DNA of 64,000 bases from Gammaproteobacteria bacterium (GTDB lineage Bacteria; Pseudomonadota; Gammaproteobacteria; Pseudomonadales; Azotimanducaceae). The notes under the pieces are model-generated. The model was given only the letters and a program-made list of their open reading frames with translations, was not told the origin of the DNA and did not search any database. Numbering within the stretch: the stretch's first letter is position 1; each line of letters starts with the position of its first letter. The stretch lies in the NCBI GenBank assembly GCA_009840545.1, contig VXNM01000014.1:245197-309196 (forward strand), written 5' to 3'. Positions 1 through 64,000 of this stretch are shown in pieces. The position numbers and the translations under genes are program-made.

Positions 1-119
1 TTTTTCGCGGTGACGGCAAGAATAACATTGAACAGGCGAACTGTTTCGCTAAATCACTTACGCGCAAGTGAAATTCGAATGGCGACACAGCACATTTCAC
101 TCGAGCATCTAGAGCAACA
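1..119 (+). pseudogene. Upstream part of the N6 DNA methylase, separated by an in-frame TGA
   Basis: Positions 3-68 read in the same frame as the methylase that follows and encode FRGDGKNNIEQANCF and a few more residues. This matches the RGDGK.NI...CF segment that lies just before the catalytic NPPF block in HsdM-like N6-adenine methylases. The frame is closed by TGA at 69-71 and reopens at once, with no ATG before the GTG at 120. Either the gene is a pseudogene, or there is a sequencing or assembly error, or a compensated frameshift lies in this short stretch. The rest of the gene is outside the window. Confidence 0.5.
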
Positions 120-743
120 GTGCCCCCGGTCACACGTGTCCTTATGAATCCCCCGTTCGGATTGAAGACAGATAAAGAATATAGATTCGTGAACCACGCA
201 CTCGAACAGATGGAGGATCATGGACTTCTTTTCTGTATCCTTCCTTATTCGGTAATGGTCAAACCCGGAGAGTACCGAGACTGGCGACGGAATCTACTCG
301 CAGCAAATTCTTTGCTTGCTGTTGTTACATTTCCGATTGATATCTTCTATCCCGTAAGTGCACCACCAGTTGGAATATTCATTCGACGTGGAACTCCACA
401 CACGTCGGCACAAAACACTCTGTGGATACGCGCAGAAACGGACGGACATCTGAAGTCCAAGGGAAAACGTTTGCGCTCGTCTAGAACAACAAACGATTTA
501 TCCGACTGTGAGCCAATCTTAAAGGCATTCCTCAACGATCCTGTCAGATGTGTGGAAAACGTACCCAAATACCTAAAGGCATGTCCAATAGATTTTGAGG
601 ACAAGTTGTTTGAACTCGTCCCGGAGGTATACCTTGATCAAGAAGACCTTTCTGATGAGGACATTCTTAGTGGGGTCGACTCTACTCTTCGCGAGTGTGC
701 GGCTTTCTTGATTCGAAACAGGATTTCTTCTACCTGGGACTAA
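120..743 (+). CDS. N6-adenine DNA methylase, C-terminal part (HsdM-like)
   Basis: This is the C-terminal part of an N6-adenine DNA methyltransferase. The catalytic motif IV NPPFG lies at residues 10-14, followed by the usual helix/strand pattern of the Rossmann methylase core (HGLLFCILPYSVM, then a VVTFPIDIFYP block). The AdoMet-binding motif I would lie upstream, outside the window. The GTG at 120 is only the first start after an in-frame TGA at 69-71. The conserved RGDGK segment upstream of that stop suggests it is not the native start. The next gene, an HsdS-like protein, begins 4 bp after the stop, so the two form an M-S pair. No restriction subunit is visible. Confidence 0.7.
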   Translation: MPPVTRVLMNPPFGLKTDKEYRFVNHALEQMEDHGLLFCILPYSVMVKPGEYRDWRRNLLAANSLLAVVTFPIDIFYPVSAPPVGIFIRRGTPHTSAQNTLWIRAETDGHLKSKGKRLRSSRTTNDLSDCEPILKAFLNDPVRCVENVPKYLKACPIDFEDKLFELVPEVYLDQEDLSDEDILSGVDSTLRECAAFLIRNRISSTWD

Positions 744-747
744 GCCT

Positions 748-1725
748 GTGGCGGTTCGTCTTGACCAACTGTTTGAAATAAAGTCGGGGGACTATCACGC
801 AGTAAGCGAGTTAGGCAGCGGCGACATACCCGTTGTATCGTGCGGGGACATTAATCACGGCTATGTGGGTCGTTTTGACGTCCCTCGGGACAAGCGATAC
901 TCCGATGCCTTGACGGTAGCATACAACGGACCAGTCCTGACGGTCAAATTCCGGCCGTATGTGTTTGGAGCTAAGGATGACATAGGGATTCTTATTCCTA
1001 AATCAAAAATGGACAGCGTAGACCTAGTCTATGTGGCGACCATCATTAACTCGATGCGTTGGCGATTTTCGTATGGCAGGAAGTGTTTTCGGGAAAAACT
1101 GCAGTTGCTTGTGTTGAACTTACCGGTAAAGAAACAAGATGATTTGACAATCTTGGACAAAGACTACATCGATGAATTGATAGGTAACCGCAGAATCGAT
1201 ATGCGCCCTAGAGTAACGGCCCGAAAGCTTAAGGACAAGCTTTGTGCAAATTGGAAGACGGTTCGGTTGAACGACATCTTTGACTTAAAGAGGGGCGATT
1301 TCCACTCAATCAGCGCACTGGGACTAGGGAACAATACCACGGTGTCCCGGACCGAAAAGGAAAATGGTGTTGTCGGGCGATTCGAGCGACCGGACGCAGC
1401 TCAACTCTACCCTCCAGGAAGAATCACTGTGAGCACGGTCACTGGGGATGCCTTCGTCCAAGTTAATGAGTTTATGGCTACCGATAATGTAGTGATTTTA
1501 GTTCCGCGGTCAGCGCAAGTATTGACGACTAGCTACTTCATCGCATCTCTTATCAATCAACAGAAATGGCGCTACGGATACGGTCGGCAATGCTATAAGG
1601 AAAAACTCTCCAATCTAGAGATTAGCATTCCGTGGAAAAACTATCGGCTTGACGAAAAAGCAATCCAGCAAGTTGTACACAGCATGAAATTTTGGCATTT
1701 CGTTGAATCAAACATTGAGCGTTAG
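748..1725 (+). CDS. HsdS-like type I specificity protein with two repeated target-recognition halves
   Basis: The 325-residue protein is an obvious internal duplication. LDQLFEIKSGD (5-15) is repeated as LNDIFDLKRGD (174-184), GYVGRFDVP (38-46) as GVVGRFERP (207-215), and WRFSYGRKCFREKL (105-118) as WRYGYGRQCYKEKL (274-287). Two tandem target-recognition domains with such a YGR..REKL ending are typical of DNA specificity subunits that guide an N6-adenine methylase in type I or BcgI-like systems. It starts at GTG 748, four bases after the methylase stop, and is probably co-translated with it. It converges on the DUF262 gene of the opposite operon. Family assignment is firm; the recognised DNA sequence cannot be told. 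Confidence 0.72.
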   Translation: MAVRLDQLFEIKSGDYHAVSELGSGDIPVVSCGDINHGYVGRFDVPRDKRYSDALTVAYNGPVLTVKFRPYVFGAKDDIGILIPKSKMDSVDLVYVATIINSMRWRFSYGRKCFREKLQLLVLNLPVKKQDDLTILDKDYIDELIGNRRIDMRPRVTARKLKDKLCANWKTVRLNDIFDLKRGDFHSISALGLGNNTTVSRTEKENGVVGRFERPDAAQLYPPGRITVSTVTGDAFVQVNEFMATDNVVILVPRSAQVLTTSYFIASLINQQKWRYGYGRQCYKEKLSNLEISIPWKNYRLDEKAIQQVVHSMKFWHFVESNIER

Positions 1726-1896
1726 TGTTACGTTTGAGTTTCAACACTAGTCACTAGTTGCAATACAGGCTTAAGATCAATGGCAGCGTTCTTGAAGTGC
1801 GACTCGCTCAAATTTACTAAATAGTGACGAAATCATTTGGCCCTATGTCCGCTTTACGCCGAATTGCGCCAGAATCCTTCAACTCAACCAACCAAG
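1726..1896. other. Convergent intergenic gap between HsdS-like and DUF262 genes
   Basis: This 171-bp A+T-rich gap separates two converging operons. It holds the doubled palindromic hexamer actagt-c-actagt near 1746-1758. I see no convincing hairpin with a U-tract and no gene. Confidence 0.4.
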
Positions 1897-3084
1897 CTAC
1901 ATGTTTTCGGTGCGAAACAATTTTCTTGATTCAGAAGGATTTTCATCCTCGACATCCAGATATTCAGTATCTCCCAATAACGCTTGTTTATTAAGCCAAA
2001 ACTGAAACCACGAAAGCAACGCATGCGCACGAGCCTCAACCGCGCTCTTTTCAACTGAGGCCTGAGTCAAATGCCGTTGAAAATCGATAAAGTGTTGATA
2101 ACATCTATCAAAGTCATGACCTTTTGCCAGTTGCCAATGTAAACAAACCAACAAATCGTTAACGAATTCAGCAAAGAGTCTACTGGTGTTACACAACTTT
2201 TCCCCCAATTGATAAGCTAGAACAAATACGGATACAATCATAGCGCGACCACGCAAAATTTGAAAATCTAGATCCATGCTGGATAGCAAATCAAAAAGCC
2301 CACGAACCCGATCGACAGCTTTTTTGTCTGCGTCAGACAACACGTTGTGTTCCTTAAACAATTTCTGAATGTCAAGATTTCTCGTACGAGCATAAACCCA
2401 ATCCCCGGAAGACTCACCACCTTCCAACGCAAACGTCTGTGCGATAATTTGAGCCGCAGTTTGTTCTCTAGCAAAACGTCGATTGGACATATTCACTTTC
2501 TGCAAAAAATCGTGGGAACCGATATCGTCAAAACAAACATTACGTAATTCACCTACCATGGCATTGAGTCGTTCACCCGAATTAATTATAGTCCCCAAAT
2601 TTAATCTGGTAAACTGCAGATTAAACTCATTTCCCTCTTCAGATTCTGACAACATTACAACAGATACATTATACTCCAAGAAGTTATCTATAAATGTCTT
2701 TGCGAAATCACAGTTATCAGCCAGATCTCGAATTTCCTGATATCGCTTACCTTCCAAGGCGCTCACCCGTTTGTACGAGTCCTCGTACAATTCATTCAAT
2801 ACCCTAAACACGAATGAGTTGTGCCGATGATCTAAAGAATTTTCGCCCAAAAAGGACATAATAGTATTCAGTCTTTGACGACCATCCACGCACTCAAACG
2901 TCCCGTTCTCGTTTTCGAATATATAGATAGATGAAATATCGAATTCTCTTCTGATGGAATCAATTAAGCGTTGTTTTGCATCTAGAGACCAAATATTGGG
3001 CTCTCTCTGATATTCAGGAAAATTTATTTCCGTAAACTTATCACGAATAGTACGAATGCTCCATCTAACTATTTTTCTCTCCAT
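1897..3084 (-). CDS. DUF262 (GmrSD N-terminal / DGQQR-type) protein
   Basis: This 395-residue protein carries a DUF262 domain at its N terminus. It shows the FPEYQRE motif (22-28), an alternating helix/strand region, and VDGRQRLNTI (66-75), the family's VDGQQR-like nucleotide-binding or hydrolysis signature. DUF262 domains occur in GmrSD, SspE and related defence proteins, where they couple recognition of modified DNA to NTP turnover. Unlike those proteins, it shows no C-terminal HNH/DUF1524 nuclease motif; the rest is helical and unassigned. It is the last gene of the methyltransferase-SIR2-DUF262 operon, starting 13 bp after the SIR2 stop. A sensor or switch role is inferred, not shown. Confidence 0.8.
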   Translation of the reverse strand: MERKIVRWSIRTIRDKFTEINFPEYQREPNIWSLDAKQRLIDSIRREFDISSIYIFENENGTFECVDGRQRLNTIMSFLGENSLDHRHNSFVFRVLNELYEDSYKRVSALEGKRYQEIRDLADNCDFAKTFIDNFLEYNVSVVMLSESEEGNEFNLQFTRLNLGTIINSGERLNAMVGELRNVCFDDIGSHDFLQKVNMSNRRFAREQTAAQIIAQTFALEGGESSGDWVYARTRNLDIQKLFKEHNVLSDADKKAVDRVRGLFDLLSSMDLDFQILRGRAMIVSVFVLAYQLGEKLCNTSRLFAEFVNDLLVCLHWQLAKGHDFDRCYQHFIDFQRHLTQASVEKSAVEARAHALLSWFQFWLNKQALLGDTEYLDVEDENPSESRKLFRTENM

Positions 3085-3097
3085 ACTAATGCTTCCT

Positions 3098-4207
3098 TTA
3101 CTCGATTAGTTTCGCCAATTCAGGTGTACTATCAGAAGAAATAGAGACTTCTGGAAGTCCATCCAATGCTAAAGCGGCACTTCGGAGCCATGTTCTAAAC
3201 CAATTATGACTACTTGGTAAACCGCTAACAAGTTCGTTTTGTTGCACTTCATCTATTTGGCTGAATGGAATTGTAACGGAAAATAGAGTATCCGCAATAG
3301 CGTCCCCAACCCCGCACCAATCTAAATCCAATATAGACCGAATTTCCAAATATGGGTACAGACTCCTTAATTGATTTACGAATATGGGTGAATCCACGAC
3401 TTCTACGATATAAGGAGAATTACTCACGTGTGTATGTCTCGTTGAGTAAAGTAATGACAATAGATCCCAATCTGTGCCACTCAACGAACAACCAATAATG
3501 CGTAGAACATCACAATCCAATATCTCCCTCGCCATTCCCCAGAGCAGGTTATATGGATAACGTGTTTTATCCTTCTGTATACCCGGCGGAATCCAAAGCG
3601 TTGAATTATTTTGAAACTCTCTAATTGGCCAAGAATCATTCCATCCAAATGATCCATGTAATTTAATTAACCTGGGCGGTTCCTTGATGGCTACGTTATT
3701 ACCATTTATATGTACTCCGAAATCTACATTATTTTGATATGTCTTGAGCATTGCGGATTCCAATAGAACATCATAATTCGTAGTAAGAATTCCATTAATC
3801 AACTCGCTCATTTCGCCTATTGAATGCAATTCTAATAGTGCTGAATAAAGGTGAAAACTGTCTTCCTTTAGTTCATCCTCTATTGCTTCCAACTCCTGCC
3901 TCAGCGTTTCCTCAAAAATTTCCCTGAGAGCTGTAGCAAACCGACGATGGGCTACCGACGGAGACTCGTCCAGAAATGTGATTATGTGTTCGATATTTGT
4001 CTCGGGATTAGCTAATCCATTAGCTACGTGCTCTATACTTGGGTCGAGTATGCTTTTCTTGGAAATATATTCTTGCACCTTTTGACTTACTGGCAAGTTT
4101 AGATGCTTCATCAAAATTTTCCGCACACCACCTACGCTATCTATGCACCCCTGTGATCCGCCTGCACCGATTAGATATGTTACGCGTTTTTTCTGTGTGT
4201 ATGGCAC
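3098..4207 (-). CDS. SIR2-family protein, probable NADase effector
   Basis: The 369-residue protein has the SIR2 NAD-binding fold. It shows LIGAGGSQG (12-20) for the first glycine loop, TTNYD (142-146) with the conserved Asn, LHGS (183-186) with the catalytic-type His, and IIGCSLSGTDWDLL (237-250) for the late nucleotide-binding segment. No zinc-binding Cys quartet is visible, so it resembles SIR2-like defence NADases (Thoeris ThsA, DSR, SIR2-HerA, SIR2-APAZ) more than histone-type sirtuins. The start is GTG 4207: an in-frame stop lies four codons upstream and the glycine loop follows at once. It is tightly linked to a DNA methyltransferase upstream (29 bp) and a DUF262 gene downstream (13 bp). 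NAD depletion on infection is inferred from family and context. Confidence 0.82.
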   Translation of the reverse strand: MPYTQKKRVTYLIGAGGSQGCIDSVGGVRKILMKHLNLPVSQKVQEYISKKSILDPSIEHVANGLANPETNIEHIITFLDESPSVAHRRFATALREIFEETLRQELEAIEDELKEDSFHLYSALLELHSIGEMSELINGILTTNYDVLLESAMLKTYQNNVDFGVHINGNNVAIKEPPRLIKLHGSFGWNDSWPIREFQNNSTLWIPPGIQKDKTRYPYNLLWGMAREILDCDVLRIIGCSLSGTDWDLLSLLYSTRHTHVSNSPYIVEVVDSPIFVNQLRSLYPYLEIRSILDLDWCGVGDAIADTLFSVTIPFSQIDEVQQNELVSGLPSSHNWFRTWLRSAALALDGLPEVSISSDSTPELAKLIE

Positions 4208-4236
4208 TATTCTATTGTTTTACGTTCGTCGGGCAA

Positions 4237-5526
4237 TTAACGGAATATTAATAATGATTCCTTTGGTAGCCGGAAATTTTCATTCTCTTTGGTCTGTTTC
4301 ACGCTAGGAGATTGCGGTGAAATTCCATAGTCTTTTCTCTTTTCAAGTTTACGATTTAGGTTCTGCATTATCTCAGTTACAATCTGCTGTAAGTCTATAA
4401 GGAACTCTTTATAGTAACTATCGCGTACGACTATACAAATATATCCATCGCTGCGCACTACTCTGGCAATTTCTTTAATACTTTCTTCGAGATTGAAAAA
4501 ATATTTATTAATCCAAGGAAAGTAGTAACTGGGGGATCCCTTAGAAGAGTGATCGCGGATGTGCTTTAACGTCTCAATTCCGTATTTTGATGAAAGGTTT
4601 GACGGCAATTTTTGATTATATCCTCGCACTACTGGAGTACCTAAGGAGTCCTGCCTTAATTTAGTCAAAAAACCTCTATCTGCTCCGAGTACTGCCAATT
4701 CCGGCAATACTCCTTTTACATAGTCGATTCGAGTTGCATAAGGTGGAGAAGTAATTACTCCGTCGATTTCTCCGTCACCAAACGGTAATCGTTGAGAATC
4801 TTGAGTGAGAAACCTAGCATTGGATGAGGAAACCCGAGACTTGGATATTAAATTTCTAAGTCTATCGAATGATTCGACGAATACCTTAAGGCAAAGTTCC
4901 TCTGAAGGTGCTATACGTTGTGCGATGGTTGCAGGCTCTTTAAACCACGTAGGATTCGTTGTAGTGAATCGTTGTAGCAACTTACGTACACTCATAAAAA
5001 GCGCGCAGTAGGAAAAACAGCATGTATTGTCAAAAGAGTTAGCCCGTGTAATTGCATCTAATGAATAGCAATTGTCCATTCCGTTTGTGTTACATTGATG
5101 TATTGCAGATTGAATGGCACGTATATGTGATACCGAGCTTGGTCGCATCCAGTGTAACAACAAGTCGTCCGGCTGCTCATTCTTATTACGTTTAGTTATT
5201 TCTGAGATAATCCGATTGCACAGTTCGCCAAGACTTTCGTAACACTCTCCTACTTTTAGTCGAGCTTTTGCGATGACCGTCAATGCCGGATTTATGTCAA
5301 TCCCTATAGACGAGATTCCCTTCTGTGCGCACACTGAAGTGGTAGTTCCAGAACCATTCCAAGGATCTAATACCAAAGTTGCGTCCGAAAGGTAACTCTC
5401 TATCACTGAACTCACAAATCCTTCGGTAAATGCTGCGTAGTATGGATACCAGTCTCGGTCTCGTGCAAGCACAGGTTGTTTGGGTGACCTTAGCAAGCTG
5501 CCTTTGAGTGGGAAACTCTCTCTCAT
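4237..5526 (-). CDS. Site-specific DNA methyltransferase (amino-methylase, SPPY type)
   Basis: The 429-residue protein is a DNA amino-methyltransferase. Motif I, LDPWNGSGTT (53-62), binds AdoMet and is followed by GIDINP (acidic loop). Motif IV, TSPPY (259-263), within ITSPPYATRIDY, is the catalytic motif of N4-cytosine or N6-adenine enzymes. The 200 residues between them may hold target-recognition elements. It is the first gene of a minus-strand operon with a SIR2 protein and a DUF262 protein. The ATG at 5526 has no stronger alternative. Its likely role is to mark host DNA, either as a protective modification or as the signal read by its partners. The base modified and the site recognised cannot be deduced. 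Confidence 0.85.
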   Translation of the reverse strand: MRESFPLKGSLLRSPKQPVLARDRDWYPYYAAFTEGFVSSVIESYLSDATLVLDPWNGSGTTTSVCAQKGISSIGIDINPALTVIAKARLKVGECYESLGELCNRIISEITKRNKNEQPDDLLLHWMRPSSVSHIRAIQSAIHQCNTNGMDNCYSLDAITRANSFDNTCCFSYCALFMSVRKLLQRFTTTNPTWFKEPATIAQRIAPSEELCLKVFVESFDRLRNLISKSRVSSSNARFLTQDSQRLPFGDGEIDGVITSPPYATRIDYVKGVLPELAVLGADRGFLTKLRQDSLGTPVVRGYNQKLPSNLSSKYGIETLKHIRDHSSKGSPSYYFPWINKYFFNLEESIKEIARVVRSDGYICIVVRDSYYKEFLIDLQQIVTEIMQNLNRKLEKRKDYGISPQSPSVKQTKENENFRLPKESLLIFR

Positions 5527-5551
5527 AGTTCCAATCTAGCTATTCCCGTTT

Positions 5552-5600
5552 TAGTGATTCTCGTCATCCTTGAAAACATGATACACACCAAGAATCACTA
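5552..5600 (-). promoter_or_regulatory. Perfect 10-bp dyad upstream of the methyltransferase-SIR2-DUF262 operon
   Basis: The arms tagtgattct (5552-5561) and agaatcacta (5591-5600) are perfect inverted repeats around a 29-bp spacer, 26-75 bp upstream of the methyltransferase ATG on the minus strand. This placement suits an operator, for example for autoregulation, or a 5'-UTR hairpin. No clear -35/-10 pair could be assigned with confidence. Confidence 0.4.
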
Positions 5601-5866
5601 CACATGGATAGGTATCGATTAAACAGACGATTCCGAGGGAGTTGTTCATCTGCCAAATGAAGATCCTAAAGATCCACAGTTTACCGGAGGAAATGGAGCA
5701 TGTGTAGTTTCCTTGTCTGACGAAAGGCTTGTGAGCGTGCGACATTCGCACTGCGTGTCAGATGTCTGGATTTATACATGCTCAAAGTCACACAGAATCC
5801 GCGCAACGTGCAGCGTAGACTATACTGGGTACGTTAGTTGCGTAGATAAGTTCGACGGTAGTTTTT
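5578..5866 (+). pseudogene. Gene remnant interrupted by TAA and cut off by the insertion element
   Basis: From ATG 5578 one frame encodes MIHTKNHYTWIGID, stops at TAA 5620-5622, then stays open in the same frame (HLPNEDPKDPQFTGGNGACV, later SDERLVSVRHSHC) up to the left inverted repeat of the insertion element at 5867. The composition looks coding and the frame is shared on both sides of the TAA. This suggests an old gene that acquired a stop codon and lost its end to the insertion. I do not recognise the family, and no clear continuation exists to the right of the element. Confidence 0.35.
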
Positions 5867-5892
5867 GGCTCAATTGTAGTTAAAGGTTGAAA
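5867..5892 (+). repeat. Left terminal inverted repeat of the IS1595-like element
   Basis: A 26-bp sequence beginning ggctcaattgtagttaa. It pairs with the reverse complement of 6872-6897 at 24 of 26 positions; the two mismatches lie at the 18th and 19th bases. Confidence 0.8.
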
Positions 5893-6771
5893 TCGTCTCT
5901 TGTGTGTGGGCGGAGTCAGCACCTCGCATTCGCTGAACGTGAGTTTTCGAATGGCTTGGATCCACCTAAGATATCCCTGCAGATACCGCGTGGACACACC
6001 CCGTGCCTGTTCATTGACAAGGCTTTTGAGATGGGCGTGCCTGGCCTTCACTCTGGCCAGGCTGAAACGACCCTTCTTCAGAGACTGATTGAGCTTGGGC
6101 GGGAGCTTCTTCGTTCTGTGGCCGGAAACAACAATGTAGACGGCAACCTCCGTGTTCCGGGCCACTCCCCGGTAGGTTCCGCCTGACAGCAGTTTCCGCT
6201 GTGATCGATGGCCGTCAACTCGGGCACATGGTCCCAGGATGCTCCACGCTTCGGCGATCTTCCCCAATGCCGAGGCGCTCGAGGCGCAGTAGGATTTCCG
6301 CGATTCCAGCCACGGCTTCCCTTGAAGCTCTCGCGAAAGCACGTCTTGTCGATCTCGACGATGCCCTTTGTCAGCGACATTGCGCCAACTCCAAAGAGTC
6401 CCACGGGAGACTTCCACGTCCCCGAGCCTGTGCAAGTCGTCCAGCAATCGATTTCCTACCGCCGGAGCATGAAGAAAGACGGACCACTTCTCCGGTTTGC
6501 GCGTGCGCGAGAACGGAGCTCCAGTCCTTCCTTTGAAGGTGCGTCCTTAACCTCCCTCGGACGGTGGTCGGGCGCGAAAGCGTTGCGTACCCCGAGAGTC
6601 TCGTTCATGCCGATAGGCCTTGTCCATGCCGCAGTGCGCGCATCGACCGCTTTCCCGCATCGACTGCCCGAAGTTGCGGAGCATGCACACCGGTGCGACC
6701 GTTTCACAGCGACCGAGCCCGGCTCTCGAGCCTTTCCAGTTCCTCTGAGGAAATCTCGTCAAGATGTTCAA
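5870..6771 (-). pseudogene. IS1595/ISXO2-type transposase, frameshifted remnant
   Basis: Pieces of one transposase are spread over all three minus-strand frames. A zinc-ribbon start with CAHCGMDKAYRHERDSRGTQ lies in the 6771-6547 frame. An LRTHLQRKDW segment near 6530 is in a second frame, and VSRGTLWSWR follows near 6405. The catalytic start GIVEIDKTCFRESFKGSR and an AKRG-like segment lie in the 6404-6078 frame. The C-terminal ARHAHLKSLV...STRYLQGYLRW is back in the first frame. At least three frameshifts are needed, and most of the middle of the DDE domain between the DRSG-like and LNQS-like blocks is missing. The transposase cannot be active. Confidence 0.75.
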
Positions 6772-6871
6772 GAATGGTCGAGAACATCAGTTAATCGTTA
6801 AGCAATTCCGTCTTGCAAATCAGGCGGGTGACCTTTAGAGTTGCCCGTTATACGGGGACGATTCCTCCAAT

Positions 6872-6897
6872 TTTCAACACTTAACTACAATTGAGCC
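6872..6897 (-). repeat. Right terminal inverted repeat of the IS1595-like element
   Basis: A 26-bp inverted copy of the left end, 24 of 26 matching. It lies 34 bp upstream of the dehydrogenase start, so the element may have displaced or supplied that gene's promoter. Confidence 0.8.
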
Positions 6898-6931
6898 TCT
6901 ACTGATACCTGTAATCGACAGGGTTGAAAAC

Positions 6932-7876
6932 ATGAAGGTCAAGAACATTCGCTATACATCAGGAGGTGGCGCTGAGCTGGTTTCATACGAGATATCCGAT
7001 CCTGGACCAGGTGAGGTGCAAATTGAAACTGCGGCGTGCGGCATTTGTTCGTGGGATCTCCAGACTTTTCGTACAGGATCGGATGGGCCAAGTCCTGCAC
7101 CTCCTGGACACGAAGGCATGGGGTATGTAAGCAAACTCGGACCTGGTGTCACGAATCTTGAAGTTGGGCAAAGAGTAGTGGGTGGCGGTTTTGCCCAAGT
7201 TCGCAACGCACCGGCAAATCGAATCCACAAAATTCCCGATTCCAACTTGGCAGATCATCACTGGATTGTGGAGCCAGTCTCTTGTGTTGTCACGGGTATG
7301 GATCACTGCCGACTGAAAGCAGGAGAACGGCTGGCAATGGTCGGTTGCGGATTCATGGGATTGATGATGATTCAAGGCTTGGCCGGAGCTGGTGCGGATC
7401 AACTCATTGCGCTCGATATCGACGATCGACGACTAGACCTCGCCAGTCAGTTCGGAGCAACGGAAGCGTATAGCGTCAACGACGAGGGCTTCGATCAAAT
7501 ACGTAAAGACTTGCGTAGTCGCAGGATTGATACGGTTGTGGACACAAGCGGATCTCAATCAGGATTAGATCTTGCAACCGAAATCGTGAAGGTTGGCGGC
7601 TTGATCAATCTTTTTGGTTGGATTAAGGGTTCCACTGCCACCTTCAATCCAACTGCGTGGCACGGAAAGGCAATATCCATTGTCAATACCTCTCCTGCAG
7701 CGCAAATGCGTGATCCTTTTCCAGTTGCAATTCGTCTGATTCACAACGGCTTAATTGATTTGAAACCATTGGTTACGCATGTAATTCCCATCGATGAATA
7801 TCCGGAATTCATGCATGGCGTAACGACTGGTGAAGTTGATGGTTACATAAAGGGTGTTGTTACTCACACTCGTTAA
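6932..7876 (+). CDS. Medium-chain (MDR) alcohol/sorbitol-type dehydrogenase
   Basis: At 314 residues this is a short MDR-family oxidoreductase. The GroES-like domain has AACGICSWD (34-42, Cys36) and GHEG (59-62), the usual catalytic-zinc ligand motifs. The Rossmann half has GCGFMG (138-143) followed by an acidic ALDIDDRR strand end, which suggests NAD(H). The four-Cys structural zinc lobe of classical alcohol dehydrogenases is absent, and the protein is shorter than the usual 340-360 residues. The substrate is unknown; polyol or sugar-alcohol oxidation is one option. It begins 35 bp beyond the insertion element and is followed 79 bp later by a rhodanese gene. Confidence 0.8.
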   Translation: MKVKNIRYTSGGGAELVSYEISDPGPGEVQIETAACGICSWDLQTFRTGSDGPSPAPPGHEGMGYVSKLGPGVTNLEVGQRVVGGGFAQVRNAPANRIHKIPDSNLADHHWIVEPVSCVVTGMDHCRLKAGERLAMVGCGFMGLMMIQGLAGAGADQLIALDIDDRRLDLASQFGATEAYSVNDEGFDQIRKDLRSRRIDTVVDTSGSQSGLDLATEIVKVGGLINLFGWIKGSTATFNPTAWHGKAISIVNTSPAAQMRDPFPVAIRLIHNGLIDLKPLVTHVIPIDEYPEFMHGVTTGEVDGYIKGVVTHTR

Positions 7877-7955
7877 TGTGACCGAGACTGTACGGAATTC
7901 AACTGGCTTCAATTGATGAGCCAATAAACTACTGTGGATCAAAGAGGAGAAAGAT

Positions 7956-8384
7956 ATGGCAATAAGACCCATCTTTGAAATTGTCGAAGATGCAAAGAAG
8001 GACATTGAGAATCTAGACTGCGAGGACTTGGAAAAAGAACTCCAAGGCGACGAGAAGCCATTGCTTGTCGATATTCGGGAGATTCAGGAGTATGTGGATC
8101 TAGGAACGATCCCCGATGCGGTTCATGCGCCTCGAGGAATGCTCGAATTCTGGGCGGACCCCAGTAGTCCTTACTTTAGAGGTAACTTCACGGAAGACCG
8201 CCGCATAGTCGTGTTTTGTGCAGCGGGTGGACGATCCGCTCTAGCTGTGAAGTCGCTAAAAGAAATGGGATTCAACAACGTCGCTCATCTGGAACCCGGC
8301 TTCAACGGTTGGGCTAAAGCCAAAAAGCCCATCCAAGAGACGGCTACTCGGTCACGCTGGATGCGAAAACTGCGAGGCTTGTAA
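7956..8384 (+). CDS. Rhodanese-like sulfurtransferase
   Basis: A single rhodanese domain of 142 residues. LLVDIRE (36-42) is the N-terminal signature, Cys88 sits in the active-site loop FCAAGGRSA (87-95), and the GFNGW ending is typical. A strong ribosome site (aaagaggag) precedes ATG 7956. Such proteins move sulfane sulfur or handle thiosulfate and persulfides in the cytoplasm. A basic C-terminal tail (ATRSRWMRKLRGL) follows the domain. It probably shares a transcript with the preceding dehydrogenase and converges on the MaoC-like gene. Confidence 0.85.
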   Translation: MAIRPIFEIVEDAKKDIENLDCEDLEKELQGDEKPLLVDIREIQEYVDLGTIPDAVHAPRGMLEFWADPSSPYFRGNFTEDRRIVVFCAAGGRSALAVKSLKEMGFNNVAHLEPGFNGWAKAKKPIQETATRSRWMRKLRGL

Positions 8385-8439
8385 GAAGCCACTCAAAAAT
8401 CTTCAAACTGCCCAGCCAGTGCAAAGTCCGGTTCACTGA

Positions 8440-9312
8440 TCAGGCAAACTCAAAGTAGGCATTAGACACAACAACCGAGTCGCCCACTTTGGCTTCGAAA
8501 ATTACTCTTGTGGAGCTTTCGTTCCACGCACGAATTTCCATCGTGTCGCCTGGATAGACCGGCGAAGAAAACCGAACCTTGATTCTTCGGAACCGACCCG
8601 AATCTCCATCGCACATTTCGTCTAAGAGTCGCTGTGCACAGTGTCCGAAAGTACATAGTCCGTGCAGAATTGGAGAATCGAAGCCCCCAAACTTTGCAGC
8701 TTCGGGGTCTATGTGCAATGAGTTGTAATCGCCGGACAAACGATAGGTATTGGCTTGGTTCTCCGCAATCTCCACCGATGTTACCGTGGTCGGATCGGTA
8801 TCAGGCACAACAATTTTTTGAGAGTACGTCTCTCCCGACCCTTCAAACGGTTCTATGTCTCCTAGTTGTTCGACGCCTCGGCGAAACGACCCATTTACCA
8901 TTCGAATGCAATCATTGCCGTCGCTGTCGGTGACAACGCTCTCGTACTCACAAAACCCGTTGCCCTTCCCTTTGGGATGAACTCCGATCAATCGAGACCT
9001 CACGCTGACACTGCCGCTGGTGGGAAGCGGCCAGAGCACTTCCAGGTAGCGTTCGGCATCAATATTCAAGGGTCCTGGAGAGTGAGGAATTAGGTTTGAA
9101 TCTACGGGGACACCAATTCCTCCCCACCGAATTGCAAAAGTGGGGAAAACTGAGAATCCTGGATGATTCTCGTAGACGTACCGCAAATCCGATATGCCAA
9201 TCCCGACGGCATACAACAAAACGTCACGCACGTTGTAGCTAATGGTTACAGAGTCTCCCCACGGACCTGGATCACCGCCAGGCAGTGCTGCTTTTGCGTC
9301 GTATTTGGCCAT
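8440..9312 (-). CDS. MaoC-like (R)-enoyl-CoA hydratase, double hot-dog
   Basis: The 290-residue protein has the two-hot-dog architecture of peroxisomal type-2 enoyl-CoA hydratases. The C-terminal half carries the hydratase-2 motif YRLSGDYNSLHIDP (190-203) with Asp195 and His200 as the catalytic pair, then SPILHGLCTFG (213-223). The N-terminal half (VSITISYN region and FAIRWGG) is the degenerate copy that shapes the acyl pocket. It is the third gene of a minus-strand set, 25 bp after the thiolase, and likely hydrates an enoyl-CoA whose product is cleaved by that thiolase. Bulky, branched or sterol-side-chain substrates are possible. Confidence 0.83.
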   Translation of the reverse strand: MAKYDAKAALPGGDPGPWGDSVTISYNVRDVLLYAVGIGISDLRYVYENHPGFSVFPTFAIRWGGIGVPVDSNLIPHSPGPLNIDAERYLEVLWPLPTSGSVSVRSRLIGVHPKGKGNGFCEYESVVTDSDGNDCIRMVNGSFRRGVEQLGDIEPFEGSGETYSQKIVVPDTDPTTVTSVEIAENQANTYRLSGDYNSLHIDPEAAKFGGFDSPILHGLCTFGHCAQRLLDEMCDGDSGRFRRIKVRFSSPVYPGDTMEIRAWNESSTRVIFEAKVGDSVVVSNAYFEFA

Positions 9313-9337
9313 GGTTGCTCCTCTAAATTAGTCCTTT

Positions 9338-10546
9338 CTAAGCTTCCAAGATCAAAGTGCCGGTAGTAGACAAAGTTCCACCCGTACCGTTCACAATGCA
9401 AGTTTGGGAGTCTGTTTGTTTCCCTTCAATGCCATTGACGCCATCTTCCGCGGTTTGGGACAGCTGTCTGTAAGCTTCAACCAAGAGCTGCATTCCATAC
9501 ATTCCTGAGTGATTGAACGACAACCCTCCTCCATTCGTGTTGATTGGAAGAGATCCTCCTGGAGCTGCAGTGCCTTCTTTCCACAAGGTGTGACCTCTTC
9601 CGCGCGGCGCAAGTCCGAGCATCTCGGCCGTAATTGCGGCCGTAATCGTGAAAGAGTCGTAAATCATCGCCATGTCCATGTCTTGCGGACCCATCGATGC
9701 CATCTCGTAAGCTGTTTTCGAAGATCGGGCTGCCGAAGTTGCCGTGAAATCCGCCATCTCCACCATATTCGAATGTCCCATTGACTCCCCGGCTCCAGCA
9801 ATCCACACAGGATTGGTTCTGAGCGACATTGCAATTTCCGGTCGAGCAACGATGACCGCGCCACCGTGGTCGCAAACCATACAACAGTGTGCAATCGTCA
9901 TCGGCCATGCGATCATCGGTCCGTTCTGAACCATTTCAACAGTAATCGGACCACCGTTGGGATCCGTTTCTTTGGAAAACATCACTGCACGTGGATTCAA
10001 GGTTGCCCATTGCCTTGTGACCACTGCTATGTGTGCGAAGTCTTCAGGAGTTGTTCCATAGGCATGCATATGTCGAACCATGGCATGTGCATACTGCGAT
10101 GGAGCACCAAATGTTCCGTATGCTGCCGTTGCCAATTCAGCTGGTGAAACTTCTCCTCGACCACCGCCTCCGCGACCTCCTCCGCCACGATACGATCGAC
10201 CTGCCTCGCCGTGGCTAACTAGTGCAATATCGATGATTCCCGAAGCAATAGCAGCAAGAGCATGGTGAACGTGAATCTGAAATGAGCAACCACCCACTGA
10301 GGTTGTGTCGATATAGCTTGGACGCAATCCAAGATGCTCTGCGAGCTCCGAGGACCATCCTGCAGAGAAAACTCCGTCTATATCAGAAATGGGAATACCG
10401 GTGTAATCCGACACGTTCTTGATTGCCTCGATGTGATGTTGCAATGACGTAATTCGAAGACCTCGTTCCGGTGTAAATCCGATCTCGTTCGATTCGGCGG
10501 CTCCGACGATTGCAGCGGCGCGAGATAGTTCGTGTGCTACTGGCAT
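9338..10546 (-). CDS. SCP2-type thiolase (acetyl-CoA acyltransferase-like)
   Basis: A 402-residue SCP2/SCPx-type thiolase. The nucleophile is probably Cys87 in TTSVGGCSFQ (81-90), the His loop is LSFNHSGMYG near residue 340, and the C-terminal NGTGGTLSTTGTLIL replaces the classical CxGGG(Q)G motif, as in other non-canonical SCP2 thiolases. An unusual Arg/Gly-rich loop (117-131, RSYRGGGGRGGGGRGE) follows the first core domain. Its start is 3 bp from the stop of the Zn-ribbon/OB-fold gene, and the two proteins commonly form one enzyme. Role: thiolytic cleavage or condensation of acyl-CoA, probably in beta-oxidation of branched substrates. Confidence 0.83.
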   Translation of the reverse strand: MPVAHELSRAAAIVGAAESNEIGFTPERGLRITSLQHHIEAIKNVSDYTGIPISDIDGVFSAGWSSELAEHLGLRPSYIDTTSVGGCSFQIHVHHALAAIASGIIDIALVSHGEAGRSYRGGGGRGGGGRGEVSPAELATAAYGTFGAPSQYAHAMVRHMHAYGTTPEDFAHIAVVTRQWATLNPRAVMFSKETDPNGGPITVEMVQNGPMIAWPMTIAHCCMVCDHGGAVIVARPEIAMSLRTNPVWIAGAGESMGHSNMVEMADFTATSAARSSKTAYEMASMGPQDMDMAMIYDSFTITAAITAEMLGLAPRGRGHTLWKEGTAAPGGSLPINTNGGGLSFNHSGMYGMQLLVEAYRQLSQTAEDGVNGIEGKQTDSQTCIVNGTGGTLSTTGTLILEA

Positions 10547-10549
10547 TGA

Positions 10550-10966
10550 CTATTCCTCCACTACTCGCCAAAACGGAATGTATGTTTCGTCGTCGACTTT
10601 CTCAAACTCGACTCGTACTTTGCATCCAATCTGAATTTCGTCTGGCTTCGAAGCATCAACTCCCCTTAGAACAGTCATCATCCTGTCACCTTCCGCAAGG
10701 TCGATAAAGCCTGTGACGTAGGGAGCTTCCTCTCCCCATCCACCAAATGCCCGATGCTGCACGGCATAGGTATACAGTCGTCCTTCTCCACTTGCCTCGT
10801 CCCATCGCAAATTCATCGAATGGCAATAGGGACAAATCAGTCTCGGATACCAGTGAACTCGGCCGCAATCGTTGCAACGGGGAACCATGAGCTTGCCCTG
10901 CTTCGCGCCCTCCCAGAACGGCTCATGATGCTGTCCCTTTCTTGGAACTGGTTTGTTGTAAGCCAC
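10550..10966 (-). CDS. Zn-ribbon OB-fold (DUF35) acyl-CoA-binding partner of the thiolase
   Basis: The protein has an N-terminal rubredoxin-like zinc ribbon (CNDCG...CPYC) followed by an OB-fold with YVTGFIDLAEGDRMM and a final VEFEKVDDETYIPFW strand, the DUF35 pattern. These proteins bind SCP2-type thiolases, and the thiolase gene starts right after the stop. I place the start at GTG 10966, since a strong gaggagg site lies 7 bp upstream of it; an ATG at 10990 lies before that site. It is first in the DUF35-thiolase-MaoC operon. Confidence 0.82.
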   Translation of the reverse strand: MAYNKPVPRKGQHHEPFWEGAKQGKLMVPRCNDCGRVHWYPRLICPYCHSMNLRWDEASGEGRLYTYAVQHRAFGGWGEEAPYVTGFIDLAEGDRMMTVLRGVDASKPDEIQIGCKVRVEFEKVDDETYIPFWRVVEE

Positions 10967-11222
10967 TGACAACCCTCCTCCACTATGCAAAAATCGATGA
11001 AATTTCTGATGTCGCTTAAATTTTACAGAAGGTCTTTATGCGCGATAGATTGCGGGTTTGGTTCACGAGTAACCAACTTCATCCCAATCTACAAGTCAAT
11101 CGCTGTGAAGCACATTCCCACTCTGAAAGCCCTAAGTGGACTCTCACAACTCACCAAGTAAAGCTTTTGTTAGAGAGACCACGTGCCTTCGGACGGGAAA
11201 AACGATGTCTTCGGGATACGAT

Positions 11223-12320
11223 ATGAGAATGAAACTTATGCGGAAAGCAGTTGCCATCTCCGTCTGGACTCTTTGCGTCTGCGTGGCGGACCTTGTGACG
11301 GGACAGGAAACCCTAACTGTTGTTGGGTGGGGAGGAGCTGCTGCAAAGGCGCAATCTGAAGGCTATCACAAGTCGTTCACTGAAGAAACCGGAATTCAGA
11401 TCAGGTTTGAAGACTACAACGGCGGTTTGGCTCAAATTCGCGCACAGGTCGATGTGGGCGCAGTACATTGGGATGTTGTCGATGTCGAAAGCGCATCCCT
11501 GCATGTCGGATGTGATGAAGGCATATTTGAAGATCTTTCTGATCTGGAACTTCCTCCTGCCCCTGATGGAACGTCTGCAAAGGAAGACTTTTTTGAAGGA
11601 ATGATTACCGACTGTGGCATTGGAGCTTTTGTTTGGGCAACAGTGTTGGTTTACAACTCTGACAGATTCGAAGGGGATGAGCCTAGCAAGATTGAAGACT
11701 TATTTGACCTCGACAAATTCCCTGGAAGAAGAGGATTGAGACGCTATCCAATAGGAAACCTAGAGTTGGCACTCGTCTCAGACGGAGTTCCAATTCATCA
11801 GGTTTACGAGGTTCTTTCGACGGAAGAAGGATTACAAAGAGCTTTTCGCAAACTCGACACCATCAAAGACCATGTGGTTTGGTGGGAGGCAGGAGCTCAA
11901 GCGCCGCAGTTGCTTGCTGACGGAGAGGTAGTCATGACGACTGCTTGGAACGGAAGAATATTCAATGCTCAAATAGTGGAAAAACAGCCCTTTGTGATCA
12001 TTTGGGATAGCCATCTTCGAGATTACGATGCTTTTGCTATTGTGGCTGGATCCCCCAACCTTGAGAACGCTAGGAAATTCGTCGCACATGCGACCAGCAC
12101 TCGAGGGATGGTGGGGTTCGCTAACCATATTCCCTATGCTCCTCTGAGGCATTCGGGCTTTCCGCTCATTGGAAAACATGCGGCTACCGGCGTTGACATG
12201 CGTCCACACATGCCAACAGCACTTGAGAACAGCAAGAATTTTTTGTGGAGCAACGTCGAGTGGTGGAGTGAGCGAGAAGACGATCTCACCGAAAGATTCA
12301 ACGCCTGGCTAGCCCGTTAG
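11223..12320 (+). CDS. ABC transporter periplasmic binding protein, PotD-like (copy 1)
   Basis: An extracellular solute-binding protein of the polyamine (PotD/SBP_bac) type. A signal peptide runs from ATG 11223 (MRMKLMRK, hydrophobic VAISVWTLCVCV) and mature ETLTVVGWGG follows. The frame is open to 11136, but ATG 11223 gives a proper signal peptide. The central AGAQAPQLLADGEVVM and WNGRIFNAQ are the conserved ligand-domain segments. By eye it is about 70-75% identical to the second binding protein at 13659. An ABC ATPase and two permeases lie downstream. The ligand may be spermidine, putrescine or another cationic amine, judged from the family only. Confidence 0.82.
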   Translation: MRMKLMRKAVAISVWTLCVCVADLVTGQETLTVVGWGGAAAKAQSEGYHKSFTEETGIQIRFEDYNGGLAQIRAQVDVGAVHWDVVDVESASLHVGCDEGIFEDLSDLELPPAPDGTSAKEDFFEGMITDCGIGAFVWATVLVYNSDRFEGDEPSKIEDLFDLDKFPGRRGLRRYPIGNLELALVSDGVPIHQVYEVLSTEEGLQRAFRKLDTIKDHVVWWEAGAQAPQLLADGEVVMTTAWNGRIFNAQIVEKQPFVIIWDSHLRDYDAFAIVAGSPNLENARKFVAHATSTRGMVGFANHIPYAPLRHSGFPLIGKHAATGVDMRPHMPTALENSKNFLWSNVEWWSEREDDLTERFNAWLAR

Positions 12321-12347
12321 TTGGAGCATCATCGGTTGCTGGGTCCT

Positions 12348-12378
12348 TTGTACGGTTAAAGGATATGCGTCCTATAAT
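12348..12378 (+). promoter_or_regulatory. Possible sigma-70 promoter ahead of the importer ATPase
   Basis: A consensus -10 box tataat at 12373-12378 is preceded by a weak -35 ttgtac at 12348-12353 with a 19-bp spacer. It lies in the 229-bp gap between the first binding-protein gene and the ATPase gene. It could drive the ATPase and downstream genes separately from the first binding protein. Confidence 0.3.
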
Positions 12379-12549
12379 GAGCCTCTTCAACCGGCAAGTT
12401 CATGAAATTGCAGTCCCTGCGATTGACGAATTCAGACGTTCTGCTCGCACCAGCTCTCCAAAATTCTGATCTGACTCTTCGAGTCTCGAGATTGTTGCTA
12501 ACAGTTTCACCAGATCACTCTTGTAGCTCAGACAAAAGAGAGATTTAGG

Positions 12550-13662
12550 ATGGGCAACGGCGGCGGCACACACATAGCTTTCGAGCATGTAACTAAATCC
12601 TACGACGGTACAACGCAGGTAGTTAAGGATCTTTGCCTGGAAATCGAACGAGGCGAATTTCTCACGCTTCTTGGGCCCTCAGGATCGGGAAAGACGACCT
12701 GTCTAATGATGTTGGCCGGATTTGAGACGATTTCGTCCGGAAACATCTCGATCGATGGACAAGCAGTTCACACAATCGTGCCTCACAAACGCGGTATTGG
12801 CATGGTCTTTCAGAACTATGCGCTGTTTCCCCATTTAAGCGTAGGACGCAATCTTTCGTTTCCGTTGGAAGTTCGAGGAATCAGTTCATCAGAACGAGCC
12901 GATCGAGTGAAAAAGGCATTGGAACTAGTACAGCTCGAAGGATTCGAAGACAGAAAGCCAGCCAACCTCTCTGGAGGCCAGCAGCAGCGTGTAGCCATTG
13001 CTCGAGCTCTTGTGTTCGAACCGGAAATCGTGCTCATGGACGAACCTTTAGGTGCACTAGATCGTCGCTTGCGAGAAGAGATGCAGTACGAAATCCGTCG
13101 AATTCACCAGCAATTGGGAGTGACCATGGTTTACGTGACCCACGACCAGCAAGAAGCCATGGTACTTTCCGACCGAGTTGCAGTGTTTCGCGACGGATCC
13201 ATCGAGCAGATAGCGCCTCCAGAAACGCTTTACGAGGAACCAAACCGTGTCTTCGTTTCGTCGTTTATTGGAGACAACAACGTCCTCTACGGCAAGGTGG
13301 AAGAAATCCGTCCCGGAGATCTTTGCAACGTCGCAGTTGGTTCAGAAGACCACGTTCAAGCTCTGATCATTGAAGACACCCAACCGGGCGACTCGGTGTG
13401 GGTTGCGGTTCGTCCTGAACGGGTTGCAATTGCAAGAGAAGAAAAACAATACTCAAACCAGTTTGAAGCTATCGTGAAGGACATTGTTTTCATGGGCGAC
13501 CATCTGCGTCTGAACCTTGAAACATGTGGTCAGAGAGACTTCATAGTAAAGATCCCAAACATCGTTGGGCACGGTGCGGTTTTGCCTGGAGATCGGATTC
13601 AGATCGGATGGGCAGCACTGGACTGCCGTGCGCTTCCTATGGATAAGGAGAAAGAAAATTGA
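12550..13662 (+). CDS. ABC transporter ATPase, PotA-like
   Basis: The 370-residue ATPase has Walker [10 protein letters not shown] (42-50), a Q-loop [10 protein letters not shown] (85-94), signature LSGGQ (140-144), Walker [13 protein letters not shown] and H-loop VTHDQQEA. The C-terminal third is a TOBE domain ([12 protein letters not shown] and [10 protein letters not shown]). Length and layout fit PotA/FbpC-type importers that power the two downstream permeases. Its stop overlaps the TTG start of the second binding-protein gene by 4 bp, so the two are translationally coupled. Confidence 0.9.
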
Positions 13663-14750
13663 AAAGCAAGTACCTGTACAAGACTAGCATCGCACTTGCC
13701 ATGGCTGTCGTTTGGACAACTGGGACAAGTGCAGAGGAGACTCTAACGGTAGTTTCCTTCGGAGGATCCTACGCCAAGGCTTGTGTCGACGGCTACCACA
13801 AGTCCTTCGAGGAAGAAACCGGAATCAAGATCAAACTTGAGGACTACAACGGCGGACTAGCGCAGGTACGGGCTCAGGTCGATGCCGGAGCTGTCCACTG
13901 GGACGTTTTGGATACCGAAAGTGCTCCTCTAATGATCGGTTGTGACGAAGGAGTGTTTGAGGAGGTCTCGGACCTCGAACTTCCACCTGCGCCGGATGGA
14001 ACTCCCGCCGCCGATGACTTCTTCGACGGAATGCTTTTCGATTGCGGTGTCGGAACCTTGGTGTATGCAACCGTCATGGTGTACAACTCTGAAAATGTGG
14101 ACGGTGAACCTCCTTCAACGGTCAAAGACTTCTTCGATCTCGAGAAATTCCCGGGTAGACGTGGAATGCGACGTTCACCATCTGGAAATCTCGCATGGGC
14201 TCTCATGGCTGATGGCGTTCCATCGGATCGAATTTATGAAGAGCTATCGACTGAAAAGGGATTGCAACGCGCTTTTCGCAAACTGGACACTATCAAGGAA
14301 CATGTGATTTGGTGGGAAACAGGTGCTCAAGCACCTCAATTGCTGGCAGACGGTGAAGTCTTTATGACCACGGCATGGAACGGGAGGATTTTCAATGCAC
14401 AAGTCCTGGAAAATCAACCATTTGTCATCATTTGGGACGGACATATCCGAGACTATGGAGCTTTAGCTATCGTAGCCGGTGCCCCAAATCTCGAAAACGC
14501 CAAGAAGTTTCTTCAGCACGCAACGAGCACTCGAGGAATGGTTGGAGTAGCCAACCATATCTCCTATGCGCCAGTTCGGCACTCTGGACTCCCACTAGTA
14601 GGAAAGCACGCCACTACAGGTGTCGACATGAAACCCCACATGCCTACCTTTCCCGCCAATTCAAAGAACTTTCTTTGGTATGACATTGAATTCTGGACCG
14701 ACAGAGAGGATGAATTAATCGAAAGATTCAATTCGTGGCTTTCTCGTTAG
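13659..14750 (+). CDS. ABC transporter periplasmic binding protein, PotD-like (copy 2)
   Basis: A 363-residue paralogue of the binding protein at 11223, about 70-75% identical by eye along its whole length. The TTG start at 13659 overlaps the ATPase stop (TTGA) and has a good site aaggag upstream. A signal peptide (SIALAMAVVWTTGTSA) precedes mature EETLTVVSFGG. Conserved blocks include EDYNGGLAQVRAQVDAGAVH and WNGRIFNAQ. The gene lies inside the operon between the ATPase and permease genes. Two binding proteins sharing one permease could widen the ligand range or reflect a recent duplication. Confidence 0.85.
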   Translation: MKSKYLYKTSIALAMAVVWTTGTSAEETLTVVSFGGSYAKACVDGYHKSFEEETGIKIKLEDYNGGLAQVRAQVDAGAVHWDVLDTESAPLMIGCDEGVFEEVSDLELPPAPDGTPAADDFFDGMLFDCGVGTLVYATVMVYNSENVDGEPPSTVKDFFDLEKFPGRRGMRRSPSGNLAWALMADGVPSDRIYEELSTEKGLQRAFRKLDTIKEHVIWWETGAQAPQLLADGEVFMTTAWNGRIFNAQVLENQPFVIIWDGHIRDYGALAIVAGAPNLENAKKFLQHATSTRGMVGVANHISYAPVRHSGLPLVGKHATTGVDMKPHMPTFPANSKNFLWYDIEFWTDREDELIERFNSWLSR

Positions 14751-14808
14751 TCATAACGAGACGGCAACGAACTAAACCCAACATACGTCGTACAAGACGG
14801 ACAGACCT

Positions 14809-16011
14809 GTGACGGACAAACGGAGTGGTGTCCAGCGTTTGATCGTTCCGGTTGGATTGGTCCTGCCTCTCATTGCATTCATTCTTGTGACGTTTGTCAT
14901 TCCGCTGGGTTCGATGGTGATCCAAAGTGTGCACGATCCCGAAGTGGCTGAAGTTCTACCAAATACTCTCAATCTACTAAGTGAGTGGGACGGCACATCT
15001 GTCCCGTCCGAAGAGGTGTTTGAGTCCATGGCGCAAGAGCTAGTACTTTCACGTGAATCCCGAACTACGGGAAAAGTTGCAACGCGAGTGAACCGTATTG
15101 CTAGCGGCACACGGAGCGTTTTCGGAAAGACGGCCAGACGTCTGGAAAGGATTGAGACAACTGAATTGCGATCCGCAATGATCGACATCGACGATCGTTG
15201 GAAAGATGTTGAACTGTGGATTGCGATTCGAGAAGCTGGCAGAGAGTACACGGTGAAGCACTACCTCCACGCCGTCGATCTCGAACGAGAACTCGATGGT
15301 GGCATCCACCCCGTAAGCGAGGACCAGAGAATCTACAACACCTTGTACTTGCGAACTCTCTTTGTCAGTCTAGCCGTTACGTTCTTTTGCTTTCTGATTG
15401 GCTATCCAATTGCCTATGCCATTGCAAATGTGTCCGATTCAATGGCAAAGATTCTCCTCCTGATCGTTCTGATTCCCTTTTGGACTTCTCTACTTGTACG
15501 CACGACCTCCTGGCTTGTTCTCTTGCAAAATCAAGGAGTTGTGAATGACATATTGGTATGGCTCGGACTAGTAAACGACTCGGACCGTCTGGCTCTAATA
15601 CATAACATGACGGGAACATTGGTTGCGATGACACATGTCTTGCTGCCATTCATGATTTTGCCTCTCTATGCCGTCATGAGAGCCATTCCGACCGACTACA
15701 TGAAAGCAGCAGCTTCGTTAGGAGCAAATCCTGCCCAATCGTTCGTGCGGGTCTACTTTCCGCAATCGCTTCCTGGAATTTCCGCGGGATGTCTACTTGT
15801 GTTCATCTTGTCGCTGGGTTACTACATCACGCCAGCACTTGTCGGAGGTACAAAAGGACAGCTCATTTCCAACATGATCGCCTATCACATCCAATCCTCA
15901 CTCAATTGGGGATTGGCGGCGGCAATTTCGGTGATATTGCTTACGGGCGTGTTCATCTGTTATTTCATTTTTGATAAATGGGTGGGCGTGGACAAACTGA
16001 GGCTAAGTTGA
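14809..16011 (+). CDS. ABC transporter permease, PotB-like, with long periplasmic insertion
   Basis: A 400-residue inner-membrane permease. The first membrane helix (about 11-33) is followed by a roughly 130-residue periplasmic insertion containing charged helices, then five further helices. The EAA loop that docks the ATPase is AAASLGANPAQSFVRVYFPQ (about 300-320). Compared with classical PotB (about 285 residues) the extra length is all in the periplasmic loop. The start is GTG 14809. Its TGA stop shares one base with the ATG of the next permease (TGATG), so they are coupled. Confidence 0.87.
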   Translation: MTDKRSGVQRLIVPVGLVLPLIAFILVTFVIPLGSMVIQSVHDPEVAEVLPNTLNLLSEWDGTSVPSEEVFESMAQELVLSRESRTTGKVATRVNRIASGTRSVFGKTARRLERIETTELRSAMIDIDDRWKDVELWIAIREAGREYTVKHYLHAVDLERELDGGIHPVSEDQRIYNTLYLRTLFVSLAVTFFCFLIGYPIAYAIANVSDSMAKILLLIVLIPFWTSLLVRTTSWLVLLQNQGVVNDILVWLGLVNDSDRLALIHNMTGTLVAMTHVLLPFMILPLYAVMRAIPTDYMKAAASLGANPAQSFVRVYFPQSLPGISAGCLLVFILSLGYYITPALVGGTKGQLISNMIAYHIQSSLNWGLAAAISVILLTGVFICYFIFDKWVGVDKLRLS

Positions 16012-16847
16012 TGGACAACTTCGGTTGGAAAGTTGTCAGAGGGGTGTTCGTAGCTGTAGTAGTTCTGGGGCTATGTTTTCTGGTACTTCCCTTGCTTGTC
16101 ATAGTTCCGTTGAGCTTTAACGCGGAGCCTTACTTCACGTTTACGGAAGGAATGCTCCGTCTGGATGGCGAAGCGTATTCGCTCCGATGGTATCGTTCGA
16201 TCCTCGAGAATCCCGAGTGGAGCAAAGCGATCGGAAACAGCTTCATAATCGGAGTTTTCGCAACCTTGGTCGCGACAGTCTTGGGAACTCTAGCGGCCTT
16301 AGGTTTGAACAATCCAAGGTTACCATTCCGCCAGGCGATATCTGCGCTCTTAATCTCTCCAATGGTCACTCCCGTGATCATTGTGGCCGTTGGAGTGTTC
16401 TTCTTCTATTCCTCGATGGGATTGGCCCAGACGCACCTCGGTTTAATTCTTGCTCATGCAATGCTTGGTGCCCCGTTTGTCGTGATTACCGTGACTGCTA
16501 CTTTGGCAGGATTTGATCAAACACTCATGAGAGCGGCGACGAGTCTCGGCGCAGGTCCGTTGACTGCCTTCACGAGGATTCAATTGCCTCTTATTTCACC
16601 AGGCGTTCTTACAGGAGCTCTATTTGCATTCATTGCTTCCTTTGACGAAGTGGTAGTCGTGCTTTTCCTTGGCGGTGTAGATCAACGGACGATTCCCAGA
16701 CAGATGTGGTCTGGGATTCGTGAGGAAATCAGCCCGACTATCCTGGCCATCGCAACACTACTCATTGTCTTCGCCATCCTACTTCTTCTCGCTGTGGAAC
16801 TGCTGCAGCGTAGGAACAAACTCTCGGCAGAGACCTCAGTGAAGTAG
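16011..16847 (+). CDS. ABC transporter permease, PotC-like
   Basis: The second importer permease has 278 residues from ATG 16011, which overlaps the previous TGA by one base. An upstream in-frame ATG at 15978 lies within the previous gene and is less likely. It has six hydrophobic helices and the EAA loop AATSLGAGPLTAFTRIQLPL in the C-terminal half, as in PotC. It pairs with the preceding permease to form the channel of the PotA-like ATPase. Confidence 0.88.
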   Translation: MDNFGWKVVRGVFVAVVVLGLCFLVLPLLVIVPLSFNAEPYFTFTEGMLRLDGEAYSLRWYRSILENPEWSKAIGNSFIIGVFATLVATVLGTLAALGLNNPRLPFRQAISALLISPMVTPVIIVAVGVFFFYSSMGLAQTHLGLILAHAMLGAPFVVITVTATLAGFDQTLMRAATSLGAGPLTAFTRIQLPLISPGVLTGALFAFIASFDEVVVVLFLGGVDQRTIPRQMWSGIREEISPTILAIATLLIVFAILLLLAVELLQRRNKLSAETSVK

Positions 16848-16916
16848 TTCACCCTCTGTCAAGTACTGCCTGCTGTAGCTATACTTCTCAGAACTCATCG
16901 GGTCTCGGGAGAGTGC

Positions 16917-17375
16917 ATGAAATTGATCAAGTTCTGTCTTGCAATTGCATTCATTGTGGCAGCGGTATCCTTGAATTCCGATTCCGACGAGAGCAAACAA
17001 GAAGCCGAGACGGTTAGCTTTGAACTAAAGATTTCCAATATTGAAGAAACCGAAGGCAAGATCATCATGGGTATCTTTGCTGACGAGAAAGCGTGGAAAG
17101 ACTTGGATGCAACTCATAGCCTCGAGGCGGAACCTTCAACTGAAGGCTCATCCGCCGCGATTGAACTTGAACCTGGTGAGTATGCGGCATCGGCATTCCA
17201 GGACCTCAACGACGATGGTGAATTCAATCGGAAAGGAATGATGCGCTTACCGGGCGAGCCATATGGGTTCTCCAACAATGCTCGTCCTCGAATCGGAGTA
17301 CCCGGATGGAAACGCGTCAAATTCACGGTCGACGAGAATTCGACCGAGCACACAATCAAGCTCGTGCAACCCTAG
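16917..17375 (+). CDS. DUF2141 secreted protein
   Basis: A 152-residue exported protein. A short signal peptide (LIKFCLAIAFIVAAVSL) leads to a single DUF2141 domain with the family's hallmarks: EPGEYAASAFQDLNDDGEFN, a GEPYGFSNNARP motif and GVPGWKRVKF. The Asp/Asn-rich DLNDDGEFN loop resembles a calcium-binding turn. The function of the family is not established; members are often found in periplasm or on the cell surface. It stands alone between the importer operon and the symporter gene. Confidence 0.82.
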   Translation: MKLIKFCLAIAFIVAAVSLNSDSDESKQEAETVSFELKISNIEETEGKIIMGIFADEKAWKDLDATHSLEAEPSTEGSSAAIELEPGEYAASAFQDLNDDGEFNRKGMMRLPGEPYGFSNNARPRIGVPGWKRVKFTVDENSTEHTIKLVQP

Positions 17376-17447
17376 CTCACTTGAGCACAGTCGTGAACGG
17401 AGCTGAATTCAGTCCATTGGATCCGAACTAGAAGTGGAGGCACCAGT

Positions 17448-19028
17448 ATGAGTTTGGCAGCGTGGTCCTGGTTATTCTTGGTCGTGTACGTCGGCGGAAT
17501 GCTGGCGTTCGGCGTTTGGGGTCAACGACGTGTCAAACACGCGGACGATTACGCTACGGCAAGAGGCGGCTACGGTCCAACATTCCTTGCATTTGCGTTC
17601 GCAGCTACGACTGCCAGCGGAGCAACATTTCTAGGGGGACCCGGACTTGCCTACATACTCGGATTCTCTTCGGTCTGGGGAAATTTCCTGTATCCGATGG
17701 GCGTTTACTTGGGTGTGCTGATTTGCATGCGACTGGTTGCGACCGCCGGCAATCGCTTCGGCAACCGAAGTATTCCCGAGTATCTGGGAGATAGATTTCA
17801 ATCTAATGGATTGAGGATCCTCGTGTCGCTGTTGTCGCTTGTGTTGTTCTTCTATCTGGCAGCGCAGCTAGTCTCAGGACTGGTTATGTTCGAAACGATG
17901 CTTGGAATGGATCCCGCTTGGGCACTTGCAATTACTGTGATCGTACTTGGTGCTTATGTGGTCCTCGGCGGTGCTCATGCAGATATCTTGACTGATGGCG
18001 TTCAAGGTATGTTGATGCTCGCACTGGCCATTGTGGTCATCGTAATCGTTCTGCTTGGCGTGGGTCTGGATGGTAGTTTAGGGGAATTGGCTAGATCACT
18101 CGGCGAACAAGACGAAAACTTGACGAAGCCGCTCAATCCAACGAACCCCCTCACCCATTCCCCTTGGTCGATAATCGCCATACTGCTCGCTCACATTCCT
18201 TTGGGGATGCTGCCTCATCTCGGCAACAAGGTTTGGGCACTCAAGTCAGACAAACAACAACATTCGTTCGTCCGAGTTGCTTTCCTATGCGGAATAGTGC
18301 TAGGAATGATGGGACTTGGTGGGTTGCTAGCAAGGGCAGTACTTGGTGACGATCTCCTCGCTAGCCAAAGCCACAATGCAGCGTTGCCGTTACTGTTTAT
18401 AGAACTGTTTCCAACATGGCTTGCCGCACTCATTGGGGTCGGTATCCTCGCGGCAATTATGTCCACAGCCGACGGGTTGGTCGTCTCCTCATCGCAAGTA
18501 ATTGCCAACGATATCTATCGCAGAACACTTGCACCACTGTTTCACAGTCACCTCACTGAAGAACAAATCGACAAAAGGGTGCTTGCAATCAGCCGTGTTA
18601 GTACTGTGGTCGTGCTGATTATTTGTGCCGCTTTGGCTTGGGCTCTGCAAAAGGTAAACATCGCACTCATCGTGTTCATCGGCGTGGGCGGAATGATGGC
18701 CGCGTTCGCAGGTCCATTGGTCTTGGGAGCCCTTTGGCAAGGCGTTACGCGAAAAGGTGCATATGCAGGCTTACTAGCCGGCTTCGTTTCTTTCGTGATC
18801 TTTCACGCTCAATTGCTCGACCCCAATTGGTTTGGATCGGGGATCTTTTTTGACATGGTTTCGTGGATTCATGGAGAAGGACCGAACCCGTTCTCGTGTG
18901 CAGCAATGGGCGAGATTATTGGAGTAGTAGTAACCTTTGTGGTTTCTAAACTGACTCAACCTCTTCCCGCGAGCCATCTCGAAGAACTGTTCTCTCCCAA
19001 TTCCGACCATGAGTCGTCCAGCGAATAG
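17448..19028 (+). CDS. Sodium/solute symporter (SSS family)
   Basis: The 526-residue membrane protein has about 13 hydrophobic segments and the SSS signatures: GGYGPTFLAFAFAATTASGATFLGG split over helix 1, GNRFGNRSIPEYLGDRF in the cytoplasmic loop, and AAIMSTADGLVVSSSQ. Such proteins couple sodium entry to uptake of proline, pantothenate, acetate or sugars; the substrate cannot be told. A ggagg site precedes ATG 17448. It is monocistronic and converges on the TolB-like gene. The tail is hydrophilic (EELFSPNSDHESSSE). Confidence 0.87.
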   Translation: MSLAAWSWLFLVVYVGGMLAFGVWGQRRVKHADDYATARGGYGPTFLAFAFAATTASGATFLGGPGLAYILGFSSVWGNFLYPMGVYLGVLICMRLVATAGNRFGNRSIPEYLGDRFQSNGLRILVSLLSLVLFFYLAAQLVSGLVMFETMLGMDPAWALAITVIVLGAYVVLGGAHADILTDGVQGMLMLALAIVVIVIVLLGVGLDGSLGELARSLGEQDENLTKPLNPTNPLTHSPWSIIAILLAHIPLGMLPHLGNKVWALKSDKQQHSFVRVAFLCGIVLGMMGLGGLLARAVLGDDLLASQSHNAALPLLFIELFPTWLAALIGVGILAAIMSTADGLVVSSSQVIANDIYRRTLAPLFHSHLTEEQIDKRVLAISRVSTVVVLIICAALAWALQKVNIALIVFIGVGGMMAAFAGPLVLGALWQGVTRKGAYAGLLAGFVSFVIFHAQLLDPNWFGSGIFFDMVSWIHGEGPNPFSCAAMGEIIGVVVTFVVSKLTQPLPASHLEELFSPNSDHESSSE

Positions 19029-19104
19029 TCTCAGGCGGGCATATCCTTCAGAGCTTCTAACTTAGATGAGACCACAGCCATTGTGATTCAGACTGTGCGC
19101 ATGT

Positions 19105-20559
19105 TCACTCGGGTAAGAGCTTTCTAACGGGAGCGAACAATTGGGGAATCGCAGTTGGTGTGAGCTGATCAAGCGTAGTCGAATCGAATCCTTTTGACCG
19201 TAGCCAATCCGAGTAACGCAGATCCGACACAAACGCCTGCCAACGTGGATCATCCTTAGACCACCACCCTGGAGGTTGAGTCCAGAACTGATCGCTACAC
19301 GGCAAATTATCGAACGCCAAATCTAAGTCGTCCAGATAGAGCGCGTTCTCAACTAGCTCGTCACACGAGAGCCGTTCTTGAAAAGTCGCAAAAACGCCAC
19401 GGGCTTCTTCAATTTGTCCATTCAGTGCTAATTGTCTGACTCTAAACTCCGCTGACTTGGAGATATCGGGGGCATCGTCTCGAACTTCAAGCCTATATAG
19501 TGCTGTGTAGAAATCTACGAGAGAATTGTCTGATTCTCTCGCTCCAGCGATAGCAAGTGCTTCATCGACTCCAGGAATATTTTGGCTTCTATATCTCGAA
19601 AAACCGATTTTCAATGCTGCAAGACCAGACCTAGGACGCATCTTTGCCCATCGTAAGAGAAGCTGTTCCTCTTCTTCGAACCATCCAAGAGCGTGGTAGA
19701 GGTCTGCTAGCTTTAAAACCGCCTCGGAATTGGGAAACTCTCCCGCTAGATTGGAAATTGTGCTGGAGTACTGCATCAAGTCACCACTAGAGCGGTACGT
19801 ATTCCAGGCTTGCTCAATCAGTGACGGATAGTGCCTTGGATTGGCATTAATTGCCGAGTCGAGGTAGTGCGCCTCTCGTTCGGGATCAATGCGTGAGAGA
19901 GAGTAGAGTGCGAACGCATTGAATTCGATTTGCGGAGCTTGATTCAGGACAGTTCTCGCAGCTTGAGATTTTCCTGAATGAAAGAGTGACTGGGCACGAA
20001 GAAAGTCCTCGAAACTCCCGTCGATGATTTCTTCGTCCGCAATTTCTCCAACGCTGTTGTCGTACAAGCCATCCAAAATCTGCTCGACCGCGTGATTTCG
20101 AATGCTCAACAATGTCTCGTCAGGATAGCGATACTCGTTGTCCCACCTAAGTTTCCACGCAGGACGCGTTACATCCACGACTCGTATAGTCAGTAAGTAG
20201 CTGTCGGCGTTCTCGTTGTCTTCAACGAAATCTCCATCCACAATATGAGTCGCACCGAGTTCATGCGTGAAGCCTCGAAAATCTTCGCCCAAACTTATCG
20301 CATCTCTCGCAGCATCAAAGTCCACGAAGGTCAGATCTCGGCTCAACGCAACGAGTTCTCTTATGTGTCGTGGGAATTCCTGAGTTAAGTGGGGCGAAAG
20401 AGTCTCAGGTCCGTCGAATGGCAGAACCGCAACAATGATTTGCTTTGGAATGGCTCGTGGGAGAAGTATGAAGTATCCAATGATGGTGCTCAACACCAGG
20501 ACAGACATCAGGACAACTGCAAAGAAAAAAGCATGCGAATTTGTCCTACTGGCTTTCAT
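19105..20559 (-). CDS. Membrane-anchored TolB-like / TPR protein
   Basis: The 484-residue protein has one N-terminal membrane helix (about 11-33). A TolB-amino-terminal-like domain follows (VAVLPFDG, then ELGATHIVDGDF and WDNEYRYPDETLLSIRN), then helical repeats of the TPR kind to the end. In relatives this domain pair is fused to a DNA-binding or adenylate-cyclase domain; here a membrane anchor replaces it, so the bulk should be periplasmic. A scaffold or signalling role is plausible, but no enzymatic motif is seen. It is convergent with the symporter gene and divergent from the nucleotidyltransferase gene. Confidence 0.65.
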   Translation of the reverse strand: MKASRTNSHAFFFAVVLMSVLVLSTIIGYFILLPRAIPKQIIVAVLPFDGPETLSPHLTQEFPRHIRELVALSRDLTFVDFDAARDAISLGEDFRGFTHELGATHIVDGDFVEDNENADSYLLTIRVVDVTRPAWKLRWDNEYRYPDETLLSIRNHAVEQILDGLYDNSVGEIADEEIIDGSFEDFLRAQSLFHSGKSQAARTVLNQAPQIEFNAFALYSLSRIDPEREAHYLDSAINANPRHYPSLIEQAWNTYRSSGDLMQYSSTISNLAGEFPNSEAVLKLADLYHALGWFEEEEQLLLRWAKMRPRSGLAALKIGFSRYRSQNIPGVDEALAIAGARESDNSLVDFYTALYRLEVRDDAPDISKSAEFRVRQLALNGQIEEARGVFATFQERLSCDELVENALYLDDLDLAFDNLPCSDQFWTQPPGWWSKDDPRWQAFVSDLRYSDWLRSKGFDSTTLDQLTPTAIPQLFAPVRKLLPE

Positions 20560-20919
20560 GAGTCATTTTCGCCGACAGTTTTGCCACTTTGCAACTTCTC
20601 GTGAACAACCACGCACCCAACAACTGCTTCTGGTTGTGCTTGTGCCAGAGATGTTCATAGTCTATCGTGAGCTTAAAGTGGGTTTCAAGTTCTCAATAAA
20701 TACGGCTCGAATCTTGCGAGATTGAAACGGGAGAAACTGAAGGTTCCACATCAGCCGCAGATCCCGGTGAGTGGAGTCCGTTACAAAGTCAATTCCGGTC
20801 AATTTATAACGGTCTGATCCACCGTGACCTCTCTAATTTTTGGACTTAGAACTACAAACCAATAGCCTCACTATCGACGAAGCGAAGAAACTCACAAGAA
20901 TCGAAAATAAAGTTTTCTG
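20560..20919. other. 360-bp divergent intergenic region, promoters expected
   Basis: This lies between the divergent TolB-like and nucleotidyltransferase genes and so should hold both promoters. I see no confident -35/-10 pair, no RNA gene and no supported small gene. Confidence 0.4.
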
Positions 20920-21297
20920 ATGCTGGGTTCTAGTACGAGAATGCAAGTGGCAAACTCTCATGTTCAGCCGGAATTGGCTGAACCCAACGTTCCATTTTGG
21001 TTCCGTAGGCACGCCGACATATGGATCAAGATTCCAGGAGTGAAAGCCGTTGTGCTAGTTGGTAGTCAAGCAAGTGGGAGTGCGAACGAAAACAGTGATT
21101 GGGATGTCGCGATTTTCCATGGTGAATCGAGGCCAAAGGAAATTCCGATGCACGGGGAGGACTTTTTGGTTCACCATGTAGATGTGCCTCTCCAATCGCT
21201 ACGTATATACATCGAGGAGTCCCAAAGCGTAGGAACATTAGCTCGCGAAACAGCTGTAAATGGCCAGATACTGGCGGAAAAGGGTGCATGCGACTGA
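20920..21297 (+). CDS. Minimal nucleotidyltransferase (MNT, DNA-polymerase-beta fold)
   Basis: This 125-residue protein is a stand-alone nucleotidyltransferase domain. VVLVGSQASGSANENSDWDV (about 45-64) has the GS and DxD metal-binding signature, and HHVDV near 85 supplies the third carboxylate. The LARETAVNGQILAEKG ending is typical of MntA-like antitoxins that AMPylate a partner HEPN toxin. A second small ORF overlaps its 3' end, as in toxin-antitoxin pairs. ATG 20920 is used; ATG 20941 is an alternative. An antitoxin role is inferred from family and size. Confidence 0.75.
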   Translation: MLGSSTRMQVANSHVQPELAEPNVPFWFRRHADIWIKIPGVKAVVLVGSQASGSANENSDWDVAIFHGESRPKEIPMHGEDFLVHHVDVPLQSLRIYIEESQSVGTLARETAVNGQILAEKGACD

Positions 21298-21655
21298 TGG
21301 CAAAACTGAAGATGCGCATGTATCACCTTATGAAGGAAGCTCCGAATCCGTGGCCCATGTAGCCAAACCCATATCGGTTTCGTTTGACTTGCTTGGTGAG
21401 ACTCTCCCACCGATCTGTAAACAGTTGTCGACGACATTGATAGTAGATTTAGACGTGAAGATTGCATCGTTCGCGGGAGTGAAGCTGTCAATCGACCTGA
21501 CGAAGGCAAAAGGAGCGCACCTTACATCTGTGGAGCTTGTTGGCAAGATGAAAGTTGCTGTAGGGCTATTGCGAGAACATCGAAACAAGAGAGAGCATCA
21601 GAGACCATCACCAGTAGATCTTGCATTTACCATTGGTATGCTAAGTGAGTTCTAG
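21260..21655 (+). CDS. Small protein overlapping the MNT gene, possible toxin-antitoxin partner
   Basis: A 131-residue ORF that overlaps the nucleotidyltransferase gene by 38 bp and ends 6 bp before the next gene. MNT genes are usually paired with a HEPN-domain toxin whose active site is Rx4-6H. The only trace here is RNKREH near residue 110, which fits Rx4H but could be chance; the rest is not clearly helical HEPN. A competing start (ATG 21297, TGATG overlap) opens a different frame that ends after 21 codons, so a frameshift in a former partner is also possible. No firm function. Confidence 0.45.
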   Translation: MARYWRKRVHATDGKTEDAHVSPYEGSSESVAHVAKPISVSFDLLGETLPPICKQLSTTLIVDLDVKIASFAGVKLSIDLTKAKGAHLTSVELVGKMKVAVGLLREHRNKREHQRPSPVDLAFTIGMLSEF

Positions 21656-21661
21656 AGAGCT

Positions 21662-22960
21662 ATGCACACACGCGGTTTTCCGAAGTTTCTTGTAGCAGTG
21701 GGCGCGAAACTGTTGAACGTCAAACCTCTTGGGTTGAGAGCCACCGTCCAACGACCCATAGGATTCCTCCTTTTCTGCATCCCCTTGTGCCAACTCTCTG
21801 CATGGCAGGACTTTATTCCCATAGACGACTCTTGCTTTGAGGGAGATGCTTTTCAGCATTCAGATGACTTTGAAAAAAATTGTTTTGGTGAAACCGACGA
21901 TCGATTGACTACTTGTAACGAGTTTCTGCGTTCTTTGGAACAAAACGATGCACCAACACCACAAGAACGATTCGACATGGTACAGGGTCATCTTTGGTTT
22001 GGATACGAGGACCAAGGCGAAACCTCGCGGGTGCATGACAGGGAGCGAACAGTAGCCGAATTCGAGGCGTTGATATCAGAGTTTCCTGACAATGTCGGCA
22101 TTCTCTACTACCTTGAAATGGCCATGAAAGCGACGCTTAGCCCCTACGAGGCTCGAAGCGTAATTATGGAACGTATCGTTGAGCTAGCACCGCAATGTTC
22201 GACCATTAGAGAACGGATCATCCGGGAAATTGAAATTCCAAGCGATCCATCAGAGGCAAGAGCGGAGTCTTTGGCAAGGCTTGATGAGCTCATGAATCAC
22301 GGCTACTCTCATGCTCGTACCCCCTTCTGGAAGATTAGGTTTGCCTCTATGCACTTCGAGCAAAGTCTTGAGACCAATGACGTTGGAAAGGCTTTGGCGA
22401 TTCAGAATTCGGTGTTGAGTGACCTCAAACCTGAGACATTGATGCTTGATACCAAAAATCGAGGTCAATCCTTGGAAGGATTATGTGCTGATTTTGGTTA
22501 CAGACTAGGGTTAGCAGACCTCTGTCTCAAGTCTGTCGCAATTGCAATAAGCCGGGATCTCGAATTGGGTAATGGAGTTGATCCTCATGTCTGGCATGCA
22601 GCACGTAGGTTCGGAATGTTCTTAACAGAAGCGACCTGGGGTTGGGGTTCTGGTTGCCTGTATCCCTTCGGATTATCACCTGGTTCTGGTCAACCTTCGA
22701 GCAAACTTAAGGAGCACTACCCGTTCAGTACGGAGAGAAAAGAGGAGTATGCAGCTAGGCTGAGAAAGTTGTTGGACAGTGTCCCGATGAACCAACAGAC
22801 GATGAAGTACTTTGATGCTTATTGGCGTGTGGCGGACGAGTCTCAAAAGATCAACAAGCTGCAAGCGATGTTGGAGAGCGGCCACGATCTTGGCGATCGT
22901 GAATCGGCTCAACGGTGGCTAAGAGACTTACTAGGTAAGTCAGAATCGAATAGAGATTGA
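21662..22960 (+). CDS. Exported protein of unknown function with helical repeats
   Basis: A 432-residue protein that I do not recognise. A hydrophobic segment at about residues 32-47 (IGFLLFCIPLCQLSA) looks like a late signal peptide and is followed by Cys-containing FIPIDDSCFEGD. The mature part is mostly helical, with TPR-like patterns (ERTVAEFEALISEFPDNVGI) and a Trp/Gly-rich stretch EATWGWGSGCLYPFG. It begins 6 bp after the small ORF with an agagag site, so it may be co-transcribed with the nucleotidyltransferase pair. Confidence 0.55.
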   Translation: MHTRGFPKFLVAVGAKLLNVKPLGLRATVQRPIGFLLFCIPLCQLSAWQDFIPIDDSCFEGDAFQHSDDFEKNCFGETDDRLTTCNEFLRSLEQNDAPTPQERFDMVQGHLWFGYEDQGETSRVHDRERTVAEFEALISEFPDNVGILYYLEMAMKATLSPYEARSVIMERIVELAPQCSTIRERIIREIEIPSDPSEARAESLARLDELMNHGYSHARTPFWKIRFASMHFEQSLETNDVGKALAIQNSVLSDLKPETLMLDTKNRGQSLEGLCADFGYRLGLADLCLKSVAIAISRDLELGNGVDPHVWHAARRFGMFLTEATWGWGSGCLYPFGLSPGSGQPSSKLKEHYPFSTERKEEYAARLRKLLDSVPMNQQTMKYFDAYWRVADESQKINKLQAMLESGHDLGDRESAQRWLRDLLGKSESNRD

Positions 22961-23229
22961 TAGGAAGGACAAATTCTGATCGCTTTTCAGTAGTTTGGCA
23001 CAACCTGCAACCCCACACGTAATCTCAATTGAGCCAAGTCCAATCGATCGAATTGTGCAATCGGACTCAGAGAGAGATCAGAATGCTTGGTTGCCATTGA
23101 TCAATCCAGTGAACTTTCACTGATGGAGTACGTCAAAAACGCTGGCACAATCCTCGAATCTGCGTTGACATCACCAACTCTATTCGTAACATACGCACGC
23201 TAAACCATCACTGAAGCAAGGAGATTGAC
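22961..23229. other. Non-coding gap upstream of the leader ORF
   Basis: No gene is seen. A decamer caattgagcc at 23025-23034 matches the outer end of the insertion element's terminal repeat, and nearby agtcc...ggact arms (about 23037-23069) form only a weak stem. Promoters for the ABC exporter operon may lie here. Confidence 0.3.
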
Positions 23230-23283
23230 ATGAAGCCTTCCCGACGTCTAAGCCTTGCGGTTCAGAGAGTTCTCGTCCTCTAG
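23230..23283 (+). CDS. Candidate 17-residue leader peptide upstream of ABC exporter
   Basis: A short ORF, MKPSRRLSLAVQRVLVL, follows a good ribosome site (aaggag, 8 bp upstream of the ATG). It is basic and hydrophobic, ends 93 bp before the first exporter gene, and is followed 9 bp later by a perfect hairpin. The arrangement resembles translated leaders that control resistance or export genes. No homology is claimed. Confidence 0.35.
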   Translation: MKPSRRLSLAVQRVLVL

Positions 23284-23291
23284 ACACCTCC

Positions 23292-23310
23292 TGCTCCGCT
23301 TGCCGGAGCA
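23292..23310 (+). terminator. Hairpin after the leader ORF, possible attenuator
   Basis: tgctccg-cttgc-cggagca is a perfect 7-bp stem with a 5-base loop. The downstream sequence aattctctct is only mildly U-rich, so it may be a weak terminator or a translational control stem ahead of the ABC exporter. Confidence 0.4.
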
Positions 23311-23375
23311 AATTCTCTCTATCTCATCTGGTCATCGATTCTCGATGGCTCCTAACTACAGCAGTATCAGTTCTT

Positions 23376-25217
23376 ATGAAAACACGCGTACAAAGGGAAG
23401 GACGCACACATCCAAACTTGTGGTCAATCACTAAAGGCGAACGTCTTCGGTATCTCGTCGCTACTTTGAGCTCGACAGTTTCCAATGTTTGCATGCTAGG
23501 AATTCCTCTTGCAGGAATGTACGCCCTCGATGTCCTGATCGAGGGCGACCTCGGCGAAGCAAATCGCTTTTTGCTTGGCATATCTGATGTAGTTGGTGCA
23601 AACAATCCGTTCACCAGCTACTTGGTTGTTTCTGCCGTAGTCGGAATAGTTCTGACAGCGTTCGCAGGAATCTTTCAATTCAGTCGAAACCGGCTTTCCG
23701 CTGTCGCTTCGGAAGGAATCGCGCGAAAGTTGAGAGAGGTCTTGTTTGACCGTCTTCACCGTGCACAGGCGTCGTTTTTCGACAAAGAGGAAATCGGAGA
23801 TCTCGTGCAACGTTGTACATCCGATGTCGAAACGGTGAGGCGATTCATGCATGCGGATATTGATTCCCTTGCACGACCACTGTTGTTCCTAGCCGTAATG
23901 GTGCCGGTTTTGTGGTGGCGCAACCCAACCCTAACTTTGATTTCTCTCGCTCTGATGCCAATTATTGTTTTAGGAGGCATCTACTTTTTTCACCGAGTGT
24001 CCGCTCTATTCAAGCAAACCGACGAGGCGGAAGGAAGACTGACCGCGGTTCTGCAAGAAAACCTAACCGGCATCCGAGTAGTTCAAGCGTTTGCACAAGA
24101 ACCCAAGGAATTCGAGAAATTTGAAGAGGCCAACCGAGATTTTCGAGATCGATACATCCGACTCAATGCCTTCGAATCTGTCTATTGGGGAATTAGCGAT
24201 TTCGTCTGCATGCTTCAAACCTCGATAGTGCTAATCGCAGGCGGATACTTCGTGATGCTCGGCGAACTGTCGATTGGTGAGCTGATGATGTTCACGATGT
24301 TGACCGGAATTGTGATTTGGCGCATACGACAAATGATCGACTTTGTTGAACACACTGGCAAGACGCTTGTATCGCTTCGAAGAATCAATCACATATTGAT
24401 GGCAGAGCAAGAACTGATGCAGCCGATGCCTGAAACTTCGGACGTTGAGGGGAAAATCGTGTTTGAAAACGTCTCTTTGACGTATGACTCGCACAACCAC
24501 CAATTGAAAGAGATAGACCTAACGATTGAGCCCGGCGAGACAATTGGCATCGTCGGTCGACCCGGGTCGGGAAAGTCCACGTTGATACGAGCACTTCTTC
24601 GCTTCTATCCAGTCGCGAATGGTCGAATCCTGCTCGATGGAATTGACATCGAATCTGTAGATGTCACGTGGCTCCGGCAGAGGATTGCGTGCGTTCTGCA
24701 GGAGCCGTTCTTGTTCTCAAAGACCATCCGTGAAAACCTTCAATTTGGCAAAGAAACTGCTATAGATGCGGAATTTGAGGATGCAACCCGGTTGGCGGCC
24801 ATTCATTCGACGATAAACGCCCTTTCGGCAAAGTTCGAGACGAGAATCGGTGAGCGTGGCGTAAATCTATCTGGTGGTCAGAGACAAAGGATGGCTCTAG
24901 CTCGAGCCTTGATGAGTCGCTCTCCCATATTGATTTTGGACGATGTGCTCTCAGGTGTGGACACTCGCACGGAGAGTTCGATATTGGAAAACCTCTCCAC
25001 TCCACAGCGAAAGGTCACGACCATCGTCATTGCACATCGCCTTACCACGATCCGAAGGGTCGATCGAATAGTTCTGATGGATCAAGGACGGATCGTGCAA
25101 ATTGGCACTCACGAAGAGCTAGTTTCCGTACCTGGACCCTACAGAGATCTTTGCGATATTCAGGATCTGTTGGACGAAACCATTCAGTACGAAACGGAGC
25201 TTGCCGCTCATGGCTGA
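23376..25217 (+). CDS. ABC exporter half-transporter 1 (degenerate catalytic site)
   Basis: The 613-residue protein fuses an ABC type-1 exporter membrane domain (six helices, about 30-330) to an ATPase domain. Walker A is GRPGSGKST, the Q-loop VLQEPFLFSKT, the signature NLSGGQRQR and the H-loop IVIAHRLTT. Walker B reads ILILDDVLSGVD: the catalytic Glu is Asp, the hallmark of the degenerate site in heterodimeric exporters such as TM287/288 or BmrCD. It overlaps the second half-transporter and probably forms a heterodimer with it in the inner membrane. Substrate unknown: lipid, drug or peptide. Confidence 0.87.
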   Translation: MKTRVQREGRTHPNLWSITKGERLRYLVATLSSTVSNVCMLGIPLAGMYALDVLIEGDLGEANRFLLGISDVVGANNPFTSYLVVSAVVGIVLTAFAGIFQFSRNRLSAVASEGIARKLREVLFDRLHRAQASFFDKEEIGDLVQRCTSDVETVRRFMHADIDSLARPLLFLAVMVPVLWWRNPTLTLISLALMPIIVLGGIYFFHRVSALFKQTDEAEGRLTAVLQENLTGIRVVQAFAQEPKEFEKFEEANRDFRDRYIRLNAFESVYWGISDFVCMLQTSIVLIAGGYFVMLGELSIGELMMFTMLTGIVIWRIRQMIDFVEHTGKTLVSLRRINHILMAEQELMQPMPETSDVEGKIVFENVSLTYDSHNHQLKEIDLTIEPGETIGIVGRPGSGKSTLIRALLRFYPVANGRILLDGIDIESVDVTWLRQRIACVLQEPFLFSKTIRENLQFGKETAIDAEFEDATRLAAIHSTINALSAKFETRIGERGVNLSGGQRQRMALARALMSRSPILILDDVLSGVDTRTESSILENLSTPQRKVTTIVIAHRLTTIRRVDRIVLMDQGRIVQIGTHEELVSVPGPYRDLCDIQDLLDETIQYETELAAHG

Positions 25218-27084
25218 CACTTTCTCCGACACTGAACTGCTAACCCAGGATGAATTTCGAGATTCTGAGAATGCTCGAATGGACACCAAGCTATGGCGGC
25301 GGTTGTTCAACTATGTGCTGCATTACAAGGGACACTTAGCTGTAGTTGCCGTTTGTGGTGGTGTATTGGGTATTACAGAAATGGCCTTTGGGTTGGTCAC
25401 TAAGTGGCTGGTCGATGACATTCAAACCAACGGAACCGATGCAAGTCTCGGTACGTGGACACTGCTCATCGTCATTGCAAGCGTAATTTCAAGCGTGATG
25501 ATCGTTGGGTTCGTATTCTTGGTGTCGAAGCTTCGTGCAATGGCGAGTTATGACATCAGGTTGGATGCCTTTGTAAATATTCAAAAACAGTCGTTCGGTT
25601 TCTTTGACAAACGCCCCGTTGGCTGGCTGATGGCTCGTCTAACGTCAGACTGCGAACGCTTGACGGACATACTGACATGGGCGTTTTTAGATTTTGTATG
25701 GGGCACAGCAATGATGCTGTCCATGGGCACTGTGATGCTCATACTCAATTGGAAACTTGCGTTGTGTGCATTTGCGCTGCTTCCAATGATTGGATGGGTA
25801 ACTGTGAAGTTTCGACGGTCCATTCTGCAGACCGCACGCGAAGTCAGATCAACCAATTCATTGATCACTGGGTCTTTCAATGAGAGCATTTCGGGAGTCC
25901 TGACCAGCAAGTCGTTCGTCAAGGAATCAGAAAACCTCGAGGAGTTCTCGCAACAAACCGATCGGTTGTATAGTTCTTCGGTCAAGAATCTAACTCTGTC
26001 GGCAGTCTACATGCCCATCATGATGACCGTCGGCAGCATCGCGGCGGGCTTAACCATAGCCATAGGAGGCCTGGACTTTCTCAATGGTTCCATCGTAGCT
26101 GGAACGCTGATTGCATTTATGGGATGGATGCGTTTTTTCTTCGAGCCTGTTACTGAAATGGCTCATTGGTTTACTGAGATGCAGACGGCTCAAGCATCTG
26201 CCGAACGAATACTCGCAGTCATGGATGCGGTACCAGCAATCAATTCCGACGGTCAAGTCAAACCTCCCGATGACAATTCGATTGATTCAATAGATATTCG
26301 CAGTGTTTCATTTGCCTACAACCCTCCGGAATCCGTGCTTTCCGACATTTCTCTGAAAGCGGTGGCTGGCGAGACTGTTGCTTTGGTCGGTCCGACGGGC
26401 GGCGGAAAGACCACCCTCGCAAATATTGTTTGCAGGTTTTACGAGCCATCTTCTGGTTGCGTCTTCGTGAACGGAACCGACTATCGACAGTTTCCGTTGA
26501 GGTGGTTTCGGTCGCAATTAGGAGTGGTTCTTCAGCATCCTCACGTGTTCTCCGGATCAATTCTCGAGAACATCCGGTATGGCAAACCCAGTGCATCAGA
26601 TTCAGAGGTCTTTGCGGCGGCAAAAACTGCGGGTGCACACGATTTCATTGATCAAATGCAAGAGAACTATGACACAGAAGCCGGTGCAGGTGGAAGCAAA
26701 CTCTCGGCCGGACAAAAGCAACTGATCTCGATCGCGCGAGCGATACTAGCCGATCCTCAAGTGCTCATTCTGGACGAGGCAACAAGCTCGGTTGACACAG
26801 CGACAGAGCAGCACATTCAGCAGGGTCTAGAGAATCTGTTGCAAAATCGGCTGTGTTTTGTCATTGCTCATCGACTCTCCACAATTCGGAACGCGACTAA
26901 GATCGCGTTCATACAGTCTGGTCGAGTCGAGGAATACGGAACCCACAAAGAATTGTTGAGACTAGACGGTCTGTACGCGGACATGTACCGACAGCAAAGC
27001 TTGCGAGAGTCAATTGAATCGAGTTTCGATCTAGCGGACAAAACTCGAAACGATGTTGTTGATGCGGACTCCGCATTGAACTAG
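25210..27084 (+). CDS. ABC exporter half-transporter 2 (canonical catalytic Glu)
   Basis: The partner half-transporter, with a membrane domain of six helices and an ATPase domain. Walker A is GPTGGGKTT, the Q-loop VVLQHPHVFSGS, Walker B VLILDEATSSVD with an intact catalytic Glu, and the H-loop VIAHRLSTI. Its signature is LSAGQ, a departure from LSGGQ, and in the dimer it faces the degenerate Walker B of the first half. I use ATG 25210, which overlaps the previous gene by 8 bp; an in-frame TTG lies at 25201. The stop TAG shares a base with the GTG of the following hydrolase gene. Confidence 0.87.
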   Translation: MADTFSDTELLTQDEFRDSENARMDTKLWRRLFNYVLHYKGHLAVVAVCGGVLGITEMAFGLVTKWLVDDIQTNGTDASLGTWTLLIVIASVISSVMIVGFVFLVSKLRAMASYDIRLDAFVNIQKQSFGFFDKRPVGWLMARLTSDCERLTDILTWAFLDFVWGTAMMLSMGTVMLILNWKLALCAFALLPMIGWVTVKFRRSILQTAREVRSTNSLITGSFNESISGVLTSKSFVKESENLEEFSQQTDRLYSSSVKNLTLSAVYMPIMMTVGSIAAGLTIAIGGLDFLNGSIVAGTLIAFMGWMRFFFEPVTEMAHWFTEMQTAQASAERILAVMDAVPAINSDGQVKPPDDNSIDSIDIRSVSFAYNPPESVLSDISLKAVAGETVALVGPTGGGKTTLANIVCRFYEPSSGCVFVNGTDYRQFPLRWFRSQLGVVLQHPHVFSGSILENIRYGKPSASDSEVFAAAKTAGAHDFIDQMQENYDTEAGAGGSKLSAGQKQLISIARAILADPQVLILDEATSSVDTATEQHIQQGLENLLQNRLCFVIAHRLSTIRNATKIAFIQSGRVEEYGTHKELLRLDGLYADMYRQQSLRESIESSFDLADKTRNDVVDADSALN

Positions 27085-28184
27085 TGATCGAAAGCTTCAA
27101 GACAATTCCCCTATGGAACAACGACGTTCCTGAATCCATCGGTCGAGGAACACTGCACGAGCCGCACATCACAGTTCACTTGCCCCCGCTAGAAGCTGCG
27201 AACGGATGTGGAGTTCTGGTTGCTCCTGGAGGAGGCTATCGCATACTTGCTTCCGACCACGAAGGCTTACAGGTAGCTCGTGCATTCAATCGACGTGGCA
27301 TCGCTGCATTCGTCCTGAAGTATCGAGTCGGTACAGCATATTCTTCAAGAGTCTCGTTGCTTGACGGACAACGCGCGATTCGGCTCATTCGCCACCACAG
27401 CAACAAATTCGGCACTTCTAAACTTGGAATGCTTGGCTTTTCGGCAGGCGGACACATTACTGCTGCAGTCGGAACAGCACCTCCTTATTTGGAAAGTAAT
27501 ACGGGGGATTCGATTGACCAAGAGTCAGCGCGACCCGATTTTCTCGTCTTGGTGTACGCAGTTACGAATGGCATCGTGCGAGGTAGAAAAGCCGACGAGT
27601 ACACACCAACGGATACCAAAGTCAATTCCAATACTCCCCCGACATTTCTGATGCATACACATGAAGACTCGATTGTCCCACCAGAACAGTCTCAAATTTT
27701 CTACAACGAACTTCACAAGCATCGAATTCCAGCAGAAATGCACATATTTGGCAGAGGCGAGCACGGAATCGGACTCGGTACGGGAGATCCGAATTCGGTT
27801 GTCTGGTTCGAGCTTCTAAACAACTGGATTCGTCGTCTTGGTTTTCTTACGCAAAAGAAGCGTCTCTCCGTATCGGGACGGCTAACGTTGAATGCGAAAG
27901 ATCCCGGCTACGTCTGGCTAACTTTCGAACCGACGGATGTCAACGCCCCACCAGCAGTCGCAAGATTTGACCAGTTGGCAGGAGGGAAATTTGAGATCGG
28001 AGCGGACCGGGGTCCCACCGAGGGAGTACACACTGTCACAGTACGGCACATATCGAACAAGCATCCGCAGGATGCAACAGGTTTGTATACGCTCGAAGAC
28101 GAACGAATCTACCAAGACAAGATTGAAGTGCTACCAAACGAACCCATGGTGATTCGACTAAACGAAAGCCATCGAATTGTCTGA
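27084..28184 (+). CDS. Alpha/beta hydrolase, BD-FAE / acetyl-esterase type, with extra C-terminal domain
   Basis: The first 250 residues form an alpha/beta hydrolase. LVAPGGGYR (45-53) supplies the oxyanion loop, GFSAGGH (118-124) holds nucleophile Ser120, HTHEDSIVPP holds the acidic residue, and GEHGIGLG holds the catalytic His. This matches the BD-FAE/xylan-esterase group. About 110 further residues form a beta-rich C-terminal domain (GRLTLNAKDPGYVWLTFEP) that I cannot assign. GTG 27084 overlaps the exporter stop by one base, so translation is coupled, which suggests the enzyme acts on the exported compound or its precursor. Confidence 0.78.
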   Translation: MIESFKTIPLWNNDVPESIGRGTLHEPHITVHLPPLEAANGCGVLVAPGGGYRILASDHEGLQVARAFNRRGIAAFVLKYRVGTAYSSRVSLLDGQRAIRLIRHHSNKFGTSKLGMLGFSAGGHITAAVGTAPPYLESNTGDSIDQESARPDFLVLVYAVTNGIVRGRKADEYTPTDTKVNSNTPPTFLMHTHEDSIVPPEQSQIFYNELHKHRIPAEMHIFGRGEHGIGLGTGDPNSVVWFELLNNWIRRLGFLTQKKRLSVSGRLTLNAKDPGYVWLTFEPTDVNAPPAVARFDQLAGGKFEIGADRGPTEGVHTVTVRHISNKHPQDATGLYTLEDERIYQDKIEVLPNEPMVIRLNESHRIV

Positions 28185-28250
28185 AATCCTTTCAACCAAA
28201 GTACTGTCCAAGAGCTAGGTCTGTAGGATGGATTGGAGTCTAAGAAACTC

Positions 28251-28940
28251 TTACCTCAAGCTGTCCGCATGTGACCAATAGCGTTTAGTCAAGTGGGAAG
28301 TGTCATTGAATCGTCGGACGAGAATTTGACTCTTCGTGACAACAATGTGCGTAATGGAACCGTTGTCAGCTCCTAGAAAAGACATGGATTTGGATCCGGT
28401 TGCAGACGAGACGATCTGTCCGATTACGGCACGGTGCACGAAAGCGGCGACAAGCTGATCTGGATGTGTCTCAGAGATCCGGGAAATGGCCGACTTCAAC
28501 CTCGCCTCAAAGTCCTCATTTCTCTCGGCACCTGGAATCAAATCCCAGCGCTGTTCACGTATGGCTCTCTGCAACTTTGGATCATTTTCAGCCACTTTTT
28601 TTCTGTACAAACCGCCTTCATAGTCTCCCAAGTGAATTTCCTTTAGATCAGGGATGACAGTTGGCACCAGATCAAGTGTCCGGGCAAGTGGATCAGCAGT
28701 CTGTGCGGTTCGTCGCAGGTTGGATACATAGATCGCTTTGATTGGTTCGTGTTGAAGCCGTTCAGCAACTTGGTGTGCTTGAACATGGCCAACTTCATGC
28801 AGAGGTGGATCGCCCTGGCCATCAACCAACGGAAAAGGACAATCAGGATTGGCAGCTTCAGACTCGCCGTGGCGAACTAGCAGTATGTCCGTAGAACCAG
28901 TCGGACTAACAAATCGATGTTGTCGGTACTCGCTAGGCAT
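28251..28940 (-). CDS. Histidine phosphatase family protein
   Basis: A 229-residue phosphoglycerate-mutase-like phosphatase. LLVRHGES (20-27) carries the phosphohistidine His24, VSNLRRTAQTADPLA follows, Glu lies in EIHLGDYEGG, and AFVHRAVIG (usually H-G) is the second histidine. It probably hydrolyses a small phosphorylated metabolite in the cytoplasm. It lies alone on the minus strand between the exporter/hydrolase operon and the GST genes. Confidence 0.85.
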   Translation of the reverse strand: MPSEYRQHRFVSPTGSTDILLVRHGESEAANPDCPFPLVDGQGDPPLHEVGHVQAHQVAERLQHEPIKAIYVSNLRRTAQTADPLARTLDLVPTVIPDLKEIHLGDYEGGLYRKKVAENDPKLQRAIREQRWDLIPGAERNEDFEARLKSAISRISETHPDQLVAAFVHRAVIGQIVSSATGSKSMSFLGADNGSITHIVVTKSQILVRRFNDTSHLTKRYWSHADSLR

Positions 28941-29000
28941 TTTGTTCTTTACACGTTGTTCTAATCGCTTATTTCGAACCTGTTCGACCCACCGCTGATT

Positions 29001-29609
29001 CTATTCATCTACTCCATCCATTTGCTGCGCACGTTGGTATGCGTCACGCGACTGAACTCTCTTCGCGTATTCTTCAAAGGCGGGCCGGGGCCGAATAGTT
29101 CCAAATTCCATGCCCCAAACAATGTGGGAACCCAAGTAGACATCCGCTGCCGAGAACGATTCTCCTGTCACGTATGGACCTTGTCGAAGCAAGCTGTCCA
29201 ATACGGTAACAACACGATCATAGTTTCCGTAGCCAGCCATCCGCTCTTGATCAGGACTAATGTCGAATCCCAGTGATTTGTTGGTTATAGCCGCTTCAAC
29301 TGGCCCGGCCGCATAAAAAAGCCAGCGGTAATAGGATGCTCGATCTTCGGGTTTGGGTGCGAGACCAGCATCTGGAAAGGCGTCAGCGAGATATGCACAA
29401 ATCGCAGCACATTCAGTAACAACTCTTTTTCCATGTTTGATTGCAGGAACCTTTCCCATTGGATTGATCGCCAAAAACTCTGGAGATTTCATGGATTCCC
29501 CGTACTCCACGATCTGCGTCTTGTATTCGCAACCGACTTCTTCCAGCATCCATCTAGCAATCTGTCCCCTCGACTGTGGATTGGTGTAGAAAGTTAAGCT
29601 ATTTCCCAC
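29001..29609 (-). CDS. Glutathione S-transferase
   Basis: A 202-residue GST. The thioredoxin-like N-terminal domain has FYTNPQSRGQIARWMLEE (6-23, Ser/Arg active-site region) and NPMGKVPAIKHG, with EYLA-like CAYLADAFP. The all-helical C-terminal half has FSAADVYLGSHI, the usual N-capping motif. It conjugates or reduces electrophilic compounds. It lies 284 bp downstream of another GST on the same strand, and one more GST lies at 37390, so several small-molecule detoxifiers cluster in this part of the window. Confidence 0.87.
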   Translation of the reverse strand: MGNSLTFYTNPQSRGQIARWMLEEVGCEYKTQIVEYGESMKSPEFLAINPMGKVPAIKHGKRVVTECAAICAYLADAFPDAGLAPKPEDRASYYRWLFYAAGPVEAAITNKSLGFDISPDQERMAGYGNYDRVVTVLDSLLRQGPYVTGESFSAADVYLGSHIVWGMEFGTIRPRPAFEEYAKRVQSRDAYQRAQQMDGVDE

Positions 29610-29645
29610 GCTAAGCTAATTCCCGAAGAGTATTGAGTTCGCTCA

Positions 29646-29651
29646 ATTATA
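29646..29651 (-). promoter_or_regulatory. Possible -10 box for the GST gene
   Basis: On the minus strand TATAAT (29651 down to 29646) lies 37 bp upstream of the GST ATG. No good -35 element is visible at 16-18 bp, so this is only a candidate. Confidence 0.25.
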
Positions 29652-29893
29652 GAACATCATAGCACACTAATATTTCTCCGATATAATATTAATGGTGGCC
29701 GATGTAGATATTGTCCGATTCACCTGTGGGCTTTTCCAAACAAACACCGAATGCTTCCTCGAAGCGGAGTTGCGACACGTTATTGGTCGATGCAGAACGA
29801 CCCAAGCAGTTTGTACCCCGTCAACGAGCAGTTTCCACGCGGGCTGCACGAGCACCTGATTTCGCTAGCTCGATCAAAGTACTCTAAAAAACG

Positions 29894-30529
29894 CTATTCT
29901 CTTGGAAAGTTGCGCTTGGAAACGACAATCACCTCTGGAATTTTCTCGACGTTTGTTCGTATAGCAAAAATATTTGAGCACGTTCTCTTAAACCATGCTT
30001 CCCCTGGAGACCAGTGACACATCATCCAAAGGTACAAGTCGATGGCACAAAGCTTTTCACCCAAGAAATAGGGTGCGCCAGCTTCTTTGTCCATGTATTG
30101 AAAGAGTACCTTACGGTGGTTTTCGGTACCCTGTCGCAGTAACTCCATAGCATTCGGATCATTAGCCACCCACCGCTGTGGCACATCCCCATAGGTGTAA
30201 GTTGGATATACGGAAGCATTTAGGAACATTAGCCAACGCAGAAACTTGGTATACCCTTCGTCCTCGGACGAGACTATCAGGCCAATTGAACGCTTTTGAC
30301 TATTTATCCAATGAAGAATCGCATTTGTCTCAGTCAGGACCTCGCCGGAAGCAAACTCCAAGACAGGTATCTGCCCGAGTATGTTGAGACTCTGCAATGA
30401 TTTGCTGTCCCATCCGACATCATTCCAAGTAAGATCCACATGCTCGATTTCGATTTTGGCAAGGGCGAACGCAGCTTCACAAATCATCGCCCCCGATCCA
30501 GGAACACTATAGAGTTTGGGTTTACTCAT
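29894..30529 (-). CDS. Glutathione S-transferase family protein
   Basis: A 211-residue GST. The N-terminal thioredoxin-like domain reads LYSVPGSGAMICEAAFALAK with ILGQIPVLEFASGEVLTETN, the standard cis-Pro and glutathione gamma-Glu motif (VLTETNAIL). The C-terminal domain has GEKLCAIDLYLWMM. It is more diverged than the GST at 29001, to which it is adjacent on the same strand. Probable cytoplasmic detoxification or thiol transfer; substrate unknown. Confidence 0.83.
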   Translation of the reverse strand: MSKPKLYSVPGSGAMICEAAFALAKIEIEHVDLTWNDVGWDSKSLQSLNILGQIPVLEFASGEVLTETNAILHWINSQKRSIGLIVSSEDEGYTKFLRWLMFLNASVYPTYTYGDVPQRWVANDPNAMELLRQGTENHRKVLFQYMDKEAGAPYFLGEKLCAIDLYLWMMCHWSPGEAWFKRTCSNIFAIRTNVEKIPEVIVVSKRNFPRE

Positions 30530-30720
30530 TGACCGTCTTCATCACTCTAGAGTCTAATTTCAACCATCAGCAACCAACCATCATTTGTCGGGCAGAGAGT
30601 ATCGATTTCGATGATCTGACCCATTGCGATTTGTTTAGTGACTTGAAGGATGTTCAAATTCCCTCTAGCCTAAGCTAGTAGATCACCAAAATGCCGATGG
30701 TCTTGCTTGCTGAAGTGGTG

Positions 30721-31395
30721 TCATTGATCCCGGTGGATGACATCTTGCTTCGCGGTTGAGTCAGTAGATTCGGCGTTCGACTTTAGCTCTGATAGTTGCC
30801 CGAAGAGTTTCTTGTTGTCATCAACTCCCCTTATGAAAGGATTTTTCTCTGTGTGGACTTGTTCCGAGGAATTCATTTCCAGGAGAAACGCTCTAAGGCG
30901 ATCAGAAGACTGCTTCCTCTTTCGGGATTCGCTACCTAGTTCCAAATTCTGAAAACACCACGAAGTCCAGATCAGCTTCATGGTGTTTTCACGTCGTTCT
31001 ACATGGTTTTCGGGATTATTAAAGCGTGCAAACACAACATACTTTTCGTCTTTCTTGAAATCGTAACCAATGCTGCTTTTTCTTGGGTTGATTGTGTACA
31101 CGTCAACATGTTTTCCCAATTCGCCTTTCCATTCTTCGTGCACTTTGAAACGAACCTCGAGAACGGGAGCCGTCTGTCCTGAGAATCCCGGCCCCCAGTC
31201 AATTTTCCGGCTAACCTTTTTGGAAGCGTTCTGTTTTGCCTTCACAGTCCCAGTAAACACGACATCCATCCGCTCGAAATTCTCCTTTAAGGAATAGTCA
31301 ATACAACTGTCAGCCAATGAACTGCCTGTAGCAACACTAATCAACGCAACAAAGGACGCTGTAAGTAATCGTTGGAGTAGGTGTATGCCGGTCAT
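30721..31395 (-). CDS. Secreted TIMP/netrin-like protein, copy 1
   Basis: A 224-residue exported protein. A signal peptide (ASFVALISVATGSSLA) is followed by a Cys near the mature N terminus, MDVVFTGTV, then VRFKVHEEWKG, KYVVFAR and SWCFQN. An N-terminal Cys, a VFTGTV strand, a WKG turn and a second Cys after the barrel form the pattern of the TIMP/NTR-like OB fold. The polar C-terminal 70 residues are unassigned. It is a clear paralogue of the next gene upstream (31730). Role unknown; eukaryotic relatives bind proteases. Confidence 0.6.
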   Translation of the reverse strand: MTGIHLLQRLLTASFVALISVATGSSLADSCIDYSLKENFERMDVVFTGTVKAKQNASKKVSRKIDWGPGFSGQTAPVLEVRFKVHEEWKGELGKHVDVYTINPRKSSIGYDFKKDEKYVVFARFNNPENHVERRENTMKLIWTSWCFQNLELGSESRKRKQSSDRLRAFLLEMNSSEQVHTEKNPFIRGVDDNKKLFGQLSELKSNAESTDSTAKQDVIHRDQ

Positions 31396-31729
31396 ACTCT
31401 TCAGGGTCTCCTATTTCCAAATCGCGCAAAAAGCAAGTGTGGCAATTTTTCGCCGTCGAGTGATTTTGCACGAGTCGCCTTGCCGAATATCGTGATCCCG
31501 TGAAGAGGTTGAAATTGATGTGGAAGAATGCATGAAAAACGAAAGTGCCCGAGTAGCTGTTCAGTCACGTACAAACGGCAGGTTTTAAACCAACTAGACC
31601 TGCAATCTACACTGCTCTCAGCACTTGGTTTCGAATCCGTTCGAAAACTTAGAAAGTCGAACTAGTGAATTGGAAGCATTGATTTCAGCTGAGTCTAGCT
31701 GTGCCGAGTCAATCACAAGCATTACTGAG
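31396..31729. other. Gap between the TIMP-like paralogues
   Basis: 334 bp with no supported gene. An unassigned 45-codon plus-strand ORF starts at 31529, with no ribosome site or recognisable motif. No hairpin terminator was recognised. Confidence 0.35.
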
Positions 31730-32404
31730 CTAAAGCTCTGGCATTTTCTCAGTGGTTGCTGGAAAATCCTTTTCTTCCCCAGCTTCGGCCTTCAACTTGA
31801 GCAACGCGAGTTGCCTATTAAGTTGGTTCACATTCCTAATTCCGTGCAGAAACGGGCTTGATCTCCTATCTAGAATACTCTCAACTAGTTCATCAAGATG
31901 GTCATCGTCACTGAGAAGGGGTATTTCCTTGTGAGGGGACTTTTCTTTCGTCCAGAAAAACTTTTCTAAATCTACATTCTGATAACACCAATTGGTTCGA
32001 ATATACACTTCGTTGCCCGTGTTTTCTTCATTCTTGGACCCAATTGCACATGCAAACACAAGATAATTGCCATTGTCTTTGAAATCGTAGCCCCAATTAC
32101 TCTCCTTGGGATTGAGGGTGTACACAGTTACTTTTTCCGCCAATGTACGCTTCCATGAGAAATTGACCTTAAACTGCACTTGTACAGCTGGAACCACTCT
32201 TTCGGGGTAATCAGGTCCCCACGAAACAGTTCGGCTGAACTCTTCCGGAGCGCCCTTCTTTTGAACCACTGTTCCGGTGAACACAACGTCCATTCGATCA
32301 AAGTTTTCTTCCAGAGAGTACCTAACACAACTAAGGCCGTGGGAGCTACCGGCGACAAAACCTGTTAACAAGAAACAGAAAATTATGAGCGTCCGTCTTT
32401 GCAT
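31730..32404 (-). CDS. Secreted TIMP/netrin-like protein, copy 2
   Basis: A 224-residue paralogue of the protein at 30721, of identical length. Shared blocks include NFDRMDVVFTGTV, WGPDYPER (compare WGPGFSGQ), VQFKVNFSWK, YTLNPKES (compare YTINPRKS) and NWCYQNVDLE. A signal peptide (LIIFCFLLTGFVAGSSHG) precedes the first Cys. The two genes are 334 bp apart on one strand and are an old tandem duplication. Fold assignment rests on the Cys and strand pattern only. Confidence 0.6.
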   Translation of the reverse strand: MQRRTLIIFCFLLTGFVAGSSHGLSCVRYSLEENFDRMDVVFTGTVVQKKGAPEEFSRTVSWGPDYPERVVPAVQVQFKVNFSWKRTLAEKVTVYTLNPKESNWGYDFKDNGNYLVFACAIGSKNEENTGNEVYIRTNWCYQNVDLEKFFWTKEKSPHKEIPLLSDDDHLDELVESILDRRSSPFLHGIRNVNQLNRQLALLKLKAEAGEEKDFPATTEKMPEL

Positions 32405-32482
32405 TATTGACTCCTTATCGGAGCTTACGGAGCTTTAGGCAATCGAGCGAAAGGTGCCGCATGTCAGTTGTACACCTAAGAG

Positions 32483-32622
32483 CTAGTGGAACAGACCAAG
32501 GAATACAAAAACAACAGCAATCACAGTGAATAGTCCGGTACCGAGACGCACTATTGAAAAGCAGTTCTTCCAAAAGGAATGAGTTCTTGCAGCCAGTCGT
32601 CGTTTTGCAGACGGTTTTTCAT
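32483..32622 (-). pseudogene. Frameshifted small membrane protein (46 residues if one base is restored)
   Basis: From ATG 32622 the frame MKNRLQND runs only 23 codons. If the run of five A after the ATG (32615-32619 as T on the plus strand) had one more base, the frame would read MKKPSAKRRLAARTHSF, then WKNCFSIVRLGTG and the membrane segment LFTVIAVVFVFLGLFH, ending at TAG 32483-32485. A basic head plus one membrane helix is a typical small inner-membrane protein. A homopolymer indel, programmed slippage or a read error could explain the shift. Confidence 0.45.
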
Positions 32623-32706
32623 AGCAAACTTACCTAGAAATCCTCTTGACCCCGCATTGTGACCATGGTGCAAACTGTAAGCTTCTGTCTCGAATCACCG
32701 AATTGG

Positions 32707-33513
32707 CTACGACCCTGTAGATGTGTAGTGTCGAACTCCGAAATTCCAGCAAAAGAGAGAAAGGCTGAAGAACGCAATTCCGGCAAGTGGAGCAAGCATC
32801 TGGAAAATTCGACCGCTTCCTAAAGGATCGTCAACGCCTAGTACGCCGACAATTGGAAAGTAGGCAACACATCCAAGGGGAATCACGTAGGTGAAGAAAC
32901 TGCGAAACCAGTCCCTGTAGATCGACAGCGGATATTGGCAAGCTTCTACTCCGCCGTAGACGAACACGTTCATGACTTCAAGCGATTCCGTACTCCAGAA
33001 GCTTAGCGTTGCCTGAAAGATCATCAGCCCATAGAAAAAGAAAAACATACCAATAAACGCCAGCAGCAGCAAGCAAAACTGGATGGCAGTCCAATCAAGG
33101 TCGAGCACGACTATTCCATACACAAACACCAAAGCGCCTTGCAGGAATCGACCAATTCGGTGTAACGGAAAATCCTGGCCCGCGATTTGAAATACGGTCG
33201 ATCTTGGTCGTAGAAGAATTCGGTCGAAGTCTCCAGTTTTAACCATAGCTGACCCAAATGAGTCAAATCCTCTACTAAACGTATCGGCAACCGCAAAAGC
33301 CATGTTCACGCTGCCATAGAAGACGGCTACATGTGCAAGCGTCCACACGCCGAGATTGCCAAATCTGTCGAACAATGCCCAAATTCCGAGTACTTCAATG
33401 CCAGTTGTAAAGAACTGCCCGAAGGCGTACAGAACGAACGATCCCCTATATTGCATCTGGCCCCTAACACTGATCGCCAGATACTTCATAAATAGGCTGA
33501 TTGCAGCTTTCAT
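32707..33513 (-). CDS. ABC-2 type transporter permease (second subunit)
   Basis: An integral membrane protein of 268 residues with six hydrophobic segments, of the ABC-2 permease group that pairs with DrrA-like ATPases (FDRILLRPRSTVFQIAGQDF is the conserved cytoplasmic loop). I use ATG 33513, whose ATGA overlaps the stop of the preceding permease; the frame stays open to 33588 but inside that gene. It is the last gene of an ATPase-permease-permease operon. The substrate is unknown; such exporters move polysaccharides, lipids or drugs. Confidence 0.8.
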   Translation of the reverse strand: MKAAISLFMKYLAISVRGQMQYRGSFVLYAFGQFFTTGIEVLGIWALFDRFGNLGVWTLAHVAVFYGSVNMAFAVADTFSRGFDSFGSAMVKTGDFDRILLRPRSTVFQIAGQDFPLHRIGRFLQGALVFVYGIVVLDLDWTAIQFCLLLLAFIGMFFFFYGLMIFQATLSFWSTESLEVMNVFVYGGVEACQYPLSIYRDWFRSFFTYVIPLGCVAYFPIVGVLGVDDPLGSGRIFQMLAPLAGIAFFSLSLFCWNFGVRHYTSTGS

Positions 33514-34340
33514 CCGCCTTGAACCGTTAGTTTGACCTGAGCTCTGCGCATTAACCAGACTCCCGCGAGTACAAGGATGGCAACCCAAGCTAGCTGAAAG
33601 ACCAATTCACCCACGATTTCGAACCCAGCGATGTCACCGGAATAGATGCGAAAAGGAATGTCGCACAATCCTCGAAATGGTTGCCAACTCAAAAAGGGTT
33701 GCACCCAATCAGGAAATAGAGGCAATGGAATGATCATGCCGCCCAACACCCAAACGACTCCTGCCATCAAATTCACCATTCCTCGAGAATCGATAAGCCA
33801 AAACATGGAAATACTGACAAGCATCATGATGGATGCAGAGAGAGCAACGGTGAGCAGGATGGAAATGAAGAAAGAAAACGCTGCTACAAATGATGGCGGT
33901 AGAGGCATTACCCATTCGTCCAAACCTACTAATCGCAATACAACAAATGCAAAAAACAAACCTGGTACTAGACGCAACACTGTTGGAGCGGTTCGAAACG
34001 CTAAAGTTCGAGAAAACCAATAGGCGTAGAGACTCAACGGACGCAACATGTCATATGCGACAGATCCAGAGTTGAACATTGCTCTCATATCGGGATCGAC
34101 GTTGTAGGGAAACAAAGCAAACAGACACTGACCCAACCAAACATAGGCGACAATAGATTCAAACGACAATGGAGGTTGATTCTGCGCGACCTCGTAAAAC
34201 GCACTGAAGACCATGAGTTTCATGAGTCCCCAAAATACTTGGGTTACGATGCCGGCAATGGCAGCAATTCGATACTGCAGAAGCGTGCGAAATCGTGTTG
34301 AGACTACGGCGATGTAGCTCTTGAGAGCAAGAGCTGTCAA
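33510..34340 (-). CDS. ABC-2 type transporter permease (first subunit)
   Basis: A 276-residue membrane protein with six hydrophobic helices. Like its neighbour it has the conserved loop DPDMRAMFNSGSVAYDMLRP between early helices, typical of ABC-2 membrane subunits of this family. It starts at TTG 34340, immediately after the TAA of the ATPase gene, and overlaps the next permease by 4 bp. The tight packing implies a fixed-ratio complex of one ATPase dimer and two different permeases. Confidence 0.8.
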   Translation of the reverse strand: MTALALKSYIAVVSTRFRTLLQYRIAAIAGIVTQVFWGLMKLMVFSAFYEVAQNQPPLSFESIVAYVWLGQCLFALFPYNVDPDMRAMFNSGSVAYDMLRPLSLYAYWFSRTLAFRTAPTVLRLVPGLFFAFVVLRLVGLDEWVMPLPPSFVAAFSFFISILLTVALSASIMMLVSISMFWLIDSRGMVNLMAGVVWVLGGMIIPLPLFPDWVQPFLSWQPFRGLCDIPFRIYSGDIAGFEIVGELVFQLAWVAILVLAGVWLMRRAQVKLTVQGG

Positions 34341-35312
34341 TTACTTCGAGCTCTCGTACAACTCAGTCACAACCCTCTCGATGGGTGGAGTCTCAATCGT
34401 TATGTCCTTGATTTCGTATCGAGATGTCATTTGAGCAACAAAATCGGAAATGTCGGAAGTGCAAAGAAAAGTAATGCGTGTGCCTTCCGATTTCAGTACA
34501 TCGTCTTGATGGATCGATTCGAGACACGGAGAATTACCAAACTCGATGACGACGTGCTTTTCATGAACGTACTGATTCCGCAACTCATCGATGGAGCTGT
34601 CAGATAAGCAAATTCCATCGTTTATCACGATTACTCTTCTGCAAAGAGCTTCGATGTCCCCTAAATCATGGGTTGTAAGCAATACGGTTACGTCTCGATT
34701 GCGATTGATCTCCTTGATAAATCCCCTCACGCTTGCCTTGGTCACGGCATCGAGACCAATTGTTGGTTCATCAAGAAAGAGAATTTGAGGTTCGTGAAGA
34801 AGTGCGGAAGCTATATCGCATTTCACTCGCTGGCCCAAACTGAGTTGTCTGACAGGTGTGTCAAGCAATGGGGAGAGATCCAGTAGTTCAACTAGTTCAG
34901 CAAGCGACGTTTTGAAACGGTTGTTAGGTACTTTGTAAATTTCTCGCAGTAGCTCAAACGACTCAACAACGGGCAAATCCCACCATAGTTGTGTTCGTTG
35001 ACCGAACACCACTCCAATTTGAGCTACGTAACTTATTCTGCTTTGCCACGGAACCACCCCATTTACCACACAGCGACCTCCAGTAGGCACCAATATGCCC
35101 GCGAGTATCTTGATCGTGGTGGATTTTCCGGCCCCATTGGGACCAATGTATCCAACCATTTCGCCTCGCGAAATGTCGAAATCAATGCCTCTCAGTGCGT
35201 CTACGTCTCGGTACGTCCGGTGAAAGAGGCTCTTGACTGCTCCAACCATTCCAGGCTGTCGCTCGGCAATCCGGTAAGACTTGGTGAGTCCTTGAACATG
35301 GATCTGATACAC
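34341..35312 (-). CDS. ABC-2 transporter ATPase (DrrA/CcmA-like)
   Basis: A 323-residue ATPase. Walker A is GPNGAGKST (57-65), the Q-loop region IGVVFGQRTQLWWDL, the signature LSLGQ (157-161), Walker B ILFLDEPTIGLD (177-188) and the H-loop LLTTHDLGD. The C-terminal 80 residues are the usual accessory domain of DrrA-like exporters. It is the first gene of a three-gene export operon. A rho-independent terminator of the upstream deacylase gene separates the two transcription units. Confidence 0.88.
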   Translation of the reverse strand: MYQIHVQGLTKSYRIAERQPGMVGAVKSLFHRTYRDVDALRGIDFDISRGEMVGYIGPNGAGKSTTIKILAGILVPTGGRCVVNGVVPWQSRISYVAQIGVVFGQRTQLWWDLPVVESFELLREIYKVPNNRFKTSLAELVELLDLSPLLDTPVRQLSLGQRVKCDIASALLHEPQILFLDEPTIGLDAVTKASVRGFIKEINRNRDVTVLLTTHDLGDIEALCRRVIVINDGICLSDSSIDELRNQYVHEKHVVIEFGNSPCLESIHQDDVLKSEGTRITFLCTSDISDFVAQMTSRYEIKDITIETPPIERVVTELYESSK

Positions 35313-35469
35313 GGAAATGGAAACCCAAGTTCAGCGGGGCGGAGATTTTAAGTAAATACCTCTTACCTCGCGAAGTGTTTCATTGGTGAATACCACTCAA
35401 GGTTGAACATGCGAAGGCGGAGCATACGGAGTGAAGTTGAAGAGACTTGATCCTAGGCGCTAGCTACAT

Positions 35470-35512
35470 AAAAAAAAGATGCGGACGCGGCGTGTTAGCC
35501 ACAGCGCCCGCA
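35470..35512 (-). terminator. Rho-independent terminator of the deacylase gene
   Basis: On the minus strand the stem TGCGGGCGC...GCGTCCGCA (35512-35480) gives nine pairs, one of them G-U, then a mismatch and further pairs. It is followed by TCTTTTTTTTAT with a run of eight T (35477-35470). It lies 45 bp after the stop of the N-acyl-D-amino-acid deacylase gene. Confidence 0.75.
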
Positions 35513-35556
35513 CCTCTCACTTTTTGGCCCAAGAATGACTTGAGCCGAGTAAAGGA

Positions 35557-37251
35557 TTAGTTCCGAATGAAGTCCCGAATGACTTCACCAGGACGATTGC
35601 CAGTGTACTGTCCGTCCTGAATGACGACTTGCCCGGCGACAATCGTCGCATCGTAGCCTTCGCTCTTCGTCACAATTCGACCGCCATTGTGGGGGAAATC
35701 TCTCACATACTCAGGGTGGCATGATTTGAGATTCTCATAGTCAATGACGTTGATATCCGCGTGCCAACCTTCTTTCAGGTTCCCGCGTTTCTTCAGTCCA
35801 AGAACTTCTGCCGATTTGCCGGTGATGCGGTATACAGCTTCGGGCAAGCTGTAGACATTGCGGTCTCGGGTCAACTCGCCAAGAAGGAAGGTTGGGGAGT
35901 CCGCATCAGTGAACTGTCCGACGTGTGCGCCCGCATCGCCAAGCATCGGAACAACATGAGGTAATCGCATGTAGTTCCATTGGTTTTGAAGCGCGCCGCC
36001 AAATGCCCACAAATTCCAAAACTCCTTCCCTTCTGACGCGATCAATCGATCAACATACACATCGACTGGATCTTGTCCCAGATCATCCGCAATCTTCTGG
36101 AGATTACGTTCGTTGTTCAAATCAAAGTCTGGGTACTCGTCGGTTCCCATAGGATGCAAAATACTCGCGACACGTCCAAAACCCCCAGCCTCTTTGGCTT
36201 CATCAACCAACTTCTTACGTGTGGCGGGATCTTTCAACGCGTCAACGCGATCCTTGATTGTTGGCAACTTCATGAGTTCTCGCCAACCCTCGGTTCGCAG
36301 AAAAGCTTGCTGAGCAAGGCCAAAGAATGAACCACTTGGTCTAGTGTGGCAAATGGAAGTAATGCGTCGTCCCGCTTCGTTATTTCGACCGAGAAACTCC
36401 TGCCAGTAAGAAACCCCTCCATCACCTTGTGGTCCGGTTCCGCCAGAGAACAGCACTTGGCAGCCCAGTTCCGCGCCAGTTTCAAACATTTCCCGTTCAA
36501 TCTTTGAGCGAGACTGCATATCAGGAGCAACTTGAAAGAGTCCGCCTCTTCCTCCAGCTTCAACAACAGCCCTCTGAATTGCACTTGTTTCTCTTGCGTC
36601 CGCCCACGTTCCAGGAGTCAATCGCCCATCGGGGACTCGATGACCCAAGAATCTCGAGGTAGAGAAGCCCACAGCTCCACCTTCGACCGATTCCTTAACC
36701 AGTTCGACGATGCGATCCAGTTCTTCTTCAGTTGCCTGCACTCCTTCATCGCAGCTTTTGTCGCCCATCGCTTCGAATCGAATTGCGGAGTGTCCGCACA
36801 TTCCCACGACATTCAGTGCTGGATTGAGGGTTTGTACCGTGTCGAGATATTCGCCAAAACTTGTCCAGTTCCACGGAAGTCCGTCCATGATCGCATTGGC
36901 CGCGATGTCTTCAACGGCTTCCATCAATTCTGCCAAGTAACGTCTGTTTTCCGAGCCGCAAGGGGCAAACGTTACTCCACAGTTTCCAATTAATGCTGTT
37001 GTCACTCCGTGATAGGAGCTTGGTTTCATCTCGGGATCCCAACCGATTTGAGCGTCCAAATGCGTGTGGAGATCGACAAATCCCGGTGTCACAAGCTTGC
37101 CAGTAGCATCAATCGTTTGGTCGGCAGTTTCTTGAGAGAGATCGCCGATACTTGTGATGCGGCCGTCGTCAACTGCTACATCTGCTTTTTTGCTTTCCGC
37201 GCCAGTGCCGTCGACAACCGTGCCTCCGGAAATGATCAAGGAATGACTCAT
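35557..37251 (-). CDS. N-acyl-D-amino-acid deacylase / D-aminoacylase family amidohydrolase
   Basis: A 564-residue amidohydrolase. The metal motif is GFVDLHTHLDAQ (57-68, His62 and His64). GNCGVTFAPCG, GFSTSRFLGH and LGDAGAHVGQFTD are the family's later blocks, and NVIDYENL starts the closing beta domain. It matches COG3653-type D-aminoacylases, which remove acyl groups from D-amino acids or open cyclic amides. I start at ATG 37251, which has an aagga site; the frame is open to 37281. It precedes a strong terminator and is monocistronic. Confidence 0.85.
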   Translation of the reverse strand: MSHSLIISGGTVVDGTGAESKKADVAVDDGRITSIGDLSQETADQTIDATGKLVTPGFVDLHTHLDAQIGWDPEMKPSSYHGVTTALIGNCGVTFAPCGSENRRYLAELMEAVEDIAANAIMDGLPWNWTSFGEYLDTVQTLNPALNVVGMCGHSAIRFEAMGDKSCDEGVQATEEELDRIVELVKESVEGGAVGFSTSRFLGHRVPDGRLTPGTWADARETSAIQRAVVEAGGRGGLFQVAPDMQSRSKIEREMFETGAELGCQVLFSGGTGPQGDGGVSYWQEFLGRNNEAGRRITSICHTRPSGSFFGLAQQAFLRTEGWRELMKLPTIKDRVDALKDPATRKKLVDEAKEAGGFGRVASILHPMGTDEYPDFDLNNERNLQKIADDLGQDPVDVYVDRLIASEGKEFWNLWAFGGALQNQWNYMRLPHVVPMLGDAGAHVGQFTDADSPTFLLGELTRDRNVYSLPEAVYRITGKSAEVLGLKKRGNLKEGWHADINVIDYENLKSCHPEYVRDFPHNGGRIVTKSEGYDATIVAGQVVIQDGQYTGNRPGEVIRDFIRN

Positions 37252-37389
37252 ATAGGTCCTTTGGGTTGCAATACAGTGCACAGCATACCTGAACTAGATT
37301 CTGGATCGCTGTATCTAGAAGATCGCCCTGTTGGTACGGGCAGTTCAATTCAGGCTGTAGAAATTGTCTCTCGGGCTTGGAAAGCCGTA

Positions 37390-38181
37390 TCAACCGGCCG
37401 CTTTCGCAGCTTCCTCTCTTGCTGCCCTCACTTTCTCATTGGTTTGATTGAAGAGAATTTCGCGACGTTTCTTTTCTTCTTCGGAGGAAAGTTCGCGCTG
37501 CCCCAACTCTCGTCCTACGTGGTAGCCCTTGTAGCACGCTGGTCTTTGGTGGATCAAGTCCACCCAGCGCTTCAAGTTCGGAAAGGTCTCCCAAGCAGAC
37601 TCATCGAGCATGCGACCGACCAGTCGTGCCCACGGCCATGAAACCATATCAGCAATTGTGAACTCACTACCCGCTAGAAACTCATTCACAGAGAGCTGGG
37701 CATCCATGACACCCGAGAGTCGATCCACTTCACCAACAAATCGCTTGACTCCGTACTCAAGCTGAGCGGGGTCCGACGCAATGTTTCGACCATAGTTCTT
37801 AAAGTGATTGGCATTGCCCATCATTGGACCCAAGTTCGCCATCTGCCAGTGAACCCACTGCAAGACCCTTGCACGCTCTCGGGGTTCTTGTGGCAGAAAC
37901 TTTCCCACTTTGTCGGCTAGATACTCCAAGATTGCCCCGGACTCAAACACTGATATGGGATCCCCTCCGTCCGCAGGTTCGTAGTCAATGATTGCTGGCA
38001 TTCGGTTGTTGGGGCTAATGCGAAGAAAGTCAGGTTTGAACTGGTCTCCTCCACCAATGTCAATCGGAACAATTTTGTAGGGGAGTTCACACTCTTCAAG
38101 CATGATAGTGACCTTCCAGCCGTTTGGGGTTGGCCAATAGAACAGATCAATCACAACGATTCCTCGCGGTACATACGTCAA
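37390..38181 (-). CDS. Glutathione S-transferase, YfcG/Ure2-like disulfide reductase
   Basis: A 263-residue GST. The N-terminal FYWPTPNGWKVTIMLEE with SPNNRMPAI and SVFESGAILEYLADK is the pattern of the Nu-class YfcG/Ure2p group, in which Thr/Asn rather than Cys or Tyr contact glutathione and which act as disulfide reductases. The C-terminal domain has FTIADMVSWPW. A charged C-terminal tail (about 20 residues ending AAKAAG) extends beyond the usual length. It is the third GST in about 9 kb. Confidence 0.85.
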   Translation of the reverse strand: MTYVPRGIVVIDLFYWPTPNGWKVTIMLEECELPYKIVPIDIGGGDQFKPDFLRISPNNRMPAIIDYEPADGGDPISVFESGAILEYLADKVGKFLPQEPRERARVLQWVHWQMANLGPMMGNANHFKNYGRNIASDPAQLEYGVKRFVGEVDRLSGVMDAQLSVNEFLAGSEFTIADMVSWPWARLVGRMLDESAWETFPNLKRWVDLIHQRPACYKGYHVGRELGQRELSSEEEKKRREILFNQTNEKVRAAREEAAKAAG

Positions 38182-38417
38182 GTTTGCCCTTCATTTTACT
38201 TTCCCCTCTCTAGGTGAACTTTGGTACACGGCGTGAGTATGAATCCGATTCGAACGAAGATTCCCGTAGTTGCAACAACAGTCTATTCTCCTGAATTCCA
38301 CCTTACAGTCCGGGTCGTTACTAGCTGTTCGACACACAAATCTAACAAATAGGAATCAGTTCACTCGAGACGAAATCCTCATAAAATTGAAGGAAGTATC
38401 CATTTGATGAAACAGAT

Positions 38418-40355
38418 GTGAAAGAGAAAGGCAACGTAGAAAAGCCTCGGAACATCACCAAGTTCGAAAGAATCTCTCCGGACAATCAACGTTCTTTTGC
38501 AGACATTCTCGAAACTGCGGTGGCGCGTCGTTCGGTTTTGCGCGGAGGAGTCGGTCTAGCGGCAATTGGCATCTTCGGCAAACCATTGGGTTTACGTGCC
38601 CAAGACAACGGCGATTCCGATGAGAACACGACTCCCCTAATCGATTTCGAAGCAATCACGGTTGAAAGAGCTGCAAGTCAAACAAACTGGCCGCTAGTTT
38701 CCGAAGACTACGAGTTTGATCTCATCTTTCCATGGGGAGAACCGATCCAACCGGACGGTCCCGCGTTTTCTCACCCGCCATCTGCAGATGATCAAGAGCT
38801 GCAGATCGGCATTGGACACGATGGAATGTGGTTCTTTGCACATCCTGACGACATACCATCCGACGACGACGATTCGGAGGACGGCTCCACAGGCGCAACC
38901 GAAGATGTGGACGAGACCGATCCACCGATGAATCGACGAGGTGTGCTAGTCATCAATCACGAGTACGGAAGTAATTCGCGTGTAATCGACGCGAATTCGC
39001 CTGGCTCGCTTGAAGAAGTAAGAGCATCGCAACATGCTCATGGTGTTTCGATTTTGAACGTAGAGAAAATTGATGGCAAGTGGCAGATTGTCGAGGGCGA
39101 GAAAGCTCGCCGGATTCACGTAAACACGCCAGTCACTTTTTCCGGACCAGCAGCCGATCACTCATTGCTCAAGAACAGGGACGAGTACGAACCCAAAGGA
39201 ACTTTAAACAACTGTGCTAACGGATTCACACCATGGGGTACATACTTGACCTGCGAGGAAAACTTTCACCAGTACTTTAGTGAAACGCCCTACAGTGAGG
39301 AAAACTGGCGTTATGGACTGACGTATTCAGCGGGCGACGGCTATGGTTGGTTTAGGCGTGACGCACGCTTTAGGCTGTCAAGCCGTAACTATCCCAACGA
39401 AGGAAATAGATTTGGTTGGGTGGTAGAGATTGATCCTCACGATCCAGAACATGTGCCCGTCAAACACACAGCCCTTGGCCGATTTCGTCATGAAGGAGCG
39501 GCTGTAGCAGTTGGATTGGACGACAGAATCGTGGTGTACATGGGGGACGACAGTGGCGACGAGTACATCTACAAGTTTGTGAGTGCCGAGAGCTACAAAG
39601 ACATGATGGAACGGGAGGAGTCTCCTTTGGCTACAGGACAGCTCTACGTTGCCAAATTTAATGATGATTTCACCGGTGAGTGGGTGCCACTGACAATGGA
39701 CAACGACGAATTGGCAGATCGTTTCGACGACGAGGCAGATCTACTCGTTCACGCAAGAATTGCCGGAGACATCGTCGGGGCAACAAAAATGGACAGACCC
39801 GAGTGGATTACAGTTGCTCCCGATGAATACGTCTACGGAACACTTACCAGCAATTCTTCAAAAACGGGAATAAACGCCGCAAATCCTGAATCGCCCAATA
39901 ATTTTGGACACATCCTTAAGTGGAAGGATGCCGATACACACACTGGCACAACCTTCGAGTGGGAAGTGTGGAAGCTAGCAAGCTCCACTCAAGACACTGA
40001 AGAGATGTTTGGCAATCCCGATGGATTGTATGCAGACGCTGACGGCAGACTATTCATACAAACCGACGGTTCACAAGGGGAAGGTGAGCGGTCGATCTGC
40101 AATCAACTATTGGTTGCCGACGCCTCAACCGGAGAAATTCACAGATTGTTCACCGGAGTAGAAGACTGTGAGATTACTGGTATTGCATTCACTCCTGATC
40201 ACAAGACGATGTTCATCAATATTCAGCACCCGGGTTGGGACAATTTCGAGACTACTCTAGATACGCAAGAGTTTCCTGGCATCGCTGGCCCGAATGTCCC
40301 ACGAGACTGTACCGTAGTCATTACTAGGAGAGACGGTGGAGTCGTTGGTTCGTAG
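38418..40355 (+). CDS. PhoX-family (DUF839) Tat-exported phosphatase-like protein
   Basis: A 645-residue protein with a twin-arginine-like signal (RRSVLRGG at 37-44, then GLAAIGIF). Its PhoX/DUF839 domain shows VINHEYG, HGVSILNVEK, ANGFTPWGTYLTCEEN, GRFRHEGAAVAV and MGDDSGDEYIYKFV. PhoX is a calcium/iron alkaline phosphatase; these blocks include its Glu-rich metal ligands (TCEEN, GRFRHEG). An acidic insertion near 150-175 (DDDDSEDGSTGATEDVDE) is unusual. It probably releases phosphate in the periplasm, though some relatives have no proven activity. Confidence 0.78.
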   Translation: MKEKGNVEKPRNITKFERISPDNQRSFADILETAVARRSVLRGGVGLAAIGIFGKPLGLRAQDNGDSDENTTPLIDFEAITVERAASQTNWPLVSEDYEFDLIFPWGEPIQPDGPAFSHPPSADDQELQIGIGHDGMWFFAHPDDIPSDDDDSEDGSTGATEDVDETDPPMNRRGVLVINHEYGSNSRVIDANSPGSLEEVRASQHAHGVSILNVEKIDGKWQIVEGEKARRIHVNTPVTFSGPAADHSLLKNRDEYEPKGTLNNCANGFTPWGTYLTCEENFHQYFSETPYSEENWRYGLTYSAGDGYGWFRRDARFRLSSRNYPNEGNRFGWVVEIDPHDPEHVPVKHTALGRFRHEGAAVAVGLDDRIVVYMGDDSGDEYIYKFVSAESYKDMMEREESPLATGQLYVAKFNDDFTGEWVPLTMDNDELADRFDDEADLLVHARIAGDIVGATKMDRPEWITVAPDEYVYGTLTSNSSKTGINAANPESPNNFGHILKWKDADTHTGTTFEWEVWKLASSTQDTEEMFGNPDGLYADADGRLFIQTDGSQGEGERSICNQLLVADASTGEIHRLFTGVEDCEITGIAFTPDHKTMFINIQHPGWDNFETTLDTQEFPGIAGPNVPRDCTVVITRRDGGVVGS

Positions 40356-40646
40356 ATGAGCCCATGAATTCTTGTGAACCAAGTTTCTGGATAGGTGCAG
40401 AAAAGAAATCTAAATTTCTCTTGCCGCACCAAAAAACCAGAGTCAACGTGCACCGATATATGTCAGATCCGAGCATGGAATTTGAGAGCAGACAAGAGAC
40501 GCCAAATCTTGCAAGAAGTCACCATGTAGTACGCCCTACTCGGAGCTTGGTCACCAAGAACTAAATTAGATCCCAAGCGTATTTGTAAACACAGTTACTT
40601 GTACGATAATTATTGACAGATCGTGATCCACGGGAGGGGAGGAATC
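40356..40646 (+). promoter_or_regulatory. Intergenic region with a candidate promoter for the beta-lactamase-like gene
   Basis: A near-consensus -10 gataat (40605-40610) lies 16 bp after ttgtaa (40583-40588), 36 bp upstream of the ATG at 40647. No gene is supported in the rest of the gap. Confidence 0.35.
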
Positions 40647-42392
40647 ATGTTCGGAGGCTTTAATTCTAGAAAGCCAGATGTTCACAAACAGACAAGGCAT
40701 GTATTGCAACTATTGTGCATGTCTGTGCTGATCGCTCCGTTGAGTCTTGTTGCTTCGGATGACCGTATGGACTATGTTGCAGAACGGCTAGAAAGCGCGA
40801 TCCAGCATGAATTCATCGGCGCCGCCGTAGTCGGCTACTACGATGCAGGTGAAATCAACTACGTCAATTTTGGACGTGTAAGTCAAGACTCGGATGCCGT
40901 TCCCAATGAGACAACGCTCTTTGAGATTGGCTCTATTTCGAAAGTATTTACATCTGCTCTAACGCAGGTGCTGATTGACTCTGAATCCCTGAGTTGGGAC
41001 AGCACGGTGAAGTCGTCGCTTGATGACTGGAACATTCTGAATGCCAAAGTCAGGAACATCACGCTTCGAGAATTAGCCACCCACAGTTCCGGGTTACCTC
41101 GAATGCCTCTCAACTGGAGAGCTGTTGATCCATTGGATCCGTATCTGATGTACAACAAAGACCATCTTCAAACCTTTCTTGGCCAATTCGATCCCCCACA
41201 ATTAAAGAAAGAGCTGGCCTACTCGAATCTCGGGTTTGGCCTGTTGGGAAACATTGCAGCTCATACCGCCGGGAAGAAGTATTCAGAAGCGCTGCAGAAC
41301 CTGGTTCTAGAACCACTGGGGATGAAACACACTGCAGTGGGCATTACGAACGAGATCGAAACAACTATGGCGGAGGGCTTTGGGCAAGGAGCAAAGATTC
41401 CGAACTGGAACTTTGAGGAAGGCTTGGTGGGAGCTGGGGCGGTTCTTTCGACTGCCGAGGACATGGTGCAATTCATCAAGAGAAACGTCGTTGACGACGG
41501 TTCCCAGATCTACAAGTCGCTCAAACAGTTGCAGCAAGTTCAGGTCCAGCCAAATCAAGCATTCGCTTGGACAATGGAACGGAACCACGCCGGCAAGGCA
41601 ATATTTTCGCACGCGGGTCAAACCGGAGGATACGCCTGTTTTGTAGCTATCAGCCCCGAGGAATCCCGAGGATGGGTTGTACTCACAACGTCCATGCACG
41701 GGGGACTAGTGAATGAGATTGGTCGGTCGTTTTATGGTCCGGATCCACAGAAAGAACCGATGGAATTGTCTGCCTATTTGGGCGTCTACAGATTGGTCGC
41801 CAAAATGTACATGACCCTGACTGAGCGCGACAATCAACTCATGGCGCAAGCAACCGGACAGAGTGAGATTCCCCTGACGTTCGTTAAGGAACGAGAGTTC
41901 AAGTTCGAGCCTGCCGACATGGTTCTCAAATTTGACAGGCCAAAGGACGGAAAATCGCGAGTCTTGAACATGCTTCAACGGGGCCAGAACATCAGAGCTA
42001 GACGAGTCGAGGATCGATTCGGGATTCCAGAACGCGTAGAAATAGAGCTAGACGAGGAGTTGCTCACCGAGTATCCCGGAGTTTATCAGTTAGCTCCGAG
42101 AGCTGTACTTGCGGTGGTGCTTCGTGATGGTCAACTCTTCGCAATGTTTTCAGGACAAAATACAACTCCCATTTTTGCCATGGACAGCGACAGGTTTTTT
42201 TACAAGCAAACCGATGCGGAGCTCCTGTTTGAGCGTGATGAGGACGGTAAGATCTCCGGTCTAACTCTGTTTCAAAATGGGGAACATAAGGCACCCAAGA
42301 TTGAGATGGGCAGTATGATGGGTGCACCGAGTCCCGCCAACAGACCTAGTCGACCTGGACCCCCAAGTCAGTCAAATCGACCTAGGCGCTGA
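40647..42392 (+). CDS. Serine hydrolase, class C beta-lactamase / penicillin-binding-protein-like
   Basis: Starting at ATG 40647 (ggaggaatc site) the protein has 581 residues. A signal peptide (LLCMSVLIAPLSLVAS) leads to a beta-lactamase domain with SISK (96-99; Ser96 nucleophile, Lys99), Tyr in LAYSNLGFGL and HAGQTGGY in place of KTG. Two further beta-rich segments and a Pro/Arg-rich tail (PSPANRPSRPGPPSQ) follow. Such proteins are usually peptidases or esterases rather than drug-resistance enzymes. Its last 11 bp overlap the end of the converging amidohydrolase gene. Confidence 0.82.
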   Translation: MFGGFNSRKPDVHKQTRHVLQLLCMSVLIAPLSLVASDDRMDYVAERLESAIQHEFIGAAVVGYYDAGEINYVNFGRVSQDSDAVPNETTLFEIGSISKVFTSALTQVLIDSESLSWDSTVKSSLDDWNILNAKVRNITLRELATHSSGLPRMPLNWRAVDPLDPYLMYNKDHLQTFLGQFDPPQLKKELAYSNLGFGLLGNIAAHTAGKKYSEALQNLVLEPLGMKHTAVGITNEIETTMAEGFGQGAKIPNWNFEEGLVGAGAVLSTAEDMVQFIKRNVVDDGSQIYKSLKQLQQVQVQPNQAFAWTMERNHAGKAIFSHAGQTGGYACFVAISPEESRGWVVLTTSMHGGLVNEIGRSFYGPDPQKEPMELSAYLGVYRLVAKMYMTLTERDNQLMAQATGQSEIPLTFVKEREFKFEPADMVLKFDRPKDGKSRVLNMLQRGQNIRARRVEDRFGIPERVEIELDEELLTEYPGVYQLAPRAVLAVVLRDGQLFAMFSGQNTTPIFAMDSDRFFYKQTDAELLFERDEDGKISGLTLFQNGEHKAPKIEMGSMMGAPSPANRPSRPGPPSQSNRPRR

Positions 42393-43725
42393 GGCTATCA
42401 AAGCTTGAGATGCGTTCTCGATTTCGCTGAATTCCTAGCTTCAGTTCGTTGGTATCAATGGTCGTAGGAGCTCTTCCACGTATCAGATGTTTGCCGTCGA
42501 CAAAGACATTGCTCACATCACGGCTTCCTGAACTATAGGCCAGGTGCGACTCAACGTCATATAACGGCAGATGGTGTGCGTTATCAATTGAGACTTGAAT
42601 GACGTCTGCCCGCATACCCGCTATAAGTTTGCCGATGGATTGTTGCATGCCTATAGCTGCCGCGCCGTGAGATGTTGCCATTTTGAGAAGTTCTCGCGCA
42701 GGGAGCACGGTCGAGTCCAAAGTTTGTGCCCGTTGCATCAAACTTGCTACACGCATCTCTTCCCACATATCCAAGTTGTTGCTACTTGCGGCTCCATCTG
42801 TCCCAAGTCCCACCTTAACGCCGCCCTGTAACAGGTCTACGATTGGGGCTGTACCCGACGCAATACGTGCATTACACGTGGGATTGTGAACTACCCCCAC
42901 GCCCTTTCGAGCCAAAATCTCAATCTCATCCCTCTCAGGCCAAACCACATGGGCGGCAATCATTGGAACGTCGAGTAGACCAATTCGCTCGAAGTGCGTG
43001 ATCGGTGTCGTTCCGTAGGAATCTCGAGAAAAATCGAGCTCGAACTGCGACTCCGATACGTGTATGTGAACCGGAACATCCAGACTCTTCGCCAAATCTC
43101 GCAATCTAACCAAATGCTCGTTCTTGAGCGTGTAGATCGCATGGCCTGCCACAATGGGAACCACAGTGGCGCTTCGTCGTGACCAGTCTCTAACAAAATG
43201 CTCTGCTTGTTTGAATGAATCGTCGATGTCCACCGCATCGTTGCGTGGTTGGTCCATCATCGAAGCCGAAATAAGCGCTCTCATCCCAATTTCTTCAACA
43301 GCGATTGCCGCTGTCTCGTGAAAGAAGTACATATCGACAAATGTCGTAGTCCCGCCCGACAACATTTCCCAACAAGCTAACTGCGTTCCTACACGTACGT
43401 AATCCTCGCTCACTGCATGAGCTTCAATCGGATTAATGTAGTCCTGCAACCATTCCATGAGAGGTATGTCGTCGGCGAAACCCCGCAGCAAACACATGGC
43501 TGCGTGCGTATGCCCATTTATCAGTCCGGGCATGACCACCTGATCAGTTCCGTCTACTAATTGACGAGAGTGAAAGTTGCGTTCTATGTCTTTCTTCGAT
43601 CCGACATGGACAATCTCACCAGCATCAATGGCAACTGCACCTTGTGTGATGACATTGCGCTCGTCGTTCATTGTCACGACGTAGTCGCCACAAACGATGG
43701 TTTCTACTGTCTGCTTACCGGTCAT
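42382..43725 (-). CDS. Amidohydrolase, SAH/MTA-deaminase (MtaD/TrzA) type
   Basis: A 447-residue deaminase. MPGLINGHTHAAM (65-77; His72, His74), GHAIYTLK with VHIHVSESQFEL, IAAHVVWPE, and GLGTDGAASSNNLDMWEE are the metal and substrate blocks of the SAH/methylthioadenosine deaminase and chlorohydrolase family. It likely hydrolyses amino groups from purine-like rings. It starts 27 bp after the PEP carboxylase stop on the same strand and may be co-transcribed. Exact substrate unknown. Confidence 0.85.
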   Translation of the reverse strand: MTGKQTVETIVCGDYVVTMNDERNVITQGAVAIDAGEIVHVGSKKDIERNFHSRQLVDGTDQVVMPGLINGHTHAAMCLLRGFADDIPLMEWLQDYINPIEAHAVSEDYVRVGTQLACWEMLSGGTTTFVDMYFFHETAAIAVEEIGMRALISASMMDQPRNDAVDIDDSFKQAEHFVRDWSRRSATVVPIVAGHAIYTLKNEHLVRLRDLAKSLDVPVHIHVSESQFELDFSRDSYGTTPITHFERIGLLDVPMIAAHVVWPERDEIEILARKGVGVVHNPTCNARIASGTAPIVDLLQGGVKVGLGTDGAASSNNLDMWEEMRVASLMQRAQTLDSTVLPARELLKMATSHGAAAIGMQQSIGKLIAGMRADVIQVSIDNAHHLPLYDVESHLAYSSGSRDVSNVFVDGKHLIRGRAPTTIDTNELKLGIQRNRERISSFDSLSA

Positions 43726-43752
43726 TCGTTGGGCCCATCGTGTTTCGTTGAC

Positions 43753-46362
43753 TCATCCAGTGTTTCTTAAGCCTGTCGCAATTCCCGCCATGGTCACTTT
43801 CAGGGCTCGTAGGACCTCATTTTCGTGAGGGGTGGAGTGCCGATGTCTATAAAGTAGCTCAATTTGCAGCACATGCAGTGGGTCGAGGTAAGTGTTGCGT
43901 ACGGCTAATGAATCTAACATTGACTGATTCTGTTCCAATAATCGATCTGTGCCGCGTAATTCAAGCAAGTGCGATTTGGCTCGCTGGATTCGGTTGACAA
44001 GCTCGGTTACGGTACCAAGAGCCAACCCTTGCGTTAGTCGACTTGCGTACATTCGAACAAGCGTCGGTTCAACTTTCGCCACCATCACTTCCAGCAAGTC
44101 GATTTGCATTTGAAAGAAAGGCAGTTTGTAAAGACTGTGGAAAAGTCCTTTGTCTTGGCACAGAGCTTCCAATGCGACTTCGGTCCCCAACCAGGCAGGT
44201 AGCATCAATCGAACTTGAGTCCACGCGAACACCCAAGGTATCGCTCGCAGCGATGAAATGTCATTGCTGTCGCGACGTCGAGCAGGTCTACTACCAATTG
44301 CAAGTTCAGAAAGCTCGCGTTCGGGAGTGAGTTCTCGAAAGGCAGTGACGAAATGATCTTCATTCACCATAGTTCGGTAAGCAGACCCTGTCAGAGCTGT
44401 CAATTCATCCAGCGCACCTCTTTCGACCTTCTCGATCGATGCATGGGAGGCGTGAGTGGCTTCTGCAGTTGCAAGCATGTAACCGATCAACGTAGCATGA
44501 GCGACTTCTGGAGTACCAAGTTTGTAGCGAATCATTTCGCCCTGTTCTGTTGTACGTAGCGATCCATTTACTGTTCCAGGTGGCTGTGCCAAGATGGCTT
44601 CGGTGCTAGGTCCTCCTCCACGACCGATTGCACCACCACGACCGTGGAACAGAGTTAGAGAGACTCCATAGCGTTGTGCGACACGGTTGAGATCCTCCTG
44701 GGCGCGATATTGTGCCCATGCAGCCGCAAATTGGCCCGTGTCTTTAGCTGAGTCTGAGTATCCAATCATTACAACCTGAAGGTTGTCTTGTTCTCTTAGG
44801 TATTCTCGATACCACGGAATCTCGAACAGTGTCTGCATGATGTCACCTGCTCGGTTCAGATCTCTTAGAGATTCGAACAACGGGACGATCGGAATAGCCT
44901 TTTTCAGCCCAGACTCCTTTAGCAATAGGGCAACTAGTAAAACGTCTGAAGGTTCTTCCGCCATCGAAATAATGTAAGAAGAAGTGCCTCTTCCACCATC
45001 TCTAGCTATGACATCACAAGTCTCTATGACTTCCTGAGACTCGATCGACGGTACCCAGTCTCGTGCAAAGAACGGTCGTCTGCTCTGCAACTCCTTAGTC
45101 AGAAAGTCTTGCTTATTCGACTCGGACCAGTCACTAAACACACTTCTAGAGCTCTCTGGTTTACGGTAATACTCGACTAGTTCGTCCAGAATCAGTCGGT
45201 GACGGTCCGCACTCTGCCGTATATCGAGCTTTACTAGGTTCGCTCCAAAGCAGTGCGCTCGCCTCAACGTGTCTAGCAGCGGACCCTGAGCAATATCTTG
45301 AAGTCCGACATTCGTCAGTGAATCGAAACAGAGTCTGAGCGGAGTTTGAATTTCGTAGTCATGAACAATTACTTGAGGCGTGAGTTCCACTCGTCCCTCC
45401 ACCCAATCTCGAGTAGTTCTCAATCGGCTCCGCAATTCCTTGAGGACTGCACGATATGGTTCATCCGAGTCGCCTGACGCGGAACGAAGAGCACTATCGC
45501 AGGCCGACATTGAAAGGTCGCCGATTAGTACCTCAACGTCGCGTAGGAATAGGTCTGCTGACATCCATCGAGCCAGGCGCAAGACCTCTTCCGTTATGTT
45601 GGCAGTTACGTTCGGGTTAGCGTCACGGTCCCCTCCCATCCATGACGCAACTCGAAAGGGGCTGAAGTCGGGATCCAACTGCTCGAACCCCTTACTTGTA
45701 AGAAAATCGTCGAGAGTACGACACGCGTTCGGGATTGCATGCCAGAGTGAGTTCTCGATCACAGCAAATCCCCACTTGGCTTCGTCTATTGGAGTTGGCT
45801 TTTGTTTCCGAATCTCATCCGTGTGCCAGACTTCAGTGATTAATCGCTTGAGATGCTCACTCTTCTGTTCGTGATTTTGGCCGAGTGCTCGTGCCACCTC
45901 ATCGTATTTTCGAATCAACGTTCGTCGAAGCACTTCAGTTGGGTGTGCGGTGAGCACCATGTCAACGCTCGATTCAAGGATTGCCACAAGAAAATTCTGG
46001 CCCAAGACTTCGTAACTTCGTTCAAAGTCTCGTTTTAATTGACTGAGGGCGTACTGATGTTCGTTTCTCTGTTCGGCAATATTCGCCAGACTAAGGAATT
46101 GGTTGAACGCCCGTGCGATATCGACTAGTTCGGCATCGGTCAAGGCCCGAAGGCGAGTCTGCAAGCTGTTCAGGTCCACTTCCCTTTCGTTGCGGGCTTG
46201 TTTTGCGAGACTGCGGAGCTCTTCAATGGTCTGAACGAACGCTTCTCCACGAGCGTCCGCAATGACTTCGCCAAGAATCGAGCCCAGGAGACGAACATCG
46301 TCACGCAGGTCTTGAGGTATTGTTTCGAAGTCTTGACTAGCCTTACGATTCTCGCCTGTCAA
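43753..46362 (-). CDS. ppc: Phosphoenolpyruvate carboxylase
   Basis: An 869-residue PEP carboxylase. VLTAHPTEVLRR carries catalytic His140, MGGDRDANPNVT binds PEP/metal, FHGRGGAIGRGGGP is the phosphate/Arg loop, GSRPARRR follows, and the chain ends in the invariant RNTG (866-869). It carboxylates PEP to oxaloacetate to refill the TCA cycle in the cytoplasm. Length is normal (about 870-900). The gene is alone apart from the deaminase gene downstream. Confidence 0.95.
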   Translation of the reverse strand: MTGENRKASQDFETIPQDLRDDVRLLGSILGEVIADARGEAFVQTIEELRSLAKQARNEREVDLNSLQTRLRALTDAELVDIARAFNQFLSLANIAEQRNEHQYALSQLKRDFERSYEVLGQNFLVAILESSVDMVLTAHPTEVLRRTLIRKYDEVARALGQNHEQKSEHLKRLITEVWHTDEIRKQKPTPIDEAKWGFAVIENSLWHAIPNACRTLDDFLTSKGFEQLDPDFSPFRVASWMGGDRDANPNVTANITEEVLRLARWMSADLFLRDVEVLIGDLSMSACDSALRSASGDSDEPYRAVLKELRSRLRTTRDWVEGRVELTPQVIVHDYEIQTPLRLCFDSLTNVGLQDIAQGPLLDTLRRAHCFGANLVKLDIRQSADRHRLILDELVEYYRKPESSRSVFSDWSESNKQDFLTKELQSRRPFFARDWVPSIESQEVIETCDVIARDGGRGTSSYIISMAEEPSDVLLVALLLKESGLKKAIPIVPLFESLRDLNRAGDIMQTLFEIPWYREYLREQDNLQVVMIGYSDSAKDTGQFAAAWAQYRAQEDLNRVAQRYGVSLTLFHGRGGAIGRGGGPSTEAILAQPPGTVNGSLRTTEQGEMIRYKLGTPEVAHATLIGYMLATAEATHASHASIEKVERGALDELTALTGSAYRTMVNEDHFVTAFRELTPERELSELAIGSRPARRRDSNDISSLRAIPWVFAWTQVRLMLPAWLGTEVALEALCQDKGLFHSLYKLPFFQMQIDLLEVMVAKVEPTLVRMYASRLTQGLALGTVTELVNRIQRAKSHLLELRGTDRLLEQNQSMLDSLAVRNTYLDPLHVLQIELLYRHRHSTPHENEVLRALKVTMAGIATGLRNTG

Positions 46363-46495
46363 TCCAACACCTTAAAGTTAACGACGAGGAATAGAGGTAC
46401 AAGAAAGAACCAACTGAAACGTGTAAATTGGATTTGTTGGCTATTCTAGGGTCAGAGTCTGAAAGAGTTGTGTCTCGAGTTCGAGCTACCAATGC

Positions 46496-47350
46496 TCATC
46501 CGTCATAGAAACCTTGAGCATGTAAACCAAACAAGAGTCGTTCTCGTACGGAATCGATTCGGGAAAGTGCTTCGTCGTCAATGTGGTTTCGTTCGTGGGT
46601 CGTCTTCACTCGCTGGGCAATATCGCGTCTCCCGTAGTGAACTTGGAGAAAGAATCGTCCATTGTGCTCGCTTGCTGGTGGCATTCTTCGATGCCACACA
46701 TCGGAAACGAAGAAAAGCACGTCTCCCATTCTTGTTGCAAAAATCTGCGCTCCAAGTCCGTTGAACTTCAACTCCGTAGCGTTCCGTTGCTCTTGTGGAG
46801 GAGGCCGTCCTGATTTGTGACTTCCAGGAACAACTGCTGTTGGACCTGCCTCCAGAGGACAGTCTTGTAGGTAAATGTGCACCCCGACTGCAAAAGTGGG
46901 GTGAGGAATTTCTTCAGGCCACACTTGATCAAATGCTAGAGGAATATGCGGCCCCGCATCGATGTGCCATGAGCCCCCTCCATGACTCGACTTGCCACTG
47001 GGAGGATTTCGCCAGCATGTGTTGGCGATTATGTGGCAGTCTTCACCGAGTAGCGGCTCAATCACTTCCAATATTTCGCGGCGACCGACGATTTCTTGGG
47101 ACAAAGGGCTCCGATTGAACATTTCATAGCGAAACTCATCGGCAATTTCTCGCGACTTGTTGGATCCTCTGGAATCAGGTGGTAGCTCCGTATAAACCTG
47201 TTCAATCTCGCTTCTAAGCTCGACCATTTCATGTCGTGAAAAAGCGCTTTGAACTAAAGTTGCACCGCGGTCCTCCAGTTCTCGGGTACTTGCGGATACG
47301 CACTCTTCAAGCGGCATCAGATAGCCGCCCGGCCACACACGGGTCAGCAT
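46496..47350 (-). CDS. Phytanoyl-CoA dioxygenase family protein (PhyH), copy 1
   Basis: A 284-residue Fe(II)/2-oxoglutarate oxygenase. GSWHIDAGPH gives the His-x-Asp iron ligands, AVVPGSHKSGRPP is the loop after the barrel strand, and VSDVWHRRMPP holds the distal His, followed by RFFLQVHYGRRD with the 2-oxoglutarate Arg. An in-frame ATG at 47317 is another possible start. Substrate unknown; the family hydroxylates acyl-CoAs, ectoine and other natural products. It lies 145 bp upstream of the PEP carboxylase gene. Confidence 0.82.
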   Translation of the reverse strand: MLTRVWPGGYLMPLEECVSASTRELEDRGATLVQSAFSRHEMVELRSEIEQVYTELPPDSRGSNKSREIADEFRYEMFNRSPLSQEIVGRREILEVIEPLLGEDCHIIANTCWRNPPSGKSSHGGGSWHIDAGPHIPLAFDQVWPEEIPHPTFAVGVHIYLQDCPLEAGPTAVVPGSHKSGRPPPQEQRNATELKFNGLGAQIFATRMGDVLFFVSDVWHRRMPPASEHNGRFFLQVHYGRRDIAQRVKTTHERNHIDDEALSRIDSVRERLLFGLHAQGFYDG

Positions 47351-47430
47351 CTGCGCAGTCTCTGGGCTATTGCGAATTCAATCACCGCTCAATACCAATA
47401 GATAGAACCCGTGCTCGCTGCAGATGACTA

Positions 47431-47961
47431 CTATTCTCGAGTGTAAATTCTGTCAAGAACCATCCGCTCCTTTCCTGCATTGACCCTCACTCGTATGGTT
47501 AAAACGTTCCCATTCAATGTATACGTCTCCGAGCCCCGAACTGAATCTCGTGCCTTAGAGATTACAAGGGACTCTCCACTCCAGCCCACTTCGATTCTCC
47601 ACCGATTGCGCACTTGCCTCCCCCACTTGTAGTCGACATAGGGTGCCTCCTTAAATTGAATGCCCATGGATTCAGCGTCCTGTTCAATACGCATAGTCTC
47701 CGCTGCTACTACGGGAAAGTCGTGGACTATGAAGGTAGCGGAATCAGTTGGATCCGATTGTCTTCCGGAGATAGCGCGCCTTTGCTCTGACTCTTGGATC
47801 TTGGAAAGGTCTGGAGTCACATCGCTTGATTCTTCATCCAATATCCAAGATCCTGTAAGATCAAATGATTGGGGAATCTCATAGTTGATGCCGGCGCATC
47901 CGACCAGGAAAACCAGCATAACTGCCATAGCTATTCTTCTAAAGGAATCTAAGTACTTCAT
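47431..47961 (-). CDS. Lipoprotein with TGSW..LDE domain, function unknown
   Basis: A 176-residue protein with a lipobox LVGCAG (about 19-24, Cys22), so it should be lipidated and anchored in a membrane facing the periplasm. The mature part opens with FDLTGSWILDEESSD and continues as a beta-rich domain (RWRIEVGWSGESLVISKA, YTLNGNVLTIRVRV). A similar opening, LTGTWTLDEELT, occurs in the secreted protein at 63319. Its start overlaps the end of the hydrolase gene by 23 bp, so they are co-transcribed. Confidence 0.65.
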   Translation of the reverse strand: MKYLDSFRRIAMAVMLVFLVGCAGINYEIPQSFDLTGSWILDEESSDVTPDLSKIQESEQRRAISGRQSDPTDSATFIVHDFPVVAAETMRIEQDAESMGIQFKEAPYVDYKWGRQVRNRWRIEVGWSGESLVISKARDSVRGSETYTLNGNVLTIRVRVNAGKERMVLDRIYTRE

Positions 47962-48772
47962 CTCGAAATTCCTCGGGTTTGTCCAGTGGAACTGAATGCC
48001 CCGATCCCTCTATCTCGGCGAACTCGCAATCGTCCACAAGGTCGACAAATTTCTTGGCGATCTCGGGCGCTAGCAAGTTACTGTTCTGGCCACGTATTAG
48101 CAATGTGGGAACAACAATACCCGCTACGGCGTCCCAACCCTCCTGCACACTCGGCCGCCTTGTTGTCAATCTGTGGGGTTGTCGAAATGCCCGATCAAAT
48201 TTGAAAGTCCAATTTCCGTCCTCAGTCCGCATGAGCGAGTGGCGAACCCGGTGAAAGTGTACGTCTTCCGGTGGAACGGAATTTGCGGCACGAGCTCGCT
48301 CGAACGCTTCGTCAATGGTCTCGAAAACGTCACCTTGACTGACACCTTGCTGAATCGCACGAATCCCTGTGGTTGCGAGTTCGGGTGCGATATCAACGAT
48401 AACTAGCCTTTGCAGACCTTCAGGTTTTTGAGCGGCGAAGTGAATGGCCACAGTTCCGCCCATCGAGAGTCCGACCAAACTGTAGGCTTTCAAGTCGAGC
48501 GCTCGGATAAAGCAATTGAGATCTTCCTTCATCTCATGAGCTCCATATTGGGAATCCGCCGACCAGTCCGATTCACCGTGACCGCGCTGATCAAGAGCTA
48601 GGACTCGGAATCGCTTGCTCGCAGTTTCCGCGAAACTATCCCAAGAACGTGCATGACCCGAAAATCCGTGCAATAAGATCAAGATAGGAGCGTTATTGGC
48701 ACTAGATTCCCAGTCCCGATAGTGAAATCTGAGACCCCGCATTTCGATGAGGTCGTCAGTCACTCTACTCAT
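47939..48772 (-). CDS. Alpha/beta hydrolase
   Basis: A 277-residue hydrolase. The oxyanion motif is LHGFSG (34-39), the nucleophile Ser103 in GLSMGG (101-106), and the catalytic His in GSGHSVPLDKP near the C terminus; LDQRGHGESDW (60-70) is a hallmark of this group (BioH, haloperoxidase or MhpC-like). Cytoplasmic ester or C-C bond hydrolysis is likely; no substrate can be given. The lipoprotein gene downstream overlaps its last 23 bp. Confidence 0.83.
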   Translation of the reverse strand: MSRVTDDLIEMRGLRFHYRDWESSANNAPILILLHGFSGHARSWDSFAETASKRFRVLALDQRGHGESDWSADSQYGAHEMKEDLNCFIRALDLKAYSLVGLSMGGTVAIHFAAQKPEGLQRLVIVDIAPELATTGIRAIQQGVSQGDVFETIDEAFERARAANSVPPEDVHFHRVRHSLMRTEDGNWTFKFDRAFRQPHRLTTRRPSVQEGWDAVAGIVVPTLLIRGQNSNLLAPEIAKKFVDLVDDCEFAEIEGSGHSVPLDKPEEFRDEVLRFL

Positions 48773-49593
48773 GAGGATTGGCGACGCCCATAATTGTTTC
48801 TTAGCATAGTTCTCTCCATTTAGTCACTCTAAGTGAATCCAGAGTACTTTTCACTAGTTCCACAAAATTATACGACCCAGCTCACAAAGAGACGCATGGA
48901 ACAAGATCGAGTTGTGGTGTACGTTCTGTTAGCCTAAAATAATGTAGGGGCGTCGTCCGCCAGGTCTTCAATGTCTCTCTAGATGACTCATCTCATAACC
49001 TATTGATATTTAATCATAATTGGTCCCATTACTACTATCTGTAAAGCATAGCAATTTGAGAACAGCGATCCCGCATGGATGTCTCAGTTTGACTAAGATG
49101 CTAGAGGTCAGATGGTGAGTTCTGACGAAATCTAGAACAAGAGGCTTATGTCTCTCGCTCCATGCCAGACTAGAGCGTGCGCTTCTGGAAACAACAGCCA
49201 ATCCGAGATGTATTATTTAGCAATATCATTAACTTAATTCACATAAATAAAGCTTACTCTCAATTTCAACTCGATTGAGAAAAGGCCTCAATTGCTCTTT
49301 CTCGCCTCGAGTCATGCGTCAGAGATCTAGGATTGCTTTCGATTGCGTTTGGTGACCAACCGCTTGACTTAAAACGGTCCAGTTCAAACTTTAGTACGAG
49401 CGAGCAGTTGTAGAGAATCAAGCCTTGACAATTCGTGATATTGCTACAAGTCTCGAAAATCACAACAACCGATCACCGTCAAAGTAGGCTGATTCAAGAT
49501 TACATTTTGAATCAGCCCACTTGGCGTGGTTGCCAATCTACAAATTAGAGATTGAAATTGAGTCTATATTCAACGGAGTGTTGAACGCGGCCT
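48773..49593. other. 820-bp region without a supported gene
   Basis: A+T-rich sequence with a strong hairpin near 49482-49522 (listed separately). Small frames exist on the minus strand (49010-49201 and 49266-49463, 63-65 codons), but they have no ribosome site, membrane segment or known motif. No tRNA or rRNA was recognised. Confidence 0.4.
49482..49522 (-). terminator. Long hairpin downstream of the Yip1-like gene
   Basis: Arms aagtaggctgattcaa (49482-49497) and ttgaatcagcccactt (49507-49522) pair over 16 bp with one mismatch and a 9-base loop. It lies about 70 bp after the stop of the minus-strand gene. The U-tract is poor, so it may be a weak terminator or an RNA-protecting 3' stem. Confidence 0.45.
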
Positions 49594-50304
49594 TCACCCA
49601 CCCATCATGCCTTGAAAGGATTCGTTCACGCTTCCACCGATGGAACTAAAGAGTATTGCAATCACGAGAGGAATGAGCGCAACGATGACACTCGTAACAA
49701 CTCCCTTTTGTAACCAACTATCCAGTCCGTTGATCGTGATGTATAGAGTCCATAAGGCAGGAATTGTGATTGCCATAGCCCATGGTGCAGTCATTCCAAA
49801 CCATCCAAGCACGGCTAGACCGTTCGCCCACTCCATTCCACCAATTGCTACCAGCACAAGCGTTAGAACTGCCCCAACAGCAATTGGAACGGAAACCCAG
49901 CAACTGAATCCGAACCAGTCGACCCAACTTGCACCTGATTGCACAATCTTGCCTACAACAAAGTAAAAAGTGCCCAGTATGAGAAAGCCGATTGCTATGA
50001 GTAGAGGTCCACCAATGAGTGCTCCGATCGCACCCATCATCCTCATCATGGAAATCGCTCCTGGACTATCCATCAATTGCCTTTGCGTTTCAGCAGCTTC
50101 CGACTGACCGCTATTCTCCATCGCTTCGATTTGTGCTTCTACAACAGCTGTGAACGTTTCGTCCGGTGTCATGTAGACGGTAATCGCCGCACAGATCCCG
50201 GCAACTAGCAATATCGTCACGAGAGGCAAGACGACCGATACGTCCTCTCGCATCTCATCGAATTCCTGTCTCGGAGAAATCAAGATCTTCCAAAGTCTTT
50301 CCAC
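49594..50304 (-). CDS. Yip1-family membrane protein, copy 1
   Basis: A membrane protein of 236 residues with five hydrophobic helices. I start at GTG 50304 (aagga site), because the result begins VERLWKILISPRQEFDEM and aligns with the start of the neighbouring paralogue; the frame is open to 50397. Conserved WVDWFGFSCWVSVPIA and ALWTLYITINGL are shared with that paralogue. Bacterial Yip1-domain proteins have no established function. The two genes are an old tandem duplication on one strand. Confidence 0.7.
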   Translation of the reverse strand: MERLWKILISPRQEFDEMREDVSVVLPLVTILLVAGICAAITVYMTPDETFTAVVEAQIEAMENSGQSEAAETQRQLMDSPGAISMMRMMGAIGALIGGPLLIAIGFLILGTFYFVVGKIVQSGASWVDWFGFSCWVSVPIAVGAVLTLVLVAIGGMEWANGLAVLGWFGMTAPWAMAITIPALWTLYITINGLDSWLQKGVVTSVIVALIPLVIAILFSSIGGSVNESFQGMMGG

Positions 50305-50540
50305 GACCCAATCCTTTTCAGAAGTGTTTCCCTCATAGTAGCAAACAAATCGTTGTGCTGAATTACAACCACCAAACAAAGCCCATGACTGAAGCAAGTC
50401 AATCTCCGTCCGGTTTGTACCGGTGTTTGTGCCCAGAACCGAGGCACTTCCTCACCGTGAATTAGTTCAGCTCGGGCCGTCTCTCTCGGGAATCTAGTTC
50501 GAGATTGGAACGCCTTGTACAACTCGACTTGTAGCTTGGT

Positions 50541-51242
50541 TCACGCCACAATGGCAGGTATACCCATGAAGAAGCTACCAATCAGTACGTATACGAGATA
50601 GGGCACGAGAACGACTATGACACTCGTTCCAATTCGTTTGTTACCCCAACTCCGTAATCCATGGACACTGATAAACACGATCCAAACGAGAGGAATTGTG
50701 AAGAGTACGGCCCAAGGTTGCGTCCAACCAATCCATGTGAGAGGGGAAAGTGCGTTTTTCCATTCGATACCAAGCGAGGAGATCAAGGCTGCCGTTATCA
50801 CCGATCCGTACACCGTTGGCATGGCTGCCCAGCAAGTAAATCCAAACCAACTAGCCCACCCGATCCGGGTCTCGAACGAAAGGCCGGCCAACCAGTAATA
50901 AGAAGCTAGAAGAACCAACCCTATGGTAAATGTAATGGCATATACCAATGGCGCAACGAACGTAGCACTACGCCTTGCTTCGTCTATTCGTTGAGGATCC
51001 TCAATGCTACGTTGCAGATGCTCTAGCGTTTCCTCGGGCAGCACGTCGATCTCACTCTGCGCCGACGCGTGGTCTTGCAAGTGTCCTTTGTAAGTTTGGT
51101 CATCTGTGAAGTAGGCAGTAATCCCTACATAGATTCCACCACTTAGAAGGACCAATACCAGCGGCAACAATATCGGAATGCCCATGCGGAATTGATCAAA
51201 CAATGATCTTGGCGAAATTAGGATCTTCCAATACCGGTTCAT
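50541..51242 (-). CDS. Yip1-family membrane protein, copy 2
   Basis: A 233-residue paralogue of the previous gene, with the same start (NRYWKILISPRSLFDQF), five hydrophobic helices, and the shared blocks WASWFGFTCWAAMPTV and PLVWIVFISVHGLRSW. The strongly conserved amphipathic N terminus WKILISPR..FD suggests a docking or membrane-interface element. It is flanked by the phytanoyl-CoA dioxygenase gene upstream, 77 bp away on the same strand. Function unknown. Confidence 0.7.
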   Translation of the reverse strand: MNRYWKILISPRSLFDQFRMGIPILLPLVLVLLSGGIYVGITAYFTDDQTYKGHLQDHASAQSEIDVLPEETLEHLQRSIEDPQRIDEARRSATFVAPLVYAITFTIGLVLLASYYWLAGLSFETRIGWASWFGFTCWAAMPTVYGSVITAALISSLGIEWKNALSPLTWIGWTQPWAVLFTIPLVWIVFISVHGLRSWGNKRIGTSVIVVLVPYLVYVLIGSFFMGIPAIVA

Positions 51243-51319
51243 GATTTCATTTCTTCCCGGTAGTTAACCCATCTGCTCGTGAATTGCGTAACAAAGAAGC
51301 AGTAGACTTCAACTGGGCT

Positions 51320-52117
51320 CTATTTCCTGCGAGCTTGGGCAAGATCTCCCTCTTTGTCGTAAACGACTTTGCCATCGCACAAGAATGGGACAGCCTGTGA
51401 CCAAAGCTTGCCATTCGATGACACGATGGGTTCTGATGAATACTGCGCCAAGTATGCTCTGCGAAGTGAGTCGGTTCGGTTGCCCCCACTGCGATGCAGT
51501 ACTGTGCTTGCGAATACAACGACGCTTCCTTTGGGTACGACGATTTCTACTCCTGGATTTGTGCCGTTGTAGCCGACTAGGTCGTTGGTTCCTTGCTCGT
51601 GTATGTGATCCGCGATAGAGTCTCTAGGAATTACTTCGCCATGCGGAAGTACAGAAATCGTTCCATTTTCTCGAGTCATGTCGTCGAGAGCACACCAGCA
51701 GGTCAGGTACGGTTTGTGGGTTGTCAAAGGATCCCGAAACTTGACATAGCCCGAATCCTGATGCCATGCGAATTTCATACCCTGTTCTGCACCCTTGACG
51801 ACCCACTGCTCATGAAAGAGATAGACATCAGGTCCCAGGAAGCTTGAACTAATCTGGGCCATGAGTCCGCTGAATAGAAATTCCGCAACCCGAGGTCGAA
51901 GTCGGTAGCGATTTGCAATAAAGTATCGCTTGTTGCGATGAGTGATTCCGAAGACTTCGCTTCCTTTGGAATCAAGCCACGAATCTATGTAGCCCATAAA
52001 GTATGAGCACTCTTCCCGCAACGCAACAAGTGTGCTATCGTCTATGACAGAGTCCAATATCGCGTACCCACTTCTGCGAAACTCAGTCTTTACGTCCTCA
52101 GAGACTCTATAGTTCAT
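51320..52117 (-). CDS. Phytanoyl-CoA dioxygenase family protein (PhyH), copy 2
   Basis: A 265-residue Fe(II)/2-oxoglutarate oxygenase. FAWHQDSGYVKF supplies His and Asp ligands, VVFASTVLHRSGGN supplies the distal His, and DSLRRAYLAQY supplies the Arg. ENGTISVLPHGEV is the usual loop before the last strands. It is only distantly like the copy at 46496, so not a recent duplicate. It probably hydroxylates a small organic or acyl substrate. Confidence 0.83.
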   Translation of the reverse strand: MNYRVSEDVKTEFRRSGYAILDSVIDDSTLVALREECSYFMGYIDSWLDSKGSEVFGITHRNKRYFIANRYRLRPRVAEFLFSGLMAQISSSFLGPDVYLFHEQWVVKGAEQGMKFAWHQDSGYVKFRDPLTTHKPYLTCWCALDDMTRENGTISVLPHGEVIPRDSIADHIHEQGTNDLVGYNGTNPGVEIVVPKGSVVVFASTVLHRSGGNRTDSLRRAYLAQYSSEPIVSSNGKLWSQAVPFLCDGKVVYDKEGDLAQARRK

Positions 52118-52180
52118 GGCAGTGCGAACCAGCGATGATGTCTAGTTCGATCTCCGAAACAGAAGAGAAAATTGGACCAA

Positions 52181-52615
52181 ATGAAACAACCATCGGAATT
52201 CCCAATTATGAGTAGTCCTTCGATTACAGAACTCGTACCTATGATGATATGCAAGGATGTACAGGCAACAATCGAATTCTATCGGGAAATACTAGGCTTT
52301 GAAGTGCGCGACAGGATGGACAATGTAGGCACTTCAGGCTGGGCATCCTTAGAACGAGGCCCTGTACGATTGATGCTTGCAAGTCCTTCATATATTCCTG
52401 CTCCCAAGCCGATGCAGGGACAGCTATCCGAAGTTCTCTTCTACTTTTACACTGACGATGTCGTCGGTCTACGGGACCACATCGTCCAACGAGACTACCC
52501 TGTCGGTGATTTCGCAGTGCGGTTCTACCAAATGAAGGAAATCGAACTTACCGATCCCGAAGGACACGTCCTGATATTTGGGCAGGATACCGACGAACCG
52601 CCCACTCCCGAGTAG
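52181..52615 (+). CDS. VOC / glyoxalase-bleomycin-resistance family protein
   Basis: A single VOC module with MICKDVQATIEFYREILGFEV, WASLERGPVRLMLAS and, at the end, EIELTDPEGHVLIFGQ, where Glu is a typical metal ligand. TTG 52172 is the first possible start; ATG 52181 and ATG 52208 are alternatives and I use 52181. The family includes dioxygenases, isomerases and drug-binding proteins; the exact role is unknown. It converges on the amidohydrolase gene. Confidence 0.82.
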   Translation: MKQPSEFPIMSSPSITELVPMMICKDVQATIEFYREILGFEVRDRMDNVGTSGWASLERGPVRLMLASPSYIPAPKPMQGQLSEVLFYFYTDDVVGLRDHIVQRDYPVGDFAVRFYQMKEIELTDPEGHVLIFGQDTDEPPTPE

Positions 52616-52630
52616 CAACTTCGTCGAGTA

Positions 52631-53821
52631 CTAATCGGACTCAGCGAAGTCGAGTCCGTACAACTCCTCTACGTTGGTTCGCGTAATCTTAGTGCGCTCG
52701 GATTCAGGAACTCCATCGAACATTTCGTCAATTACATTGAGTGAACATGGCCAGGTGGAATCAACATGAGGATAGTCTGATCCCCACATGAGGTTGTCCA
52801 CTCCAATGAGCGATCGTGTCAAGATCGCAGGTCGATCATCTTCAATCGTTGCATAAAACTGCCGAGACCACACCTCGTGCGGACTCTCACCTGAATGGTC
52901 ATTAGTTCCTCGAAACTTGCTCTCTCGTTGAATGGCTTGATCTACTCTGTCGAGCCAGTGAGCAATCCAACCTCCGTTGAACTCGGCAACAACAAACTTG
53001 AGGTTCGGATGGCGTGTTGCCGGTCCTCTACAAATTAGGTCCACAAGCGTACGTTGGATGGCGGTTTGGGAAGAAGCGTAGTCTTGAATTGGATCTCTCA
53101 ATGCTCTGTTCTGTCGGAACTCTCGAGGTGTGTAGGCATTCGTGCCTACGTGCATTGAGAGCGGGAACTTTGCTTCTTCGGCTCCTGACCAGATTGGGTC
53201 GTAGCAAGGATCGCTATAGGGTTGTTCCGGAGGCGCAGTACAAGGAATGCATCCACCCTTGTATCCCATCTTGACTACACGATCTAATTCAGTTAGCGCA
53301 GCAGCTGGATCTTGAATGGGAATTGCAGCAAGACCATAGAGACGACCATTGCCAGCGCTTGAGTAGTCGTGAAGCCAGTCGTTGTAGTTCCTTTGACAAG
53401 CTACGAGTAACTGCGGGTTTTCAAAACTGAATAGACCGAAGAATCCGGGATACAGAAATTCAGCTTTAATTCCATCTTCGTCCTGATCGAGGAAACGCTT
53501 CGACCCATCGCGAATTCCCACTCGAATTCCGTCGTATCCCTGAGCCATGATCTTGACGACATCCGAAGCAGACATGTCGTCGACATTTGGTTTTCTTCCA
53601 TGCCGACGTGTTATTTCCGTATCTTCGCCATCACGCCTTCTCAATCCAGCGATACCGATTCGGCGACGTATGCCCGCAGCACCTTTCGAAGGAATGACGA
53701 TTGCATCTCGATTGGTCCCTGCGTACATGATTCGTGGTGCGTCGTCTCCAAACTTGTCTGAGAGACCAATGAATACGTCTTCTGCTTCAACGACATGGGA
53801 GTCCGCCGAAATTGGTTGCAT
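52631..53821 (-). CDS. Amidohydrolase 2 (ACMSD-like) family protein, copy 1
   Basis: A 396-residue TIM-barrel amidohydrolase of the decarboxylase-like (ACMSD, PF04909) group. ISADSHVVEAEDVF near the start has a single His where classical members have HxH. Also present are FPLSMHVGTNAYTP, VVAEFNGGWIAHWLDR, and WGSDYPHVDSTWP near residue 345, which is diagnostic of this group. It may decarboxylate or hydrate an aromatic or dicarboxylic substrate. A paralogue lies at 60772. Confidence 0.82.
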   Translation of the reverse strand: MQPISADSHVVEAEDVFIGLSDKFGDDAPRIMYAGTNRDAIVIPSKGAAGIRRRIGIAGLRRRDGEDTEITRRHGRKPNVDDMSASDVVKIMAQGYDGIRVGIRDGSKRFLDQDEDGIKAEFLYPGFFGLFSFENPQLLVACQRNYNDWLHDYSSAGNGRLYGLAAIPIQDPAAALTELDRVVKMGYKGGCIPCTAPPEQPYSDPCYDPIWSGAEEAKFPLSMHVGTNAYTPREFRQNRALRDPIQDYASSQTAIQRTLVDLICRGPATRHPNLKFVVAEFNGGWIAHWLDRVDQAIQRESKFRGTNDHSGESPHEVWSRQFYATIEDDRPAILTRSLIGVDNLMWGSDYPHVDSTWPCSLNVIDEMFDGVPESERTKITRTNVEELYGLDFAESD

Positions 53822-54076
53822 CTAGATTTACCTTCTATTCGCGCGAAAACCTAATAATACAAGCGACTTTGAACAACAACGAAGCAAATTAGACCGCGAG
53901 CATAGAATTCTTGCAACGAACTCACCCTAGAGTCAGGAACCCGTAATACAAACCGTAGAACGACACGGGTCGCCACGAGATTGACAACTGGAACTTTGAG
54001 CGGGGTTACCACTTCTCTTGTTTCCGACTTTTCTCTACGGACCCGTTGAGTTCTGTGAAATGGCTTCTAGCAGCAG
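53822..54076. other. 255-bp gap, nothing recognised
   Basis: Between two minus-strand genes. I see no gene, tRNA or terminator. Confidence 0.35.
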
Positions 54077-54934
54077 CTAGTCTTCCGATTCGTTAACTAG
54101 GTGCTTGCTGAAGAAGTCGACTGTCAGCTTCTCCACGCGATTTCGGTCGTCTTCTTCATGAAAGCTATGCCCTGCTCCTTCAATCACCTCGAACTCGACG
54201 ACAGATTCAATTTCAGTTAGAGCAGCATACATTCGGCGACTATGGTCGATGGGAACCACTTCGTCTTGGTCGCCATGAAGGAGAAGAACAGGGGGATCAT
54301 CTCTTGAGACGAATTCGATCGGAGAGTTTTCAGCCGACAAGCTAGAGTCGAACCGCAAAGCTGGATAGTCGGACTCATCACTGACAAGCTCCTTCAGGTC
54401 GACCACCGGGTAATAAGCAACCACCGCTTGCACTCGATTCGACACGCGTTCTAAGGGGTCTTCTGCAGATTCCGATCCATCGTCGCCCGTCAATCCAAGC
54501 ATCAATGAGAGATGACCGCCAGCACTTAGACCCATAACACCGATTCGATCCGGGTCTATCTCAAAGTTTTCCGCATTCGTTCTGACGTGTCGCACAGCTC
54601 TACGGACATCAGTCACTGCGTCGGGCACCTGGTAACGGGGAGAGCTGCCGTGATTGACTGCAAACACCGTAAAACCTTCGTCAGTCAGGTAGGAAGTCCA
54701 TGAATCCAAGAAGTCCATATCAACTTTGTAAGAGAACCAACCACCACTGATAATGAACAACACTGCTGCATTGTTCTTGGTCTCTGGAACAAGAACGTGA
54801 TAAATGAGCGCCATCCCGTCTTTGTAGCCATAGATCACGTCCTCTTCCGTTTGCGTCGATGCTGATACGGCACCAGACATGGCGACAAAGACTAAGGATG
54901 TCCATAAGGACGATTTAATTGCGAGTGCTTTCAA
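54077..54934 (-). CDS. Secreted alpha/beta hydrolase (carboxylesterase-like)
   Basis: A 285-residue exported esterase. A signal peptide (LWTSLVFVAMSGAVSAS) leads to FIISGGWFSYK (60-70, oxyanion loop in place of HGGG), GLSAGGHLSL (135-144, Ser137), and LLHGDQDEVVPIDHS with the acidic residue, then GAGHSF with the catalytic His. The ordering fits the BD-FAE/hormone-sensitive-lipase type. Substrate unknown. It lies alone in a non-coding stretch, so its own promoter is expected. Confidence 0.82.
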   Translation of the reverse strand: MKALAIKSSLWTSLVFVAMSGAVSASTQTEEDVIYGYKDGMALIYHVLVPETKNNAAVLFIISGGWFSYKVDMDFLDSWTSYLTDEGFTVFAVNHGSSPRYQVPDAVTDVRRAVRHVRTNAENFEIDPDRIGVMGLSAGGHLSLMLGLTGDDGSESAEDPLERVSNRVQAVVAYYPVVDLKELVSDESDYPALRFDSSLSAENSPIEFVSRDDPPVLLLHGDQDEVVPIDHSRRMYAALTEIESVVEFEVIEGAGHSFHEEDDRNRVEKLTVDFFSKHLVNESED

Positions 54935-55358
54935 TTGAATACTCCTAAATTCGATTTGAATGCGCAGGAGTTCTAATTTTCTAAATTCTGGTGACCGTCA
55001 GACTTTGAGGGTCACCGCTTTTCACGATCCAAGCTGCGCATCGATTATGTATGAACCATGGCAGGGCATGAAGTGCACTCACATGCTTCGGGAAGCGGTA
55101 GCAGACTTTGCTTCCGCCAATCAATGGGGATAGTGAAGTTCAAGCACACAAATCGTGATGCGCTAATATCCGCGCTACCTGAGGGGTCCTCTTCAATCGC
55201 TTCAAACAACACAGCAGGCAATGAGCACCCAATTTTTGCAACCAGTCGACGTCAAGCGTTGTAACCATCGTGCTAACGGACGAATGACTCGGTTGCACTA
55301 GGATTGGAGAACTGCAATTCCGTGCAGAATTCGCCATTCTCTCGTTTCTGTATGTTCG
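54935..55358. other. 424-bp gap with no supported gene
   Basis: Two small frames exist (55058-55264 plus, 55140-55337 minus), but neither shows a ribosome site or a known motif. The promoter of the esterase gene should lie near its right edge at 54935-55010. Confidence 0.35.
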
Positions 55359-57611
55359 CTAAGATTCGGTTCCGTTCTGCGAAATAGCTTCGAGCACTCT
55401 CGGCGGCGACATCGGCAATTCGGTCATGCGAATATCAAGTGCTCGACTAACCGCGTTTCCGATTGCCGCCAGCGGTGCGACGATTGGAGTTTCTCCGCAA
55501 CCCCGCACACCATACGGATGATTTGGATTGGGCACTTCGATAATCTCGGTGTCGATCATGGGAATATCAGAGCACACTGGAATTCGATAATCCAGAAAAC
55601 CAGGATTCTCGAGCACACCTTCGTTGTCGTATATGTACTCCTCGTTGAGAGCCCAGCCAATACCCTGAACCGCACCGCCCTGCATCTGTCCTTCCACGTA
55701 ATCGGGATGGATTGCGGTCCCCGCATCCTGAATTGAAGTGAAGTTGACAACGGTTACGCTGCCGGTTTCCTGATCGACATCCACATCTGACATGTTCACG
55801 GAAAACGCCGGACCAGGTCCTTGCGCATTAAGTGCTGCGCGACCCGAAATCGGACCTCCAGTTCGAGCAGCTCCGCGAGCCAGATCACGAAGCGACAAAG
55901 GATCCGCCTCAACATTCACTCCTTGTCGAGGCGTTGCTACTCCATTGCTCCAATCGACTTGGTCCATTTCCAGGCCCCAAGTTCTTGCGGCTCGTTTGCG
56001 CAACTCAGCAATCACCTCTTCACAGGCCTTTACAACTGCCAGACCTGTGGCGAATGTTGTTCTGCTTCCACCGGTGGTTGCACAGTACCCTGTGCTGTCG
56101 GTATCTGCAATGTTCACTCGTACTCGATCGTAGGACACTCCAAGAGTCTCGGCCGCCATTAGGGCCATCGATGCGCGGCTGCCGCCAATGTCCGGACTCC
56201 CTTCAACGACCATGACCATTCCCGAATCTGTGATGTGAACTTCTGCACTTGACTGATTCCCTCCGTTGAACCAAAAGCCAACTGCAACACCTCGGCCTTC
56301 GTTTTCACCCAGCTCTCTTTGGTAGTTTGGGTGCCGTTTGGCGGCTAACAGGCATTCTCTAAGCCCTATCGCCTGAAACTTCGGTCCGTATGCTGCCTGA
56401 GTGCCTTCCCGCGCAGCGTTCTTGAGTCGGAAGTCGATGGGGTCCATTCCTATCTGCTGTGCAAGTTCGTCGATTACGCACTCGCCTGCGTACATGGATT
56501 GAGGTGCTCCTGGAGCGCGGTAGGCCGCAACTCGTGGTCTATTAACGACGACGTCGTATCCTTCGATTAAGACATTCTCCACGTCGTAAGGAGCGAAAAT
56601 GCACATGCTTCCGGCACCAACGGGACTTCCAGGATATGCACCGGCTTCATAAATGAGCTCAGCGTACATCGCTGTGATCGTTCCGTCTTCCTTACATCCG
56701 ATCTTGATTGTGTTGACTGAGCCAGATGCAGGTCCAGTTGCACGAAAGACCTCATCACGAGTCATTACCATGCGAACGGGGCGTGAACTCTTCTGCGACA
56801 GTTTCAGCGCGAGCGGTTCGAGGTAGATGGTCGTCTTGCCTCCAAATCCGCCACCAATCTCACTGGCTGTCACTTTCAAGTCGCCCATGTCCATTCCCAT
56901 CATTCGGGCTGTAGAGTTTCGGACGTCAAAGTGGCCTTGTGTACAACACCATACAGTTGCCTTTCCATTCTCCTGATAGTTTCCGGTGCATGCGTGGGGT
57001 TCAATGTAGCCTTGATGAACCATCGGCGTTATGAAAGTTCTCTCCACAACGTGGTCGGCGCTCTCAAATCCCTTTTGTATTTCGCCCCTGCTAATCGTCT
57101 GTTTTCGTGAAACATTGGAGGGCTTGCTTGGCTGTGTCTCAAGACCAGACGTAAACATGTCCTCGTGCAGCACAGGAGCGTCGTCGCGCATCGCACTTAC
57201 AGCATCCAATACCGATTCCAAAGGCTCGTAGTCAACCTTGATGGCATTGAGTCCTTCGTCTGCAGCGGCGGAAGACAACGCGGCGACAGCGGCTACCGCA
57301 TGGCCGTGATAAAGAACTTTATCGCCAGCAATAATATTCTCAGCAAATCGTTTCAATCCTGGACTGCCGGTACGAGTGTTAGGAAAGTCTTCTGAGGTCA
57401 CCACCGCAAGAACACCAGGAACACGCTCTGCTTGGGAAATATCAATCGAACGAACCTTGGCATGAGCATGTGGACTTCGAAGTACTTTGCCCCACAGCAT
57501 CCCGGGCAGAATCTCATCCGCTCCAAACTTGGCGCGCCCCGTGACCTTTTCGATCCCGTCAGGTCGAATTGGTCGTGTTCCTATATATTGATAGTCGATT
57601 GCTTCGCTCAT
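55359..57611 (-). CDS. Xanthine dehydrogenase-family molybdenum-binding subunit, orphan
   Basis: A 750-residue large subunit of the xanthine oxidase family. The N-terminal region has RPDGIEKVTGRAKFG, the molybdopterin-binding core TASEIGGGFGGKT, MTRDEVFRATG, and GGSRTTFATG. VRGCGETP (702-709) holds the catalytic Glu707. The small 2Fe-2S and FAD subunits that normally neighbour it are not in this window, which suggests they lie elsewhere or that electron transfer uses another partner. It is 28 bp upstream of nothing obvious; the PHP gene is also minus. It oxidises a purine, aldehyde or N-heterocycle. Confidence 0.85.
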   Translation of the reverse strand: MSEAIDYQYIGTRPIRPDGIEKVTGRAKFGADEILPGMLWGKVLRSPHAHAKVRSIDISQAERVPGVLAVVTSEDFPNTRTGSPGLKRFAENIIAGDKVLYHGHAVAAVAALSSAAADEGLNAIKVDYEPLESVLDAVSAMRDDAPVLHEDMFTSGLETQPSKPSNVSRKQTISRGEIQKGFESADHVVERTFITPMVHQGYIEPHACTGNYQENGKATVWCCTQGHFDVRNSTARMMGMDMGDLKVTASEIGGGFGGKTTIYLEPLALKLSQKSSRPVRMVMTRDEVFRATGPASGSVNTIKIGCKEDGTITAMYAELIYEAGAYPGSPVGAGSMCIFAPYDVENVLIEGYDVVVNRPRVAAYRAPGAPQSMYAGECVIDELAQQIGMDPIDFRLKNAAREGTQAAYGPKFQAIGLRECLLAAKRHPNYQRELGENEGRGVAVGFWFNGGNQSSAEVHITDSGMVMVVEGSPDIGGSRASMALMAAETLGVSYDRVRVNIADTDSTGYCATTGGSRTTFATGLAVVKACEEVIAELRKRAARTWGLEMDQVDWSNGVATPRQGVNVEADPLSLRDLARGAARTGGPISGRAALNAQGPGPAFSVNMSDVDVDQETGSVTVVNFTSIQDAGTAIHPDYVEGQMQGGAVQGIGWALNEEYIYDNEGVLENPGFLDYRIPVCSDIPMIDTEIIEVPNPNHPYGVRGCGETPIVAPLAAIGNAVSRALDIRMTELPMSPPRVLEAISQNGTES

Positions 57612-57639
57612 TTGTCTTGTTCCTTGAGTAGCTTGATGT

Positions 57640-58464
57640 CTAAGCCGTCTGAGGTTGCGACGGCAACCCGATCAGCGTGTGATCCATAGCGTCTAGACCA
57701 AGTTTTTGTTGTATTGAGGTCGCCGCACCTGTCTTCCTTATCAGGTCTTCAGGTCGGTGTGCATCCGCGTTTACGATTGTCTTCACTTCGTATTCGGTCG
57801 CCAGTTCCCAAAATGGCAACCAAGGATACAGAGGAAACGGATTGTCGGGTTTCTTGCGCGCGATTTTTGCGAGCCCCAACGCATTGATCTCCAAGCCCAC
57901 ATCATGCTCTTCCGCAGCAGCGAGAATGTCACGACTACAAGAAATCGTATTTGCATCCCAATTTCGATAGCAAACTCCGAATAAATCCGGATGTGCGATA
58001 AATGCGAACAAACCACTCGCAATCATCGCTTGCACGTACTTGCCGTAATGACCTAGCGCTTTGGAGTCTACTGCCCCACTATAGGCACCGTGCCAGTTTC
58101 CGTAATCGTCGGTGAAGAAATGCGGACCGCCCACCAGATACTCGAACTCATGCTGACCGTAGAGTTCATCTTCGTAAAACGCATGGAATTTTGGAATATA
58201 TTCACATTCCATTCCAAGCAATATCCGCAGTGAAGGATATTCCAGCTTGGCCCGATTTACCGCCGCGACATATCCTTCTAACTCGGAATAGTCCATTCTT
58301 GCCGAAATCCAGCGATTGTCTGGCAATGCGGAGTGGTCCGAGAATCCAATGGTCTCCATACCCAGATCTACGGCATGCTGACAGTAGTCAGTTGTTTCCC
58401 CGCGTGCATGTTTGCAACGGAATGTATGAGTATGAAAGTTGTGCTTGAACTCAGAGTCCAACAT
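57640..58464 (-). CDS. PHP-domain phosphatase, histidinol-phosphatase (HisK) type
   Basis: A 274-residue PHP enzyme. NFHTHTFRCKHARG (9-22) has the first metal cluster His-x-His, FSDHS the second, GMECEYIPKF the third, with AFIAHPDL and VNADAHRPEDL completing the set. It matches HisJ/HisK histidinol phosphatases, but related PHP enzymes hydrolyse other phosphoesters. No other histidine gene is nearby, so a general phosphatase role is equally likely. It runs on the same strand as the molybdenum subunit, 28 bp upstream of its start. Confidence 0.8.
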   Translation of the reverse strand: MLDSEFKHNFHTHTFRCKHARGETTDYCQHAVDLGMETIGFSDHSALPDNRWISARMDYSELEGYVAAVNRAKLEYPSLRILLGMECEYIPKFHAFYEDELYGQHEFEYLVGGPHFFTDDYGNWHGAYSGAVDSKALGHYGKYVQAMIASGLFAFIAHPDLFGVCYRNWDANTISCSRDILAAAEEHDVGLEINALGLAKIARKKPDNPFPLYPWLPFWELATEYEVKTIVNADAHRPEDLIRKTGAATSIQQKLGLDAMDHTLIGLPSQPQTA

Positions 58465-58726
58465 GTTTAACGCCGTCAGTTGGCCGCCCGCGAGAACGTG
58501 AATCTGTTGATTCTAACAAGCGCCCTCAATGTGAGGAGTAAACGACGCTAAGGAAGCATCAGCATGCAGGCACTAGTACGCATGCTCAAAGGTTGAATAA
58601 TTAATCGACAAGCGTATCCAAGGAGTCCGGCATATCCTGCAGACCCGCTGATTTGTCAAGAAAATCTGAATTTCTGAGAGTCGCTACTGTATCGACCCAT
58701 CAAGACGAGTGGACAAAGAATACGGT
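58465..58726. other. 262-bp gap, nothing recognised
   Basis: Contains no gene with a ribosome site. A plus-strand Ser-rich frame (from 58653) runs opposite the acidic lipoprotein and is treated as its shadow. Confidence 0.35.
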
Positions 58727-59038
58727 CTACTCGTCACCCATGTCTTCGCTTTCCTCAACATCGGTCATTTCAACTGATTCGGCATCTTCGACATCGGTCA
58801 TCTCAGTGGTGTCTCCATCATCCATGGATTCACTCTCTTCGACATCAGTCATCTCGGTGGTGTCACCATCGTCCATGGATTCACTCTCTTCGAGATCGGT
58901 CATACCTGTTGCGGATGGTTCCTCCAAATCAGTCATTTCTTCAGTATCGGAGTCGTCTGCATCGCCACCATTTCCACCTGCACAACCAGCGAGAAACGCA
59001 ATTACTACGATTGCCATACCGAGTGTTCGTATCTTCAT
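58727..59038 (-). CDS. Small lipoprotein with acidic tandem repeats
   Basis: A 103-residue protein from ATG 59038 with a lipobox FLAGCAGG (Cys near 18), so it should be lipid-anchored. The mature part is almost wholly acidic, with a 17-residue unit ESMDDGDTTEMTDVEES repeated about twice and worn copies around it. At the DNA level a 51-bp unit is duplicated (58785-58835 and 58836-58886). Asp/Glu-rich low-complexity lipoproteins may bind cations or envelope polymers; function unknown. The start at 59095 would precede the signal, so I reject it. Confidence 0.6.
   Translation of the reverse strand: MKIRTLGMAIVVIAFLAGCAGGNGGDADDSDTEEMTDLEEPSATGMTDLEESESMDDGDTTEMTDVEESESMDDGDTTEMTDVEDAESVEMTDVEESEDMGDE
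58785..58886 (-). repeat. Two 51-bp direct repeats inside the acidic lipoprotein
   Basis: Units 58785-58835 and 58836-58886 differ at only a few positions and encode the repeat ESMDDGDTTEMTDVE. A third, diverged unit follows. The repeats could vary in number by slippage. Confidence 0.55.
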
Positions 59039-59226
59039 GAGATTGTCCCTCAAACTACCTAACCATTCCGCACTATCCAAGCCAATCCGAAACATCGGAA
59101 GTTCCCAGCAGATAGAGCGTTGGGCAACACTATGTTAACACGACTAGTGCTACATGGGAAGACGAGTCGAGAAATCCTGTGGAGTTATTGGGTCGGAAGC
59201 GCGAGGAAGCTCTTTTTCATGTCGGC

Positions 59227-59619
59227 CTACGAGCGGGAGACGAGAGTTTCGAAGCAGATCGTTCGCCCATCCGGATCCTTCAAGAATGTCTGTTTCATTG
59301 GGTAGAACGCCGTTCTTGGCGTACTCGCTTTCAATCCGTTTGACTCAAACGAAATATGGAGCGAATCCACATCGTCGCAGATGAAGTAGAGCTCTATTTC
59401 TTGACGGGTACGACTATGGAAACTCTCACTTTCTTCGTTCGTACTCTGTTGCAACATGATCTCCGCTTGGTCGAGCTTCATGCTGCACCACATCAGTTTG
59501 CCTTCGGGCGTCCACGTTTCAGAAACGCTGAAACCAAGTCGTTCGTAGAAATCCACTGACTTCGCAATATCGTCCACCCAAAGCAACGGTGAAACGATAA
59601 CAGAGGGGGCATCGGCCAT
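59227..59619 (-). CDS. VOC / glyoxalase-like protein
   Basis: A 130-residue single VOC domain: LLWVDDIAKSVDFYERLGFSVSE at the start (split over two turns), LDQAEIMLQQ, and TFLKDPDGRTICFETL at the end with Glu as a likely metal ligand. Its ATG 59619 lies next to the stop of the D-2-hydroxyacid dehydrogenase gene (59621), so the two form an operon. Detoxification or an isomerase role is likely. It is more like the VOC protein at 52181 in fold than in sequence. Confidence 0.8.
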   Translation of the reverse strand: MADAPSVIVSPLLWVDDIAKSVDFYERLGFSVSETWTPEGKLMWCSMKLDQAEIMLQQSTNEESESFHSRTRQEIELYFICDDVDSLHISFESNGLKASTPRTAFYPMKQTFLKDPDGRTICFETLVSRS

Positions 59620-59620
59620 C

Positions 59621-60583
59621 CTAGTAACCCCGTTTCTTGTTGATCAGGCCTTCCAATTTGTCCCCCTTCACAAAGTGTTTCAAGTTTGTACAAAACCTCT
59701 GTACATTTCGTTCCGACCTGAATTGGCTCGCCCCAGCGGTGTGGGGCGACATGACCACGTTGTTCATGCTCCACAGAGCATGGTCGTACCCAATTGGTTC
59801 TCCCGGTACCACGTCCAATGCTGCCCCTGCAATCTTCCCGAGGCGCAGTGCTTCTACCAACGATTCCTCATCCAAAACTTCACCTCGAGTCACATTCACC
59901 AGGATTGCATTTTTCTTCATCGTCGAGAATGCGCGAGAATCGAACTTGGCTCGAGTTTCCGGCGTGAGCGGGCAGCAAATTGAGATCACATCGGACATCT
60001 TCAGGAAATCTTCAAACTGACTGGTATTCATGACGTTGGCCACTTCAGGAGAAGAGTTAACTGGATCACAATCCAATGCAATGACTTTCATACCAAAAGC
60101 GACCGCACGCTTGGCAATCTCTCTTCCGGTCCCACCAAAACCAAAGCATCCCATCGTCAACCCGGTGAGTTCAAACTGACGCGCTCTCAGTTGTGCACGG
60201 TTGGACCAGGCGTCGGAGCCCAATGCATAGGCTCGAGCAGTTTGGCGGGTCAACATCAATAGAAGGCTGAAAGCATGATCTGCCAGATGACTTCCAACTA
60301 GCCCTTTCTCACTCGTCAGTAGAACGGGGCTATTGACGAATTCAGGAAACAAGAACATGTCGATGCCGGAAGCGGTTGCATGTACCCATCGGAGATTTCG
60401 GCATCGCGTGAATATTTCCTCGTTAATCAGACCAAAAATCACTTCCGCACTCTCGGCGTGAATCAAAGCTTTTGTTCCGTTTGCCTCGGATATCTCAGCT
60501 TGTGGGCAGGCATCAAGTATCCGTTCACGTTGTCGTTCGGTGAGTGGCGGTAGCGTCAATCCCGGAATAACCAAAATCTTCAT
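59621..60583 (-). CDS. D-2-hydroxyacid dehydrogenase
   Basis: A 320-residue NAD-dependent oxidoreductase. FGFGGTG (147-153) with ALDCDP binds NAD, ILVNVTRGEVLDEESLVEAL supplies the catalytic Arg (near 235), the DVVPGEP loop supplies the Glu and VVMSPHTAG the His, as in the glycerate/formate dehydrogenase family. It reduces or oxidises a 2-hydroxyacid in the cytoplasm. It is the first gene of a two-gene operon with the VOC protein and may act on the same small acid. Confidence 0.86.
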   Translation of the reverse strand: MKILVIPGLTLPPLTERQRERILDACPQAEISEANGTKALIHAESAEVIFGLINEEIFTRCRNLRWVHATASGIDMFLFPEFVNSPVLLTSEKGLVGSHLADHAFSLLLMLTRQTARAYALGSDAWSNRAQLRARQFELTGLTMGCFGFGGTGREIAKRAVAFGMKVIALDCDPVNSSPEVANVMNTSQFEDFLKMSDVISICCPLTPETRAKFDSRAFSTMKKNAILVNVTRGEVLDEESLVEALRLGKIAGAALDVVPGEPIGYDHALWSMNNVVMSPHTAGASQFRSERNVQRFCTNLKHFVKGDKLEGLINKKRGY

Positions 60584-60771
60584 AGATCACTATTGCCTTT
60601 ACACGTGCATTTAAGCTTCTTGTGGTAGTGAAGTGTAATGATGAATGCCAATCTATTCGCCGAAAGCGGTGCGACAAACCTGCCCGATTCGAATTAGTGC
60701 AAAATTTGGCAGTACAACTTAACCGGTACAGTCTGCGCCTAAACGACGGACTGTACATGGAGGACTGAATC

Positions 60772-61893
60772 GTGAGGAATGGCCTGCAAGTTCTGGATAC
60801 CGACGCACATCAAATGGAGCCTCCGTCAATTTGGCAGGAATACATAGATCCCGCATTTGCGGACAGGGCACCTAGAACAGAAATGTACACAAACGGCAGA
60901 AGAATGCTACTCGTGGAGGGTGAACCAATCACCCGACAAACGGGATCTTATCCGATGGATTCGCCGGAGTTTCTAAGCGCTGTTCAAGAAGGAATGAAGA
61001 GGTTCAAGTCCTCTCGAGAAGCCGGTTTTAGTCCAGCTTCTCGATTACGAGATATGGATGAACAAGGCGTAGATGTACAAGTGATCTACCCAACTGTAGG
61101 GGGTCAGTTGCTAGGCAAAGAGTTTCACGACCACGAACTATTGGCTGCGATTTGTCGTGCATACAACGACTGGAGCCTGGAGTATTGTCGGTCCGATCCG
61201 GAACGATTGTTAATGGCTGCGATGTTGCCGATGCAGGATCCAAAGCTTGCGGAAGAAGAAGCGATAAGAGCGGCCGAGTTAGGTGCAACGTGCTTCTATG
61301 TGAGACCAAATCCTGTCGAGGGCAGAAACCTGTATCACGAAGAGAATGAAGCGCTCTGGTCAACTTTGGAAGAACTACAGTTGCCTATTTGTTTGCATGA
61401 CTCAGGATCTCCTTATTGGCCTTCGTACGGTGAGAGAATGGATACGCACACTTCCGGTCACATCATTGCTCACCCATTTGAAGCCATGGTCGCCATGATG
61501 AGTCTTATTTGGTACGGGACTATCGAAGACCATCCTGAGTTGAAAATCGTTCACGTCGAAGCGGATGCGGGATGGTTGCCCTATTGGCTTCAAAGAATGG
61601 AACAACACTGGGAATTCTCTGGCAATGCTGAACATCCCAAATTGAAGAAACGTCCAACCGAATACTTTAAGAGCAATTTTCTTGTGGCTTGCAGAGGAGA
61701 TGAAATGACACTTCCTGCAGTTTGCGACTTGGTGGGAGACGACTACCTAACTTTCAATACCGACTACCCTCACCCAGATGGTACGTGGCCCAACGGTATG
61801 GCGGACTTGGAGCAACAGCCTCTTCATGAATCCAGCAAACGCAAGATTTTCTGGGACAACGCAGCGTCTGTGTTCTTGAACCATTCACTCTAG
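60772..61893 (+). CDS. Amidohydrolase 2 (ACMSD-like) family protein, copy 2
   Basis: A 373-residue barrel of the same group as the gene at 52631. LDTDAHQMEPPSIWQEY at the start, LHDSGSPYWPSYGERMDTHTSG, VHVEADAGWLPYWLQRM, and FNTDYPHPDGTWPNGM near residue 335 are diagnostic. The first His-x-His is again reduced to Asp-Ala-His. GTG 60772 is preceded by ggagg. Substrate unknown; probably an aromatic or aliphatic acid. Confidence 0.82.
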   Translation: MRNGLQVLDTDAHQMEPPSIWQEYIDPAFADRAPRTEMYTNGRRMLLVEGEPITRQTGSYPMDSPEFLSAVQEGMKRFKSSREAGFSPASRLRDMDEQGVDVQVIYPTVGGQLLGKEFHDHELLAAICRAYNDWSLEYCRSDPERLLMAAMLPMQDPKLAEEEAIRAAELGATCFYVRPNPVEGRNLYHEENEALWSTLEELQLPICLHDSGSPYWPSYGERMDTHTSGHIIAHPFEAMVAMMSLIWYGTIEDHPELKIVHVEADAGWLPYWLQRMEQHWEFSGNAEHPKLKKRPTEYFKSNFLVACRGDEMTLPAVCDLVGDDYLTFNTDYPHPDGTWPNGMADLEQQPLHESSKRKIFWDNAASVFLNHSL

Positions 61894-61955
61894 TAAGAGC
61901 TTGAGTTCTTCGGCTCCTAACCAATAACAAATTTAAGGACAACGCACCACGACCC

Positions 61956-62945
61956 ATGTCTAGAGACGAAGAACAAGCGAAGCAAATGCTGCAAGTCTAC
62001 GCTAACGCCATGTTGTCTACTTCCTCTGAACTGAATTCCGAATTTGGAAGGGCTGTTGATGCGGTATCAAGCTTGTCGTCAATTCTGGTTGTCACTGGAC
62101 TTGGAAAGAGTGGTCTTGTTGGCCAGAAAGCGGCAGCCACGTTCTCGAGTACGGGAACTCGAGCTGCATTTGTTCACCCTGTCGAAGCACTGCATGGAGA
62201 TCTTGGCATCGTAGAGAAGGGTGCGGCGATGCTCGCAATTTCGAAGAGCGGAGGCAACGAAGAGACCATAGAATTCGCGCGACAATTCAAGCAAGTGTCA
62301 GCAGGGACTGTAATTACACTCACAGAACCCGACTCTCGCCTAGAAAAAATTTCCGATATTGCACTTCATATACCCCACCTTCCGGAAATCGACGAATGGA
62401 ACTTGGCACCAACAACGAGCTCAATTACGAGTATGAGTGTGTGCGACGTGCTAGCTATTTGCGTTCAACGAAGGAAGGGACTAACCGCCGAGGACTTTGC
62501 GCAATTTCATCCCCACGGCACACTTGGTCGACGTCTATTGCTTCAAGTGCGCGACCTGATGATTACGGGAGATGCTCTACCTCTTCGTTCACTCAGTTCG
62601 TCTTCTTCCGAGCTCATATACGAAATTTCATCAAAAGGACTCGGATTGGTCTTGTTGATTGATGAAGCTGGAGACTACTTCGGTCTGTTGACCGACGGCG
62701 ACATTAGGCGCTTGATGGAGCGTTCAGAACCAATTGCCGAACTTGACGCTCGCGCCTGCTTTAGTCTTAGTAGGAGGGGCACCGATCTTCCGTCGGTGAC
62801 TCATGGTTCGGCTTCGCCCGAAACCAAAGCCATCGAGTGTTTAGAGCAAATGCAACGAGACAGAATCACTTCAATTGTCATTCTCGAGGACAAACGACCG
62901 TTAGGACTTGTCCGAATGCAAGACTTGGTTGCCGCCGGACTCTGA
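61956..62945 (+). CDS. Arabinose-5-phosphate isomerase (KdsD/KpsF type)
   Basis: A 329-residue sugar isomerase. The SIS domain has VVTGLGKSGLVGQKAAATFS and VHPVEALHGDLGIV, AISKSGGNEETIEF, and FHPHGTLGRRLLLQVRDLM, which leads into two CBS domains (VLLIDEAGDYFGLLTDGDIRRLM and VILEDKRPLGLVRMQDLV). It converts ribulose-5-phosphate to arabinose-5-phosphate, the first step to Kdo for lipopolysaccharide. The first CBS domain is worn. The usual neighbour kdsC/lptCAB genes are absent. Confidence 0.9.
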   Translation: MSRDEEQAKQMLQVYANAMLSTSSELNSEFGRAVDAVSSLSSILVVTGLGKSGLVGQKAAATFSSTGTRAAFVHPVEALHGDLGIVEKGAAMLAISKSGGNEETIEFARQFKQVSAGTVITLTEPDSRLEKISDIALHIPHLPEIDEWNLAPTTSSITSMSVCDVLAICVQRRKGLTAEDFAQFHPHGTLGRRLLLQVRDLMITGDALPLRSLSSSSSELIYEISSKGLGLVLLIDEAGDYFGLLTDGDIRRLMERSEPIAELDARACFSLSRRGTDLPSVTHGSASPETKAIECLEQMQRDRITSIVILEDKRPLGLVRMQDLVAAGL

Positions 62946-62962
62946 AATACATGAAGTGTTAG

Positions 62963-63274
62963 TCAGTTCATGACGCGAACCCTGTATTCCAAGCCGTCGA
63001 ACTGGTCGAAATAAAATCCTAGGTCTGGATGGTTCACCTGCGACTTGTCCTCACTCAGTGAGAGGTTCCTCTCTGCCACGTATGTCGTATGCAACGAATT
63101 GTCGACTAGTACTCCGTACCAGGGGCGATCCTTTGGCGGGCGCGAAATCGCCATTTGCTCGTACCATTCGTCGGTCGACTCAAACTGTTCGTCGCATAGA
63201 TAGATCACCCCACGATAAGAAAATCTACGGTGCGTGACGATCTGACCCGCATGGAATCGCAAGTTTGTCTGCAT
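62963..63274 (-). CDS. hspQ: Heat shock protein HspQ
   Basis: A 103-residue HspQ/YccV-like protein. FHAGQIVTHRRFSYRGVIYL, RPWYGVLVDNSLHTTYVAERNL and FDQFDGLEYRV are the signature segments of this hemimethylated-DNA-binding-like domain. I start at ATG 63274, which gives the usual length near 105; the frame is open to 63313. In enterobacteria it helps degrade DnaA and enhances Lon substrate turnover. It is divergent from the secreted-protein gene starting 45 bp away, so their promoters must overlap. Confidence 0.85.
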   Translation of the reverse strand: MQTNLRFHAGQIVTHRRFSYRGVIYLCDEQFESTDEWYEQMAISRPPKDRPWYGVLVDNSLHTTYVAERNLSLSEDKSQVNHPDLGFYFDQFDGLEYRVRVMN

Positions 63275-63318
63275 AGCGTTATTATTGAGTCTAGTCTGGT
63301 TACGGTCGACCAAATTCT

Positions 63319-63909
63319 ATGACGAAGCATCTTGCCTTAACGATTTCCACCTGCCTTGTGGTTCTGATGTCTACTAATGCATGGTCCGAGTCGCCTAAAT
63401 TGACGGGAACGTGGACTCTCGATGAAGAATTGACCAAGGAACTGCAACCTCCCATAAAGAAAAATCGCAGAGCTGGTCAGGGACTTCGAGGTTACATTGG
63501 AGGCGGAGGCATATTGACACCACTACCAGGCGGCGGTTCCTCACCAGCTTCAGGCGCTGCTGGACTGAAGGTACCTCTTATTTTGGATTGCAGCGAGTTG
63601 ACGCTAGAAGCGAGCGAAGACAAGATAACCGTTTCGTGCGTCAACGGCATGGAGCGTGAGTTCAATGTCGGAAAAGTCCATGGTAGAACCACCAAATGGA
63701 AGAAGACGCGTCTCACCGAGTTCTACCGATCGACTTCTCGTTCAGTCAGGCACCTCATCAAACTCGATAGAGAGGGCAACATGATTGCTACCGTGACACT
63801 TCAACCAAAAGGTGGTGTATCTCAGAAGTACGTTCGAGCATTCAACCGGAAACCGGCAATCTCCGAAGAAGCTAGTAAAGACAAGGAACCCACGCCCAAT
63901 TCTTCCTGA
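63319..63909 (+). CDS. Secreted protein with TGTW..LDE domain, function unknown
   Basis: A 196-residue protein with a signal peptide (ALTISTCLVVLMSTNAWS) and a beta-rich mature domain opening PKLTGTWTLDEELT. A Gly/Pro-rich loop (GGGGILTPLPGGGSSPASG) sits in the middle, followed by two Cys (CSELTLE and SCVNGMERE) and LIKLDREGNMIATVTL. The opening resembles the lipoprotein at 47431, so they may belong to one family. A hydrophilic tail ends near 63909. Function not known. Confidence 0.65.
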   Translation: MTKHLALTISTCLVVLMSTNAWSESPKLTGTWTLDEELTKELQPPIKKNRRAGQGLRGYIGGGGILTPLPGGGSSPASGAAGLKVPLILDCSELTLEASEDKITVSCVNGMEREFNVGKVHGRTTKWKKTRLTEFYRSTSRSVRHLIKLDREGNMIATVTLQPKGGVSQKYVRAFNRKPAISEEASKDKEPTPNSS

Positions 63910-64000
63910 AGCGATTGAACGTACAAGGTTTGCACTACTCGTTGCTGCAAGTCTTAGCAGTTCCAAGTCCTAGTTGACTCAATCCATGGTAGTTCGTAAG

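Follow-up and report, generated by a model that had tools for sequence, protein, structure and literature searches.

A compact DNA methyltransferase–SIR2–DUF262 operon as a candidate effector swap in the methyltransferase–DUF262–effector family

Operons joining a DNA methyltransferase (MTase), a DUF262 protein and a HEPN protein of the MAE_28990 type were recorded in 2013 by Anantharaman et al., who termed the partner of the MAE_28990 HEPN a "ParB nuclease" (PMC3710099). The related system PD-T4-2 (Vassallo et al. 2022) protects against T4 (PMC9519451) and has DUF262 and HEPN domains, with no MTase listed among its domains in the account of a later review (PMC10952713). According to the same account, DUF262 proteins of known function (GmrSD, BrxU and SspE, and likely Dazbog) respond to modified, not unmodified, DNA, and SspE and BrxU link NTP hydrolysis to the detection of modifications in DNA (PMC10952713). 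In this work we analyze an operon in which a SIR2 gene accompanies an MTase gene and a DUF262 gene, located in a stretch of 64,000 nucleotides (the window) from a gammaproteobacterium of the Azotimanducaceae (contig VXNM01000014.1). We know of no test of the MTase–DUF262–effector family beyond that of the related PD-T4-2.

A sequence-only reading had described three genes with gaps of 29 and 13 bp, encoding an SPPY-type MTase, a SIR2 protein and a DUF262 protein, in an A+T-rich segment next to a restriction-type pair and an insertion sequence. The ORF coordinates reproduce this layout, with all three genes on the minus strand (Table 1), and each protein identity is backed by a Pfam match above the cut-off. 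G+C content is 39-41% over positions 2001-5000 and mostly 47-52% beyond 7 kb. One member of the restriction-type pair is a split N6 DNA methylase, of which the window contains the 3' part and the sequence upstream the 5' part (PF02384, 1.7e-19); the other is a Methylase_S gene. The insertion sequence is confirmed by its 26-nt inverted repeats and has partial copies elsewhere in the genome and the genus; neither a transposase nor any other Pfam domain was detected in the two ORFs tested. All these elements lie in a chromosomal island that begins 1.8 kb upstream of the window, is bounded by an aminotransferase gene and by a zinc-dehydrogenase gene at 6932, and differs in gene content in two genomes of the same genus. 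Promoter patterns (15, against 10.7 expected by chance, sd 3.3) and terminator patterns (1 against 3.0) occur in near chance numbers.

Table 1. Coordinates of the operon, its conserved motifs and its surroundings in the window.
Feature	Positions	Strand	Evidence
MTase (SPPY type), operon gene 1	4237-5526	minus	429 aa; PF01555 and PADLOC MTase_II matches
MTase SAM-binding motif I, DPWNGSGTT, residues 54-62	5341-5367	minus	D54-G58 and G60-T62 invariant in a 3-row alignment
MTase catalytic motif IV, SPPY, residues 260-263	4738-4749	minus	invariant in 3/3
SIR2_2 protein, predicted NADase effector	3098-4207	minus	369 aa, GTG start; PF13289 match
Codon of SIR2 Asn144 (TTNYD)	3776-3778	minus	invariant in 7/7; N of TTNYD in three PDB alignments
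Codon of SIR2 His184 (KLHGS)	3656-3658	minus	invariant in 7/7; H of HG in three PDB alignments
DUF262/GmrSD_N protein without nuclease domain, predicted NTP-dependent DNA sensor	1897-3084	minus	395 aa; PF03235 match
DUF262 YQR motif, residues 25-27	3004-3012	minus	Y25, Q26, R27 invariant in 7/7; Q26, R27 in 49/49
DUF262 nucleotide-pocket motif DGRQR, residues 67-71	2872-2886	minus	D67, G68, Q70, R71 invariant in 49/49
3' part of split N6 DNA methylase	120-743	plus	PF02384, 3e-10
Specificity-type (Methylase_S) gene	748-1725	plus	PF01420, 1.5e-16
Degraded insertion sequence, 26-nt terminal inverted repeats	5867-6897		repeats at 5867-5892 and 6872-6897
Window part of variable island	1-6921		other genes at the site in two same-genus genomes

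The MTase matches Pfam N6_N4_Mtase (PF01555, 1.2e-16) and the PADLOC MTase_II profile (3.1e-26), and can be aligned with its relatives along most of its length. Of 87 MTase ORFs of at least 380 aa, copies of the window locus among them, 83 contain both of the patterns that we take to be motif I (SAM-binding) and motif IV (catalytic); the other four lack the motif I pattern. Identity to the MTase of a Roseomonas HEPN locus is 30%.

The SIR2 protein matches Pfam SIR2_2 (PF13289) at 6.5e-8, and Asn144 and His184, noted as intact by the sequence-only reading, are invariant in all seven aligned relatives, as are the active-site-type residues of DUF262. Among the SIR2 proteins of other loci, four exceed the SIR2_2 cut-off (L015, L016, L103, L110), one falls just below it (L020, 24.1 against 24.5 bits) and one lies below (L069, 18.2). 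A profile search against the PDB matches the SIR2 of SIR2/HerA, and the SIR2 model has 13 Foldseek matches at E<=1e-3, each bearing SIR2, SIR2-HerA or HerA in its title. The model itself is weak (pLDDT 64.7, built on 5 sequences, residues 185-213 below 50), and it shares little identity with solved SIR2 proteins (13-20% across the best 13 Foldseek alignments). Profile and model place the protein, as a prediction, among the defence sirtuins, and it probably destroys NAD, a central cofactor of the cell. That it might instead be a protein-modifying or signal-making enzyme is suggested by the same low identity and by the predicted status of the NADase role; the invariance of the NADase-site Asn and His and the predominance of defence SIR2 entries among the best matches speak against this reading, which we regard as the least probable of those considered.

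The DUF262 protein matches Pfam GmrSD_N (PF03235) at 1.7e-15, a domain also above the cut-off in all five other DUF262 proteins tested (L015, L016, L020, L069, L110). It carries VDGRQR at residues 66-71, and the core of this motif is conserved throughout an alignment of 49 selected DUF262 proteins. Identity of the window DUF262 to the HEPN- and HEPN-like-type proteins is 14-20%. Its model (pLDDT 88.1) has a ParB-like fold and a C-terminal half made of helices, and retrieves SspE (2.7e-4) and BrxU (3.3e-4), followed by Noc/ParB. In agreement with the earlier description, no nuclease domain (DUF1524/HNH or other) is found by Pfam or among the best fold matches. This result bears on a two-tier restriction system, in which DUF262 would be a ParB-like nuclease cutting unmethylated DNA and SIR2 a suicide back-up. 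Such a system would fit the "ParB nuclease" label of the HEPN partner and a weak match of the PADLOC REase_II profile PDLC03418 to DUF262 (residues 23-109, 2.4e-4), as well as a DUF262–HNH fusion encoded elsewhere in the same genome beside an EcoRI-type methylase. The fusion of HNH to this paralogue, however, suggests that DNA cutting requires a nuclease separate from DUF262 and, given the lack of a nuclease domain in the window protein, we consider the two-tier reading improbable.

Compared with the MTase–DUF262–HEPN operons, the window operon has the same MTase and DUF262 families, the same compact organization and a toxin-type third gene; in those operons, however, the toxin, mostly third in order, is a HEPN protein that probably cuts RNA, whereas SIR2 is second here. 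Neither Pfam nor our own profiles detect the MAE_28990 HEPN protein in the window operon, which has SIR2 instead. On these sequence comparisons, the operon appears to be an effector swap, SIR2 for HEPN, within an already recorded MTase–DUF262–effector kind. Filing it under PD-T4-2 was rejected, as it contains no HEPN and its DUF262 matches PD-T4-2_A weakly (residues 15-89, 7.5e-9), while the DUF262 of a HEPN-type locus (L048) matches the same profile at full length (4.4e-44). SIR2–HerA provides the nearest solved SIR2 by both profile and fold, but the operon has no HerA, and a GmrSD_N protein holds the partner place. The ParB-like DUF262 fold and the D-G-x-Q-R motif are shared with SspE, GmrSD and BrxU; assignment to this group was rejected in view of the absence of DUF1524/HNH and the presence of a separate SIR2 as effector. 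Thoeris was likewise set aside (ThsA profile 0.015 over 51 residues, no TIR in the three genes), and a test for type II restriction-modification found no Pfam endonuclease domain, alongside the weak REase_II match. The PADLOC NsnA profile matches the window DUF262 (5.1e-19) and that of L015 (1.8e-21, over most of the profile), but fits HEPN-type DUF262 better (6.1e-59 for L048); the parent system of NsnA was not found in the literature searched. A DUF262–SIR2 pair from Sinorhizobium americanum (L008) consists of adjacent genes that are distant homologues (DUF262 27.7% identical), but there DUF262 comes first and no MTase is annotated within 6 kb. In the papers searched, SIR2 and DUF262 are named together in one review alone, whose account does not join them (PMC10952713). 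The earlier proposal of an undescribed system thus holds insofar as no Pfam, NCBIfam or PADLOC profile names the trio (all NCBIfam matches of the three proteins lie below cut-off), and gives way insofar as its closest kin is the family recorded in 2013, itself related to PD-T4-2.

A search for co-occurrence of the three families, suggested as a check by the sequence-only reading, showed that, besides the window, four (L015, L016, L020, L069) of the 80 genome loci examined for the MTase family are arranged as MTase–SIR2–DUF262. The trio is hence rare but recurrent and, because it recurs in unrelated genomes, it is more than a chance arrangement. Two other genomes have SIR2 and DUF262 as a pair in the vicinity of a different MTase: in L110 a C5 methylase gene (PF00145, 1.3e-80; divergent) lies beside the pair, and in L103 the pair is downstream of an MTase from another clade, with four genes in between; in both, the pair and the MTase may be parts of separate systems. 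At the end of a viral contig (L113), a SIR2-type DUF262 is followed by a methylase-like gene, the opposite side being cut off. L110 and L113 were reached without MTase bait, by means of SIR2 or DUF262 profiles. Neighbour labels come from iterated profiles, whose E-values are inflated because the profiles contain their own members, and representatives were checked in Pfam. SIR2 matches in genomes G761, G262 and G237 (L096, L003, L004) were not counted, since profiles found no MTase or DUF262 in their neighbourhoods (L097-L099).

In 63 of the 80 loci DUF262 lies within 3 kb, a figure subject to bias because the MTase served as bait. Variation is in the third gene: 47 of the 63 have HEPN, 6 a HEPN-like protein of 206-220 aa, 4 SIR2 and 6 DUF262 only. 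A DUF262 together with a HEPN, HEPN-like or SIR2 gene is thus present within 3 kb of the MTase in 57 of 80 loci (HEPN or HEPN-like in 53), and record titles place the family in both bacteria and archaea. This points to an MTase with DUF262 and an exchangeable toxin as a general pattern. DUF262-baited plasmid neighbourhoods, whose gene tables are incomplete, include an annotated methyltransferase in three of eight cases (L007, L135, L137) and lack one in five (L008, L133, L134, L136, L138), L008 being the sole DUF262–SIR2 pair among the eight.

These neighbourhoods bear on the main rival to a restriction-like reading, a type IV-like system in which DUF262 would sense modified foreign DNA and signal to SIR2, with the MTase serving regulation or placing a mark that DUF262 needs. 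Its appeal lies in the closest folds, SspE and BrxU, which respond to modified DNA (PMC10952713), and in DUF262–effector pairs near which no MTase is annotated. Protection by PD-T4-2 against T4 points the same way, T4 DNA being modified. We nevertheless judge it unlikely, given the frequent presence of DUF262 near the MTase while the third gene varies, and the methylase genes adjoining both SIR2-type loci found without MTase bait.

At one locus (L055) the MTase is open along its length while SIR2 and DUF262 survive as one fused remnant, a pattern that would be expected of a costly effector side next to an MTase that carries no such cost. The same retention of the MTase after loss of the effector, together with the compact operon in a variable site, could indicate a selfish addiction module, with methylation as antitoxin and SIR2 as toxin, in which loss of the operon kills and phage defence is secondary. 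Addiction modules are common on plasmids and phages, yet searches with SIR2 proteins of this kind found nothing on 72,556 plasmid records (four SIR2 queries, including that of the window) or on 50,697 phage records (one query, the window SIR2), and a dedicated NTPase sensor exceeds what addiction needs; we hold this explanation to be very improbable. Among viral contigs, neither the window MTase alone nor the SIR2 profiles gave a match, and the MTase alignment as query matched three contigs.

In phylogenetic trees, the DUF262 proteins of SIR2 loci group together, apart from other DUF262, whereas a single clade for the MTases of these loci is rejected (p-AU 2.3e-56); both trees are affected by long branches. 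The first MTase tree carried L055 under the SIR2 label in spite of its SIR2 being a remnant, and the p-AU test was conducted after removal of L055 together with nine further rows that were long or duplicated. Copies of the window locus, L006 and MTases shorter than 380 aa are not represented in the trees. The contrast between both trees indicates that MTases have been exchanged around a stable sensor–effector pair. Such exchange strains the simplest version of a restriction-like mechanism, since it is hard to square with a DUF262 that alone reads a fixed unmethylated site and, in our view, it suggests that the MTase supplies target recognition at least in part.

We give about even chances to a restriction-modification-like, abortive-infection defence with a NADase in place of a nuclease, close to the division of labour proposed by the sequence-only reading. 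The MTase would methylate host DNA; DUF262, as a ParB/SspE-like NTPase without a nuclease, would detect DNA lacking the mark, perhaps with the MTase, which could be held on unmethylated foreign sites and leave DUF262 as an adaptor; and DUF262 would then activate the adjacent SIR2, which would hydrolyse NAD and stop the cell before phage release. The conserved unit, the intact active-site-type residues, the partner relations, the folds and the variable location are observations, and the methylation target, the trigger, complex formation, NADase activity and phage defence are inferred. The match of the SIR2 model and profile to defence SIR2 proteins, that of the DUF262 model to SspE and BrxU, and the methylase genes beside L110 and L113 argue for this mechanism; the response of known DUF262 proteins to modified DNA, the plasmid neighbourhoods without an annotated methyltransferase, the scattered MTases, the weak SIR2 model and the long branches argue against it.

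A broader and more tentative proposal, which we see as falling somewhat short of even chances, is that SIR2–DUF262 constitutes a portable plug-in killer able to couple NAD destruction to any adjacent MTase. The MTase would provide recognition for both self-marking and the suicide trigger, and toxins (HEPN, SIR2) and MTases (SPPY, C5) would be exchanged around a DUF262 adaptor, yielding a restriction system without a nuclease. If the proposed mechanism is true, DUF262 would link methylation-based self-recognition with a NAD-depleting SIR2, two large themes of defence. This raises the testable question of how a DUF262 protein devoid of nuclease tells self from foreign, and whether the MTase lends its specificity to the killer. 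The interest extends to the wider family, in which an MTase is accompanied by DUF262 and by an effector gene (HEPN, HEPN-like or SIR2).

The observation of a compact three-gene operon is confirmed: the minus-strand genes described by the sequence-only reading were found again at their positions, separated by 29 and 13 bp and with the domains claimed for them, all three Pfam matches exceeding the curated cut-offs (see table). PADLOC assigned the DNA methyltransferase (MTase) to MTase_II, the predicted NADase SIR2 to Dsr2 and SIR2 fragments, and the DUF262 protein to NsnA (5.1e-19) and PD-T4-2_A (7.5e-9). The operon is indeed A+T-rich relative to its neighbours, with 39-41% G+C against mostly 47-52% past 7 kb.

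Coordinates and gene orders of the operon, its site and related loci
Feature	Coordinates	Strand	Description
MTase	4237-5526	-	429 aa; Pfam N6_N4_Mtase 1.2e-16
SIR2	3098-4207	-	369 aa, GTG start; Pfam SIR2_2 6.5e-8
DUF262	1897-3084	-	395 aa; Pfam GmrSD_N 1.7e-15
Split N6 methylase, 3' part		+	Upstream of operon
Methylase_S gene		+	Upstream of operon, beside the split methylase part
Degraded insertion sequence	5867-5892, 6872-6897		26-nt inverted repeats; other side of operon
Variable site	-1813 to 6921		G000:C3:243384-252118 (own genome, contig C3); flanked by aminotransferase and zinc-dehydrogenase genes
L015, Gammaproteobacteria MAG			MTase–SIR2–DUF262
L016, Pseudomonadales MAG			MTase–SIR2–DUF262
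L020, Acidobacteriaceae MAG			MTase–SIR2–DUF262
L069, Deltaproteobacteria MAG			MTase–SIR2–DUF262
L055	5905-7925		MTase, then a single ORF joining SIR2 start to DUF262 end
L066	5947-11101		MTase–DUF262–HEPN, shortly after a second DUF262 with HEPN-like partner
L101, own genome, contig C2	5365-8685		EcoRI-type methylase gene overlapping DUF262-HNH fusion gene
L137, Phaeobacter inhibens plasmid	3447-6333		DUF262–HEPN–cytosine methyltransferase operon
Rhizobium plasmid			SNF2–MTase–DUF262–helicase
Tabrizicola plasmid			MTase (708 aa)–DUF262–HEPN
Sinorhizobium plasmid			DUF262–SIR2; no MTase annotated
E. coli plasmid			DUF262–HEPN; no MTase annotated
Acinetobacter plasmid			DUF262–DUF3696; no MTase annotated
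Paenibacillus, Hymenobacter plasmids			DUF262 with unknown partners; no MTase annotated

The neighbours first described as a restriction-type pair and an insertion sequence are the 3' part of a split N6 methylase with a Methylase_S gene, and a degraded element with partial copies elsewhere in its own genome and genus. At the operon's site, the close relative G1577 carries about 6 kb of different genes between flanks of 90% and 93% identity, and G1578 a single different gene. Seventeen other genomes of the genus, the larger ones mostly scored for only 16 first-look candidates, gave no DNA match inside 1897-5526. Elsewhere in the genome, the DUF262-HNH fusion of L101 is followed by a 310-aa truncated paralogue of the window MTase.

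Asn144 and His184 of SIR2, noted earlier as intact, are invariant across seven SIR2 proteins together with G14, G16, D146 and G185, and the N and H are aligned in all three printed alignments with solved chains. Confidence in the SIR2 model, built from five sequences, is modest (pLDDT 64.7); its 13 Foldseek matches at E <=1e-3 are all titled SIR2, SIR2-HerA or HerA, with ThsA, KomBC and DSR2 ranking after SIR2/HerA entries, and a profile search of solved chains likewise returned SIR2/HerA by sequence, and KomC and DSR-type chains weakly. For DUF262, YQR and D-G-x-Q-R are invariant across seven proteins, the latter also in an alignment of 49. Its model is good (pLDDT 88.1), with SspE and BrxU as the best matches and Noc and ParB behind them; given the low TM-scores of the first two (0.25 and 0.27 of query), the match supports a ParB-like N-terminal domain only. 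By sequence, the DUF262 profile had no match among solved chains at 0.01.

Three aligned MTases, one of them truncated, were used to scan 84,980 species genomes; of the 144 relatives obtained, the best 80 were analysed. Their neighbours were labelled with purpose-built profiles, and a label was counted when it lay no more than 3 kb from the MTase. On this basis, HEPN and DUF262 occur in 47 of the 80 loci, a HEPN-like protein of 206-220 aa with DUF262 in six, SIR2 with DUF262 in four, DUF262 alone in six and a SIR2 remnant alone in one (L055), all four labels being absent from 16. Past 3 kb, 346 ORFs gave four label matches (two HEPN, one SIR2, one HEPN-like), belonging to L081, L082, L037 and L066. 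Among the DUF262-only loci, L081 and L082 have HEPN just past 3 kb and three reach a contig end soon after DUF262; the remaining one, L074, is explained by neither. MTase–DUF262–HEPN loci were also found in Roseomonas by tblastn of the window MTase against plasmids.

The neighbourhood search proposed for the trio found it in L015, L016, L020 and L069 among the best 80 of 144 MTase relatives, all four with the window's gene order in one direction throughout. The joined ORF of L055 is a natural deletion remnant of this form. Two further pairs lie in other settings. L103 (Dehalococcoidia MAG), reached through a SIR2 gene that borders L037, carries SIR2 (41% identity, 229 residues) and DUF262 (45%, 326 columns), with an MTase of a different clade and four more genes upstream of them. 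L110 came from searching 251 genomes of the same phylum as L103 with a SIR2 profile. Its pair (gap 2 bp) is oriented divergently from genes for a C5 methylase (PF00145 1.3e-80), an HNH protein and a HhH-GPD-like protein, and its genome had no match to the window MTase family at 1e-10. L113, a viral contig end, has a SIR2-type DUF262 followed by a different methylase-like gene; any SIR2 is unseen because the preceding sequence is cut off. The pair is rare: with the centres excluded, searches of three phyla at 1e-15 gave a match in 1 of 250 sampled genomes, in 0 of 198 and in 0 of 197, and at 1e-8 one of 368 other genomes in the window's class gave a match, a lone SIR2. A single SIR2 sequence matched two of 298 other genomes in the window's phylum, with neither MTase nor DUF262 nearby by our profiles. 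Four SIR2 queries had no match on plasmids, and one had none in phages.

R-x4-H, the HEPN signature, lies in the second half of all 50 HEPN proteins, and is fitted by the R-x-F-[YF]-A-H common to all eight aligned HEPN-like proteins (four run in Pfam, none with a match above cut-off), which likely form an unrecognised HEPN class. They pair with DUF262 in L013, L021, L022, L030, L066, L073, L077 and L092; L066 holds two sensor–toxin cassettes in tandem. Window-family MTases also occur on viral contigs (L012, L013, L014), with a complete MTase–DUF262–HEPN-like set in L013. In L051, L070, L079 and L093 such an MTase precedes genes of about 280, 370, 500-580 and 455-480 aa, possibly an undescribed methylase-led defence set; L060 and L086 have the same set minus the first of four in ORF calls, and L025, L035 and L103 similar ones. 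Where tested, the last gene resembles AAA/superfamily-1 helicases; three other genes of L070 and two of L103 had no significant Pfam match, and those of L070 no PADLOC match either.

In the DUF262 tree (68 rows), a branch (97*) sets apart the SIR2-linked proteins (six, or seven with L008, a distant plasmid pair of Sinorhizobium americanum), and another (99*) the HEPN-like class. In the MTase tree (84 rows), SIR2-linked MTases, including that of L055, require four changes: those of the window, L015 and L016 group together (100*), and L020 and L069 lie elsewhere. Constraining the five to one group was rejected (p-AU 2.3e-56; 74 rows, ten long or duplicate rows omitted). L103 is the sharpest mismatch, its DUF262 nesting between those of the window and L015/L016 and its MTase in another clade. 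Both trees come from quick searches and contain long branches. This MTase exchange suggests that target specificity resides in the MTase and not in DUF262 alone; alternatively, DUF262 may co-diversify.

From family knowledge, the MTase would mark DNA, DUF262 would bind and hydrolyse NTP and sense DNA state, and SIR2 would deplete NAD. Whether the operon acts as such a restriction-like abortive system we judge an even call. A type IV-like trigger, in which modified DNA sets off DUF262, is less probable and still a real rival, since it is modified DNA to which the known DUF262 proteins react. Eight DUF262-baited plasmid neighbourhoods, whose gene tables are incomplete, show that toxins and MTase classes vary beside DUF262; a methyltransferase is annotated in three and in none of the other five. 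L137 shows that the pair with HEPN can likewise stand next to an MTase of a different class. The MTase-less loci, being mostly other DUF262 types, leave the standing of the restriction-like account unchanged.

The part of PMC3710099 on the MAE_28990 HEPN family gives 'ParB nuclease' and DNA methylase genes as its operon partners, an arrangement that is the HEPN form of the window's system; the words SIR2 and sirtuin are absent from its main text. These operons share the MTase and a DUF262-type partner with the window, and differ in carrying HEPN instead of SIR2. The lists in PMC10952713 name GmrSD, BrxU, SspABCD-SspE, Menshen, Dazbog and PD-T4-2 for DUF262, and Thoeris, SPARSA, DSR1, DSR2, Sir2-HerA, Avast V and PD-T7-2 for SIR2; no system stands in both lists. 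In a library without most subscription journals or any bioRxiv preprint, this review is the one paper that mentions SIR2 as well as DUF262, and two papers mention DUF262 together with HEPN. PD-T4-2, as listed there, combines DUF262 with HEPN, whereas the window has SIR2; its deletion in the native strain increased T4 plaquing, according to the part of PMC9519451 concerned. The initial anti-phage interpretation is partly supported: the recurring trio and intact residues stand, and what had been proposed as an undescribed system is instead, by its genes and their relatives, a new SIR2-effector variant of the known MTase–DUF262–toxin kind, with a predicted function in defence.
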